In this document: piece by piece, positions 1 to 45,633 of the stretch
How positions within the stretch are numbered: position 1 is the first letter of the stretch
How the letters are laid out: the number at the start of each line of letters is the position of its first letter
NCBI GenBank assembly: GCA_947623805.1
Contig: CANQHZ010000021.1
Span: 1-45,633 of the forward strand
Origin: an uncultured Lachnospiraceae bacterium
GTDB lineage: Bacteria; Bacillota; Clostridia; Lachnospirales; Lachnospiraceae
Direction: 5' to 3'
DNA: 45,633 nucleotides
Notes under the pieces: model-generated
Databases searched by the model: none
Seen by the model: only the letters and a program-made list of their open reading frames with translations
What the model was told of the DNA's origin: nothing
Made by a program: the position numbers and the translations under genes

Positions 1-22
1 ATAACTTATCCTTCTTGCTCAT
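1..22 (-). CDS. Start of an unidentified gene running off the left edge
   Basis: Only seven codons are present (MSKKDKL, then the edge), so the product cannot be identified. The start is well supported: ATG at 20-22 preceded by AAGGAG six bases upstream, and further upstream a consensus-like promoter overlapping a perfect inverted repeat. The arrangement, a single start just downstream of an operator-like palindrome, would fit a regulated or self-regulated gene, but that is inference. Confidence 0.6.
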
Positions 23-41
23 ATTATGCTCCTTTTTATAT

Positions 42-88
42 AGTATAGCTCATAAAAGCATAATGTGCAACTAAAAATAGTTGCACAT
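42..88 (-). promoter_or_regulatory. Promoter with palindromic operator for the left-edge gene
   Basis: Reading the minus strand, a -35 box TTGCAC (65-70) and a -10 box TATACT (42-47) are separated by exactly 17 bases. A perfect inverted repeat with 11-bp arms (ATGTGCAACTA / TAGTTGCACAT at 63-73 and 78-88, loop AAAA) covers the -35 box, which is where a repressor site would block RNA polymerase. No T-run follows the hairpin in either direction, so a terminator is less likely. The cognate regulator is unknown; a MarR- or TetR-type factor is plausible given arm length and spacing. Confidence 0.6.
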
Positions 89-133
89 CATCGTTATACC
101 ACATAATATATATTTTTTACTACACCATTACTA

Positions 134-178
134 CAATTTCCTACCGCTCATACGGCGTATTCTGGTACACATATAGTA
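134..178 (-). repeat. Degenerate second copy of the metA 3' end
   Basis: This stretch aligns with the last dozen codons of metA and its stop region (about 731-777) with roughly five mismatches and a small gap. Translated in the metA frame it gives [10 protein letters not shown] and a stop, against [10 protein letters not shown] and a stop in the intact gene. Similarity ends upstream after about 12 codons. Together with the true metA tail it brackets the hicA-hicB module as an imperfect direct repeat. It is either a duplication made when the module entered the metA 3' end, or the relic of a second metA copy. Confidence 0.65.
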
Positions 179-196
179 TTCAAGCATATACTACAT

Positions 197-406
197 CTAA
201 ATCGCCATAACCGAAAAAGATGGCTCGGGAATTTCTCTCCCTAACATATTTGCCGTCTCAATCCATTCTTGAATGATAACTTTCGCGTTTTTAACTGCTT
301 CATCAGGCGTCTTGCCATCTGCCATACAGCCTGGTAAATCTGGTACAGAAACAAGATAGGCATTGTCCTCTTCCGAAAAAGAAATAATCATTGAATAGTT
401 TGGCAT
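197..406 (-). CDS. hicB: HicB family antitoxin
   Basis: A 69-residue protein of the HicB antitoxin family, which folds as a partial RNase H and neutralises the HicA mRNA-cleaving toxin. The family core is visible: the I-I-S-F-S-E-E-D-N-A-Y-L-V-S-V-P-D-L-P-G-C stretch, then G-x-T-x-D-E-A-x-x-N-A and I-x-x-W. No extra C-terminal DNA-binding domain is present, so this is the short type; autoregulation would need the complex or another factor. An ATG five codons upstream (421) overlaps the hicA stop, but the start at 406 has GGAGG eight bases before it and is preferred. It lies directly downstream of hicA. Toxin-first order is usual for this family. Confidence 0.88.
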   Translation of the reverse strand: MPNYSMIISFSEEDNAYLVSVPDLPGCMADGKTPDEAVKNAKVIIQEWIETANMLGREIPEPSFSVMAI

Positions 407-420
407 ATTTGCTTCCTCCA

Positions 421-657
421 TTATAGCCCATATTTATTAAACATCAATCTAATCTGTTTAATTTCATAGCCTTTTGCCTTATTTCCATTGGGTTGAATAT
501 TTATAATTTCAGGAATGTCATCATTGTAATATATGAAATGATCTCCTTTTATTCTATATCCAAAACCCATTGACTCTAATAAATTCCTTAAATCTGAAAA
601 TTTGATATTATTATCGGATTTTCCACTCATTACAGCGTTATATACCTTTATATTCAT
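421..657 (-). CDS. hicA: HicA family mRNA-interferase toxin
   Basis: A 78-residue HicA-like toxin with a double-stranded-RNA-binding-like fold, expected to cleave mRNA and arrest growth unless bound by HicB. Family features seen: an N-terminal F-S-D-L-R-N-L-L-E-S-M-G-F helix, then K-G-D-H-F-I-Y, where the His is the expected catalytic residue (usually G-S-H), then a strand and the C-terminal helix ending in K-Y-G-L (family: A-G-L). It carries about 17 extra N-terminal residues relative to minimal HicA proteins. The start at 657 was chosen because GGGAG lies eight bases upstream; a GTG at 672 is in frame but has no ribosome binding site. It has its own promoter in the gap after metA. Confidence 0.82.
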   Translation of the reverse strand: MNIKVYNAVMSGKSDNNIKFSDLRNLLESMGFGYRIKGDHFIYYNDDIPEIINIQPNGNKAKGYEIKQIRLMFNKYGL

Positions 658-678
658 CTTATGCACTCCCACATTTAT

Positions 679-706
679 ATTATATCAAATTTTCCGACAC
701 ATTCAA
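679..706 (-). promoter_or_regulatory. Promoter of hicA-hicB
   Basis: On the minus strand TTGAAT (701-706) and a perfect TATAAT (679-684) are spaced by 16 bases, about 20 bases before the hicA start. The toxin-antitoxin pair therefore has an independent promoter and need not rely on transcription from metA. Confidence 0.65.
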
Positions 707-738
707 GGATTTTTATGAGATGGTAAAAGCGCAATTCC

Positions 739-1644
739 CTACCACTCATACGGCGTATTTTGGTACACGTAATAGTCAATCCAATTAGTATAAAGATTAT
801 TGCTATGCGACCTCCACTGCAGATGCGGTTTCTGCGTCGCGTCGTCGTTTGGATAATAGTTTCTCGGCATATGTATCGGAAGCCCCTTTGCCAAATCGCG
901 CTTATACTCCGCGTCAAGCGTGTATCTGTCATATTCGGGATGCCCGTTTACAAAAATCTTCTTTCCGTTTTCAGCGTATGCCAAAAATACTCCCGCCTCC
1001 TCGGACTCGGCAAGCACGGTAATCTCTGGACAATTATGTATATCTGCGGCAGGCGTTTCTGTGTGGCGGCTGTGCGGCGCTAAGAAGTAATCGTCAAAGC
1101 CGCGCACAAGGGGCACTTTCCTGTTCTGCACCTTATGATTGTACAAGCCGAAAAGCTTCTCTGGCAGCAGACGTTTCTGAATACCGTAATAATGGTAAAA
1201 ACCCGCCTGCGCCCCCCAGCAGATATGGAGTGTGGAAGTAACCTTCTCGTCAGCCCAGTCCATAATCGCGCAAAGCTCGTCCCAGTAATCGACCTCCTCA
1301 AAGGCAATATCCTCAACTGGCGCGCCCGTGATAATCATGCCGTCGAAACGCTTATATTTTATGTCATCAAATGTCGTGTAAAAGCGGTTCAAATGGTTGG
1401 CGGAAGTATTGAGCGACACATGGCTTTTAACCATTAAAAATGTCACGTCGACCTGCAGCGGCGTATTTGAAAGCGCGCGCAGAAGCTGCAGCTCCGTGTC
1501 CTGCTTTACGGGCATAAGATTGAGTATGCACACCTGCAGCGGGCGGATATCCTGATGTATCGCCCTGTTTTCGTCCATCACGAATATATTTTCATTTTCA
1601 AGAATTTCCTTTGCGGGCAGCGCATTTTGTACTTTTATAGGCAT
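739..1644 (-). CDS. metA: Homoserine O-acetyltransferase (MetA family)
   Basis: Cytosolic enzyme that acylates the hydroxyl of L-homoserine in the first committed step of methionine synthesis. The 301 residues match the MetA family length. The catalytic triad is visible: Cys142 in H-I-C-W-G-A-Q-A, His235 and Glu237 in N-G-H-P-E-Y-D-R. Residue 111 (in G-A-P-V-E-D) is Glu; in characterised members Glu at this position selects acetyl-CoA while Gly selects succinyl-CoA, so the acetyl donor is predicted despite the common 'succinyltransferase' label. The gene begins one base after the ligA stop (TGA-T-ATG) and is probably coupled to it. No SAM riboswitch is seen upstream of the operon. The 3' end is partly duplicated at 134-178. 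Confidence 0.95.
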
Positions 1645-1645
1645 A

Positions 1646-3622
1646 TCAGCTGTTCTCCTTTACATCTATTTCCAAATATTCCCTCATAAAGCTCTCCTCC
1701 GTGACAATCGGGATTCCAAGCTCCTTCGCCTTTTTGTTCTTTGAGGAATTTGACGCTATATCATTATTAATCAGGCAGACTGTCTTGGAAGTAACGCTGC
1801 CTGTGACCTTGCCTCCCCTGCTTTCGATTAAATCCTTCAGCTCATTTCTGCTGCCAAAGTGCACAAGGCTCCCAGTGACTACAAACGCCTTGCCTTCAAG
1901 CGTCTGCTCGCCGCTGCTTTCCTCCTTGACAATGTTTACCTCTTTCAAAAGCCTGTCAAGCCGCTCGTTGTTCTGCGGCACGGCAAAATAATCGACAAAC
2001 GCCTTGCCTATCACTTCCCCGATGCCGTCTATCTCGCTAAGCTCCTCGACATCAGCGTGCCTCATATTATCAAGCTCATAGTCGTAATGCCTGCATATAA
2101 CCTTTGCGTTTGCAAGTCCAATGTTGGCTATCCCAAGGCTGTAGATAAGCTTAGGCAGCGTCACGTCTTTTGCCGCGTTTATGCTCTCCATAAGGCGCTG
2201 GTACGATTTTTCGCCAAAGCCCTCCATTGCCACAATCTCATCATAATGCTTATCAAGATGAAAAATATCACTGTATTCGTGAATAAAGCCCTTTGCTATA
2301 AATTTTTCAAGCGTTGCTTCGGATAAGCCGTCTATATTGAGCGCATCGCGGCTTACAAAAAGGGTAAACGACTTTATTTTTTTTGCCTCGCAATTCGGAT
2401 TTACGCAATATAACGACTGCACGTCATTTACTGCCTTTACCTGCGTTTCGCCACCGCATACGGGACAGATTTTTGGTATTTCTACATTATCGCTTTTCGT
2501 CAGGTTCTCCGCAATCTGCGGAATTATCATATTCGCCTTATATACCGTAATCCTGTCGCCAATTCCAAGCTTTAACCCGCGCAGAATGCTGATGTTGTGG
2601 ACAGACGCGCGGCTTACCGTAGTGCCTTCAAGCTCGACGGGTTCAAATACCGCGACTGGATTGATAAGCCCCGTGCGGCTCGGGCTCCACTCTATCTCAC
2701 GGAGCGTCGTTTCCTGTATCTCGTCAGCCCATTTAAACGCAATCGAATCCCGCGGGAATTTTGCCGTGCGCCCCAATGAACGCCCATATTCTATGTCATC
2801 ATAAATAAGCACCAGACCGTCAGAGGGCACGTCATAGGTCTTGATTTTTTCCTCATACTGAGCTACGGCGTCAACGATATTTTCAGGGTTAACCCTTACA
2901 TATTCTACCACGTCAAAGCCCTGCTGTTTTAAAAATTCAAACTGCTTTTCCCTTGAATTTTGGAAATCCACGCCCTCGGCGCGCACAAGCGAAAAGGCGT
3001 AAAACTGTACGTTTCTCTCTGCCGTTATCTGGTTATTCAGCTGGCGCACCGAGCCTGAACAGAGGTTTCGCGGATTTTTGTATTTTGCCTCGATATCCTC
3101 AATACGGCTGTTTATTTCCTCAAAATCCCTGTAAGTAATAACAGCCTCCCCGCGCAGGATAAGCTCGCCTTTATGCTTAATGCGCAGCGGAATGTTTTTA
3201 AATACCTTTGCATTGTTTGTGATAACCTCGCCTACCTCGCCGTTTCCGCGCGTGACTGCCTTTTGCAGCTCACCATTCTGATAGGTAAGCACTATAGTCA
3301 GTCCGTCAAGTTTCCAGCTAAGAAGTCCTTCCCTGCCATTCAGCCACTCCACAAGCGCCTCCCTGTCCTTTGTCTTGTCAAGCGACAGCATCGGAGCCTC
3401 GTGTGCCTCCTTGGGCAAATCGTCAACTGCCTCGTAGCCTACGCTAATAGTCGGGCTGCCCGTGAGTACCATTCCCGTTTCTTTTTCAAGTGCGGCAAGC
3501 TCGTCATAAAGCGCATCATACTCAAAGTTGCTCATTAATTCCCTATCTTCCGAATAATACGCCCTTGATGCCGCGCTAAGTTTCTCAACAAGCTCCCTCA
3601 TTCTATGTAAATTTGAATCCAT
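1646..3622 (-). CDS. ligA: NAD+-dependent DNA ligase
   Basis: Joins nicks in duplex DNA during replication and repair, using NAD+ as adenylate donor. At 658 residues it has the family length. Order of parts: N-terminal Ia region with Y-Y..D and D-x-x-Y-D (about 20-45), adenylation domain with catalytic Lys104 in [15 protein letters not shown] fold, a four-Cys zinc finger (C-P-V-C...C-V-N-P-N-C near 410-435), helix-hairpin-helix repeats, and a C-terminal BRCT domain (about 580-655). The S-W-K-L-D-G-L-T-I motif is a little divergent from the usual K-I-D-G-x-A-I. It sits between rluF and metA with short gaps and is probably one operon with them. Start supported by GGGAG ten bases upstream. Confidence 0.96.
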
Positions 3623-3663
3623 ACGTTTAACTCTCCCATCGCTTTTAATTGACAGCCGATATG

Positions 3664-4380
3664 CTATTCGTTTCGACTAATGCCACACTGTCTATAGAGC
3701 GTATCCAGCTCATCACCTGTTATCTCCCTGTATTCGCCGCTTTTTAAATCCCCAAGCTCTATGTTCATCACACGCACTCTGACAAGCGATTTGATATTGT
3801 ATCCAAAGCATTGGCACATCCGTCTTATCTGCCTGTTAAGCCCTTGCGTCAGCACTATGCGAAAAGCACATTTTCCAAGTTTCTGCGCCTCACACTCACG
3901 TGTCGTACAATCAAGTTCGGCAAGATATATGCCCTTTTTTATGCCGTCAATAAAGCTGTCGGTAACTGTCCTGTCTACCTTTACAATGTATTCCTTTTCA
4001 TGACGGTTTGCCCCTTTCATCATCTGCTGTATAAGCTCGCCGTCATTCGTCATTATCATAAGTCCCTCCGAATCCTTATCAAGCCTCCCCGCGTAAGTAA
4101 GACGAATGGGGTAATTGATTGCATCCGTGATTGTCTTTTCAGCGTATCTGTCTTTCTCCGTACAGGTAACTCCAATCGGCTTATTATAGGCGAGCACTAC
4201 TTTTGCCTCTACAGGACTTATGCGCTTTTTGTCTATTTCGATGATATCATCTTCGCCGACTTTCATTCCGCTTTGCGCGGGTAAGCCGTTAAACGTAACT
4301 CGCCCCTCCGCTATGAGCCTGTCCGCCTCTCTGCGTGAACATATCCCGCAATCTGCTATATATTTATTTAACCTCGTCAT
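3664..4380 (-). CDS. rluF: 23S rRNA pseudouridine synthase, RluF type
   Basis: Converts a uridine to pseudouridine in 23S rRNA. An N-terminal S4 RNA-binding domain (about 1-60, R-L-N-K-Y-I-A and C-S-R-R-E-A-D) precedes the RsuA/RluB-type catalytic domain, with the catalytic Asp in G-R-L-D-K-D-S-E-G-L and the later G-L-N-R-Q-I-R-R-M motif. The 238-residue length and the D-K-D-S sequence favour RluF (U2604 or U2605 class) over RluB, which is not separable with certainty here. ligA follows 41 bases downstream and the unknown gene at 4406 precedes it by 25 bases. Confidence 0.88.
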   Translation of the reverse strand: MTRLNKYIADCGICSRREADRLIAEGRVTFNGLPAQSGMKVGEDDIIEIDKKRISPVEAKVVLAYNKPIGVTCTEKDRYAEKTITDAINYPIRLTYAGRLDKDSEGLMIMTNDGELIQQMMKGANRHEKEYIVKVDRTVTDSFIDGIKKGIYLAELDCTTRECEAQKLGKCAFRIVLTQGLNRQIRRMCQCFGYNIKSLVRVRVMNIELGDLKSGEYREITGDELDTLYRQCGISRNE

Positions 4381-4405
4381 TTTTATTTTTATCCTTGTAT
4401 GTTCG

Positions 4406-4837
4406 CTACAAAAATTTTTTCAAAAATCCTATGCTTTTTTCCTCAAAGTCCATAAGCTCACGCGCAATCTCCATAGATGCCGCGCCTGAATTGTCATGAT
4501 GATTGATTGACTTCCACATACGCGTAATATTCCTGTGGCTGCCGTCAATCATAAGCTCTGCGATTTTGCCGCTGCTGCAATCGGCAAGCGTATTTATGTG
4601 GATACTTCCCGAAAGCAGCATATCGTCTACCGCACTCCTATAATAGCTGTCTGCATTATCATTTTGAAGTTTGTCCGTCGCTTTATTCTGTATCACGGAA
4701 TAAGCAAGCCGCTCTCTTGAAAGTTCCCTCGAAAGCTTATCGTTACACACTTTTCCCGCCATAGTGTCTATCGCTTTTATGGCTCTTTGCGTGTCCCTTT
4801 GAACTTCTCTCAAAATCGCCAAATCATCTTTTTTCAT
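4406..4837 (-). CDS. Unknown helical protein
   Basis: I do not recognise this 143-residue protein. It is predicted almost wholly alpha-helical, soluble and charged, with no signal peptide or membrane segment. Motifs visible are an N-terminal Q-R-D-T-Q-R-A-I-K-A-I-D and a C-terminal M-W-K-S-I-N-H-H...E-I-A-R-E-L-M-D-F-E-E. The pattern of long amphipathic helices recalls ferritin-like four-helix bundles, but the paired E-x-x-H metal ligands are not clear. It has a good AAGGGG ribosome binding site and is the first gene of the run leading to rluF, ligA and metA. A TATAAT box lies 35-40 bases upstream of the start region with no good -35 box. Confidence 0.7.
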   Translation of the reverse strand: MKKDDLAILREVQRDTQRAIKAIDTMAGKVCNDKLSRELSRERLAYSVIQNKATDKLQNDNADSYYRSAVDDMLLSGSIHINTLADCSSGKIAELMIDGSHRNITRMWKSINHHDNSGAASMEIARELMDFEEKSIGFLKKFL

Positions 4838-4921
4838 AGCTGCCCCTTTTTTGTAGCGAGTATTATATTCTCATCAAAAATATAGACAGCTATAGTATAT
4901 GCGTTTGACGCTTTCTTATGC

Positions 4922-4956
4922 AAAAACCCATGTCTACGCAATGTCCACATGGGTTT
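4922..4956 (-). terminator. Terminator after the SH3-domain gene
   Basis: A perfect 10-bp stem (AAACCCATGT at 4924-4933 with ACATGGGTTT at 4947-4956) followed on the minus strand by T residues, 11 bases after the stop of the gene at 4967. Confidence 0.8.
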
Positions 4957-4966
4957 AGCAATTCAA

Positions 4967-6415
4967 TTATTCAAAATATTCAGCCTTTACATAACCGTTT
5001 TTGCCATTATAATCAATTCTGTACCATTCACCAAGGTCTTCAAGTAGGTCATATGTCTTGCCCGCCTCGACCAGTCCGAGCTTGTCAGAAGTCTGACTTG
5101 CCGCACTCCTGACATTTACATTGGTTTTCGCCTTTACCTGCTTAATAACTGTACCTGTACCGCCCGCAGGTTCTGCAGTGTCCGCGTCATTTCCCTCTGT
5201 GTCTTCTACGGTTTGTGTAGAAACGACTTCAAGGTAATCACTCTTTATGTACGCCTCTTTGCCTTCAAAGATAACCTTGCTCCAGCCGTTTACACGCTGC
5301 TCCGTGCGCGTAAGCTCTGTCCCTTCCGTGGCGCGGCCTATCTTATCCGCCTCCTCGCTATCCGAAGAACGTACATTTACAGTATCAGTAGTCTTTACAA
5401 TCTCGTTTACCGTCTTGTTTTCCGTTATCTCCTCAGACTGTGGCTCGCTTGACTGTGATTCCTGCTCCGAGGTATTTTCCGAGCTTTCCTCCGTCTGCGC
5501 CTCTGTACTCTGCTCACTACCATGTTCTTCAAGCTGAGCGAGCGCTACTCCGACAGAACTCGTCACCTGTGCAGGGAGCTCGTCCATATATGCCTTTAAC
5601 TCCTCATCAGACGCGAGCAGTTCTTTGTAATCCACATCAATCCTTTTGTACAAGTCAACTACATCATCCTGAACTGTCACAAGGTCAAACACTGCCTTGA
5701 CATTCTCATCCATATCACCGTCAATCACAAGGCTGCCGTCATCCTTTGTGTACACATAGAATGCATTAAGCCCTGGAGCTTTAGTTTCCACACCGTTAAA
5801 CTTAATCAAAAACGTCACGTATACAAAGTAGCTGTCTTCATTGACACTCTTTTTAGAATAGCATACCAAATCATCATATGATTCAATAAATTCACTTTTC
5901 TTTTCATATATAATGCGCTGTGTGTCGCTTACTCCGTCACACAATGCCGCTACCGTATCCATCTCACCATCGGCAAGTGCTCTGAAAAATCTGCTCATTA
6001 GCTCATTTATTTCAGGATAGGAGTTTGTCGCAAGCGGTTCAGTAGGGAGCTCGACAGTCTCCTGCTCATTCGCCTCCCCAGTGCCGTTAGACACTTCCGT
6101 GGCATCGGAATTTTTTCTTGATGCCATTATAGAAATCACTACAGCTAAAACAATGATGCATGCAACAATTGGTAGTATAACCTTGAGCGCAGAAAAGCCT
6201 AAAATTTTGAAGTCCTTTGCCTCGAGTTCCTTTACTGCCGTCTTTCCTGCCTTTTTTGCGTCTTCAAGCTTATCACTGACAACTCCGACAATATCTTTTC
6301 CTTTATTACTGCTTTGATTGGATGCGGTTTTGCTGCTTAAATTCGATGTACTTGTGCTTTGAGGTTTTTTATTATTTGTCTTGTTTTTGGAACTGTTATT
6401 TTTTTTCTTACTCAT
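4967..6415 (-). CDS. Membrane-anchored protein with two bacterial SH3 domains
   Basis: A 482-residue surface protein. N-terminal Lys/Asn/Ser-rich cytoplasmic tail (1-75), one membrane helix (about 76-110, V-I-L-P-I-V-A-C-I-I-V-L-A-V-V), an extracellular folded domain (about 130-300) resembling an NTF2-like or Cthe-type fold, a Ser/Glu/Gln-rich linker (about 300-345), then two SH3b repeats with V-N-V-R-S-S/A-(S/D) signatures (about 350-405 and 430-482). SH3b domains usually bind peptidoglycan, so a wall-associated role is likely; the exact function is unknown. The start has AGGATT before it, and a small perfect palindrome (6429-6442) lies between it and the tRNA gene, so it may be partly co-transcribed with the tRNA. 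Confidence 0.88.
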   Translation of the reverse strand: MSKKKNNSSKNKTNNKKPQSTSTSNLSSKTASNQSSNKGKDIVGVVSDKLEDAKKAGKTAVKELEAKDFKILGFSALKVILPIVACIIVLAVVISIMASRKNSDATEVSNGTGEANEQETVELPTEPLATNSYPEINELMSRFFRALADGEMDTVAALCDGVSDTQRIIYEKKSEFIESYDDLVCYSKKSVNEDSYFVYVTFLIKFNGVETKAPGLNAFYVYTKDDGSLVIDGDMDENVKAVFDLVTVQDDVVDLYKRIDVDYKELLASDEELKAYMDELPAQVTSSVGVALAQLEEHGSEQSTEAQTEESSENTSEQESQSSEPQSEEITENKTVNEIVKTTDTVNVRSSDSEEADKIGRATEGTELTRTEQRVNGWSKVIFEGKEAYIKSDYLEVVSTQTVEDTEGNDADTAEPAGGTGTVIKQVKAKTNVNVRSAASQTSDKLGLVEAGKTYDLLEDLGEWYRIDYNGKNGYVKAEYFE

Positions 6416-6472
6416 TTTAATCCTCCATGCCGCTTTAGCGGCTCAAATAAATGTAAAAATGCGCATAATGAA

Positions 6473-6544
6473 TGCACCCGACAGGAATCGAACCTGCATT
6501 AAAGGCGTCGGAGGCCTCCGTTCTATCCATTAGACTACGGGTGC
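6473..6544 (-). tRNA. tRNA-Arg, anticodon CCG
   Basis: The cloverleaf is complete on the minus strand: acceptor GCACCCG/CGGGTGC, D arm, anticodon stem GAGGC/GCCTT around the loop CTCCGAC (anticodon CCG, reading CGG), and T arm GCAGG-TTCGATT-CCTGT. The discriminator base is A and the CCA end is not encoded. CGG is a rare arginine codon in such genomes, so this is a minor isoacceptor. Confidence 0.95.
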
Positions 6545-6602
6545 AAAAAACGTAAGGTCTGCATTTTTCGTATATTGAATCGCAGATAAGCGACATAGGC
6601 GT

Positions 6603-6655
6603 AAATGTGATATATTACAAAATTGTTACATCATGTTTGTAATATTATCACATTT
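6603..6655. repeat. AT-rich inverted repeat between leuA and the tRNA
   Basis: Arms at 6603-6620 and 6637-6655 are complementary over 18-19 bases with a single bulge, enclosing a 16-base loop. It lies after the leuA stop and before the tRNA-Arg gene. It could end leuA transcription, though the stem is AT-rich and has only a short T stretch, or act as a binding site near the tRNA promoter. Confidence 0.5.
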
Positions 6656-6755
6656 AACCTAATTTGTCCATAGCTTAAAGAATTTTATTCTATACCTTTA
6701 TTTTCTAGGAATTTTTGTGAATTGCTTTACTTCATCGTCGTAATTGTGTCAAAAA

Positions 6756-8744
6756 CTAGCCTTCATTGCGATACTGAACGGGCGTCATTCCAAGCTTTTT
6801 CTTAAAGGTACGGTTAAAATGCTCGACATTGGGATATCCGACCGCGACGGCTATGTTTTCGACAGTCATACTACCGTTTCTCAAAAGCGTCTTTGCCTTT
6901 TTTAATCTGATATTTGTCAAAATCTCATTGAATGTCTTACCTGACTTTTCATGTATATACTTGCTCACATACGGCTCTGACAGATGAAAATGCTCTGCCA
7001 GTTCACTGAGAGTAACCTCCTGGTATCTGGACTGCATATAATTCATAATGTCCATCAAACGCTCATCATTGCACGCCTCGCTGCTTTGGAGCTCAGGAAG
7101 CTTGTTGACACTGACACATAATGCGTGTATTGATGCCTTGATTATATCATCGTCAAAACCTACGCCCCAGTATTTTTTACCATTGCAGGTCACGCTCACA
7201 TACGCAATCGCTTTTGAGGATGAGCCTTTCGTAAGCGCATGCTCCTCATAATCCGAAAGCTGATAACTTATGCCGAAATATTGCTTTATTGTATTGCTTA
7301 CAGCGTCAAGGCGTCCGTTACCGTTTGCGTCAACTATGGTCTTTTTATCGCCACATGTTATAGTCGCCTCTGCCATTATGCCGTCCACCTGTTTGAAATG
7401 ACACTCGTTTATCTGGAAATGCGGCAAAATGTCCACATAATTTTCGCAGAATATATCATAAACCCACTTGGGCGAAAGCTCCTTATGCTCTTGGTCTGAC
7501 ACACTTTTTACCAAATAGCCCACCTCCTCGCGCATAGCATCCGGAAGTGAAATACCAAAATTCTGCTTTAATATGTAATTTACACCGCCTTTTCCTGACT
7601 GGCTGTTTATACGTATGACATCAGCGTCATAATTTCTTCCGACATCCTTAGGGTCTATGGGCAGATACGGCACTGTCCATTTATTACTCTTTCGTTCCTC
7701 ACGCCATTGCATACCCTTTGCGATGGCATCCTGATGAGAGCCTGAAAATGCCGTGAAAACAAGCGCTCCTGCATACGGCTGCCTGTCATGCACTGTCATT
7801 CTGGTAAGCCTTTCATACTTTTGACGAATTTCAGGCATATTTGAAAAGTCAAGCTGCGGGTCTACACCGTATGAAAACATATTCATTGCCACTGTAATGA
7901 GATCAACATTTCCCGTGCGTTCTCCGTTGCCAAACAATGTACCCTCAACGCGGTCTGCGCCAGCAAGCACGCCAAGCTCCGTATCGCTTACGCCGCAGCC
8001 TCTGTCATTGTGCGGATGTATGCTCAACACTACATTTTCCCTATATTTCAAATTTTTGCTCAAATATTCTATCTGAGATGCAAAGACATGAGGCATAGCG
8101 GTCTCCACTGTGGCGGGAATATTTATAATGGCTTTCCGCTCACTGCTCGGCTGCCATACATCCAACACGGCATTGCACACTTCAAGCGCGTACTCCACCT
8201 CAGTACCATGAAAACTCTCAGGGCTGTACTCAAATGAGAAATTGCCTTCCATCTCGTCAGCAAGATTTTTCAACAGTACGGCACCATCTACCGCAAGTTT
8301 CTTTATAGCCTCCTTGTCTTTCTTGAATACCTGCTCTCTCTGTGCTACTGATGTTGAATTATACAGATGAATGACTGCTCTTGGCGCTCCTTTTATTGCC
8401 TCAAAGGTTTTTCTTATAATATGCTCCCTCGCCTGCGTAAGCACCTGCACTGTAACATCATCAGGTATCATATTGCGCTCGATAAGCGCACGCATAAATT
8501 CGTACTCCGTATCAGACGCGGCGGGAAATCCCACCTCAATTTCCTTAAATCCTATATCTACAAGCATCCGGAAAAATTCCAGTTTCTCATCAAGGCTCAT
8601 CGGCTCGATAAGCGCCTGATTGCCATCACGCAAGTCTACAGAACACCATATCGGCGGTCTGTCTATTGCATCTTTTTTCACCCAATCATATGTCATTTCC
8701 GGCGGCATAAAGTATGCTTTTTGATATTTGTCTGCATTCTTCAT
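6756..8744 (-). CDS. leuA: 2-isopropylmalate synthase fused to an AraC-type DNA-binding domain
   Basis: Residues 1 to about 555 form a complete LeuA of the fungal/type-2 class, which condenses acetyl-CoA with 2-oxoisovalerate in the first step of leucine synthesis: R-D-G-N-Q at 39-43, metal-binding H-P-H-N-D-R-G (His243, His245), G-N-G-E-R-T-G-N, and the C-terminal regulatory domain (about 420-550) that binds leucine in this family. Residues 559-662 (genomic 6759-7070) are a full AraC/XylS helix-turn-helix pair, with [17 protein letters not shown] in the first motif and [15 protein letters not shown] in the second. Reading frame and codon style are continuous across the join. Ordinary LeuA of this class is about 100 residues shorter. 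A dual role as enzyme and leucine-sensing regulator is inference. Confidence 0.93.
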
Positions 8745-8766
8745 TTTTCTTCATTCCCTCATTTCT

Positions 8767-8806
8767 GCACTGCCGTTCGCACATAACAGGTTTGTGACGG
8801 CAGTGC
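8767..8806 (-). promoter_or_regulatory. Hairpin in the leuA leader just before the ribosome binding site
   Basis: A perfect 10-bp stem (GCACTGCCGT / ACGGCAGTGC) with a 20-base loop ends about 20 bases before the leuA start. It has no T-run, so it is not a standard terminator. It could control translation or mRNA stability. No T-box sequence or leucine-specifier structure was recognised. Confidence 0.5.
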
Positions 8807-8868
8807 GGACACAATCCTGCAAATGAAAATAAATTCCCTTTTCGTGCTGCTTTCGTAGTTTAGTAGTT

Positions 8869-8915
8869 AATTTAACATATATCCTTCTATAATTCAATGA
8901 TTAAAATTAATCATT
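8869..8915 (-). promoter_or_regulatory. leuA promoter with overlapping palindrome
   Basis: On the minus strand TTGAAT (8892-8897) and TAAATT (8869-8874) are 17 bases apart. A perfect palindrome with 9-bp arms (AATGATTAA-AA-TTAATCATT, 8896-8915) overlaps the upstream edge of the -35 box, a position suited to an activator or repressor. It is a candidate target for the AraC domain encoded by leuA itself; AraC proteins more often bind direct repeats, so this is uncertain. Confidence 0.5.
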
Positions 8916-9057
8916 TTTCTTGATTTTTTTTATTCTATTTGAAATCATATACGATTTTATTTTCAACAACAAATCCCACTCTGTAAATATCCTAATAATA
9001 TCATCTCTCATTATTTTCTCTCTACTAATCAAGAGATTGTATCTTTGTCATATATAC
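8916..9057. other. AT-rich intergenic stretch upstream of leuA
   Basis: The leuA-ppdK gap is about 400 bases; this part, between the palindrome and the ppdK terminator, is very AT-rich. It contains a 34-codon open frame on the minus strand (8907-9011, ATG start) with three consecutive TTG leucine codons, but only a weak ribosome binding site (GAGAGA). I see no convincing gene or RNA here. Confidence 0.4.
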
Positions 9058-9083
9058 GAAAGGGAAGCCAAAGCCTCCCTTTC
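9058..9083 (-). terminator. Terminator after ppdK
   Basis: An 11-bp stem (GAAAGGGAGGC with GCTTCCCTTTC on the minus strand, one G-U pair) with a four-base loop, 60 bases after the ppdK stop. Confidence 0.75.
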
Positions 9084-9142
9084 AATAATTATAATATAGA
9101 TTTTACAAATAATACCTTTAAATTATTTTGCTCTGCGTTCTT

Positions 9143-11773
9143 CTATTTTCCTCCGTTGGCAATCGCCGCCTGTGCTGCCGCCAGTCTTGCAATAGGCACA
9201 CGGAACGGTGAGCATGATACATAGTCAAGTCCAATCTTATGACAGAACTCTACTGATGATGGGTCTCCGCCGTGCTCGCCGCATATACCGACATGAAGCT
9301 TCGGATTTACAGGCTTGCCTAGCTTAATTGAGAGTTCCATAAGCTTGCCTACGCCCGTCTGGTCAAGCTTGGCAAACGGATCGTTCTCAAAAATCTTTGT
9401 GTCATAGTATGCGTTCAGGAACTTACCTGCGTCATCGCGAGAAAAACCAAATGTCATCTGCGTAAGGTCATTTGTGCCAAAGCAGAAGAAGTCCGCCTCT
9501 TTAGCTATCTCATCAGCCGTAAGCGCAGCCCTGGGTATCTCAATCATAGTACCTACCTCATACTCAAGCTTAACGCCTGCTGCCGCAATCTCTGCATCTG
9601 CTGTCTCAACAACAATTTTCTTTACATATTTAAGCTCCTTAACCTCACATACAAGCGGGATCATAATCTCAGGCTTAACCGTCCAGTCAGAGTGTTTCTT
9701 CTGAACATTGATTGCCGCACGTATAACCGCCTTTGTCTGCATTTTGGCGATTTCAGGGTAAGTTACCGCCAGACGGCAGCCTCTATGACCCATCATAGGG
9801 TTAAACTCATGCAGAGAAGTAATGATATTCTTTATCTCCTCTACAGATTTTCCCTGAGCGTCCGCAAGTTTCTTGATGTCTTCTTCCTCTGTGGGAACAA
9901 ACTCATGAAGAGGCGGGTCAAGAAAACGAATTGTAACAGGGTTGCCCTCAAGAGCCTCATAGAGTGCTTCAAAATCTCCCTGCTGATAAGGAAGAATTTT
10001 CTCAAGCGCCGCCTCTCTCTCCTCTACAGTATCCGCACAAATCATCTCTCTGAATGCTGCAATTCTGCTCTCCTCAAAGAACATATGCTCTGTACGGCAA
10101 AGACCTATACCCTCTGCACCAAGCTCTCTTGCCTTCTTTGCGTCTGCGGGCGTATCAGCGTTTGTCCTAACTTTTAATGTCCTATACTTGTCAGCCCAAT
10201 TCATAATTCTGCCAAATTCACCTGCGATTGTAGCATCAACCGTAGGGATTTCGCCATCATATATATTGCCGGTAGAGCCGTCAATTGATATATAATCTCC
10301 CTCATGATACTCCTTGCCTGCAAGCGTAAACTTCTTGTTTTCCTCATCCATAGCGATATCGCCGCAGCCTGATACGCAGCATTTGCCCATGCCGCGCGCA
10401 ACAACAGCCGCATGAGATGTCATACCGCCGCGCACTGTAAGGATACCCTGCGAAGCTTTCATACCTGTAATGTCTTCTGGTGACGTCTCAAGCCGCACAA
10501 GCACCACTTTCTCGCCTCTGTCATGCCAATTTTCAGCATCTTCTGCCGAGAATACAATCTTTCCGCAGGCAGCGCCCGGTGATGCTCCAAGTCCCTTGCC
10601 TACAGGTGTAGCGCTCTTTAAAACGGCAGCATCAAACTGTGGATGCAATAATGTATCAAGGTTACGAGGGTCAATCATAGCTACAGCTTCTTCCTCTGTA
10701 CGCATGCCCTCGTCAACCAAATCACACGCAATCTTAAGCGCAGCCTGCGCCGTTCTCTTACCGTTTCTTGTCTGAAGCATATAGAGTTTCTTGTTTTCAA
10801 CAGTAAACTCCATATCCTGCATATCTCTGTAATGTGTCTCAAGTTTTTGGCATACATCCTTAAACTGAGCGAATGCCTCCGGGAACTCCTGCTCCATCTT
10901 TGCGATTGGCATAGGTGTGCGCACGCCCGCAACAACGTCTTCACCCTGAGCGTTCACAAGGAACTCACCCATGAGCTTTTTCTCGCCTGTAGCGGGGTCT
11001 CTTGTGAAAGCAACGCCTGTACCGCAGTCGTTACCCATATTTCCGAACGCCATAGACTGTACGTTTACTGCCGTACCCCATGAATAAGGGATATCATTGT
11101 CACGGCGGTATACATTCGCACGCGGATTATCCCATGAACGGAATACTGCCTTGATAGCACCCATAAGCTGCTCTTTGGGGTCATCAGGGAAGTCAGAGCC
11201 AATCTTTTCCTTATACTCTGCCTTGAACTGTGAAGCAAGCTCTTTCAAATCCTCTGCAGTAAGCTCAACGTCAAACGTCACGCCTTTCTTTGCCTTCATC
11301 TCGTCGATAAGCTCCTCAAAGTATTTCTTGCCTACCTCCATAACGACATCAGAATACATCTGGATAAATCTTCTGTAGCAGTCCCAGGCCCAGCGGGGAT
11401 TGCCTGATTTCTCCGCAATGACATTGACAACCGTCTCATTTAAACCAAGGTTCAATATAGTATCCATCATGCCCGGCATTGAAGCTCTCGCTCCTGAACG
11501 CACTGATACCAAAAGAGGATTTTCTCTGTCGCCGAATTTCTTTCCGGTAATCTCCTCCATCTTTACGATATACTCATTAATCTGAGCCTGAATTTCTTCG
11601 TTAATCTCTCTGCCGTCCTCGTAATACTGAGTACAAGCCTCTGTGGTGATTGTAAAGCCCTGTGGAACAGGAAGCCCTAAACCTGTCATCTCTGCAAGGT
11701 TCGCACCCTTGCCGCCAAGAAGCTCACGCATGTTTGCATTGCCTTCTGTAAATAGATAAACCCATTTTTTCAT
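9143..11773 (-). CDS. ppdK: Pyruvate, phosphate dikinase
   Basis: Interconverts pyruvate, ATP and phosphate with phosphoenolpyruvate, AMP and pyrophosphate; in anaerobic Firmicutes it links glycolysis and gluconeogenesis with pyrophosphate energy. The 876 residues match the family. The nucleotide-binding domain opens with G-G-K-G-A-N-L-A-E-M; the phosphohistidine domain has His454 in G-G-M-T-S-H-A-A-V-V-A-R-G-M-G; the PEP/pyruvate domain has G-L-C-R-T-E-H-M-F and near the end H-V-G-I-C-G-E-H-G-G with the catalytic Cys. The gene is monocistronic, with its own consensus promoter (11842-11870) and terminator (9058-9083). GGAG lies 12 bases before the start, slightly far. Confidence 0.97.
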   Translation of the reverse strand: MKKWVYLFTEGNANMRELLGGKGANLAEMTGLGLPVPQGFTITTEACTQYYEDGREINEEIQAQINEYIVKMEEITGKKFGDRENPLLVSVRSGARASMPGMMDTILNLGLNETVVNVIAEKSGNPRWAWDCYRRFIQMYSDVVMEVGKKYFEELIDEMKAKKGVTFDVELTAEDLKELASQFKAEYKEKIGSDFPDDPKEQLMGAIKAVFRSWDNPRANVYRRDNDIPYSWGTAVNVQSMAFGNMGNDCGTGVAFTRDPATGEKKLMGEFLVNAQGEDVVAGVRTPMPIAKMEQEFPEAFAQFKDVCQKLETHYRDMQDMEFTVENKKLYMLQTRNGKRTAQAALKIACDLVDEGMRTEEEAVAMIDPRNLDTLLHPQFDAAVLKSATPVGKGLGASPGAACGKIVFSAEDAENWHDRGEKVVLVRLETSPEDITGMKASQGILTVRGGMTSHAAVVARGMGKCCVSGCGDIAMDEENKKFTLAGKEYHEGDYISIDGSTGNIYDGEIPTVDATIAGEFGRIMNWADKYRTLKVRTNADTPADAKKARELGAEGIGLCRTEHMFFEESRIAAFREMICADTVEEREAALEKILPYQQGDFEALYEALEGNPVTIRFLDPPLHEFVPTEEEDIKKLADAQGKSVEEIKNIITSLHEFNPMMGHRGCRLAVTYPEIAKMQTKAVIRAAINVQKKHSDWTVKPEIMIPLVCEVKELKYVKKIVVETADAEIAAAGVKLEYEVGTMIEIPRAALTADEIAKEADFFCFGTNDLTQMTFGFSRDDAGKFLNAYYDTKIFENDPFAKLDQTGVGKLMELSIKLGKPVNPKLHVGICGEHGGDPSSVEFCHKIGLDYVSCSPFRVPIARLAAAQAAIANGGK

Positions 11774-11841
11774 CTACCTGAAACTCTCCTTTTCTCAATA
11801 TATAATCAGCCCGCAATGCTCTTTTGCAAGCCGCTGTAACA

Positions 11842-11870
11842 ATGATAAACATATTATTTTCAATTGTCAA
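11842..11870 (-). promoter_or_regulatory. ppdK promoter
   Basis: TTGACA (11865-11870) and TATCAT (11842-11847) separated by 17 bases on the minus strand, leaving a leader of about 60 bases before the ppdK start. Confidence 0.75.
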
Positions 11871-11919
11871 TAATTTATCAAAGATTTTTTCAAAAATTTG
11901 GTAAAATTTTAACATTCTC

Positions 11920-12804
11920 TCAATATACATATATCTTATCATCAGCATTATTATAGAAATAAACCGAATATGAAAGCACTTCTTCCGCCTCAACCTGGGT
12001 GTCGTTTACCTCTTTTACCATTTGTTTTATACTCTCAGCCTCATCATTTTTGTCTGCTGGGAGGAGTAGCACCTCATGGATTGATGACGGTATTATATAC
12101 ATACTGCTGTCTATGACTGCGGAAAATTTTTTCAGCAAATCCGGATAAAGCATGCAGGCGGCGCCCTGAATTCTGCTCTTGTTGCTTAACACATATAACG
12201 GCATTTCACTACGTACAGTATCTTGCAGCGGCATAATCTCTGATATCACGTCGCCCATGCTTTTTATCTCATACTTGTTTAAGACGGGCGTATTGCGCTT
12301 AGCGTCGCTGTAGAGCTCCTCCAATGTTATGCCCCATATTTTTAGATGTGCATTGTGAATAAGAATTGTCGCGTTTCCAATGCAATCCTCGTCAAAAAGA
12401 AACTGAAAAACTATAGACAAATCATGGAAATCAATATGTGGCACATCAGACAAAAGCTCCTTGTTTTTTTCAGTATTGATGAGCTTGTAGACTATTCTTT
12501 TTCTCACGGCACTGTAATCAAAAAAATATTTCATGTCTATATTATGAGCCGCCTTGCTATGCCTATATGCCGACACTACATCGTTTATCACCTCATCCAG
12601 CGTAGCCTTGCCACTTTTATATACCTCATAATATTCATCAAGGTATATCGTGGGTGAAATATTACAATCCTCCTGTGTCACCGTCAGCCCGCAAAGCTTC
12701 ACCCCATTGTTCTTTATTATGTCGTTCAGGCGGACATAACATGCATCGCCCGTCCTTCTTTCTACTTCATCTCTCACTATTGCTTTAAAACTTGTAAACT
12801 CCAT
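11920..12804 (-). CDS. DUF5688 family protein
   Basis: A 294-residue soluble protein of the DUF5688 type that is common, often in several copies, in Lachnospiraceae; its function is unknown. Family landmarks seen: N-terminal E-V-E-R-R-T-G, K-N-N-G-V-x-L-C-G-L-T-V, I-S-P-T-I-Y-L-D-E-Y-Y-E, and a C-terminal half with P-L-Y-V-L-S-N-K-S-R-I-Q-G-A-A-C-M-L-Y-P and S-S-I-H-E-V-L-L-L-P. There is no signal peptide. It stands alone between the efp terminator and the ppdK promoter, with AAAGGG upstream of the start. Confidence 0.85.
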   Translation of the reverse strand: MEFTSFKAIVRDEVERRTGDACYVRLNDIIKNNGVKLCGLTVTQEDCNISPTIYLDEYYEVYKSGKATLDEVINDVVSAYRHSKAAHNIDMKYFFDYSAVRKRIVYKLINTEKNKELLSDVPHIDFHDLSIVFQFLFDEDCIGNATILIHNAHLKIWGITLEELYSDAKRNTPVLNKYEIKSMGDVISEIMPLQDTVRSEMPLYVLSNKSRIQGAACMLYPDLLKKFSAVIDSSMYIIPSSIHEVLLLPADKNDEAESIKQMVKEVNDTQVEAEEVLSYSVYFYNNADDKIYVY

Positions 12805-12880
12805 AAATAAAATATCCCTTTCCTTTAATTATTCATACTCTTTTCTCCTTTCGCCGAGCTGCCTTGATTTAGACAACAAA

Positions 12881-12926
12881 AAAAGACAACGCGAAAAAAG
12901 CCTGTTACATTTTCCCGTTGTCTTTT
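12881..12926 (-). terminator. Terminator after efp
   Basis: An 11-bp stem AAAAGACAACG / CGTTGTCTTTT with a long loop and a following run of T on the minus strand, 30 bases after the efp stop. The A- and T-rich ends make it potentially bidirectional. Confidence 0.8.
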
Positions 12927-12955
12927 CATTTTATTTATAATTTATAATGCAGAAT

Positions 12956-13513
12956 TTATACCCTTGAAAGGTATTCGCCTGTTCTCGTGTCAATCTTGAT
13001 GATATCATCTGTATTGACAAACAAAGGTACTGCCACGACCGCACCTGTCTCAACTGTAGCAGGCTTTGTCGCTCCTGTAGCAGTATCGCCTTTGAAACCC
13101 GGCTCCGTATCTGTAATCTTTAACTCTACAAACAGGGGCGGCTCGATAGCGAATACATTGCCATTATGTGAGCAAACCTTAACCATTTCATTTTCCTTGA
13201 CAAACTTGAGCGCATCACCTACGCTGTCGGCATTAAGTCCAATCTGCTCATAATTCTCTGTATCCATAAAGTAGTATAAATCTCCGTCCTCATAGAGATA
13301 CTGCATATCCTTTCTGTCGATACGCGCCTGCGGGCATTTTTCAGTGGGCCTGAAAGTCTTCTCGACTACGCCACCATTGATTATGTTTTTGAGCTTGGTC
13401 CTCACGAAAGCGGCTCCCTTTCCAGGCTTAACATGCTGAAACTCAATAATCTGATAGATGTTTCCTTCATACTCTATCGTAATGCCGTTTCTGAAATCTC
13501 CTGCTGATATCAT
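12956..13513 (-). CDS. efp: Elongation factor P
   Basis: Binds the ribosome between P and E sites and relieves stalling at polyproline runs. The 185 residues show the three-domain EF-P layout with [11 protein letters not shown]; Lys32 at the loop tip is the residue that carries 5-aminopentanol in Bacillus subtilis, so the same kind of modification is possible here. The C-terminal signature reads [11 protein letters not shown] longer frame from 13588 exists, but ATG at 13513 has AGGAGG eight bases upstream and matches the family N-terminus ([10 protein letters not shown]). Its promoter is at 13560-13588 and its terminator at 12881-12926. Confidence 0.96.
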
Positions 13514-13559
13514 AAATAATCCTCCTAATACTCTCTTTTCACATTTGCAATCCTTGTCC

Positions 13560-13588
13560 ATTTTATAACAAATTGGAACACATTTCAA
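13560..13588 (-). promoter_or_regulatory. efp promoter
   Basis: TTGAAA (13583-13588) and TAAAAT (13560-13565) separated by 17 bases on the minus strand; about 45 bases to the efp start. Confidence 0.6.
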
Positions 13589-13646
13589 CTATTATTTTTT
13601 ACATCTCGAAAATTTTATTAATTTTGTACCATTTTTACTTCTAATT

Positions 13647-14789
13647 TTACTTCTTATCTGCGGTTTTACTGTCTGTCTTGTCCGCGCTGTCCTGTGTCTG
13701 ACCGGCGGGCGTTTCCTGCGTGGTGCTGTTTATCGACTGAGACATTGGCGGCATTTGAGACATTGGCATCTGAGGCGGCATGCCCATATGCTGTCTTCTT
13801 TTTTGTTCCTGCTTTGCCTGCTTTTTCATCTGCCTTATTTCAGGCGGCTGTGTTCTTCTGATTATAAATATTATCAGCAGAACAATCGGCGTAAATATTA
13901 ATACAATCGGTATCAGTCTTATGATAAAAAATAGCAGCCACTCAAGGATATTCCAAAACGACTCCCAGCTTTCCCTTACAGTGTTTGAAAGCCTGTCTGT
14001 GAATTTAAAGGTGTTTTTTACCTCTGTATATCTGCGCACCTCCTCCACGCTCAATGTCACTGTGGAATATGATACGTTGGTGTCCATTACGGCGAGCTGG
14101 CTTTTGTAGACATTTATCTCTTTTTGCACTTCGGTAAGCCTTGCCTCTATAGCTATCATGTCCTCAATGCTATATGCATTTTCCATCATGTCAAGCAGGC
14201 GTTCCTCCTGTATTCTGCTTGACTCGAGCAATGCAGCGGTTTCATAGTATGACTTTGTTATGTTCTCCACCTGCGAATTTTTTGATGTTATCTTTTCCTC
14301 GCCCTCTATCGTATTTATAAATTCCTCATATTTTTGTGACGGCACGCGCACTGTCATATCCATGTGCATTGTGCCCGTTGACGAGGTATCGTCCATATAC
14401 CAGCTGGTATCGGAGTCCCACTCATACTCGTTCTCAATAAAGCCTCCGTACTCCTTGATACGACTGCGGAGATTTGACATTGTCGCCGCGTAATCAAGCG
14501 TTTCTATGGAAAGGCTGCCTGTGTAAACAAGCTTTTGGCTTATGTCCTGCTGCGCGTTTTCGAACAGACCGGCATCTTCTGCTGCTGGTGTTTCATTTTC
14601 ACTCTCATAATCATCGTAATCATATGAGTATGATGAGCCTATGCCCTGCGTGACGGCAGCATCTTCCATCGCTGCACCCGACGAATTAGTGTCCACACTC
14701 ATAGATGAACCTGAACTCGCCCCGCATCCTGCCATCAAAACTACCGGCAGTATTATTGCTGCTGTCATTATTAACATGCGCCTTTTCAT
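13647..14789 (-). CDS. DUF4349 lipoprotein with C-terminal membrane segment
   Basis: A 380-residue envelope protein. The start at 14789 (GGGGGAG upstream) gives a lipoprotein signal peptide ending in the lipobox L-M-A-G-C; the upstream in-frame ATG at 14831 is unlikely. The DUF4349 domain (about 80-270) includes Y-T-G-S-L-S-I-E-T, G-G-F-I-E-N, R-V-P-S-Q-K-Y and a coiled-coil E-A-R-L-T-E-V-Q-K-E-I. A membrane segment follows (about 283-315), then a Met/Pro/Gln-rich cytoplasmic tail. In known relatives this architecture is common but its function is unknown. It follows aroQ by 50 bases and may share that transcript. Confidence 0.88.
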   Translation of the reverse strand: MKRRMLIMTAAIILPVVLMAGCGASSGSSMSVDTNSSGAAMEDAAVTQGIGSSYSYDYDDYESENETPAAEDAGLFENAQQDISQKLVYTGSLSIETLDYAATMSNLRSRIKEYGGFIENEYEWDSDTSWYMDDTSSTGTMHMDMTVRVPSQKYEEFINTIEGEEKITSKNSQVENITKSYYETAALLESSRIQEERLLDMMENAYSIEDMIAIEARLTEVQKEINVYKSQLAVMDTNVSYSTVTLSVEEVRRYTEVKNTFKFTDRLSNTVRESWESFWNILEWLLFFIIRLIPIVLIFTPIVLLIIFIIRRTQPPEIRQMKKQAKQEQKRRQHMGMPPQMPMSQMPPMSQSINSTTQETPAGQTQDSADKTDSKTADKK

Positions 14790-14839
14790 AAATTTACTCC
14801 CCCTACTATTGTTGTATTTAGGCAATTGCAAAACATCAC

Positions 14840-15268
14840 TTATTTGCCTAAAATAAAATCTATCGCCATAATATACCCGTCAAGCCCTTTGCCGTAAATC
14901 TGATGGTCACACGCTGCTTTTGTCACTGAGTTCTTTCTAAATTCTTCCCTTTTTGTAATGTCTGAAATGTGTATCTCAACCTTTGGTATTTCAATGCTTG
15001 CGAGCGCGTCACGTATCGCATATGAGTAATGCGTGTATGCACCGGGGTTTATGACTATGCCCTGTGTGCCGTCAAAATATGCTGCCTGTATCCTGTCGAT
15101 TATCGCTCCCTCATGGTTTGACTGGAAACACTCTATCTCGCAATTTTCAGCCTTTGCCTTGTCTTGTATCATATTTACAAGGTAATTATAATCCTGCGTG
15201 CCATATATGCCTTTTTCTCTTATGCCGAGGAAGTTAAGATTTGGTCCGTTTATGACTAAAAGTTTCAT
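14840..15268 (-). CDS. aroQ: Type II 3-dehydroquinate dehydratase
   Basis: Dehydrates 3-dehydroquinate to 3-dehydroshikimate in the shikimate pathway. At 142 residues it matches the dodecameric type II family. Seen: N-G-P-N-L-N-F-L-G-I-R-E, the catalytic-loop Tyr in I-Y-G, S-N-H-E-G-A-I-I-D-R-I, I-N-P-G-A-Y-T-H-Y-S and E-I-H-I-S-D-I...R-E-E-F-R. It directly follows the aroE-aroK fusion, whose two activities act next in the pathway. Confidence 0.96.
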   Translation of the reverse strand: MKLLVINGPNLNFLGIREKGIYGTQDYNYLVNMIQDKAKAENCEIECFQSNHEGAIIDRIQAAYFDGTQGIVINPGAYTHYSYAIRDALASIEIPKVEIHISDITKREEFRKNSVTKAACDHQIYGKGLDGYIMAIDFILGK

Positions 15269-15296
15269 ATTATTAATAATCCTTTCCTGTTTTTTA

Positions 15297-16703
15297 TTAC
15301 TTAGGTAATTGTGGAACGTTGTCTAAACTATCCACTATAGCGGCGGCAAGCTCCGTCTGGCTCATATCATCTGTGTCAAAACTAAGCTCCGCTGCCGCCT
15401 CATATGCGTCTGCTCTCTGCGCAAGCATTTCCTTTATGCGTTCAAGCGGATTTTCGCATTGCAAGAGCGGCCTTGAGGTGTCATATTTTACCCTTTCATA
15501 AATTGTCTCAGGGGCAGCCTTTAGATAAACTACTGTCCCAAGCTTTTGCAAAAGCGCCCTGTTTTCCTCGCGCACGGGCATGCCGCCGCCTGTAGAAATG
15601 ACAAGTCTGTCACTTTTTTTGTCAAGCATCTGTTTCAAGAGCGCTGTCTCCATGTCCCTAAAGCTCTGCTCGCCGTCCGTGGCAAATATTTCGCTTATGG
15701 TACGATTTTGCTGCTGCTCTATAAGCTCATCTGTGTCAGTAAATGTATAGTCCAAAAGCTTTGCAAGACATTTCCCCATTGTAGTCTTGCCGCAGCCCAT
15801 ATATCCGATTAAAATTATATTATCGCGTTTCACGTTTTGTCTGCTTTTCAAAAGCTCATATGCCTTATCTGCGATTTCATTCGGCACCTTGCAACCGTTC
15901 CACAATTCAAAGGCATCAACAGCCTGATATAAAAGCATTTTCAAGCCATTATGCGCTGACGCACCACTCTGACGTACAAGCTTCATAAACTTTGTCTCCC
16001 ATGGTGTGTAAATAAGGTCATACCCTACCTTTACGCAGCCGTAAAATGACATGTCTTCAATGACAGCCGCGTCAACATTCGGGAAAAGCCCTACGCTGGT
16101 GCATTGTATTACAATATATTTTTTTTCTCCGTTTTGGGAAAGACTGCCATATTCGCTGAGCGGCATCGGTGCTATGCAGTCGGTATTGAGCGCTTTATTC
16201 ACCTCATCTGCTATCGCTACAGCCTTTTCCACGCTCCTGTTTAAAAGATACGCCTTTTTCACATTGTATGAAGCGCACATAAAAGCCACTGCGCGCCCTA
16301 CCCCGCCTGCGCCAAGTATTATAACCTCCTCGCCGTCAATGACAACACCGTCACTCCTCATAGCGCGCTCCAGCCCTGAAATGTCGGTATTATAACCCTT
16401 GTAGCCACCGTCAATGCGTACAAGCGTATTGACCGCGCCAATATTTTTTGCGCGCGCGTCTATATCCGCAAGATAATTTATCACGTCGTTTTTGTACGGC
16501 ACTGTAACATTCATTCCGAGTATGTTTAATCCATATGCGCCCTTTACAGCCGCGCCAAGCTCCCCGTTGTCCACAAAAAACGGCACATACACCATATCAA
16601 TGCCAAGACTTTCCGCAATAAAATTATGTATCTGGGGCGACATCGTGTGCTCTACGGGATTGCCGATAAGCCCGCATGTGCGTGTCTTTCCATTTATTGT
16701 CAT
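15297..16703 (-). CDS. aroE-aroK: Bifunctional shikimate dehydrogenase / shikimate kinase
   Basis: One frame of 468 residues encodes two consecutive shikimate-pathway enzymes. Residues 1 to about 285 are AroE: T-M-S-P-Q-I-H-N, N-V-T-V-P-Y-K, the NADP-binding G-A-G-G-V-G-R-A and Y-N-T-D-I-S-G. From about 295 (genomic 15833 and lower) it is AroK: Walker A G-Y-M-G-C-G-K-T-T, D-T-D, T-G-G-G-M-P-V and the R-P-L-L lid region. No stop, frameshift or internal ribosome binding site was seen at the join. The start at 16703 has AGGAAA upstream and matches the AroE N-terminus; an ATG ten codons earlier has no site. Gene order yqeG, aroE/K, aroQ resembles other Firmicutes. Confidence 0.93.
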   Translation of the reverse strand: MTINGKTRTCGLIGNPVEHTMSPQIHNFIAESLGIDMVYVPFFVDNGELGAAVKGAYGLNILGMNVTVPYKNDVINYLADIDARAKNIGAVNTLVRIDGGYKGYNTDISGLERAMRSDGVVIDGEEVIILGAGGVGRAVAFMCASYNVKKAYLLNRSVEKAVAIADEVNKALNTDCIAPMPLSEYGSLSQNGEKKYIVIQCTSVGLFPNVDAAVIEDMSFYGCVKVGYDLIYTPWETKFMKLVRQSGASAHNGLKMLLYQAVDAFELWNGCKVPNEIADKAYELLKSRQNVKRDNIILIGYMGCGKTTMGKCLAKLLDYTFTDTDELIEQQQNRTISEIFATDGEQSFRDMETALLKQMLDKKSDRLVISTGGGMPVREENRALLQKLGTVVYLKAAPETIYERVKYDTSRPLLQCENPLERIKEMLAQRADAYEAAAELSFDTDDMSQTELAAAIVDSLDNVPQLPK

Positions 16704-16750
16704 TTTAAGCTTTTCCTTTCTCTTACATGTCATTCAAAACTGCAACGCGG

Positions 16751-17269
16751 CTAGTCCCTGCCGCCGATTTGTTTCCTACACTTTCTATTATAAAAGAACA
16801 GCACAATTTTCTCAAGATACCGTTTCAAAACAATCTGAATTTCTTCCTTAGGGTGGATTGGTTTCACAAGTATTGAATATATACCCGCCCTGTTTGCCCC
16901 CCACACGTCAGTAAAAATCTGGTCGCCTACAAAAAGCGTGCTGTGCACGTCTGTCCTCATTCTTTGCATTGCCGCCCTGTAATTTCTTGGATTTGGCTTT
17001 CCTGCCTTGAAAATATAAGGCGCGCCGACGGCATCGCAAAACATTTTAACCCTCGGCTCTTTATTGTTTGAAATTATAATTACCTCATAGCCGATTGACC
17101 TAAGCTCGTCAAAAAGCTTTATTGCCCTGTCATCGGCGGGCGCGCCATGCGGTACAAGCGTATTGTCTATGTCAAAAATAATGCCCCTGCTGCCATTTTC
17201 ATAAAATCCCTTAAAATCAATATCATAAGCAGACGCCATATATTGTTTTGGATAAAAAGCCTCAAGCAT
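16751..17269 (-). CDS. yqeG: YqeG family HAD phosphatase
   Basis: A 172-residue HAD IIIA phosphatase of the YqeG type; the substrate is not established. Motif I is F-D-I-D-N-T-L-V, motif II is I-I-I-S-N-N, then F-K-A-G-K-P and G-D-Q-I-F-T-D for motifs III and IV. The start at 17269 has AGGAG eight bases upstream and lies ten bases after the stop of the ABC ATPase gene, so it is read with the transporter operon. A frame from 17290 would overlap that gene. Confidence 0.9.
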   Translation of the reverse strand: MLEAFYPKQYMASAYDIDFKGFYENGSRGIIFDIDNTLVPHGAPADDRAIKLFDELRSIGYEVIIISNNKEPRVKMFCDAVGAPYIFKAGKPNPRNYRAAMQRMRTDVHSTLFVGDQIFTDVWGANRAGIYSILVKPIHPKEEIQIVLKRYLEKIVLFFYNRKCRKQIGGRD

Positions 17270-17279
17270 AAAATTTCTC

Positions 17280-18011
17280 CTAAAAATCAATTATATTTGC
17301 CGCCTCAAGCAAAAGCTTAGTGTAGCTGCTTTGTGGGTTTTTGTATATATCGTCAACATATCCCTGTTCAAGAATTACCCCCCCACGCATAATCATCACC
17401 CTGTCGCACATCTGATAAACCACGCGCAAATCATGCGATATAAAAAGTATTGAAAGTCCCATTTCCTTGTGGAGTTTCAAGAGCAGCCTTATAATCTGCG
17501 ACTGTATTGTCACGTCAAGCGCCGAAACAGGCTCGTCCGCAATCAGAAAATCCGTGTCGCACAAAAGCGCCGCGGCTATCGCTATGCGCTGTCTCTGGCC
17601 TCCTGAAAGCTCCGACGGATAATGCTCCTTGATTTTTGCATCAAAACCGACTTTTTCAAGCATTTCCTCGACTTTCTCCTGCCTTTGCGTATGACTTAGC
17701 CTGCTCTTGCCTTTTTTCATGCGCATAGGCTCCTCCAATATCCAGCCAATTTTTTTTGATGGATTGAGCGAGCTGTACGGGTCTTGAAATACCATCTGAG
17801 GATTAAGGCAATCAAGGCTTATCCTGCCATCATAGTGTCGCTGCATTCCAAGTATCGCTTTAGCAAGCGTCGTCTTTCCGCAGCCGCTTTCACCTACGAG
17901 CCCTAAAATCTCGCCTTTTTTCATGCTAAAAGAAATGTTTTTCAATACATGCTGCTTTTTATTATAATACACATTTAAACTGTCTATTTCCAGTATATTT
18001 TCAGTGTCCAT
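17280..18011 (-). CDS. Peptide/nickel-type ABC transporter ATPase (OppF/NikE-like)
   Basis: Cytoplasmic ATPase that powers import with the OppD-like partner. The Walker A motif is G-E-S-G-C-G-K-T-T, the Q-loop is in V-F-Q-D-P-Y-S-S-L-N-P, the signature is L-S-G-G-Q-R-Q-R, the Walker B motif is L-I-A-D-E-P, and the H-loop is I-S-H-D-L. It has 243 residues and stops soon after the ATPase core, lacking the C-terminal HPY domain of most OppF/DppF proteins, so it is closer in size to NikE. It is the fifth gene of the transporter run. Confidence 0.9.
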   Translation of the reverse strand: MDTENILEIDSLNVYYNKKQHVLKNISFSMKKGEILGLVGESGCGKTTLAKAILGMQRHYDGRISLDCLNPQMVFQDPYSSLNPSKKIGWILEEPMRMKKGKSRLSHTQRQEKVEEMLEKVGFDAKIKEHYPSELSGGQRQRIAIAAALLCDTDFLIADEPVSALDVTIQSQIIRLLLKLHKEMGLSILFISHDLRVVYQMCDRVMIMRGGVILEQGYVDDIYKNPQSSYTKLLLEAANIIDF

Positions 18012-18107
18012 GACAATATCCTCATACAGAGACTTTAAACTTTTAATTATAAAATAAAGACTTTGAATTTAAAATCAGCTATAGTCTATACAATAAATTC
18101 TTCACAA

Positions 18108-18914
18108 TCAGGGCTTAGGCTTTTCAAGCTTTGGAATGGCATTTATGAGCTCGCGGGTATATTCCTGTCTGGGATTATTGAAAATCTCATCAGCCGCCCC
18201 CTCCTCTACAACCTCGCCGTCGTGCATTACAAGTATTCTGCCGCATATGCTTTTTACAAGGCTCAAGTCGTGCGATATGAATAAAATAGATGTTTTCTGT
18301 TCTCTATTGAGCCGCTGCAAAAGCTTTACTATCTGCAGCTGTATTGTGACATCAAGCGCTGTTGTCGGCTCGTCGGCGATAAGGAGCTTCGGCGCGCATA
18401 TCATAGCCGCCGCTATCATCACGCGCTGGCGCATGCCACCCGACAGCTCATGCGGATATTTTTTATAAATAAGCTCAGGATTGTCAAGCTCTACGTTTTT
18501 TAAGCTTTCAATCACAAGCTCATAGCGCTCCGCCTTGCTGATTTCAGGCTTGTGTATTTTAAGGCTTTCCTCTACCTGCCAGCCTATGCGCTTTGTAGGA
18601 TTGAGTGATGTCATCGGCTCCTGAAAAATGACACCAATGTCATTTCCCTGTATTTTTCTAAGCTCAGAACGTTTCGCGCTTAAAAGCTCTTTTTTGTCAA
18701 AAATTATTTCCCCGCTTGTAGTCACGTCATGGCGGCGCAAAAGCCCCGCTATCGCCATCGCCGTCATTGATTTTCCCGAGCCCGATTCGCCCACTATTCC
18801 CAGTATTTCACCATATTTTAATGTCATGTTTATGTTTCTGACAATATGCTCGGGGGCATCATGGTCGTGGAACTCTATATTCAGATTTTTGACCTCTAAC
18901 AAAATATCGCTCAT
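18108..18914 (-). CDS. Peptide/nickel-type ABC transporter ATPase (OppD/NikD-like)
   Basis: Second ATPase of the importer. Walker A G-E-S-G-S-G-K-S-M, Q-loop in F-Q-E-P-M-T-S-L-N-P, signature L-S-G-G-M-R-Q-R, Walker B L-I-A-D-E-P-T-T, H-loop I-S-H-D-L-S. At 268 residues it lacks the C-terminal extension of OppD/DppD. The ribosome binding site is weak (GTGG). About 95 bases separate it from its partner ATPase and 169 bases from the permease upstream; that larger gap holds a small CCAATT/AATTGG hairpin. Confidence 0.9.
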   Translation of the reverse strand: MSDILLEVKNLNIEFHDHDAPEHIVRNINMTLKYGEILGIVGESGSGKSMTAMAIAGLLRRHDVTTSGEIIFDKKELLSAKRSELRKIQGNDIGVIFQEPMTSLNPTKRIGWQVEESLKIHKPEISKAERYELVIESLKNVELDNPELIYKKYPHELSGGMRQRVMIAAAMICAPKLLIADEPTTALDVTIQLQIVKLLQRLNREQKTSILFISHDLSLVKSICGRILVMHDGEVVEEGAADEIFNNPRQEYTRELINAIPKLEKPKP

Positions 18915-19083
18915 ATTTTACCACTGTTTTCTAAATTTAAAATTTGGAAGTTTCTATTTTTCTATGTTTATTCACTGTTTTTTTGAGATAATTATAGTCT
19001 TCACCGCTCATACCAATTAGCCTTTATCCGAATTGGCAGACTTCAGGCTGCTCACAAGCGAACAGGCTTCTTCATCATTACAA

Positions 19084-19896
19084 CTAATTTTTCAGCCCGT
19101 CTGCCAAGAGTGAAAAGCCTAGCACAAGCAGGATTATCATAAGTCCCGTAAATACGGCATAATTTGGCGCTGAAAACAGATACCCTTGCGCTTCTGAAAG
19201 CATGCTGCCCAAACTTGCGTCAGGCGGCTGCACTCCAATGCCAAGATAGCTCATTCCAGCCTCCGCAAGCACAGCATTATTAAAGCCTATCATTATTGAC
19301 GAAAGCAGCACTGTCATTGTATTTGGAAGTATATGCACAAAGATTATCCGCATATGCGGCACTCCCGCAAGCCTCGCACTTTTCACATAATCCATCTCGC
19401 GGTACTTGATGAACTCTCCGCGCACTATACGCGCAAAGCTCGGTACAAACGCAATACCAAGCGCAAGCACGACATTGTACTTCCCCGTACCGAAAAGACT
19501 GATAAATACAAGCGCAAGAAGTATGCTCGGAAATGCAAACACCACATCATTTATGCGCATGACCACCTCATCAAGCCAGCCGCCAAAATATCCCGTGACA
19601 GCTCCGATAATCACGCCACTCACCACGCCGATAACCACAGTTGCAAACGCTATGATGAAAGTATTGCCCATTCCCTTAAGCACGCGTGAAAAAATATCCC
19701 TGCCAAAGTTATCACACCCCATAAGATGTGACAGGCTCGGCGCCGCCAGCTTGGCACTACTGTCCATTTTTGTCGGGTCATACGGGGTATAAAAAAATCC
19801 TAGTATTATCAAAAAGAGCATAATGGAAGTAATCACAAGACCTATTATTAAATTTGCAGAATGTTTTTTCTTGGAATACTTTTTCCTGATTTGCAT
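19084..19896 (-). CDS. Peptide/nickel-type ABC permease (OppC/DppC-like)
   Basis: Membrane subunit of the importer, 270 residues, with an N-terminal helix after a Lys-rich start and further hydrophobic segments. The binding-protein-dependent permease signature is seen as R-I-V-R-G-E-F-I-K-Y-R-E-M-D-Y-V, the coupling loop for the ATPases, with A-R-L-A-G-V-P following. The N-terminal M-G-C-D-N-F-G-R-D-I-F-S-R motif is typical of OppC. The gene is separated from oppB by a 259-base gap holding a long palindromic element. Confidence 0.9.
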   Translation of the reverse strand: MQIRKKYSKKKHSANLIIGLVITSIMLFLIILGFFYTPYDPTKMDSSAKLAAPSLSHLMGCDNFGRDIFSRVLKGMGNTFIIAFATVVIGVVSGVIIGAVTGYFGGWLDEVVMRINDVVFAFPSILLALVFISLFGTGKYNVVLALGIAFVPSFARIVRGEFIKYREMDYVKSARLAGVPHMRIIFVHILPNTMTVLLSSIMIGFNNAVLAEAGMSYLGIGVQPPDASLGSMLSEAQGYLFSAPNYAVFTGLMIILLVLGFSLLADGLKN

Positions 19897-19935
19897 ATGA
19901 TTTTATTCCTCTTTTATAATTGCATTAGGCAGGTC

Positions 19936-20100
19936 GCTCGAAGATGTTCATATACCCATGAAGACTCGCTCGCGCTCAGTGGTAGGCGTAGCGGACACTA
20001 AACTCAACTGCGCTGTAAAAGGAGCTACGCTTTTACAGCTTATTTCGTTAAGTGCCGACGCTTCCCAAGGGTCTTCATGGGTATATGAACATCTTCGAGC
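19936..20100. repeat. 165-bp long-palindrome element within the transporter operon
   Basis: The ends (19936-19965 and 20071-20100) are perfect 30-base inverted repeats, beginning GCTCGAAGATG on both strands. Inside are a second, imperfect pair (about 19981-20003 with 20047-20066) and a perfect 10-bp hairpin GCTGTAAAAG / CTTTTACAGC (20012-20021, 20030-20039). The whole would fold as one nested hairpin. No gene is present and no target-site duplication is obvious. It lies between the stop of oppB and the start of oppC. It resembles a MITE or palindromic repeat unit, or an RNA processing/attenuation structure. Confidence 0.85.
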
Positions 20101-20155
20101 TAGTGTATTGGCACTTAACTATTTTTGTTGGTACTTAAAAGTTTTATTATTTTCA

Positions 20156-21115
20156 TTACTTACTTAGAATATCCTTCTGAGCCGATATTCGCGGGTCTAC
20201 TATCTGATAAATAATATCCACACAAAAATTCGTGACAATCACTACCAACGCTATAAGCACGATTATAGCCTCCACCACAGGATAATCCCTGTATGATATG
20301 GAAGTCAAAAGTATGCGCCCTATACCAGGAATATTAAACACCTGCTCTATTACAATGCTCCCCACAATCATATCCGCAAGCGTCATTCCCCACAGCGTTA
20401 TCACAGGGAGCATGGCGTTTCTGAGGACATGGCGGTAAAGCACCTTGCTTGTGTTATTCCCCTTGCTGTAGGCTGTCCTCACATAATCCTTGCCCGCCTC
20501 CTCAATGCACGAGCCGCGCAAAAGCTTGACCGACATTGCAATCTTGGGCAACGCAATCGCTATGCAGGGAAATATCATATATAATATAAAGCCTCCCAAA
20601 TCCGTTTCATACGAAACAAATCCGCCTGGCGTAAATATCTTAAAAATCAGTCCAAATATATAGGTAATCAAAATCCCCATAAAGAAATGAGGCACGGACA
20701 TCATTACCTGATTTAACACTATTATAAGCCTGTCCACGCCTTTACCCTTATGCTTGGCTGAGTATATTCCGACAGGCACGGACACTCCCGCCATTATAAT
20801 AAATGCCGTCACTGCCATCACTACATTGATAGGCAGCTTTGACAAAATCATCTCCGAAACGGGCACATTGTATTTATAAGAAATGCCAAAATCGCCCTTG
20901 ACAAAATTAATGAGCCAATCCACATATCTTTCCATAAAGGGTCTGTTTAGCCCAAGCTCCTCCCGCACAGCCTTGATGCGTTCAGGAGTAGCATCTGTTC
21001 CAAGCGACGCAAGTGCCGCGTCCCCCGGTATTATGTCAAATGCAAGATAGACGAGGAATGAAATACATAAAAGCGTTATCAGCGTCGTCGCAAGCTTTTT
21101 AAAAACATATCTCAT
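20156..21115 (-). CDS. Peptide/nickel-type ABC permease (OppB/DppB-like)
   Basis: Membrane subunit of the importer, 319 residues, with hydrophobic segments beginning at A-T-T-L-I-T-L-L-C-I-S-F-L-V-Y and the family's P-G-D-A...L-G-L-N-R-P-F-M-E-R-Y N-terminal region. The permease loop reads V-K-L-L-R-G-S-C-I-E-E-A-G-K-D-Y-V-R-T-A. The GTG at 21136 is in frame, but ATG at 21115 follows GAGG at 10 bases and matches the family start (M-R-Y-V-F-K-K). A 5-bp GC-rich hairpin lies in the 180-base gap after the binding-protein gene. Confidence 0.9.
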   Translation of the reverse strand: MRYVFKKLATTLITLLCISFLVYLAFDIIPGDAALASLGTDATPERIKAVREELGLNRPFMERYVDWLINFVKGDFGISYKYNVPVSEMILSKLPINVVMAVTAFIIMAGVSVPVGIYSAKHKGKGVDRLIIVLNQVMMSVPHFFMGILITYIFGLIFKIFTPGGFVSYETDLGGFILYMIFPCIAIALPKIAMSVKLLRGSCIEEAGKDYVRTAYSKGNNTSKVLYRHVLRNAMLPVITLWGMTLADMIVGSIVIEQVFNIPGIGRILLTSISYRDYPVVEAIIVLIALVVIVTNFCVDIIYQIVDPRISAQKDILSK

Positions 21116-21295
21116 ACCTCGTCTACCTCTTTTCACTAATATGCGCCCGCTTACAATAACATTTTACTTAAAAATAAACGGAAAAACATACTAAAAATTT
21201 CTGAAAAGTCTAACAGTTTCCTATATCATATAGCAGGCGCCCTATGCGCCGCAAATCTGATTATAAAAAACTATCCTTTGCCTCTTACAATATAT

Positions 21296-22924
21296 TTATT
21301 CTACTGCGTAAAGCTTTGAAAAATCCTGAATATATAAAGGATAAAATTCATATCCCGCATATTTTTTACTTATCGCAACAAGCTCGCACAAATCCTGAAT
21401 GTACACATTTGCCGCCGTGTCCGTAAGTATCTTCTCGCACTCCTTGTAATACTCTGTCGCCGAATCGTCATCAAGGACTGCCTCCGCCGACAGTGCATTT
21501 TTATAAGCCGCATCGTAATCAGGATTATTATAGTTTGTAAAATTATTGCTCGCGTCCGACTGGAAACGGCTCAACATAGCGCCCGCCGTAAGCGTAGACG
21601 CGTCAACTCCGACTACTGTAGCCTCAAAATCACGCGCACCGTACACGTCGCTCAGCCAAGTCTCCCACTCGATAAGCTCAATATTCATAGTCACGCCGAT
21701 AGCCTTGTACTGCTCCGCCAGAACCTGCGCCGTATCAATATGCTGCTGATAATTTGACGGCACCTTTGCCGTAAACTCAAAGCCGTCAGCATAGCCAGCC
21801 TCCGCAAGCAGCTCCTTTGCTTTCTCTACGTCAGTCGCATATACGCCGTTTAACTCCTCCATATAGTATTTCCCAAATGTCGGGAACATACTGCTGCCTA
21901 CAGGCGTACCCTTGCCGTCGGAAACAAAGTCCAAAATCTCCTGCTTGTTTACCGCATAGCTCAAAGCCTGACGCACAAGCTCATTGTCAAACGGCGCTAC
22001 GTCATTATTCAAATACATGCCCTGCACAAGATTCATAGTGCCTTCAAGTATGTTGAAATTGTCACCAAGCTCTGCCGCTTGCGCCGTAGTCACTCTGGCA
22101 ACCATATCCACAGCGCCGCCCTCAAGGTTCATCACGATAGCGTCAGCATCGGCAAGCACCTTTAAATTAACAGTCTTTATATGCGCTGGCTCACCCCAGT
22201 AATCATCAAAACGCTCCAATACTACATTTTCCTGCAACGAGCGCGACACAAACTTATAAGGACCCGTGCCTATGGGATTTGTCTCAAGGTCCGCCACGTC
22301 AGCGGGCACAATAGCCGCCTCGATAGTAGCGCATATCGCGATAAACACGCTGCTTGCCTCTTTCAATGTTACAACAACAGTCTTGTCGTCAGGCGTCTCG
22401 ACGCTTGCAATATTAGAAAACGCCGATATAACAGGCTCTCCCCCATTTAAACCGGCGCATTTTTCAATCGAATATTTCACGTCTGCAACCGTTACGGGAT
22501 TTCCGTTGTGGAACTTGATACCGTCTCTCAATGTGAACGTATAAACCAAGCCGTCCTCCGACATTGTATAGCCGCTTGCCACAGCAGGATTGAGATTGCC
22601 GTCGCTGTCGGGCTTGTATAAGCCCTCGTAGATATTGAACAGTATCTCCTGCGTGCCTGAACCGTTTGCAAGGTTAGGGTCAAGGCTGTTCAAATCCTGC
22701 GGAATGCCTATAGTAATCTGCGAATCGGCATCATCTGTTGTCGGCTGCGCCTCTGTCTGAGCTTGTGTCTGTACACTCTCAGAGCTTTCGTCCGTCGAAA
22801 CAGTCGCATTTTGTGTAGAGTCTCCATCAGCCTTATCACCTGCGCATCCGCCCAGTGCAATAGTCAGTGTAAGCAACATACTTACGAAAAGAACCTTTGA
22901 TTTTGTGTGTTCTCTCTTAGTCAT
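21296..22924 (-). CDS. Substrate-binding lipoprotein of the ABC importer (SBP family 5)
   Basis: Extracellular receptor that delivers substrate to the permeases. It has 542 residues. A signal peptide ends in lipobox L-G-G-C, followed by a Ser/Thr/Gln-rich tether (about 30-68), then the SBP_bac_5 fold: I-P-Q-D-L-N-S-L-D-P, F-N-I-Y-E-G-L-Y-K, Y-T-F-T-L-R-D-G-I-K-F-H-N-G and V-R-Q-A-L-S-Y-A-V-N-K. The ligand cannot be told from sequence; oligopeptides, dipeptides or nickel are all possible for this family. It is the first gene of the operon, with a promoter at 23022-23050 and AGGAG seven bases before the start. Confidence 0.92.
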   Translation of the reverse strand: MTKREHTKSKVLFVSMLLTLTIALGGCAGDKADGDSTQNATVSTDESSESVQTQAQTEAQPTTDDADSQITIGIPQDLNSLDPNLANGSGTQEILFNIYEGLYKPDSDGNLNPAVASGYTMSEDGLVYTFTLRDGIKFHNGNPVTVADVKYSIEKCAGLNGGEPVISAFSNIASVETPDDKTVVVTLKEASSVFIAICATIEAAIVPADVADLETNPIGTGPYKFVSRSLQENVVLERFDDYWGEPAHIKTVNLKVLADADAIVMNLEGGAVDMVARVTTAQAAELGDNFNILEGTMNLVQGMYLNNDVAPFDNELVRQALSYAVNKQEILDFVSDGKGTPVGSSMFPTFGKYYMEELNGVYATDVEKAKELLAEAGYADGFEFTAKVPSNYQQHIDTAQVLAEQYKAIGVTMNIELIEWETWLSDVYGARDFEATVVGVDASTLTAGAMLSRFQSDASNNFTNYNNPDYDAAYKNALSAEAVLDDDSATEYYKECEKILTDTAANVYIQDLCELVAISKKYAGYEFYPLYIQDFSKLYAVE

Positions 22925-23021
22925 GTCTTTACTCCTTTTCTTATTCTTTCTATATTCAGTTGTCGATGCGTCGGGTATAGTCTGCCGCTTTTTAATGCAG
23001 TACTATCCCTCAGCCTTGATA

Positions 23022-23050
23022 ATTGTATACAATATCTGGCAAAAAAGCAA
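23022..23050 (-). promoter_or_regulatory. Promoter of the ABC transporter operon
   Basis: TTGCTT (23045-23050) and TACAAT (23022-23027) separated by 17 bases on the minus strand, about 100 bases before the binding-protein start. The long leader has no recognised riboswitch. Confidence 0.5.
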
Positions 23051-23077
23051 TATGTATTTCAAAATATTATTGTACTT

Positions 23078-23530
23078 TTATTTGTCCAATACCTTTTTAA
23101 GCTCGTCCATAAAAGTATTGATGTCCTTAAATTCACGGTACACAGAGGCAAAACGCACATATGCTACCGCGTCCAGGTCCTTCAGCTTATTCATCACCAG
23201 CTCGCCAATCACCTGGCTTGGCACTTCCTTTTCCTCCCTGCCAAAAACCTCGGTTTCCACCTCGTCAACAAGCTTATTTATTTCGTCTACGCTCACAGGT
23301 CTTTTGTGGCAGGCGCGCAAAATTCCGCCCTCAATTTTAGTCCTGTCATATGCCTCTCTGTTGTTGTCTTTCTTAATGACAATAAGGGGAATAGTTTCCA
23401 CTTTTTCATATGTAGTAAAACGCTTGCCGCACTCGTCGCAGACACGCCGCCTGCGGATCGAGCTGCCGTCCTCGGCAGGTCTTGAATCTATAACTCTTGT
23501 ATTTTCACGATTGCAAAATGGACATTTCAT
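23078..23530 (-). CDS. nrdR: Transcriptional repressor NrdR
   Basis: Represses ribonucleotide reductase genes in response to ATP/dATP. The 150 residues show the N-terminal zinc ribbon (C-P-F-C...C-D-E-C-G-K-R-F-T-T-Y-E), with R-R-R-R for DNA binding, and the ATP-cone (about 45-140, beginning P-L-I-V-I-K-K-D). Length and motifs are typical. GGAGG lies ten bases upstream and a near-perfect promoter is at 23633-23661. No NrdR box was recognised near the gene itself. Confidence 0.96.
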   Translation of the reverse strand: MKCPFCNRENTRVIDSRPAEDGSSIRRRRVCDECGKRFTTYEKVETIPLIVIKKDNNREAYDRTKIEGGILRACHKRPVSVDEINKLVDEVETEVFGREEKEVPSQVIGELVMNKLKDLDAVAYVRFASVYREFKDINTFMDELKKVLDK

Positions 23531-23632
23531 AATTTGTATGCCTCCTTACGCTTACACACTTGCGCATGCAAAATTTCCGCACATATATGACAATTGATTT
23601 GTATGTAAATTCAACAAATTTTCTTACAATTC

Positions 23633-23661
23633 AGTATACGTGAAGATTAGAGCAATGTCAA
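23633..23661 (-). promoter_or_regulatory. nrdR promoter
   Basis: TTGACA (23656-23661) and TATACT (23633-23638) with 17-base spacing on the minus strand; leader of about 95 bases. Confidence 0.75.
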
Positions 23662-23737
23662 CTACAATACGCTCATTTGCGACCTCTTACCCCTACAAAA
23701 TCAAAAGCTAAACTCATGATATTACACAAGCAAAGCA

Positions 23738-23965
23738 TCATATATCCACCAATATAATATCAGGTCCAATCTGCTTAATACACTTATACGGAATGACAAT
23801 CACTGCATCGTCCGTAAACATACTCCAAAAGCCCTTACAGCCGGGCACCATAATCTTACATATGCAGCCGCCGCACTCGTCGATTTCCATGTTGCAGATA
23901 TGACCTAATCTCTTACAATCTTTTATACTTATAACCTCTTTCTTTTTCAGCTCACTATACAGCAA
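23738..23965 (-). CDS. YlmC/YmxH family PRC-barrel protein
   Basis: A 75-residue PRC-barrel protein of the YlmC/YmxH family, found in spore-forming Firmicutes and linked to sporulation there. The family opening S-E-L-K-K-K-E-V-I-S-I-K-D-C-K-R-L-G-H is clear, and the C-terminus is I-K-Q-I-G-P-D-I-I-L-V-D-I. The start codon is TTG at 23963-23965 with GAGGGGG seven bases upstream. A TATAAT box lies about 35 bases upstream without a good -35 box, as can occur with sporulation sigma factors. Confidence 0.85.
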   Translation of the reverse strand: MLYSELKKKEVISIKDCKRLGHICNMEIDECGGCICKIMVPGCKGFWSMFTDDAVIVIPYKCIKQIGPDIILVDI

Positions 23966-24050
23966 TCTAACGCCCCCTCAAAAGTACTCGCTTTTATATT
24001 ATATGCGCCAATCTCTGATATGCGACAGCACTGTCAGAAATTATACAAAT

Positions 24051-24085
24051 AAAAAAAGGATTTCCAAATCTGAAAATCCTTTTTT
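24051..24085 (-). terminator. Terminator after the GH3 gene
   Basis: A stem formed by AAAAAAGGATTT and its complement around a short loop, with six Ts at the 3' side on the minus strand, starting 5 bases after the stop at 24090. Also able to act on the other strand. Confidence 0.8.
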
Positions 24086-24089
24086 ATCA

Positions 24090-26267
24090 TCACACACTCA
24101 ATGTCACATCAGCCACATCGACAACCTCCTCAGCCGACTTGGCAAGAAGTATCATATAGTTGCCCGAATCGACCTTAAAACCGCCGCTCTCCTCGTCATA
24201 GTACGCAAAAGCATCTTCCCTAAGCTCGACCTTAACCTGCTTAGTCTCGCCTGCCTCGAGCCAAACCTTTTCAAATGCCTTAAGCTCCTTTGCAGCTTTC
24301 TTTACCTTTGGCAGCTTATCAGCTACATATATCTGCGCTACCTGAGCGCCCGCTCTGCCGCCAATATTTGAAATATTGAACGTCACCTCAACAAGCTTAT
24401 TCTCACGAGTGCACTCAACCACCCTTGCCGACAGCCCTGTCATTACAAACTCAGTATATGAAAGCCCATATCCAAACGGAAACGCCGTCTTAACGTCATA
24501 CGTGTCATAATATCTGTATCCTACAAAAATACCCTCGCCGTAGTTTACACTGTCGCCTCCCGGAAATTCGCCAAGCACCACAGCAGGACAATCCTTGTCG
24601 CTTACAGGGAATGTCTCGGGAAGCCTTCCCGAGGGATTGACCTCGCCGAAAATAACCTCCGCAAGCGCCACTCCGCCCTCCATGCCCGCATACCAGCTGC
24701 ATATAAGAGCCTTTGCCTTGTCCACCCATGCACTCATGTCTACAGGCGAGCCCGTCTGCATTATGACAACCGTGTCAGGTCTTATGTCCAAAAGCTTTGA
24801 TATAAACTCATCTTGTCCATACGGAAGTTTCAAGTCTTCACGGTCCTGTCCCTCGGTATCATAATCATGCGTAAGCCCTCCGACAAAAATCACGGCGTCT
24901 GCGTCTCTTGCTGCTTCAAGCGCCTCTGCCGCATATTCGTCATTCTTTTCCCGCTGGCGTTTAATCTTTTCGTCATCTGCAAGCTTTCTTTCAGGCTCGG
25001 GACTTGCGTTTAAGCTGTCCGCCTGTCCATTCTCATCATTGCCCACATTTGCCCAGATATTTCCTACGTCTTCATTGTAGTACCCAGGCTTATAGACAAT
25101 CTGCGTATTGCCGCCAAGCAGCATATTTATGCCCATAAGCGGAGTTATCTCATAAAGCGCCTTTATCTCCGCGCTGCCGCCGCCGGGCGCATGGCATCTG
25201 TTGGCATTCTCGCCTATTACCAGAAGCTTTTTTATTTTCTTTTTATCAAGCGGCAGTATATTGTCATCATTTTTAAGCAGGACTACCGATTCCCTCGCGG
25301 TCTGGCGCAGCGCCTCCTTGTCGCGGTAGTCGTTATATGTGCCGCTCTTTCGCTCGCCGTCAAGCATATGGAGCTCATTCATCACATGAAGAATGTGCCT
25401 TACTTTTTCATCAAGCTTTTCCACGGCAAGCTCCCTGTCAATTTCGCCGCTCTCTATCATTTTAAGCAGCGGATTTGCAAGATAATATTCATCAAAATTA
25501 TCCGTAACTGACATTTCCATGTCAAGTCCGTTCATAAGCGCCTCTTTCGTATCGTGCACTCCGCCCCAATCGGAAACCACAATACCCTCAAAACCCCACT
25601 CATCACGCAAAATCTTGTTGAGAAGATAGTCATTGTGACAGCAGTGCGAGCCTCTGAGCTTATTGTACGCTCCCATTATCCCCTTTGTCTTGCCTTTCTT
25701 CACAGCCGCCTCAAACGCGGGCAGATAAATCTCCCTGAGCGCCCTCTCGCTTACCTCGACGTCTACCTCCAGACGCTTTGTTTCCTGATTGTTCAGTGCA
25801 AAATGCTTCACGCACGCCGAAACATCATTTTCCTCAATTCCCTTTACAAGAGGTACTACAAGCTCCGATGTCAGATATGGGTCCTCTCCCATATATTCAA
25901 AGCTGCGCCCGCATCTGGGATTGCGCATTATATTTATCCCCGGCGCAAGTATCATATCCTTGCCGCGTCCTCTTGCCTCCTTGCCGAGAATTTGCCCTGT
26001 CCTGTAGGCAAGCTCTCTATTCCAAGTCGCCGCAAGCGCGGTATTGCTCGGCAAATACGAAACTCTGTCATATGAGAGCCCTATTTCTCTCCATACATCC
26101 TTATTAAAATCCTTGCGCACCCCCATAGGACCGTCCGATGTTATAAACGGCGGTATTCCCAGCCGCTCTACCCCTTTCGTGGAAAAAAGCCCGTTTCCAT
26201 GGACCATATCCGCCTTTTCCTGCAAAGTAAGCTGGCTGATTAATTCCTCAATCCTCTCACCTGTCAT
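24090..26267 (-). CDS. Glycoside hydrolase family 3 beta-glycosidase
   Basis: Hydrolyses beta-linked sugars, most likely a beta-glucosidase acting on short oligosaccharides inside the cell, since no signal peptide is present. The 725 residues carry the GH3 N-terminal barrel (G-P-M-G-V-R, K-H-F-A-L-N-N-Q-E) with nucleophile Asp233 in V-S-D-W-G-G, the C-terminal domain with the acid/base region E-G-Q-D-R-E-D-L, and a fibronectin-III-like end (F-N-I-S-N-I-G-G-R). The loop with N-A-S-P-E-P-E-R near residue 410-440 is charged and probably exposed. The start has GGGGGAG five bases upstream. lgt follows immediately upstream in the same direction. Confidence 0.92.
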   Translation of the reverse strand: MTGERIEELISQLTLQEKADMVHGNGLFSTKGVERLGIPPFITSDGPMGVRKDFNKDVWREIGLSYDRVSYLPSNTALAATWNRELAYRTGQILGKEARGRGKDMILAPGINIMRNPRCGRSFEYMGEDPYLTSELVVPLVKGIEENDVSACVKHFALNNQETKRLEVDVEVSERALREIYLPAFEAAVKKGKTKGIMGAYNKLRGSHCCHNDYLLNKILRDEWGFEGIVVSDWGGVHDTKEALMNGLDMEMSVTDNFDEYYLANPLLKMIESGEIDRELAVEKLDEKVRHILHVMNELHMLDGERKSGTYNDYRDKEALRQTARESVVLLKNDDNILPLDKKKIKKLLVIGENANRCHAPGGGSAEIKALYEITPLMGINMLLGGNTQIVYKPGYYNEDVGNIWANVGNDENGQADSLNASPEPERKLADDEKIKRQREKNDEYAAEALEAARDADAVIFVGGLTHDYDTEGQDREDLKLPYGQDEFISKLLDIRPDTVVIMQTGSPVDMSAWVDKAKALICSWYAGMEGGVALAEVIFGEVNPSGRLPETFPVSDKDCPAVVLGEFPGGDSVNYGEGIFVGYRYYDTYDVKTAFPFGYGLSYTEFVMTGLSARVVECTRENKLVEVTFNISNIGGRAGAQVAQIYVADKLPKVKKAAKELKAFEKVWLEAGETKQVKVELREDAFAYYDEESGGFKVDSGNYMILLAKSAEEVVDVADVTLSV

Positions 26268-26336
26268 GTATGCTCCCCCTCTCTTATATTGCCGACTTTC
26301 ATCTGCCTGACTTTACAACGCACAAATCACAATACC

Positions 26337-27215
26337 CTATTGCTTGTCAGGACTTGATTTCTTTGCCATGCGAAAGCGCGCCACAAAATTAACCGCCACA
26401 GCCGCCACAAACATGACAATGCCAAGTACCTGAGATACGGCAATGCCTGTATGCGGTATCAACAGCTGGTCCGTGCGAAGACCCTCTATGAAAAATCTGC
26501 CAATTCCATATCCCCCAAGATATATCAGGCACATCTGACCGTTATATTTCTTATATTTATGATAGAAAAACATAAACGCCAGCAGACACAAATTCCACAT
26601 GCCTTCATACAAAAAAGTAGGGTGGACCTGAATAAAATTCACGTCGCCCATAGCCGCCATGCCTTCAATATGCGACTGGGCTATATCCCATGACCTCACA
26701 GCCTCCACAGGCAGCCTCATAGCAAAAAGATTGTCAGTGTAGCCGCCAAACGCCTCACGGTTAAAAAAATTGCCCCATCTGCCGATAATCTGCCCAAGCA
26801 CCAGACCATATACACCGCAGTCGCCAATCTGATACGGCGATATTTTTTTCACCTTTGAATACACAAATAACGTCGCAAACGCGCCTATCACAGCCCCATA
26901 AATTGCCATGCCGCCCTGCCGCGTGTTGAAAATGCTGAGCAGATTGTCCTTATATAAATCCCATGAGAAAACGACATAATATATGCGCGCGCCTATTATC
27001 GAAAAAATCACGGCGTATATCGCAAAATCCCATATTATATCAGGATTAAGCCCTTCCCATTTAGCAATCCGCGCCGCAAGCAGAATGCCAAGCCCCACGC
27101 CGATTCCTATAATCAGTCCATAAAACGCAATCCGAAAACCAAATATATAAAAGCTTTTCGGCACGTTTTGAAGATAAATCCCCAAATGGGGAAACGCAAT
27201 ATCTGTTGGATTCAT
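26337..27215 (-). CDS. lgt: Phosphatidylglycerol-prolipoprotein diacylglyceryl transferase
   Basis: Membrane enzyme that attaches diacylglycerol to the lipobox Cys, the first step in lipoprotein maturation; several lipoproteins in this window are its expected substrates. It has 292 residues with seven predicted membrane segments. Signature G-R-W-G-N-F-F-N-R-E-A-F-G-G is intact, as are R-Q-G-G-M-A-I-Y-G and H-P-T-F-L-Y-E. AGAGG lies nine bases before the start. It lies 36 bases after ychF, probably in the same transcript. Confidence 0.96.
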   Translation of the reverse strand: MNPTDIAFPHLGIYLQNVPKSFYIFGFRIAFYGLIIGIGVGLGILLAARIAKWEGLNPDIIWDFAIYAVIFSIIGARIYYVVFSWDLYKDNLLSIFNTRQGGMAIYGAVIGAFATLFVYSKVKKISPYQIGDCGVYGLVLGQIIGRWGNFFNREAFGGYTDNLFAMRLPVEAVRSWDIAQSHIEGMAAMGDVNFIQVHPTFLYEGMWNLCLLAFMFFYHKYKKYNGQMCLIYLGGYGIGRFFIEGLRTDQLLIPHTGIAVSQVLGIVMFVAAVAVNFVARFRMAKKSSPDKQ

Positions 27216-27251
27216 TTTCTACCTCTTTTTCCTTAACACTCATAAACATTT

Positions 27252-28349
27252 TTAGACATTAAATCTAAATAATATCACATCCCCATCTTTGACAACGTAA
27301 TCCTTGCCCTCCAAGCCTACAAGCCCTTTATCTCTTGCCGCGGCAAGCGAACCGTTTTCGAGTAAATCCTTATAATTCACAACCTCGGCGCGGATAAAGC
27401 CGCGCTCAAAATCAGTGTGTATTTTCCCTGCTGCCTGGGGAGCTTTCGTGCCAAGCTTGATTGTCCATGCACGGCACTCGTCCTCGCCCGCCGTGAGGAA
27501 ACTTATCAACCCAAGCAGACGATAGCTTGCCGCTATAAGCTTGTCCAAGCCTGATTCCTTTAATCCCAAATCTTCAAGGAACATCTGCTTTTCATCATCG
27601 TCAAGCTCCGCTATCTCCTGCTCTATCTGAGCGCAGATTACAAACACCTCAAAGCCTTCTTTCGCAGCATACTCGCGTACCGCTTTCACTCCGGCGTTGC
27701 CCGCGCCGTCATCGGCAAGGTCGTCTTCGGCAACATTTGCCGCAAAAATGACAGGCTTGTCAGTAAGCAGATTATATCCATTCCTCCATGTCATTTCTTC
27801 CTCATCATCCGTGACAAAACTCTTGGCAAGCTTACCCTCCTCAAGATGCGCCTTAATCCTTTCCGCAAGCGCAAGCTCTTTCGCCTGAACCTTGTCGTTC
27901 TTTGCTCCGCGCGATACTTTCGCTATGCGACGTTCAAGTATCTCTATATCTGAAAAAATAAGCTCCAGATTGATTGTCTCAATATCCCTGAGCGGGTCAA
28001 TGCTGCCGTCAACATGTACTATGTTTGAATCCTCAAAGCATCTTACCACATGTACTATAGCGTCAACCTCCCTGATGTTTGCAAGGAACTGGTTGCCAAG
28101 CCCCTCGCCCTTTGACGCGCCCTTTACAAGCCCTGCAATGTCCACAAACTCAATTACTGCAGGCGTTACCTTTTTTGTATTGTACAGGTCGCCAAGCAGT
28201 TTGATACGCTCATCCGGTACAGCCACTACGCCTATGTTCGGGTCAATAGTGCAAAACGGATAGTTTGCTGACTCCGCACCCGCCTTTGTCAATGAATTAA
28301 AAAGAGTGCTCTTGCCTACATTTGGGAGCCCCACAATTCCTAATTTCAT
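27252..28349 (-). CDS. ychF: Ribosome-binding ATPase YchF
   Basis: Obg-family P-loop protein that prefers ATP and binds ribosomes; proposed roles are in translation and stress response. The 365 residues match. G1 is G-L-P-N-V-G-K-S-T, G3 is D-I-A-G-L-V, and the G4 position reads N-V-A-E where GTPases have NKxD, the known ATP-specific change. A C-terminal TGS domain ends the protein (F-E-R-G-F-I-R-A-E-V). The start has no good Shine-Dalgarno sequence (GATGGG about 12 bases away), and a four-codon mini-frame (ATGGGTATATGA) overlaps that region. Confidence 0.96.
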   Translation of the reverse strand: MKLGIVGLPNVGKSTLFNSLTKAGAESANYPFCTIDPNIGVVAVPDERIKLLGDLYNTKKVTPAVIEFVDIAGLVKGASKGEGLGNQFLANIREVDAIVHVVRCFEDSNIVHVDGSIDPLRDIETINLELIFSDIEILERRIAKVSRGAKNDKVQAKELALAERIKAHLEEGKLAKSFVTDDEEEMTWRNGYNLLTDKPVIFAANVAEDDLADDGAGNAGVKAVREYAAKEGFEVFVICAQIEQEIAELDDDEKQMFLEDLGLKESGLDKLIAASYRLLGLISFLTAGEDECRAWTIKLGTKAPQAAGKIHTDFERGFIRAEVVNYKDLLENGSLAAARDKGLVGLEGKDYVVKDGDVILFRFNV

Positions 28350-28442
28350 ATCTTCATATACCCATCCAGAAAGCCTTTATTTACAAGGGATTCTGCCTTT
28401 CTATATTTTTACTAACTCATCCTTTGGTTGTAATATACGAGC

Positions 28443-29093
28443 TTAGCCCATTATCTCTAAAAACCTGTTTATATTCTCACTTATATTGCCCTTAAAAACA
28501 GCCGACCCCGTGACTATTACATTTGCACCCGCATCAAGGTTTTGTTTCAGGTTCTCCAGACGCACACCGCCGTCTATCTCTATTTTTACGTCGGGATATT
28601 TACTGTCTACGATTTCGCGGAGCGCGCTGATTTTATCCAGGCATTTCGTTATATATTTCTGCCCGCCAAATCCAGGCTGTACAGTCATGACAAGTACCAT
28701 ATCTACCAGATAAATATACGGCAGTACCGCATCTATCGGCGTATCGGGATTAATCGCAAGTCCCGGTTTTGCGCCAAGCTGCCTGATTTTTTGCAAAGTC
28801 TGCTCAATGCAGTCACACGCCTCCACGTGTATAGTCACGCCGTCCGCGCCCAAGCGGATAAATTCCTCTACATATCTCTCTGGCTTTTCCACCATCATGT
28901 GTACATCAAGGAAAAGATTCGTGCGCTTTCTCACACATTCCAATACGGGCATACCAAAAGAAATAGACGGCACAAACATTCCATCCATTACATCTATGTG
29001 AACATATTGAGCACCCGACTTGTTTACCACATCAAGCTGCTCTCCAAGTCTGCAAAAATCTGCCGCCAAAATTGACGGTGCCAAATAATTCAT
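28443..29093 (-). CDS. rpe: Ribulose-phosphate 3-epimerase
   Basis: Interconverts ribulose 5-phosphate and xylulose 5-phosphate in the pentose phosphate pathway. TIM barrel with the catalytic/metal sites H-I-D-V-M-D-G, H-M-M-V-E-K-P and E-I-D-G-G-V; M-T-V-Q-P-G-F-G-G-Q is the phosphate loop region. The start at 29093 follows the rsgA stop by one base (TAA-A-ATG) and matches the family N-terminus; the longer frame from 29153 overlaps rsgA and is rejected. Translation is probably coupled to rsgA. This prpC-prkC-rsgA-rpe order is conserved in Firmicutes. Confidence 0.96.
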   Translation of the reverse strand: MNYLAPSILAADFCRLGEQLDVVNKSGAQYVHIDVMDGMFVPSISFGMPVLECVRKRTNLFLDVHMMVEKPERYVEEFIRLGADGVTIHVEACDCIEQTLQKIRQLGAKPGLAINPDTPIDAVLPYIYLVDMVLVMTVQPGFGGQKYITKCLDKISALREIVDSKYPDVKIEIDGGVRLENLKQNLDAGANVIVTGSAVFKGNISENINRFLEIMG

Positions 29094-29094
29094 T

Positions 29095-29979
29095 TTAGTA
29101 CTTTCTCCTTTCACTCTCTTTAAGTTCCTCATAAAGCAATGCATAATTGTCATACCTTACTTTGCTTATGCTCCCGTCGGCAACTGCCTCCTTTACCCCG
29201 CACATTGGCTCATTGATATGCGCGCATGTAAGAAATCTGCATTTGTCCTCATATGGGCTGAATTCAGGATAAAAATCTTTAAGTTTTTCTTTTTCCAGGT
29301 CAAAAAGCGACAACGAACTAAATCCGGGAGTATCCATAATATAGGTTTTGTCAGATATGCAAATCAGCTCCGAATGCCTTGTAGTGTGCTTTCCCCTCTC
29401 TATCTTCGCACTTATGGCGCCTGTTTCCATTATTTTGTTGCCTTGAAGACAGTTTACAATGGACGACTTCCCTACACCACTCGGTCCGGCAAGCGCCGTA
29501 GTCTTCCCATTGAGCGCATCCAAAAGAATATCCATGCCATCTTTTTTTAATGCGCTTGTAAGCAATACTTTATAACCGCTTTTTTCATAAATGGCTGTAA
29601 TGCGACTACTCTCGTCCCCACTCATTATGTCACTTTTATTAAAACAGATAATGCACTCAAGCCCCTGCCTACGCATCATTATAAGAAAGCGGTCCAGCAG
29701 ATTAAAATTAGGTTCAGGCTTTGCAATCGCAAATATCAGCAATGCCTGGTCTATATTGGCAACAGCGGGACGCACCAAGATACTCCTGCGTGGAAATATA
29801 TGCGTTATATTACCCTCCATATCCTTTGTATCAGTGATTTCTATTTCTACATCATCGCCTACAAGCGGCTTGATGTTTTCTTTGCGGAATATTCCCTTAG
29901 CCTTACATTGATATAATTCGCCGTCCGCCGCATGAATATAATAAAAACCCGCTATGCCCTTTATGATTTTCCCCTGCAT
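29095..29979 (-). CDS. rsgA: Ribosome small subunit-dependent GTPase RsgA
   Basis: Circularly permuted GTPase that checks late maturation of the 30S subunit. It has an N-terminal OB fold, then the GTPase motifs in permuted order: N-K-S-D (G4), G-P-S-G-V-G-K-S-S (G1), D-T-P-G-F (G3), and a C-terminal zinc motif C...C-x-H...C (C-R-F-L-T-C-A-H-I-N-E-P-M-C). ATG at 29979 was chosen; a TTG one codon earlier is a possible alternative. Ten or so bases separate it from the prkC stop, so it is in the same operon; in Bacillus it is also a phosphorylation target of PrkC. Confidence 0.95.
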   Translation of the reverse strand: MQGKIIKGIAGFYYIHAADGELYQCKAKGIFRKENIKPLVGDDVEIEITDTKDMEGNITHIFPRRSILVRPAVANIDQALLIFAIAKPEPNFNLLDRFLIMMRRQGLECIICFNKSDIMSGDESSRITAIYEKSGYKVLLTSALKKDGMDILLDALNGKTTALAGPSGVGKSSIVNCLQGNKIMETGAISAKIERGKHTTRHSELICISDKTYIMDTPGFSSLSLFDLEKEKLKDFYPEFSPYEDKCRFLTCAHINEPMCGVKEAVADGSISKVRYDNYALLYEELKESERRKY

Positions 29980-29984
29980 CAAAT

Positions 29985-32549
29985 TTATTCGTCCTTTACA
30001 AACTCTACGGTCTGCTCTGTCTGAGTTGCCACCTGGCTCATCTGCGTAGTCTGCCTGCCATCTGCGTCAACTACAGGTTCCGCCACGCTCTTTAGATATG
30101 TTATGATTACAACTCCGTATGCCGAAGAACTCTCAAAACCGCTAAGATTAATCGTTACCGGAAAAGCCGTAACGCTCTTTGCCTCCCAGAGCTGTTTTGT
30201 CCTGTCGCCTGAAAGGAGGAGCACCTGTGCGTCTCCGCCGATATAATCCTCCGGAGCCTGCACTGTGATATTACAGCTGTAAGTCGATATCTCCTTGCCT
30301 ATGCTGACTTTCAAGTCAACCACTGTTCCCTTGCTTACATCTGTATTTGCCTCATAGCTTTGATAGCATATCTGCCCTTCGGGATATTCGCTGTAGGTTT
30401 CCTCAACCTCTCCGATGACAAGCCCTGCCGCCTCAAGCACACTTACAGCCGCCTCCTGCGTATATCCCATTACCTCGGGCATACGCACATTCACGCTCTC
30501 GCTGCCTTTACTTATCACAATGGAAACTTCTGATTCCAATGCGGCAATGGTATTCCCCTCCGGCGACTGTGATATTATCAATCCGCTTTCATACTCATCA
30601 GAATATTCTTCGCTCTTTGCCACTTTAAAACCATTATTCGTAAGACTTGCCGTGGCCTCAGCCTCAGTAAGTCCCACTACAGGCGGCACATTCACTCCGT
30701 TTGCACCCGCGCTTACGGTAAGGACAATCGTAGTGTTCATAAGGATTTTGTCATTTGCCAGCACCTCCGTGCCATCTTCCAAAGACGCGGAAATAACGTG
30801 CTCTTTTTCATAATCCGTAGATTCGATATATCTCGTAAGGACGCCTAAACCGTTAGCATTAAGCGCTTCTTTTACTTCGCTTACGTCTTTATCCAAAAAT
30901 TCAGGCATAACCGCGCGTTCTGCATCGTCTCCGTCAGCGCTTGCCCTGTTTTCCGCCATCGAATCAATCTGCGAGAAAAATCCTGTCGCCTGACCCACAA
31001 AGTAAAGGAGTATACATCCTATGACTACTGCCGCAATGACAGTAAGTATCGTAGTGACACGCTCCGCCTTTGGATTGTAATCGTATTCGTCGCGCGACGG
31101 ATATTTTCGCTCACTCTCATAATCAAGCCTGCTCATATTTTGGCGGTTGACTGTTTCCTGCGGATATCTGTCCTCCTCATAATACTCATATTCCCTGTTT
31201 CTTTTAGATGAGCTGCTTTTACCTGCCTTGCTTTTATTTACATTTTTCTTAGCGGAGGCGTTTTTGGTGCCTGAACCTTTATTGCTTCCCCTGTTTGACG
31301 AATTGCCCTGATTGCCCCTGCTGCTTCTTGTCCCCTGCTGTCTTTCCTGATAATCATATTCCTGAGCATAATAGTCATTGTATCCTTGGTCATCATAAGC
31401 CTGCGAATCATATCCCTGGGCATCATAGCTTTGGGTGTCGCCGCTCACATAACCATATCCCTGAGTATCATATGAATTATCATAGTTATACTCATTTTCA
31501 TAGTTGTCCGCACCGTCATTAGTCGCTTTTACCTGATTAGGTATTGCCTCCAAGTCCTCCTCGTCTGCATACGACTCGCGTTTTGGCACCTTATCTTCCC
31601 AGACCGTTTCAAGTACGGCGGGCATCGGCTCCGCGTATGCTTCCTGCGGCTGTACTGCGCGCGGCTGCGGCGTAACCACTCTTGTCTGCCCCGCCGCGTC
31701 TGCCGTATCGACTTGTGCTATTACATCATCGGGTCTTATAAGCGAATGCTTCAAATCCTTTATCATTTCGCCCATGCTCTGATATCTTCTGTCAGGACTT
31801 TTCTGCGCACACTTCATAACGATATTTTCGATGCTTACCGGTATTTCAGGGACAAATTCCCTAAGCGTAGGCATAGGGTCCTGAATATGCTTTATCGCAA
31901 TTGCGACCGTAGTGTCACCGTTAAACGGCACTCTGCCCGTAAGCATTTCAAAAAGAGTGATGCCCAATGAATAGATATCACTCTTTTCATCCGAAAATCC
32001 TCCCCTTGCCTGCTCAGGCGAAGTATAATGCACCGACCCCATCACGTTTGATGTGATTGTATTGCTGGATGCCGCCTTTGCTATGCCAAAATCTGTGACT
32101 TTTACTTTGCCTTCCCTTGAAATAATGATGTTCTGCGGCTTTATATCCCTGTGTATAATGTGATTGTTATGAGCCGCCTCTATGCCCATGGCTACCTGGA
32201 TTGCAATGCTTATTGCCTCCTTGGTAGTCAGTCTTGATTTCTTTTCTATATATTTTTTAAGGGTAATGCCCTCAACAAGCTCCATTACTATGTAATGTAT
32301 TCCGTTTTCCTCGCCTACATCATAGACGTTGACTATATTCGGGTGCATAAGCCCCGCCGCCGCCTGCGCCTCTACCCTGAACTTTGATACAAAATTTTTG
32401 TTTTCGACAAATTCCTGTTTTAAGACCTTAACCGCAACAAGCCTGTTGAGCTTCTGGTCTTTTGCTTTATATACATCGGACATGCCGCCTGTGCCTATTT
32501 TTTCAAGTATCTCATAGCGGCCGCCTACAAGCATTCCTAACTTAATCAT
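29985..32549 (-). CDS. prkC: PASTA-domain Ser/Thr protein kinase
   Basis: Membrane kinase that senses peptidoglycan fragments through PASTA repeats and phosphorylates cytoplasmic targets. The kinase domain (about 10-270) has the ATP-binding A-V-K-V-L-K, the catalytic loop H-R-D-I-K-P-Q-N and the D-F-G-I segment. A long linker (about 277-497) includes a Tyr/Asp/Gln/Gly-rich low-complexity stretch, followed by a Ser/Lys/Asn/Gly-rich part; then one membrane helix (about 500-520) and three PASTA repeats. A further C-terminal domain lies beyond them. The start at 32549 has GGAGG five bases upstream; it overlaps the prpC stop by 8 bases. The linker is unusually long and repetitive. Confidence 0.94.
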   Translation of the reverse strand: MIKLGMLVGGRYEILEKIGTGGMSDVYKAKDQKLNRLVAVKVLKQEFVENKNFVSKFRVEAQAAAGLMHPNIVNVYDVGEENGIHYIVMELVEGITLKKYIEKKSRLTTKEAISIAIQVAMGIEAAHNNHIIHRDIKPQNIIISREGKVKVTDFGIAKAASSNTITSNVMGSVHYTSPEQARGGFSDEKSDIYSLGITLFEMLTGRVPFNGDTTVAIAIKHIQDPMPTLREFVPEIPVSIENIVMKCAQKSPDRRYQSMGEMIKDLKHSLIRPDDVIAQVDTADAAGQTRVVTPQPRAVQPQEAYAEPMPAVLETVWEDKVPKRESYADEEDLEAIPNQVKATNDGADNYENEYNYDNSYDTQGYGYVSGDTQSYDAQGYDSQAYDDQGYNDYYAQEYDYQERQQGTRSSRGNQGNSSNRGSNKGSGTKNASAKKNVNKSKAGKSSSSKRNREYEYYEEDRYPQETVNRQNMSRLDYESERKYPSRDEYDYNPKAERVTTILTVIAAVVIGCILLYFVGQATGFFSQIDSMAENRASADGDDAERAVMPEFLDKDVSEVKEALNANGLGVLTRYIESTDYEKEHVISASLEDGTEVLANDKILMNTTIVLTVSAGANGVNVPPVVGLTEAEATASLTNNGFKVAKSEEYSDEYESGLIISQSPEGNTIAALESEVSIVISKGSESVNVRMPEVMGYTQEAAVSVLEAAGLVIGEVEETYSEYPEGQICYQSYEANTDVSKGTVVDLKVSIGKEISTYSCNITVQAPEDYIGGDAQVLLLSGDRTKQLWEAKSVTAFPVTINLSGFESSSAYGVVIITYLKSVAEPVVDADGRQTTQMSQVATQTEQTVEFVKDE

Positions 32550-33282
32550 TCTGACCTCCAAACGGTTCTACAAGAACCACTGCTATATTATCACGCCCAC
32601 CGTTTTCGTTGGCAGCGTCTATCAGTCTCTTACCTGCTTCGCTTATGTCATTGCTATGCTCTATAATCTGGTGTATCTCGTCATCGCTAAGCATATTCGT
32701 AAGACCGTCTGTACATAACAGCAGCTTCTCGCTCTCCCCTATAAAAACCTCGAAGAAGTCCACAAGAACATATTCTTTTACTCCTACAGCGCGCGTGATA
32801 ATATTCTTATCGGGATGCGTGCGCGCCGTCTCCCTGTCAATACCACCAAGATTAACCATTTCCTCAACCAATGAATGGTCCGTCGTAATCTGCGTGATGA
32901 AATCATTGATTACATATAATCTGCTATCGCCCACGTTTGCAACAGTAACTGTATCATCACGGCAGGTCGCGATTACAAGCGTAGTGCCCATGCCAAACAG
33001 TGCTTCGTCCTCGCGGGACAACTTATAAAGATACGCATTTGCGGCATCGACTGCCCTCTGAATAATGTTCTCAGGGTCATCGTCATCACTAATGCTTTTT
33101 ATTACCTCTACTACCTTTTCTACCGCATGCTTCGAGGCATAATCTCCCGCTCTATGTCCCCCCATACCGTCAGCAACAATAAAAAGATTGGGCAAATTTC
33201 CAATCGGCTCACTTGATGTAAAAATATAATCTTCGTTTATTTCACGCCTCTTTCCGACATCAGTTATAGAAAACAGCTTCAC
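32542..33282 (-). CDS. prpC: PP2C-type Ser/Thr phosphatase
   Basis: Reverses phosphorylation by PrkC. The 246 residues carry the PP2C metal motifs: R-E-I-N-E-D-Y near the N-terminus, V-A-D-G-M-G-G-H, G-T-T-L-V, N-V-G-D-S-R, and L-C-T-D-G-L-T-N. The start codon is GTG (33280-33282) with GGAGG seven bases upstream. Translation is coupled to prkC by an 8-base overlap at its stop. The preceding 190 bases hold a run of T residues after lysA, but no strong promoter was recognised. Confidence 0.95.
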   Translation of the reverse strand: MKLFSITDVGKRREINEDYIFTSSEPIGNLPNLFIVADGMGGHRAGDYASKHAVEKVVEVIKSISDDDDPENIIQRAVDAANAYLYKLSREDEALFGMGTTLVIATCRDDTVTVANVGDSRLYVINDFITQITTDHSLVEEMVNLGGIDRETARTHPDKNIITRAVGVKEYVLVDFFEVFIGESEKLLLCTDGLTNMLSDDEIHQIIEHSNDISEAGKRLIDAANENGGRDNIAVVLVEPFGGQND

Positions 33283-33474
33283 TGGTCTTCCTCCAATCCT
33301 TTTGTATTTTAAGATATTCCCCTAATAAATCAATTATTTCCATATCAATCAATAATAACATATAAATAAAAAAAGGGCAATAGGCGCAAATTGTTTTTTG
33401 TCTGGTACATAAAAACACATAGCCGCAGCCGCCATACATACAATGGCAGATACAGCTATGCATCATCGCTTTTC

Positions 33475-34746
33475 CTAAAACCCTAATTTCTTATAAATGT
33501 CAAAGCAGTCAAATGTAGCAAAATAATCTTTCGGCGTCTCGGCCCTCCTAATCAGCTGCACACTCCCATCCTCTTTCAAAAGCAGCTCAGCCGACTTCAA
33601 TTTGCCATTGTAATTATACCCCATAGAATACCCATGCGCACCTGTATCATGAATTGCCAGATAATCCCCGATTTCAATCTTAGGCAGCATTCTGTCAACC
33701 GCAAACTTGTCATTGTTCTCGCAAAGCGAACCCGTCACATCATATTTATAATCACATGGCTCATTCTCCTTGCCAAGCACTGTAATATGATGATAAGCTC
33801 CGTACATCGCGGGACGCATAAGATTAACCGCACACGCGTCAACACCTATGTATTCCTTGTGCGTGTGCTTTTCATGGATAGCTTTGGTGACAAGATGACC
33901 AAACGGTGCCATCATAAAGCGACCAAGTTCGGTATAAATCGCCACATCGCCCATTCCCGCAGGCTCAAGCACCTCCTCATAAACCTTTCGTACACTCTCT
34001 CCAATGACACGAATGTCATTTTTTTCCTGCTCAGGTCTGTAGGGAACTCCGATACCGCCCGAAAGATTTATAAATCTTATGTCCGCGCCAGTCTCCTTTT
34101 TCAGCTTAACCGCCACCTCAAAAAGCGTCCTCGCAAGCGTAGGATAATATTCATTTGTCACGGTATTGCTTGCCAGAAACGCGTGTATGCCAAAATGCTT
34201 CACTCCCTTTGCCATCAACACCCTAAATCCCTCAAAAAGCTGCTCCGTGGTAAAGCCATATTTTGCGTCTCCGGGATTATCCATTATATCCGTGCTGATT
34301 TTAAACACTCCTCCAGGATTGTAGCGGCACGAAATAGTTTCGGGCAGCGCCCCCAATGTCTTTTCCAGAAATTCTATATGCGTAAAATCATCTAAATTTA
34401 TCGTCGCCCCTATCTTGTAAGCATATTCAAACTCCTCCGCGGGCGTATCATTTGATGAAAACATAATATCCCCGCCAGACACTCCCATAGCGTGGCTAAG
34501 CATAAGCTCCGTCAATGAAGAACAATCGCAGCCGCAGCCGTAATCACGAAGAATATCTATCAGAAACGGGTTAGGCGTAGCCTTTACCGCAAAATATTCC
34601 TTAAAGCCCTTATTCCACGAAAACGCCTCCTTAAGTGCCTTGGCGTTCTCACGTATACCCTTTTCATCATAAATATGAAAAGGCGTCGGATAGGTCTTTA
34701 CAATCTCCTCTATCTGTTCCTTTGTCACAAATGCCTCTTTTTTCAT
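33475..34746 (-). CDS. lysA: Diaminopimelate decarboxylase
   Basis: PLP enzyme that makes lysine from meso-diaminopimelate. The PLP lysine is in Y-F-A-V-K-A-T-P-N-P; the glycine loop is I-N-L-S-G-G-I-G-V-P-Y; C-E-N-N-D and G-A-H-G-Y-S-M-G-Y-N-Y correspond to the family's C-E-S-G-D and G-A-Y...Y-N, and H-A-F-L-A-S-N replaces the usual H-x-H-I-G-S. It is thus a divergent LysA; an amino-acid decarboxylase of a related kind is possible. The start at 34746 has GGAGG nine bases upstream. It lies 24 bases after a TrmB-family regulator gene and is likely cotranscribed with it. Confidence 0.88.
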   Translation of the reverse strand: MKKEAFVTKEQIEEIVKTYPTPFHIYDEKGIRENAKALKEAFSWNKGFKEYFAVKATPNPFLIDILRDYGCGCDCSSLTELMLSHAMGVSGGDIMFSSNDTPAEEFEYAYKIGATINLDDFTHIEFLEKTLGALPETISCRYNPGGVFKISTDIMDNPGDAKYGFTTEQLFEGFRVLMAKGVKHFGIHAFLASNTVTNEYYPTLARTLFEVAVKLKKETGADIRFINLSGGIGVPYRPEQEKNDIRVIGESVRKVYEEVLEPAGMGDVAIYTELGRFMMAPFGHLVTKAIHEKHTHKEYIGVDACAVNLMRPAMYGAYHHITVLGKENEPCDYKYDVTGSLCENNDKFAVDRMLPKIEIGDYLAIHDTGAHGYSMGYNYNGKLKSAELLLKEDGSVQLIRRAETPKDYFATFDCFDIYKKLGF

Positions 34747-34770
34747 TATAAAATCCTCCATCCAATATCT

Positions 34771-35502
34771 TTATATTTTATTTATATTGCTGCCTGTAAG
34801 CTCGATAAGCTTTATCTCATTTCTAAGCGAATCCTTAAAAACATTTACAAAATTTTTCTGCGCACAATAAAGCGCGCTGTCCGTCTCCGCCCCCGTCATC
34901 TCGCCCGTGAGCACAAACTCCGAATCCACTATGAGCCTAAGCTGCCTGTCATTTTTTTCCGTGATATACACTGTCGCACCCGAAAGCTCATTCTCCAGCG
35001 GTTCGTTTGTCAACAACACTACTTTCTTTCCTCTTTCAATCAGGCTCTCCAGCGGCTGCCTTAGCTCGTCAAGATAATCCGCGGGCAGGGAAATATATAC
35101 TCTGTATCGTACAGCCTCCAGCATATTGTAAATCTTATCCATTATATGCCTTGGCGTGCTGATTGTGATATAGCCCTCGCAGCAGGCGCTAAGCTTTGGC
35201 ATATCCGTCACAAGCTCCCGCATTAATTTTTCAAGGCTGCGGATTTTGTTGCTGCAAAAATCCTCGGGCGCTACGGCCGTGTATTTGTTGGTCCCGCCCT
35301 CCAGCAGATACGCCGCTCCCTTGTCTACAAGCCCTGCCAGCGCACTGTATACGTTTGAGCGCGATATACCTGTCATCTTCGCAGCCTCGTAGCCTGACAC
35401 GGCGCTGTTTCGCACAAGGCACAAATAAATGCTCGCCTCCTGCCGCGTCAACCCGAACTGCACAAGCTTTCCTATCAATGCTTCCGTCACTGAATTTTCC
35501 AT
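34771..35502 (-). CDS. TrmB family transcriptional regulator
   Basis: A 243-residue regulator with an N-terminal winged helix-turn-helix (about 8-80: L-T-R-Q-E-A-S-I-Y-L-C-L, G-Y-E-A-A-K-M-T-G-I-S-R-S-N-V-Y-S-A-L), and a C-terminal PLD/nuclease-like sensing domain (about 110-240). TrmB proteins usually sense sugars or metabolites. Its neighbours are lysA downstream and a divergent kduD-like gene, so either may be its target; which is not known. GAGG lies eight bases before the start. It has a consensus promoter with an inverted repeat (35576-35624). Confidence 0.85.
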   Translation of the reverse strand: MENSVTEALIGKLVQFGLTRQEASIYLCLVRNSAVSGYEAAKMTGISRSNVYSALAGLVDKGAAYLLEGGTNKYTAVAPEDFCSNKIRSLEKLMRELVTDMPKLSACCEGYITISTPRHIMDKIYNMLEAVRYRVYISLPADYLDELRQPLESLIERGKKVVLLTNEPLENELSGATVYITEKNDRQLRLIVDSEFVLTGEMTGAETDSALYCAQKNFVNVFKDSLRNEIKLIELTGSNINKI

Positions 35503-35575
35503 CTTAAATTCCTCATTACCGCTTATATGGCTATGAAAACTAATGCCTGCAATGTTTTCATCTCCACATTCACAA

Positions 35576-35624
35576 TAGTAGTTCTTAATAGGAACACTAT
35601 ACTATATGTCCGCAAAATTGTCAA
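35576..35624 (-). promoter_or_regulatory. Promoter and operator of the TrmB-family gene
   Basis: TTGACA (35619-35624) and TATAGT (35596-35601) are 17 bases apart on the minus strand. A pseudo-palindrome with arms ATAGTAGTTC and GAACACTAT (35576-35600) covers the -10 box and the expected start of transcription, as expected for self-repression. Confidence 0.65.
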
Positions 35625-35670
35625 GCGCATACCGCCTTATTCACTTTTTTCGGCTTTTCAACAAATATGT

Positions 35671-35699
35671 TTGATTTATCCTTAATTTGCCTATATAAT
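35671..35699 (+). promoter_or_regulatory. Promoter of the kduD-like gene
   Basis: TTGATT (35671-35676) and a perfect TATAAT (35694-35699) with 17-base spacing on the plus strand. A short palindrome (ATGG-TTAT-CCAT, about 35706-35719) lies just downstream near the transcript start and may be an operator. Confidence 0.7.
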
Positions 35700-35752
35700 A
35701 TTATTAATGGTTATCCATAAACATTATTTTATATTAGGAGGTAATTGTAATT

Positions 35753-36523
35753 ATGTTTGAACCAAATTTAAGTATGTTTTCTTTATCAGGCAAGACTGCG
35801 CTCGTGACCGGCGCAAATACAGGCTTGGGACAGGGCATCTGCGCAGCGTTTGCAAAGGCGGGAGCTAACGTTGTCGGCGTGGCAAGGCGCAGCTGCGAAG
35901 AAACAGCGGGCAAAATCGCCGCGTTTGAGGGAAGCTTTAAGGAAGTTATCGCTGATATGTCAGATATAAATGTAATACCGCACATAGCGGAGGAGGCAAA
36001 AAAAGCATTCGGGCGCGTTGACATTCTTGTAAACAACGCAGGCATAATAAAAAGATGTGATGCCGTAGACGTCACTATGGAGGACTGGGATTCCGTCATT
36101 GACTTAAATGAAAAAATGGTATTTTTCCTCTGCCAGACTTTCGCAAAAGAATGGATTGCCGACGGCAAGGGCGGTAAAATCATAAATATCGCTTCTATGC
36201 TCAGCTATCAGGGCGGCATACGCGTTCCCGCTTATACATCAAGCAAGAGTGCCGTACTCGGCCTTACAAGGGCGCTCGCCAATGAATGGGCATCCCACAA
36301 CATAAATGTAAACGCCATAGCTCCGGGCTATATGGCTACCCACAATACCGACAATCTCCGCAGCGACGAACAGCGCAGCGAAGAAATTCTCGGCCGCATA
36401 CCCGCAGGACGCTGGGGCACTCCCGAAGATGTGGCAGGCGCTGCTATCTTCCTTGCATCAGATGCTGCCGCATATGTTCACGGATTTACCGTTGCCGTAG
36501 ACGGAGGCTGGCTTGCAAGATAA
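35753..36523 (+). CDS. kduD: 2-deoxy-D-gluconate 3-dehydrogenase-like SDR (KduD)
   Basis: NAD(P)-dependent short-chain dehydrogenase, 256 residues, closest in style to KduD, which acts on keto-deoxy sugar acids in pectin and uronate breakdown. Rossmann motif T-G-A-N-T-G-L-G-Q-G at 19-28, N-N-A-G at 94-97, catalytic Ser148, Tyr161 and Lys165, and P-G-Y-M-A-T-H-N-T-D, a sequence typical of KduD. The only gene on the plus strand. AGGAGG lies upstream of the start, and it has its own promoter. The substrate assignment rests on sequence likeness; other uronate-linked SDRs cannot be excluded. No other pectin genes are nearby. Confidence 0.85.
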   Translation: MFEPNLSMFSLSGKTALVTGANTGLGQGICAAFAKAGANVVGVARRSCEETAGKIAAFEGSFKEVIADMSDINVIPHIAEEAKKAFGRVDILVNNAGIIKRCDAVDVTMEDWDSVIDLNEKMVFFLCQTFAKEWIADGKGGKIINIASMLSYQGGIRVPAYTSSKSAVLGLTRALANEWASHNINVNAIAPGYMATHNTDNLRSDEQRSEEILGRIPAGRWGTPEDVAGAAIFLASDAAAYVHGFTVAVDGGWLAR

Positions 36524-36536
36524 ATAATATAAAAAT

Positions 36537-36595
36537 AAGGCTGTCGCATCAAGAAAAATGTCAAGTTCCTGATGCGGCAGCCTTGATTTTTATAT
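36537..36595. terminator. Bidirectional terminator between kduD and ung
   Basis: A 15-bp stem AAGGCTGTCGCATCA / TGATGCGGCAGCCTT (36537-36551, 36570-36584; one G-U pair on one strand) with T-runs on both sides, serving two convergent genes. It touches the end of ung. Confidence 0.88.
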
Positions 36596-37267
36596 ATTCT
36601 CAATCTGCCAGTCTATCGGTTCTACCCCGTTTTTCTCCAAAAACGCATTTGCCTGGCTGAAATGCTTACAGCCAAAAAATCCACGGTGCGCCGACAGCGG
36701 GCTTGGGTGCGGAGCTTTCAAAATCAGATGCTTGGGATTAGTGAGCATCGGTATCTTACTCTGCGCCGGTCTCCCCCACAAAAGATACACAATCGGCCTG
36801 TCTTGAGCATTCACTGCCTGTATTACCGCGTCGGTAAACTGTTCCCAGCCATGTCCCTGATGTGAATTTGCCTGATGCGCGCGCACTGTAAGAACCGTGT
36901 TAAGCAAAAGCACGCCTTGGTCCGCCCATTTTTTCAGATAACCGTTATTCGGTATGTAGCAGCCCAAATCATCATTAAGCTCTTTGTATATGTTCTGCAG
37001 AGACGGCGGTATCTCTTTCTGGCTTGGCAGCACGGAAAAGCTAAGACCATGCGCCTGATTTACATTGTGATAAGGGTCCTGGCCGAGCAGAAGTACCTTG
37101 ACCTTGCTAAGCGGCGTAAAATGAAACGCATTAAAAATATCATCAGAGGGCGGATATATCACGGCCCTACTGTATTCGTCTTTCACAAACGTAAAAAGTT
37201 CCTTGTAATACGGCTTGCTGAATTCACCCTGAATCGCCGCAAGCCAGTCATTATTTATCATTGCCAT
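36590..37267 (-). CDS. ung: Uracil-DNA glycosylase
   Basis: Removes uracil from DNA, starting base-excision repair. The 225 residues carry the family motifs: catalytic Asp64 in G-Q-D-P-Y-H-N and the H-P-S-P-L-S-A-H-R-G-F-F-G leucine-loop region. The start at 37267 has GGAGGG eight bases upstream; the frame from 37282 is unlikely. It follows hisF by 26 bases and probably shares its transcript. Confidence 0.97.
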   Translation of the reverse strand: MAMINNDWLAAIQGEFSKPYYKELFTFVKDEYSRAVIYPPSDDIFNAFHFTPLSKVKVLLLGQDPYHNVNQAHGLSFSVLPSQKEIPPSLQNIYKELNDDLGCYIPNNGYLKKWADQGVLLLNTVLTVRAHQANSHQGHGWEQFTDAVIQAVNAQDRPIVYLLWGRPAQSKIPMLTNPKHLILKAPHPSPLSAHRGFFGCKHFSQANAFLEKNGVEPIDWQIENI

Positions 37268-37293
37268 ATTTAATCCCTCCATGCAGCAGACCG

Positions 37294-38055
37294 CTAAAGC
37301 CTGACAGACACTCCTTTTTCACGCAGATACTTTTTAACCTCAACAATCTCCAATTCCTTAAAATGAAACAGTGATGCCGCAAGCGCCGCGTCCGCCTTGC
37401 CCTCATCAAGCGCCTCATAAAAATGCTCAAGCTTTCCCGCGCCACCTGACGCTATGACAGGTATCGATACATTCTCCGAAATCGTCCGCGTAAGCTCTAT
37501 GTCATATCCGTTTTTAGTGCCGTCACAATCCATACTCGTCAAAAGTATCTCTCCCGCGCCCAGCTTGTTTGCCTTTATAGCCCATTCGACCGCGTCAATG
37601 CCCATATCCACGCGCCCGCCGTTTTTGAAAATATTCCAGCCCGAACCATCAACTCTGCGCTTAGCATCTATAGCCACCACCACACACTGACTGCCAAATT
37701 TGTCAGCCGCCTCGCTTATAAGCGCAGGATTCATAATCGCGGCGCTGTTTACCGCTACCTTGTCCGCTCCCTCACGCAAAATAGCCTTGAAATCGTCAAC
37801 CGTCCGTATGCCGCCTCCGACTGTAAACGGTATAAAAACTTTCTCTGCCACTCTGCGCACCATATCGACCTTTGTAGCGCGGTTGTCAGACGATGCCGTT
37901 ATGTCAAGAAAAACCACCTCGTCAGCCCCCGCTTTGTCATACGCCGCCGCTATCTCTACAGGGTCTCCCGCGTCTATAAGGTTTACAAAATTTACTCCCT
38001 TTACCACTCTGCCGTTGTTCACATCAAGGCACGGAATAATTCTCTTGGTAAGCAT
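37294..38055 (-). CDS. hisF: Imidazole glycerol phosphate synthase cyclase subunit HisF
   Basis: With HisH it makes imidazole glycerol phosphate and AICAR in histidine synthesis; HisF is the cyclase. TIM barrel of 253 residues with the catalytic Asp11 in P-C-L-D-V-N-N-G-R, the second Asp in V-V-A-I-D-A-K-R, and phosphate sites G-G-G-I-R and A-S-G-G-A-G. Its start overlaps the hisH stop by one base (TGATG), with GGAGG upstream. The other his genes are not in the window, so this is a detached hisH-hisF pair. Confidence 0.97.
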
Positions 38056-38666
38056 CAGTCCACCTCCAGCTCAATGAAATTCTTCAAAATTTTAAGTCCG
38101 ACCGCTGAGCTTTTCTCAGGGTGAAACTGGCATGCAAAAACATTATCCTTTTCAACCGATGCATGAATGAGCGTGGCATACTCCGTCGTCGCCGTCACTA
38201 TATCAGGCTCGTCCGCCCTCAAATAATACGAATGCACAAAGTACACATAAGCCCCCTCATCGATTCCCTTAAAAAGTCTGCCCCTGTTTGGAAATCTGAG
38301 AGAATTCCAGCCTATCTGCGGCACTTTTAACCCTTTATCCGGAATGTGCACGATTTTACCCTTTAATATGCCAAGTCCCTCAACACCCTCAGCTTCCTCG
38401 CTCTCCTCAAACAATAACTGAAGCCCAAGACATATGCCTAAAAACGGCGTTTTGTTTTCGACCACACGCCTGATGACATCTACCAGACCATAAGCCTTAA
38501 GTTTCTCCATAGCCGTGCCAAACGCACCTACCCCCGGCAAAATGACCCTGTCCGCTTTTAAAATTGTCTCCTTGTCTCTCGTAATAACCGCGTGCTCTCC
38601 AAGTGATATCAACGCTTTTTCCACGCTCTTTATGTTGCCTGCGTCATAATCAATGATTACCGTCAT
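38055..38666 (-). CDS. hisH: Imidazole glycerol phosphate synthase glutaminase subunit HisH
   Basis: Glutaminase subunit that feeds ammonia to HisF. The 203 residues show the class I amidotransferase pattern: G-V-G-A-F-G oxyanion strand, nucleophile Cys79 in G-I-C-L-G-L-Q, and the C-terminal H-P-E-K-S-S. Translation is coupled with hisF. It is preceded by a strong hairpin (38709-38740) that overlaps the end of the acidic-protein gene. Confidence 0.96.
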
Positions 38667-38708
38667 TGCCTATCTCATTCCCCCTCGCTTCTCAAAATCC
38701 GCAAACCA

Positions 38709-38740
38709 AACAAGCCCTGACCTCATCGGTCAAGGCTGTT
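38709..38740 (-). terminator. Hairpin at the end of the acidic-protein gene
   Basis: A 13-14-bp stem (38709-38722 with 38728-38740, one bulge and one G-U pair) with a T-containing 3' side, overlapping the last codons and stop (38730) of the acidic-protein gene. It could be a terminator or a partial attenuator before hisH. Confidence 0.6.
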
Positions 38741-40817
38741 GTTTTCCGTTTATTATATCATTGAGCGCCATTGAATACGAAAGAGAATCCTCTATCTGCA
38801 AAAGCTCCCTCGCCGCCGTCTCGTCAATGCCGTAATCAGTCAAAAGTATATTTGATATCTCATCCTTTATAGCATCAACCTCAGCCAATACTCCATATTG
38901 CTCAGCATCGGTATTTATGTAATCATAAGTTTCATAACTGCTTATAAGCGCATTCAACGCCTCAATCTCGCGTCCCATCTTCATATTGTTTTTATATGAA
39001 TCGTATTTGCGCTCCATCTTTAATATTGCCTCGCTTCTGCCCTTGATGATATCATCTGACGAGTCAAGCTCCATTCCGTATGTAGCGCGGTACGCTGTCA
39101 TATAATCACCATTATAATACGCTTTTCTCGCCTTTTGGATATATCCTTGCGATGCCAATATACTTGTCGCTACCATAATCGCTCCGAATACCGTAGCGCC
39201 AAACAGCGCTCCGACCATAAGCTTTTTAGGAGGTATCCGTTTGATTGGCGGCTTTGAAGCCTCTTTAGCCCTCTTTGCCTCAAGCTTTGCTTCCTTTGCA
39301 GCCTTTTTCTCTTTCTTCTTCTGCTCCGCCTCTGCCGCTTTAGCTTTCTTTGCTGCCTCCTTCTCTTCTGCCTTAGCTTTCTTAGCCTCCTCCTTTGCTG
39401 CCTTTTCCTCCTCTTTCTTAGTGAGGTTTTCCTGCTTCTTGGCTTCTTTCGCCGCTTTTTCCGCTTCAAGCTCCTCCTCGGTAGGCTCAGGCACTAAGTC
39501 CTCGGTAAGCATATTGAAAAACTTACTCATCGCGCCCGGTTTCTTTGGAGCATCTTTCTCTACGGCTGCAATCTCATCTGTGTCTTCCTCGTTACCGCCT
39601 TTTTTCTTGGAAGCTTTCTTTTTCTTGGCTTTTTCTTTTTTGGGTTTTACCTTTCCGGTTTCCTCCATTTCAGCCTTTTTATTCTCTACACGCTTAACCA
39701 CATCTACGTTTGGCTTGGAAGCGCCCTCATCACTGTCATCCATGTCTTCCATCTTACCGGCGTCCACAAATGCTTTTTCATTTTCGGCCATCTGGCTAAG
39801 CATATCCATCATATCGTCCTGAATCGGCTCATTGTTGTCATCTTTTTTAAGCATATCATGTATTTCAGCCAAATCCGAATCTGTTTCCTCATCAAGCAGA
39901 CTAAGTACGTCATCCATGCTGTCAGCCACATTTCCTTCGTCAACTGACACCATCTCATTCTCAGCAATTTCAGCTTCCGCGCCTCCGGTCTGAAAAGAGT
40001 CGGTCGCGTCAAGCGTCTCAATATCAGGTATATCCACTGAAAAGTCATCATCGTCTTCTTCCGCATCTGCTGCTGACACATCTGACACATCTGTCACATC
40101 AGACGTATCTTCATTCAAAACCGGGTCCAAAATGTCATCAAGACTAAAGCCGTCGTCAAGACCGCCAACATTTGATGTCATGTCAGCATTATCATCATTC
40201 TTCAAATCATCAAAGCTCACATCGTCAATATTTAATTCTTCCTCTGATGTTTCCGCCACGTCTATATCAGATTTACCGTCATCTGCAGCAATTTCTGAAA
40301 CGTCTTGCATAGTCTCGCCCTGTTCAGGTTCGTCTATACTCAGTTCATCGGCATCCAACTCACCCGCAATCTCCGTCTCAGTCGCAGACTGTATCGCCTC
40401 GTCAAGTCCGTCAATGCTTATGTCTCCAATGGTTCCTATATCATCAGCAGATATGGTTTCCGGAGTATCGGCAATATCCGTAGCTGCATCACTTACACTC
40501 CCATTTTCTTCGTCATTGTCATCCGTAAGCACCTGAGAAAGCAAATCCGAAATTTCGTCCTGGCTCAATCTGCCCTCCATACCGCCCATACCACCTGACA
40601 CTCCTGTCGGAATTTCTACAGCCGAAGTCTCCACCTCATGAAGCTCTATATCAGAAAGCTCGTTATCGGAAAGCTCAACCTCGGGCTCTGACTCCGGCAT
40701 TTCAAGCGCATCGAGCGCTATTTCTCCATCAGCCTCACCCTCATCTGTGGATTTTTCACCTCGCGGCTCGCTTATTGATTTAAGTAAACTGTCCAAGTAA
40801 TTTTCCTCTGTACTCAT
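38730..40817 (-). CDS. Large acidic membrane protein with a FliM/FliY-like short motif
   Basis: A 695-residue protein I cannot name. Residues 1-350 are very acidic and rich in Asp, Glu and Ser, with short hydrophobic motifs set among them. L-S-Q-D-E-I-S-D-L-L (84-93; genomic 40539-40568) closely resembles the CheY-binding N-terminus of FliM/FliY (L-S-Q-D-E-I-D-A-L-L). Similar motifs follow: F-S-L-D-D-I-L, M-D-D-V-L-S-L-L, M-M-D-M-L-S-Q-M. Then come a Lys-rich region (about 375-410), a Lys/Ala/Glu coiled coil (about 440-525), one membrane helix (532-556) and a helical C-terminal domain with K-A-Y-Y-N-G-D-Y-M-T-A-Y. Neighbours are the Sir2-like protein and cheV. The topology puts the acidic part in the cytoplasm. 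Ribosome binding site GGAGGG. Confidence 0.85.
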   Translation of the reverse strand: MSTEENYLDSLLKSISEPRGEKSTDEGEADGEIALDALEMPESEPEVELSDNELSDIELHEVETSAVEIPTGVSGGMGGMEGRLSQDEISDLLSQVLTDDNDEENGSVSDAATDIADTPETISADDIGTIGDISIDGLDEAIQSATETEIAGELDADELSIDEPEQGETMQDVSEIAADDGKSDIDVAETSEEELNIDDVSFDDLKNDDNADMTSNVGGLDDGFSLDDILDPVLNEDTSDVTDVSDVSAADAEEDDDDFSVDIPDIETLDATDSFQTGGAEAEIAENEMVSVDEGNVADSMDDVLSLLDEETDSDLAEIHDMLKKDDNNEPIQDDMMDMLSQMAENEKAFVDAGKMEDMDDSDEGASKPNVDVVKRVENKKAEMEETGKVKPKKEKAKKKKASKKKGGNEEDTDEIAAVEKDAPKKPGAMSKFFNMLTEDLVPEPTEEELEAEKAAKEAKKQENLTKKEEEKAAKEEAKKAKAEEKEAAKKAKAAEAEQKKKEKKAAKEAKLEAKRAKEASKPPIKRIPPKKLMVGALFGATVFGAIMVATSILASQGYIQKARKAYYNGDYMTAYRATYGMELDSSDDIIKGRSEAILKMERKYDSYKNNMKMGREIEALNALISSYETYDYINTDAEQYGVLAEVDAIKDEISNILLTDYGIDETAARELLQIEDSLSYSMALNDIINGKQQP

Positions 40818-40836
40818 TATCAGCCCTCCACTAACA

Positions 40837-41655
40837 TTAATTATTTCCGTCCGATAAACAACAGCTCTGCAAAAAATCCACTGAATTCATTGCGATACTG
40901 ACGCCCTTATCACCCAAGTCCTCTGTCATCTGGTACAATGTTTCGTTTATCCTAAAAAAGTCCGCTTTTTTGTTGTAAAAGGCGGCCTTTTCAAATGGCC
41001 ATCTTATAATATCAGGCATACCAAGCCCTACCCCAAGCTCCAATATGCAGAGCTTTTTATTCAGTGTAAGTTTCAGCCAATTCGTGTATTTATCCCACTG
41101 CGGCTTATATCCGTCCTCAATATATCCTTTCCCGCACAAGACATTGTTAAATACAAGCGCCTCGCCGCATATAGGGCATTTAGGCTGCACCGACATATAC
41201 TCTTTACTGCCTCCCCCTGCTAACACTGTCCTTATACGCTCCAAATAGCTGTCAGCATCATGCAATCCACCGCCGCATGTCTGACTGCTGCATTGAAGTC
41301 TGCTGTAATTCCCGCATGGTTCCACAATTCTTTCCGTGTCAAAATCCGCTTTTTTGATATTTCCGTCAATACATGTCGTCACAACAAAATAATTTTTGTC
41401 TTTTACCAGCCTGTATAAATTTTCATACGCTCTTTCCAGGCGCCCGTCGTCATGTTCATCAATGTAAAATCTCTCTATATACGGCACTATCCATTCAAGG
41501 CTGTCGTCCCTGTCGACTTCGTCCAAAACACTCATAAGCCTTGGAAATCTGTCAATATCTCCAAAGCTTTCATTAAACTCCTCGCCAATGCCTACTAAAA
41601 CCGCATCGGCATCATTGATTTTTTGAATGAGCAGATTTTGTTTTGTCCTGTCCAT
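40837..41655 (-). CDS. Sir2-like NAD-binding protein with altered active site
   Basis: A 272-residue member of the Sir2 superfamily, whose usual activity is NAD-dependent deacylation or ADP-ribosylation. The nucleotide-binding start is A-D-A-V-L-V-G-I-G-E-E-F, the catalytic-core equivalent is T-T-C-I-D-G-N-I-K-K-A, the zinc ribbon uses Cys122, Cys127, Cys160 and Cys163, and the late motif L-E-L-G-V-G-L-G-M-P resembles the class M sirtuins. Where sirtuins have the catalytic His (E-L-H-G) this protein has Cys114 (E-P-C-G), so normal deacylase activity is doubtful; SirTM-type proteins use Gln here. No macrodomain or lipoylation genes are nearby. A long N-terminal segment follows the first motif. 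GGAG precedes the start. Confidence 0.8.
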   Translation of the reverse strand: MDRTKQNLLIQKINDADAVLVGIGEEFNESFGDIDRFPRLMSVLDEVDRDDSLEWIVPYIERFYIDEHDDGRLERAYENLYRLVKDKNYFVVTTCIDGNIKKADFDTERIVEPCGNYSRLQCSSQTCGGGLHDADSYLERIRTVLAGGGSKEYMSVQPKCPICGEALVFNNVLCGKGYIEDGYKPQWDKYTNWLKLTLNKKLCILELGVGLGMPDIIRWPFEKAAFYNKKADFFRINETLYQMTEDLGDKGVSIAMNSVDFLQSCCLSDGNN

Positions 41656-41684
41656 AGCAGCTCCCGAAAGTCAGCACTTTATAA

Positions 41685-41707
41685 GAGTCGGGCTATCCAC
41701 CCGACTC
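41685..41707 (-). terminator. Hairpin after cheV
   Basis: A perfect 8-bp stem GAGTCGGG / CCCGACTC with a seven-base loop, nine bases after the cheV stop. The following T-run is poor (TTATAAAG), so it may only partly stop transcription into the Sir2-like gene. Confidence 0.55.
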
Positions 41708-41715
41708 CCTCTTTG

Positions 41716-42615
41716 CTATTTTTTTGAAAGTAACTCGTCAATGACCTTAACAAGATTTCCGATTTCAGGCTTTGAAAGCTGTGCGTCCGCACCTAAATCC
41801 TCGCCTTTCTTTCTCATTTCATCATTGACTAATGATGAAAAGATGACAACCGGTATCTGCTTTGTCGTATCGTCCGATTTAACAAGTTTAGTCAGGCGGT
41901 GTCCATCCATGAGAGGCATCTCGATATCGGTAATAAGAAGCTGTACATCTTCATCGAGCGTGCCGGCATCTCTGCATTTTGTTATGTATTCCCAAGCCTC
42001 CTCGCCGTTCTCGGTCTTGATTATGTTGTCATAGCCCGCTTTCCTGAGTGAATCGCATATAAGCTTTCTAAGAAGCGATGAATCCTCCGCGATAAGAATG
42101 GGAATACTCGTCTCCTCCCTCACGCCAAGAGAATCTATCTCTGTAACCTTTAAGCCCGTCTCCGGATTAATGTCTGTAATAATCTTCTCGAAGTCAAGAA
42201 TGATAATCAGCTTGCCGTCTATCTTGATAATACCTGTGGAAATGCCGTCCTCCGCTGTAGTAACCGTAGCGCCCGGCTTGATAATGTCTACCCATGAAAC
42301 TCTGTGAATGCCGATAACCGAATCAACATGGAAAGCAATGTCCAGCTTATTGAAACTTGTGATAATAAATAATCCGCCGGGATTTGACTGCCCTCTCTGC
42401 AGGCAGTTGCGCAAATCAATCGCCGTAATCATATCATCACGCGGCATAAAAATACCTTCTACGCTCGGGTGGGCATTGGGAACGGGCGTTATGGGCTGAT
42501 AGGGGATAATCTCTCTGATTTTGGCTACGTTGATGCCGTAAGAGTTGCCATCGACCACAAATTCCAGTACCTCTAGTTCGTTTGTTCCGTTCTCTAAGAG
42601 AATCTTAGTTTCCAT
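41716..42615 (-). CDS. cheV: Chemotaxis coupling protein CheV
   Basis: Couples chemoreceptors to CheA and adapts the signal through its own receiver domain. It has 299 residues. The CheW-like domain is about 1-150 (L-E-V-L-E-F-V-V-D-G-N-S-Y-G-I-N-V, I-P-Y-Q-P-I-T-P-V-P-N-A) and the receiver domain about 170-299 with acidic pocket E-D-S-S and phosphoacceptor Asp230 in L-I-T-D-I-E-M-P; K-P near the end completes it. The ATG at 42615 with GGAGG five bases upstream is preferred over a GTG at 42639. CheV implies a motile or chemotactic organism. It has its own promoter and an imperfect terminator. Confidence 0.94.
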   Translation of the reverse strand: METKILLENGTNELEVLEFVVDGNSYGINVAKIREIIPYQPITPVPNAHPSVEGIFMPRDDMITAIDLRNCLQRGQSNPGGLFIITSFNKLDIAFHVDSVIGIHRVSWVDIIKPGATVTTAEDGISTGIIKIDGKLIIILDFEKIITDINPETGLKVTEIDSLGVREETSIPILIAEDSSLLRKLICDSLRKAGYDNIIKTENGEEAWEYITKCRDAGTLDEDVQLLITDIEMPLMDGHRLTKLVKSDDTTKQIPVVIFSSLVNDEMRKKGEDLGADAQLSKPEIGNLVKVIDELLSKK

Positions 42616-42683
42616 ATTAACCTCCATTCTGACAGACACCTTGTCTATATAATACTGCTGCGCAGATATTTTATCTATTCACC

Positions 42684-42713
42684 ATTATAACATATATGTA
42701 GTGAAAATTACAA
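42684..42713 (-). promoter_or_regulatory. cheV promoter
   Basis: TTGTAA (42708-42713) and TATAAT (42684-42689) with 18-base spacing on the minus strand, and a TG before the -10 box. This is the house-keeping type, not the flagellar sigma-D type. Confidence 0.6.
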
Positions 42714-42766
42714 ATATTTTCAGATAATTTTTGACAAATTTATTTTTTTATTGCAAAATTGAAAAA

Positions 42767-43546
42767 TTATCTTAATTGTATATCGAAACTGCCGTCGGAA
42801 GACGAAATGCGCATGGTAAATGTTTCGATATCCGCATCGGTCATGTCGTCTATTTCCGCTACCGCGACTACTTCCCGCACCTCGCCCGCGGGAATCGTAT
42901 CAATATACGAAGAAATATCATCAGGCAGGAGCGTATTGCGCGCTTTCACTGATTTATCGTTTACGTTCATGCGTATGCTTAGATTGTGATTGAAGATATC
43001 GCATTCCGCACTTTCATTTGTGGCGCTCTCTATATCGAAATGCACCACGAGAAGTTTTTTGCCCTGTGCCGCCGTAACACTGAATCCTGTGCTGTCCTTT
43101 GGATATGCGTCGCATATTTCAAATGACTGATACTTGATTGCCACGCCGTCTATTCCAAGCAGCTGTGCAATATCCGCTTCGTCTGTGGTAAGGACCTCTA
43201 CGCCTGCCTGCTCAGACTCATCGGTCTGCATTTCCGACTGTTCCTGACTTTCCTCTGCGCTCTGAGTATCTGTAGCGGATTCACTCTCATTATTTTCTGT
43301 ATCGAGCGTTTCCGAACTTTCCTCCTGGCTTTCTTCCATAAGGCTCTCCTGAAGCACTGCCTCCGCAAGCACTCTGTCATCAGCAAGCCTGTAATTGTAG
43401 GTTGATGAGTATTTTAACAGCAGTCTCGCGGAATATTCCGATATCATCTCCGTCTGCTCATCTGTCAAGTCAGGCATTGAATCAATACAGCCTGTCAAAA
43501 GCAGCATCGACGCTGCCAAAAGCCCAAGGGCTTTAATCCTTTTCAA
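42767..43546 (-). CDS. Putative lipoprotein with acidic linker and Ig-like domain
   Basis: About 260 residues, no name recognised. A lipoprotein signal peptide ends in L-L-L-T-G-C. Then a short helical region, a Glu/Ser/Gln-rich linker (about 70-115) and a C-terminal beta domain (about 125-260, V-V-H-F-D-I-E-S-A-T-N-E-S) resembling the DUF4352/DUF5067 immunoglobulin-like group. The start is likely TTG at 43546, eight bases after GGAGG; the ATG at 43561 has the ribosome site inside its own first codons. It directly follows the sensor kinase gene and may be its partner or target. Function unknown. Confidence 0.75.
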   Translation of the reverse strand: MKRIKALGLLAASMLLLTGCIDSMPDLTDEQTEMISEYSARLLLKYSSTYNYRLADDRVLAEAVLQESLMEESQEESSETLDTENNESESATDTQSAEESQEQSEMQTDESEQAGVEVLTTDEADIAQLLGIDGVAIKYQSFEICDAYPKDSTGFSVTAAQGKKLLVVHFDIESATNESAECDIFNHNLSIRMNVNDKSVKARNTLLPDDISSYIDTIPAGEVREVVAVAEIDDMTDADIETFTMRISSSDGSFDIQLR

Positions 43547-43561
43547 CAAGAACACCTCCAT

Positions 43562-45037
43562 TTATTTAGTTTCAAGCTCAAACCAGAACTCTACACCATT
43601 TGTATAATTGATAACACCGTATTGCTGATTCATGGAATCCATAATCGCCTTTACGATAGATAATCCTACTCCGCTGCCGCCGTATTCCCTGGTGCGTGCC
43701 TTATCCACCTTGTAAAATTTCTCCCATATATGCTCAATCGAAGCCTCGGGTATCGGCTCGCCCGTATTAAACACGCTGATGCGGACTTTATTTTTTGCTT
43801 CACTGTCTATGCGATATTTTATCTCTATTATCTTTTCGCCGTTTACATGGTTTATAGCATTGCTGAAAAAATTCCTTATGACTTCTTCAACCTTAAACTC
43901 GTCCGCCCACACATAAATCGGCTCTGAATTATCTACATTTAATTTTATGTCATTCTGGCTGATAAGTATATCGGCAGAATGCAAAAAGTTCCTGACGAGA
44001 GCGACTATATCAAACCTTTCCATCGTCACCACGTCGTTGCCAAACTCCAGTTCATTGAGGCTCAAAAGCTTTCTCACCATATTGTTCATTTTGCCTGCTT
44101 CGTCAATTATTACGTCGCAGTAAAAATCCCTGCTCTCATCGTCATTGTCATTTATGCCCTCTTTAAGCCCCTCAGCATACCCCTGTATCAAAGCAATCGG
44201 CGTTTTCAGCTCATGAGAAACATTTGAAAGAAACTCCTTGCGCATCTCGTCTATCTGCTCTTTCTTTTCTATGTCGCGTTTCAGCTCGTTGTTTGCCGTT
44301 TTCAGCTCCGATACCGTTTTTTCCAGCGCGCTTGAAAGCTCGTTCATATGCTCCCCAAGCAAATCTATCTCATTTTTCCCCCGACTTACATATTTGGTTT
44401 CAAAGTCGAGATTTGTCATTTTTTCGGATATATCCTTTAACTGCATTATAGGTCTGGTAATGCGCGTCGTCAAAAGCAAGATGATTGCCGCGCTTACAAG
44501 CGTCGCCGCAATGCCTATATACGCAAGGAAACGGTTCGCTAACTTAACGCTGTCGCGTATGCCCTCAAGCGGCGAGCGCACTATGAAAAGGTTGCCGTTG
44601 TCCAATACGCCCCACATTTCAAGGTACTCCGTCCCCGTCACGTCATCCATTGCCGTAGCCGTGAGATATTTCTCATTTTTTTCAAGATAGTTCAAATTGG
44701 AATCCGGGTCAAAAAAGTTGTCATACAGCCTGCGCATGAGAAGCTCGGTATAGCGTGAGCTTGATTTGACCGTAGTCGATTGCGCGTCGATGACCAGCAC
44801 GCTGATATTGTACATATCGCATATTTTGCGAAGCTTGATGTCAAACTCCTCCGATGTGATATCTCCGCTAAGCGTCGCCTCATTTATGCTCTCATAAGCC
44901 TCGCTTATCACGTCTTTTTTGTTATTTATATAAAAGCTCTCAAGGAAAAAATTATTTATAATCCAACAAAGCGTCAGCGTACCGACCATAACGATTATAA
45001 ATATAAAAGCAATCTGATGTTTTATGGAATATTTCAT
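43562..45037 (-). CDS. Sensor histidine kinase
   Basis: Membrane two-component kinase, 491 residues. First membrane helix (about 8-30), extracellular sensor domain (about 31-165), second helix (about 168-192), HAMP (about 193-245), HisKA with phosphoacceptor His275 in S-N-V-S-H-E-L-K-T-P, and HATPase with the N box V-E-E-V-I-R-N-F-F-S-N-A-I-N-H and the G-x-G motif G-G-S-G-V-G-L-S-I-V. The signal is unknown. It follows the response regulator by 35 bases, has GAGG eight bases before the start, and its downstream neighbour is a lipoprotein. Confidence 0.93.
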   Translation of the reverse strand: MKYSIKHQIAFIFIIVMVGTLTLCWIINNFFLESFYINNKKDVISEAYESINEATLSGDITSEEFDIKLRKICDMYNISVLVIDAQSTTVKSSSRYTELLMRRLYDNFFDPDSNLNYLEKNEKYLTATAMDDVTGTEYLEMWGVLDNGNLFIVRSPLEGIRDSVKLANRFLAYIGIAATLVSAAIILLLTTRITRPIMQLKDISEKMTNLDFETKYVSRGKNEIDLLGEHMNELSSALEKTVSELKTANNELKRDIEKKEQIDEMRKEFLSNVSHELKTPIALIQGYAEGLKEGINDNDDESRDFYCDVIIDEAGKMNNMVRKLLSLNELEFGNDVVTMERFDIVALVRNFLHSADILISQNDIKLNVDNSEPIYVWADEFKVEEVIRNFFSNAINHVNGEKIIEIKYRIDSEAKNKVRISVFNTGEPIPEASIEHIWEKFYKVDKARTREYGGSGVGLSIVKAIMDSMNQQYGVINYTNGVEFWFELETK

Positions 45038-45072
45038 AACTACTGCCTCTTGCTGCCCTGTGCAATGTCATT

Positions 45073-45633
45073 TTATATTTCAAGCTTGTAGCCCATTCCC
45101 CATACGGTCTTTATAAGGTTGCCCTTTTCCCCCATCTTGCTGCGAAGCTTTTTCACATGGGTGTCAATAGTCCTGGCATCCCCGAAATAATCATAATTCC
45201 ACACGCTGTTGAGTATTTTTTCCCTCGAAAGCGCTATGCCCTTATTTTCCACAAAGAAAGTCAAAAGCTCAAATTCCTTAAAGCTTAAGTCAATCTGCCT
45301 GCCGTCTATTGTGACTACATGAGCCGCTTTGTCTATCACTATGCCTCCGCACTCAATAGTCTCGCCGTCCGCAAGCTGATCCACGGCCTTGTTGAACCGG
45401 TCCTGCTCCTCCGGAGTGATGGAGCTGCCGGACTCCCCGCCGTCCGCCGGGGGCGGCATGGGCACCGGCTCGCTGACGATGTGGATGTTCCGGGCGGGAG
45501 GCTCGATGTCCCCGGGCAGCTTGGGCTTGGAGTGGGTAGATGCGTAGGCGTCCTCCACCAGGGCGGGGTCCCGGCCCTCGATGATGGCCACCATCTCGCC
45601 GCCGGTGATGGTCTCCTTCTCCAGCAGGTAGGC
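45073..45633 (-). CDS. OmpR-type response regulator (C-terminal half only, joined to foreign sequence)
   Basis: The reading frame runs off the right edge. Its genuine part, from about 45375 down to the stop, is a complete winged-helix DNA-binding domain of the OmpR/PhoB class: E-C-G-G-I-V-I-D, S-F-K-E-F-E-L-L, S-R-E-K-I-L-N-S-V-W, D-A-R-T-I-D-T-H-V-K-K-L-R-S-K, T-V-W-G-M-G-Y-K-L. The expected receiver domain is missing. Upstream of about codon 45380 the frame instead carries FtsH-like sequence of quite different composition. It lies 35 bases from the sensor kinase, its likely partner. Confidence 0.8.
   Translation of the reverse strand, partial: AYLLEKETITGGEMVAIIEGRDPALVEDAYASTHSKPKLPGDIEPPARNIHIVSEPVPMPPPADGGESGSSITPEEQDRFNKAVDQLADGETIECGGIVIDKAAHVVTIDGRQIDLSFKEFELLTFFVENKGIALSREKILNSVWNYDYFGDARTIDTHVKKLRSKMGEKGNLIKTVWGMGYKLEI
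45378..45633 (-). other. Foreign high-GC segment resembling an FtsH C-terminal tail
   Basis: From about 45380 to the edge the sequence becomes very GC-rich, with almost only G or C at third codon positions. The translation contains L-L-E-K-E-T-I-T-G-G-E-M, the recognisable end of the FtsH peptidase domain (L-L-E-K-E-T-I-T-G-E-E-F), then a Pro-rich tail. The change falls at or beside a GATC (45378-45381). FtsH has no known reason to be fused to a response regulator, so this is best read as an artefact of assembly or cloning. Confidence 0.75.

Follow-up and report, generated by a model that had tools for sequence, protein, structure and literature searches.

Why does the leuA gene of an uncultured Lachnospiraceae bacterium run on into a DNA-binding domain, and what might the resulting protein regulate? 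The gene lies on a stretch of 45,633 nt (contig CANQHZ010000021.1 of assembly GCA_947623805.1; hereafter 'the window'), and a first-pass annotation had read it as a complete 2-isopropylmalate synthase (LeuA) with its leucine-sensing domain, joined without a break to a pair of AraC-type helix-turn-helix (HTH) motifs, suggesting a protein that makes the leucine precursor and also adjusts transcription in response to leucine.

Results

A complete 2-isopropylmalate synthase continues into an AraC-type HTH domain

Pfam analysis of the 662-aa frame bore out this domain architecture, every domain exceeding its curated cut-off. The features of the gene are as follows:

6756..8744, minus strand: leuA-AraC fusion gene, 662 aa (single uninterrupted frame with an ATG start; full length in many relatives)
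7821..8651, minus strand: HMGL-like catalytic TIM barrel, aa 32-308 (Pfam; R39, D40, E176, H243 and H245 invariant)
7566..7763, minus strand: IPMS_D2 post-catalytic subdomain, aa 328-393 (Pfam; Y360 is the equivalent of M. tuberculosis Y410)
7098..7475, minus strand: LeuA_dimer leucine-sensing domain, aa 424-549 (Pfam; site residues kept)
7002..7097, minus strand: LeuA_dimer/HTH_18 join, aa 550-581, with a variable linker within it (Pfam boundaries and alignment)
6765..7001, minus strand: AraC-type HTH_18 domain with two HTH motifs, aa 582-660 (Pfam; dN/dS)

The HTH_18 match scored 77.1 bits against a cut-off of 33.6 and the HTH_AraC match (aa 622-660) 53.9 bits against 26.6, so that the protein carries the two HTH_18-type motifs that mark AraC/XylS transcription factors and, akin to trigger enzymes, unites an enzyme and a DNA-binding domain in one conserved chain. 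On the enzyme side, residues 4-548 matched the NCBIfam model for type II LeuA/2-isopropylmalate synthase (NF002991) at 804.2 bits (cut-off 455), while the equivalog model TIGR00970 reached 674.5 bits, slightly below its cut-off of 697.4, as for a close but sub-threshold relative. The nearest solved structure by sequence was M. tuberculosis LeuA (1sr9 and others; E 3.7e-157, residues 26-519), and AraC-type PDB matches, the best of them a two-component response regulator, were restricted to the HTH end. PF00682 matched at six places in the organism's own genome, among which the fusion was the sole one named isopropylmalate synthase by NCBIfam at E 1e-60; of the other five, one was an oxaloacetate decarboxylase subunit and four received no NCBIfam name at this threshold. 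The fusion thus seems, as judged by these matches, to be the organism's only LeuA.

R39, D40, E176, H243, H245 and H337, which we take to be the catalytic residues (metal ligands D, H, H; R, E, H), were identical in all 78 in-frame fused proteins. The leucine-binding and feedback residues of M. tuberculosis LeuA that are named in the consulted parts of PMC2704214 map, by pairwise alignment, onto G475, G477, L479, D480, L496, Y499, A503, S510, A512 and Y360. Seven of these (the feedback tyrosine Y360, G475, G477, D480, Y499, S510 and A512) were the same in 78/78 proteins; the less strict positions were L479 (75/78), L496 (77/78) and A503 (56/78, with S in 20). D480 replaces A536 of the M. tuberculosis enzyme at the leucine site, and D is likewise found in 18 of 25 HTH-less relatives. 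We conclude that the enzyme is complete, with conserved catalytic residues and leucine-binding domain, and predict that it is active and inhibited by leucine.

The fusion is widespread in Lachnospiraceae and its HTH is under purifying selection

An initial search of relatives revealed the same architecture in 38 of 98 genomes (own genome included in this and the following samples). Within the window's genus the full-length fusion was present in 31 of 38 genomes, with one more (G006) in which it is split over two contigs. Among 397 genomes sampled from the family, 207 had a LeuA match at E up to 1e-200, and at least 89 (hand count), several of them one-contig genomes, encoded the full-length fusion through the HTH. 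Wider samples yielded 13 full-length matches at E up to 1e-260 in 391 genomes of the class, ten from the family and three from other families, and four in 398 genomes of the phylum, one of them outside the class; outside Lachnospiraceae the fusion is sporadic. We take Lachnospiraceae as the home family because genes identical to those of the sampled genomes bear that label in the scan of named genomes. Among the best 80 loci of that scan, named carriers from the family were Coprococcus comes, Lachnobacterium bovis, Merdimonas faecis, Dorea sp. D27 and Claveliimonas bilis (complete genome), and carriers from elsewhere were Sporomusa silvacetica, a Pelosinus MAG, Succinimonas amylolytica DSM 2873, a Succinivibrionaceae MAG and a Mailhella MAG; MAG labels may stem from binning errors, and the Sporomusa and Succinimonas records are named strains. 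Pfam found the same five domains in each of five proteins from named records (Coprococcus comes, Lachnobacterium bovis, Sporomusa silvacetica, Succinimonas amylolytica and the Succinivibrionaceae MAG), two of which had an additional weak HTH match.

Since the fusion recurs across many relatives and named records, the artefact that would have explained it away, an assembly join or frameshift near positions 7070-7090, is very unlikely, and we rejected it. Two loci, L093 (from G136) and L101 (from G153), have a LeuA frame that ends near residue 555, with the sequence coding for the HTH immediately behind it in a different frame; both retain the upstream operator described below, and the break is either a natural split or an error of assembly.

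Across 13 close pairs, the HTH had dN/dS values of 0.000 to 0.018 and the LeuA part values of 0.004 to 0.033, the HTH value being the higher in 2/13; these are rough estimates, with synonymous sites near saturation in many of the pairs. Y592, S594, G636, Y637, E641, F643, R645 and F647 of the HTH were invariant in 43 aligned proteins, and the join between LeuA_dimer and HTH varied among the aligned fusions. The low HTH dN/dS indicates that, by this measure, the domain is maintained by strong purifying selection.

A conserved operator precedes leuA genes that carry the HTH

A block of sequence shared upstream of the first 30 fusions, refined on 105 hand-picked loci (78 of 118 listed fused rows plus 27 that looked unfused, for the most part the nearest rows of that kind), resolved into an operator followed by promoter elements, with the consensus TAAAAWAn-ATCAAnnAAAnTGATTAAwTTTAATCATT-n18-TGnTAnnAT upstream of fused leuA; the invariance of its columns in our alignment A1 is partly by construction, as its 33 sites were chosen among core-matching loci with a spacing of 18. 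The window contains both elements:

8896..8932, minus strand: operator TAAAAAAA-ATCAAGAAAAATGATTAATTTTAATCATT (pattern, matrix and profile matches)
8869..8877, minus strand: extended -10 element TG-T-TAAATT, 18 nt past the operator (alignment; conserved spacing)

The palindrome that the first-pass annotation had marked at 8896-8915 is therefore real and forms the right-hand part of a larger conserved operator.

The stringent core ATCA-N7-TGATTA was present at 58 of 80 HTH-carrying loci, at none of 25 loci with an HTH-less LeuA and in no reversed-sequence control. A 37-column matrix built only from those 58 loci, scored by leave-one-out, reached 10 or more (a threshold set after the scores were known) at 72/80 HTH loci versus 0/25 HTH-less ones; the best HTH-less score was -5.1, and the best reversed control scored 0.9 in the 105-locus set and 8.6 in a later set (L154). 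In the extended collection, with leave-one-out applied wherever a locus belonged to the matrix, the operator was found at 127/138 HTH loci with enough upstream DNA (L017, L142 and L178, with too little, were left out) and at 0/25 HTH-less loci. Usable fused loci fetched after the matrix was built had it in 55 of 59 cases. L093 and L101, initially candidates for HTH-less genes with an operator, were reclassified as HTH-carrying on account of the HTH coding sequence directly downstream, the opposite counting giving 2/27 HTH-less loci with an operator, and the same search revealed no such downstream sequence at the other 25. L052 in the HTH-less set is cut by a contig end at 503 aa; without it the operator count is 0/24, and that of the T-box motif discussed below 20/24.

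Eleven of the 138 HTH loci scored below 10: at L014 the operator lies about 1.5 kb upstream, L134 and L174 have the downstream element only, and the others have degenerate copies or lack one. At L013, L014 and L018 a distance of about 1.3-1.5 kb, which includes another reading frame (acetyltransferase-like or methyltransferase-like by eye), separates the upstream operator from leuA, and in these species other genes may share the leuA promoter. Outside the home family, operator scores were high in Sporomusa silvacetica (44.8), the Pelosinus MAG (44.5), the Succinivibrionaceae MAG (39.0) and G1118 (43.6), and weak copies preceded the genes of Succinimonas (1.9) and Mailhella (1.0).

To probe the link on material independent of the loci above, we searched 80 further whole genomes of the family whose upstream DNA had not been inspected before, 40 with and 40 without the fusion (G103 and G105 being placed among the latter by E-value), with a 69-column profile (R1). 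At E < 1e-4 the profile matched in 29/40 fused genomes, in all 29 just upstream of leuA, and in 0/40 genomes without the fusion; 11/40 fused genomes had no match at this threshold, and at E up to 0.01 the leuA promoter was matched in 31/40. Nine of the 40 genomes without the fusion had a weak match (best 1.8e-4), none at the listed leuA place (assessed in all but G105). In a profile search of 60 relatives, 30 had a match at E < 1e-4, one each, and 28 of these matches lay upstream of leuA; 29 of the 30 genomes carry the fusion, counting G006, where it is split over two contigs. In G005 the match is on a separate contig from the fusion, 250 bases from the contig end; in G027, which has no good LeuA match, it ends two bases from the contig end, and the assembly may simply lack leuA. 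Two fused genus members (G014 and G023) had no match under 1e-4, and four fusion-less ones (G001, G029, G030 and G032) had no strong operator genome-wide (best E 0.03-0.35).

Further operator-like matches occur at 1359-1416 of contig 215 in G015 (L216; E 1.4e-4) and at 238-303 of contig 52 in G035 (L217; E 3.3e-4), and no LeuA-like gene was found near either. Contigs 37, 48, 64, 66, 75, 101 and 151 of G023 carry near-identical weak profile matches, four of them at contig starts, perhaps belonging to a repeat element.

On an unrooted FastTree tree of 166 rows (L144 and L150, with short frames, are absent from it) the HTH label requires six changes, each readable as gain or loss. Of only four independent starred pairs, an average of 3.6 had the operator changing in the same direction and 0 in the opposite one (sign test p 0.125), so that formal phylogenetic proof of the link between HTH and operator is limited by the small number of events. 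Taken together, the distribution of sequence matches leaves the link of the operator to HTH-carrying leuA well supported.

T-box leaders are common in front of HTH-less leuA

The T-box motif TGGnACCGCG occurred within 900 nt upstream of 21/25 HTH-less versus 35/141 HTH loci, a comparison that comprises few independent pairs on the unrooted tree. Rfam analysis of ten loci recognized a T-box in six of seven motif carriers (L011, L046, L048, L099, L108 and L181) and none in three motif-less loci (L054, L061 and L197). The seventh carrier, L028, has a shortened leader that falls under the Rfam threshold and keeps the antiterminator motif, as if the T-box were being lost where the HTH took over. 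Where both elements occur in the matrix set (21 loci), the operator lies upstream of the T-box.

No T-box was found in the window, where Rfam at its gathering threshold gave only a tRNA. The leader does contain one conspicuous structure:

8767..8806, minus strand: stable 10-bp hairpin in the 5' leader (GCACTGCCGT...ACGGCAGTGC), just before the start codon (folding)

The whole leader of the window folds with a z-score of -2.46, and a similar helix is present in a close relative (L009; z -2.75). The hairpin may be a relic or an additional element of control.

Discussion

A proposed leucine-responsive activator of its own gene

Among the leuA genes examined, only those with the HTH were preceded by the operator, and this, along with selection on the HTH and the conserved catalytic and leucine-site residues of the enzyme, makes the transcriptional role that had been suggested for the protein very likely; that leucine is its effector we infer from the LeuA_dimer domain. 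We think it likely that the protein is a bifunctional 2-isopropylmalate synthase and autoregulator of a single gene, probably an activator turned off by leucine, its sign and effector being our reading of the promoter layout and the domain order.

The proposal is as follows. M. tuberculosis LeuA is mainly a dimer, according to the consulted parts of PMC2704214, so that two AraC domains would be presented together, and the LeuA homodimer would place them on the operator, at about -62 to -34 from the assumed start site. AraC-family proteins, according to the consulted parts of PMC9723621, can form symmetric dimers and still bind direct repeats thanks to a flexible inter-domain linker, and in the fusion the join between LeuA_dimer and HTH is variable. 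When leucine is scarce, the bound fusion protein would contact RNA polymerase in the manner of a class II activator; leucine in the LeuA_dimer pocket would both inhibit catalysis and disable activation. In a subgroup of species, a second ATCA-N7-TGAT near the start site may let the same protein repress at high concentration, as an added negative loop. The fusion would act in place of the T-box leader or, in some species, on top of it.

Of the candidate signals leucine is the most likely, since the domain that binds it lies next to the HTH. The main alternative, possible if doubtful, is that the protein responds to one of its substrates or its product (2-ketoisovalerate, acetyl-CoA or alpha-isopropylmalate) and so reports its own catalytic state instead of leucine. 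The HTH is indeed fused to a whole enzyme, not to a leucine domain alone, and alpha-isopropylmalate is the coactivator of yeast Leu3; against this, it is the leucine-binding domain that immediately precedes the HTH, and most residues of the leucine site are conserved in the fused proteins.

The sign of regulation turns on the promoter. The operator spans some two to three helical turns and borders the -35 position, a layout typical of AraC/XylS sites that the fusion protein would be expected to bind. Its distance to the TGnTA of the extended -10 element is exactly 18 nt in 106 of the 115 loci (among 127 operator loci) that have TGnTA in the searched range, and this fixed distance, with a site next to -35, favours class II activation through contact with RNA polymerase over mere blocking. 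We consider it unlikely that the protein is instead an autorepressor that, with leucine as its corepressor, occupies the same operator and obstructs RNA polymerase at the -35 region, as in classical end-product repression. Such a repressor would fit an operator that ends at the -35 position and promoters of which 53/115 match TTGACA at four or more of six positions (versus ~12% of random places in the same loci), so that a weak -35 element may exist. It would also fit the further ATCA-N7-TGAT found downstream of the operator at 19/127 loci, in 13 of them 29-30 nt after it and near the expected start site (loci with this second site include L034, L036, L040, L045, L055, L084, L087, L125, L136, L140, L141, L143 and L187), and the precedent of PutA and BirA, both described as repressors in the consulted parts of PMC6978683. 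However, the exact 18-nt spacing would be superfluous for a repressor, the conserved extended -10 suits an activator-dependent promoter, and the second site is absent from most operator loci, the window included.

Activation of leuA by its own product would appear, on searches of the genome sequence, to concern this gene alone in the window's organism. The first-pass annotation had proposed looking for other leu or ilv promoters with the palindrome, and none came to light in the draft genome (229 contigs, 95.69% complete; ilv and leuB genes not individually located): the profile search returned one strong match, at leuA (E 6.4e-10), the next (E 0.014) covering only part of the model, a pattern search with up to three mismatches returned leuA only, and five weak loci scored 3.2 at most with the 37-column matrix. 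Contig 25 carries two aconitase-family genes, each after a frame that is leuD-like by eye, forming leuD-leuC-like pairs, and the operator was not found there (best score -14.4, against -13.7 for the reversed control). With leuA as the only strong site in the draft genome, we rejected a leu/ilv regulon. Control of further genes through weaker sites is improbable; degenerate half sites in a draft genome could accommodate it, yet the profile search was strong at leuA only and the contig with the leuD-leuC-like pairs scored like its control.

That the HTH is a non-regulatory remnant or structural appendage, the upstream motif belonging to another regulator, is very improbable: some fused genes do have a weak operator or none, but HTH dN/dS is at most 0.018, the operator is missing from all 25 HTH-less loci, from the 40 fusion-less whole genomes (E < 1e-4) and, as a strong match, from the genomes of G001, G029, G030 and G032, and both early-stop genes that have it (L093 and L101) retain the HTH coding sequence just downstream.

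Significance and relation to known systems

We found no account of a LeuA-AraC fusion or of its operator in open-licence PMC papers, a corpus outside which most subscription journals and preprints fall. Trigger enzymes are known; the combination of LeuA, AraC-type domain and operator looks new. At its fullest, we would put the case for the following picture as evenly balanced: a closed loop in one protein that is committed-step enzyme, end-product sensor and sole dedicated activator of its own promoter, established in Lachnospiraceae as a replacement for the T-box and moved between classes and phyla as an operator-plus-gene cassette.

In the fusion an enzyme seems to have taken over the control of the gene that encodes it, a compact case from a major bacterial family of the gut and rumen, and many genes that would be annotated simply as leuA probably encode transcription factors too. 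The predicted operator is precise enough for immediate testing, close relatives offer a natural comparison between RNA-based T-box control and one-component control by a protein, and the system is a candidate leucine- or isopropylmalate-responsive switch for synthetic biology.

Several known systems resemble it in part. The DNA-binding domains of PutA and BirA are a ribbon-helix-helix and a winged helix, respectively. In the consulted parts of PMC6978683, PutA (proline dehydrogenase and put repressor) and BirA (biotin ligase and bio repressor) are bifunctional 'trigger enzymes', and the likeness lies in a metabolic enzyme that doubles as DNA-binding regulator of its own pathway genes. The LeuA fusion differs from both in its enzyme and in its AraC-type DNA-binding domain, in a promoter layout that favours activation and in a target that appears to be its own gene alone. 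With M. tuberculosis LeuA it shares the catalytic and most leucine-site residues; the 644-aa chain of that enzyme, however, ends in the region aligned with residue 548 of the fusion and has no HTH. The C-terminal double HTH is common to the fusion and the AraC/XylS regulators (AraC, RhaS, YesN-type response regulators and S. aureus AryK), whose class II layout likewise has the operator next to the -35 position, whereas the sensor half of the fusion is a complete biosynthetic enzyme. Leucine T-box leaders also control leuA by leucine status, but they are RNAs that sense tRNA charging; the fusion protein would respond to the metabolites themselves and exert its effect when transcription starts. 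Ada of E. coli, finally, is an enzyme with an AraC-type HTH that activates its own gene, although it is a DNA-repair methyltransferase switched by methylation and its HTH is placed differently.
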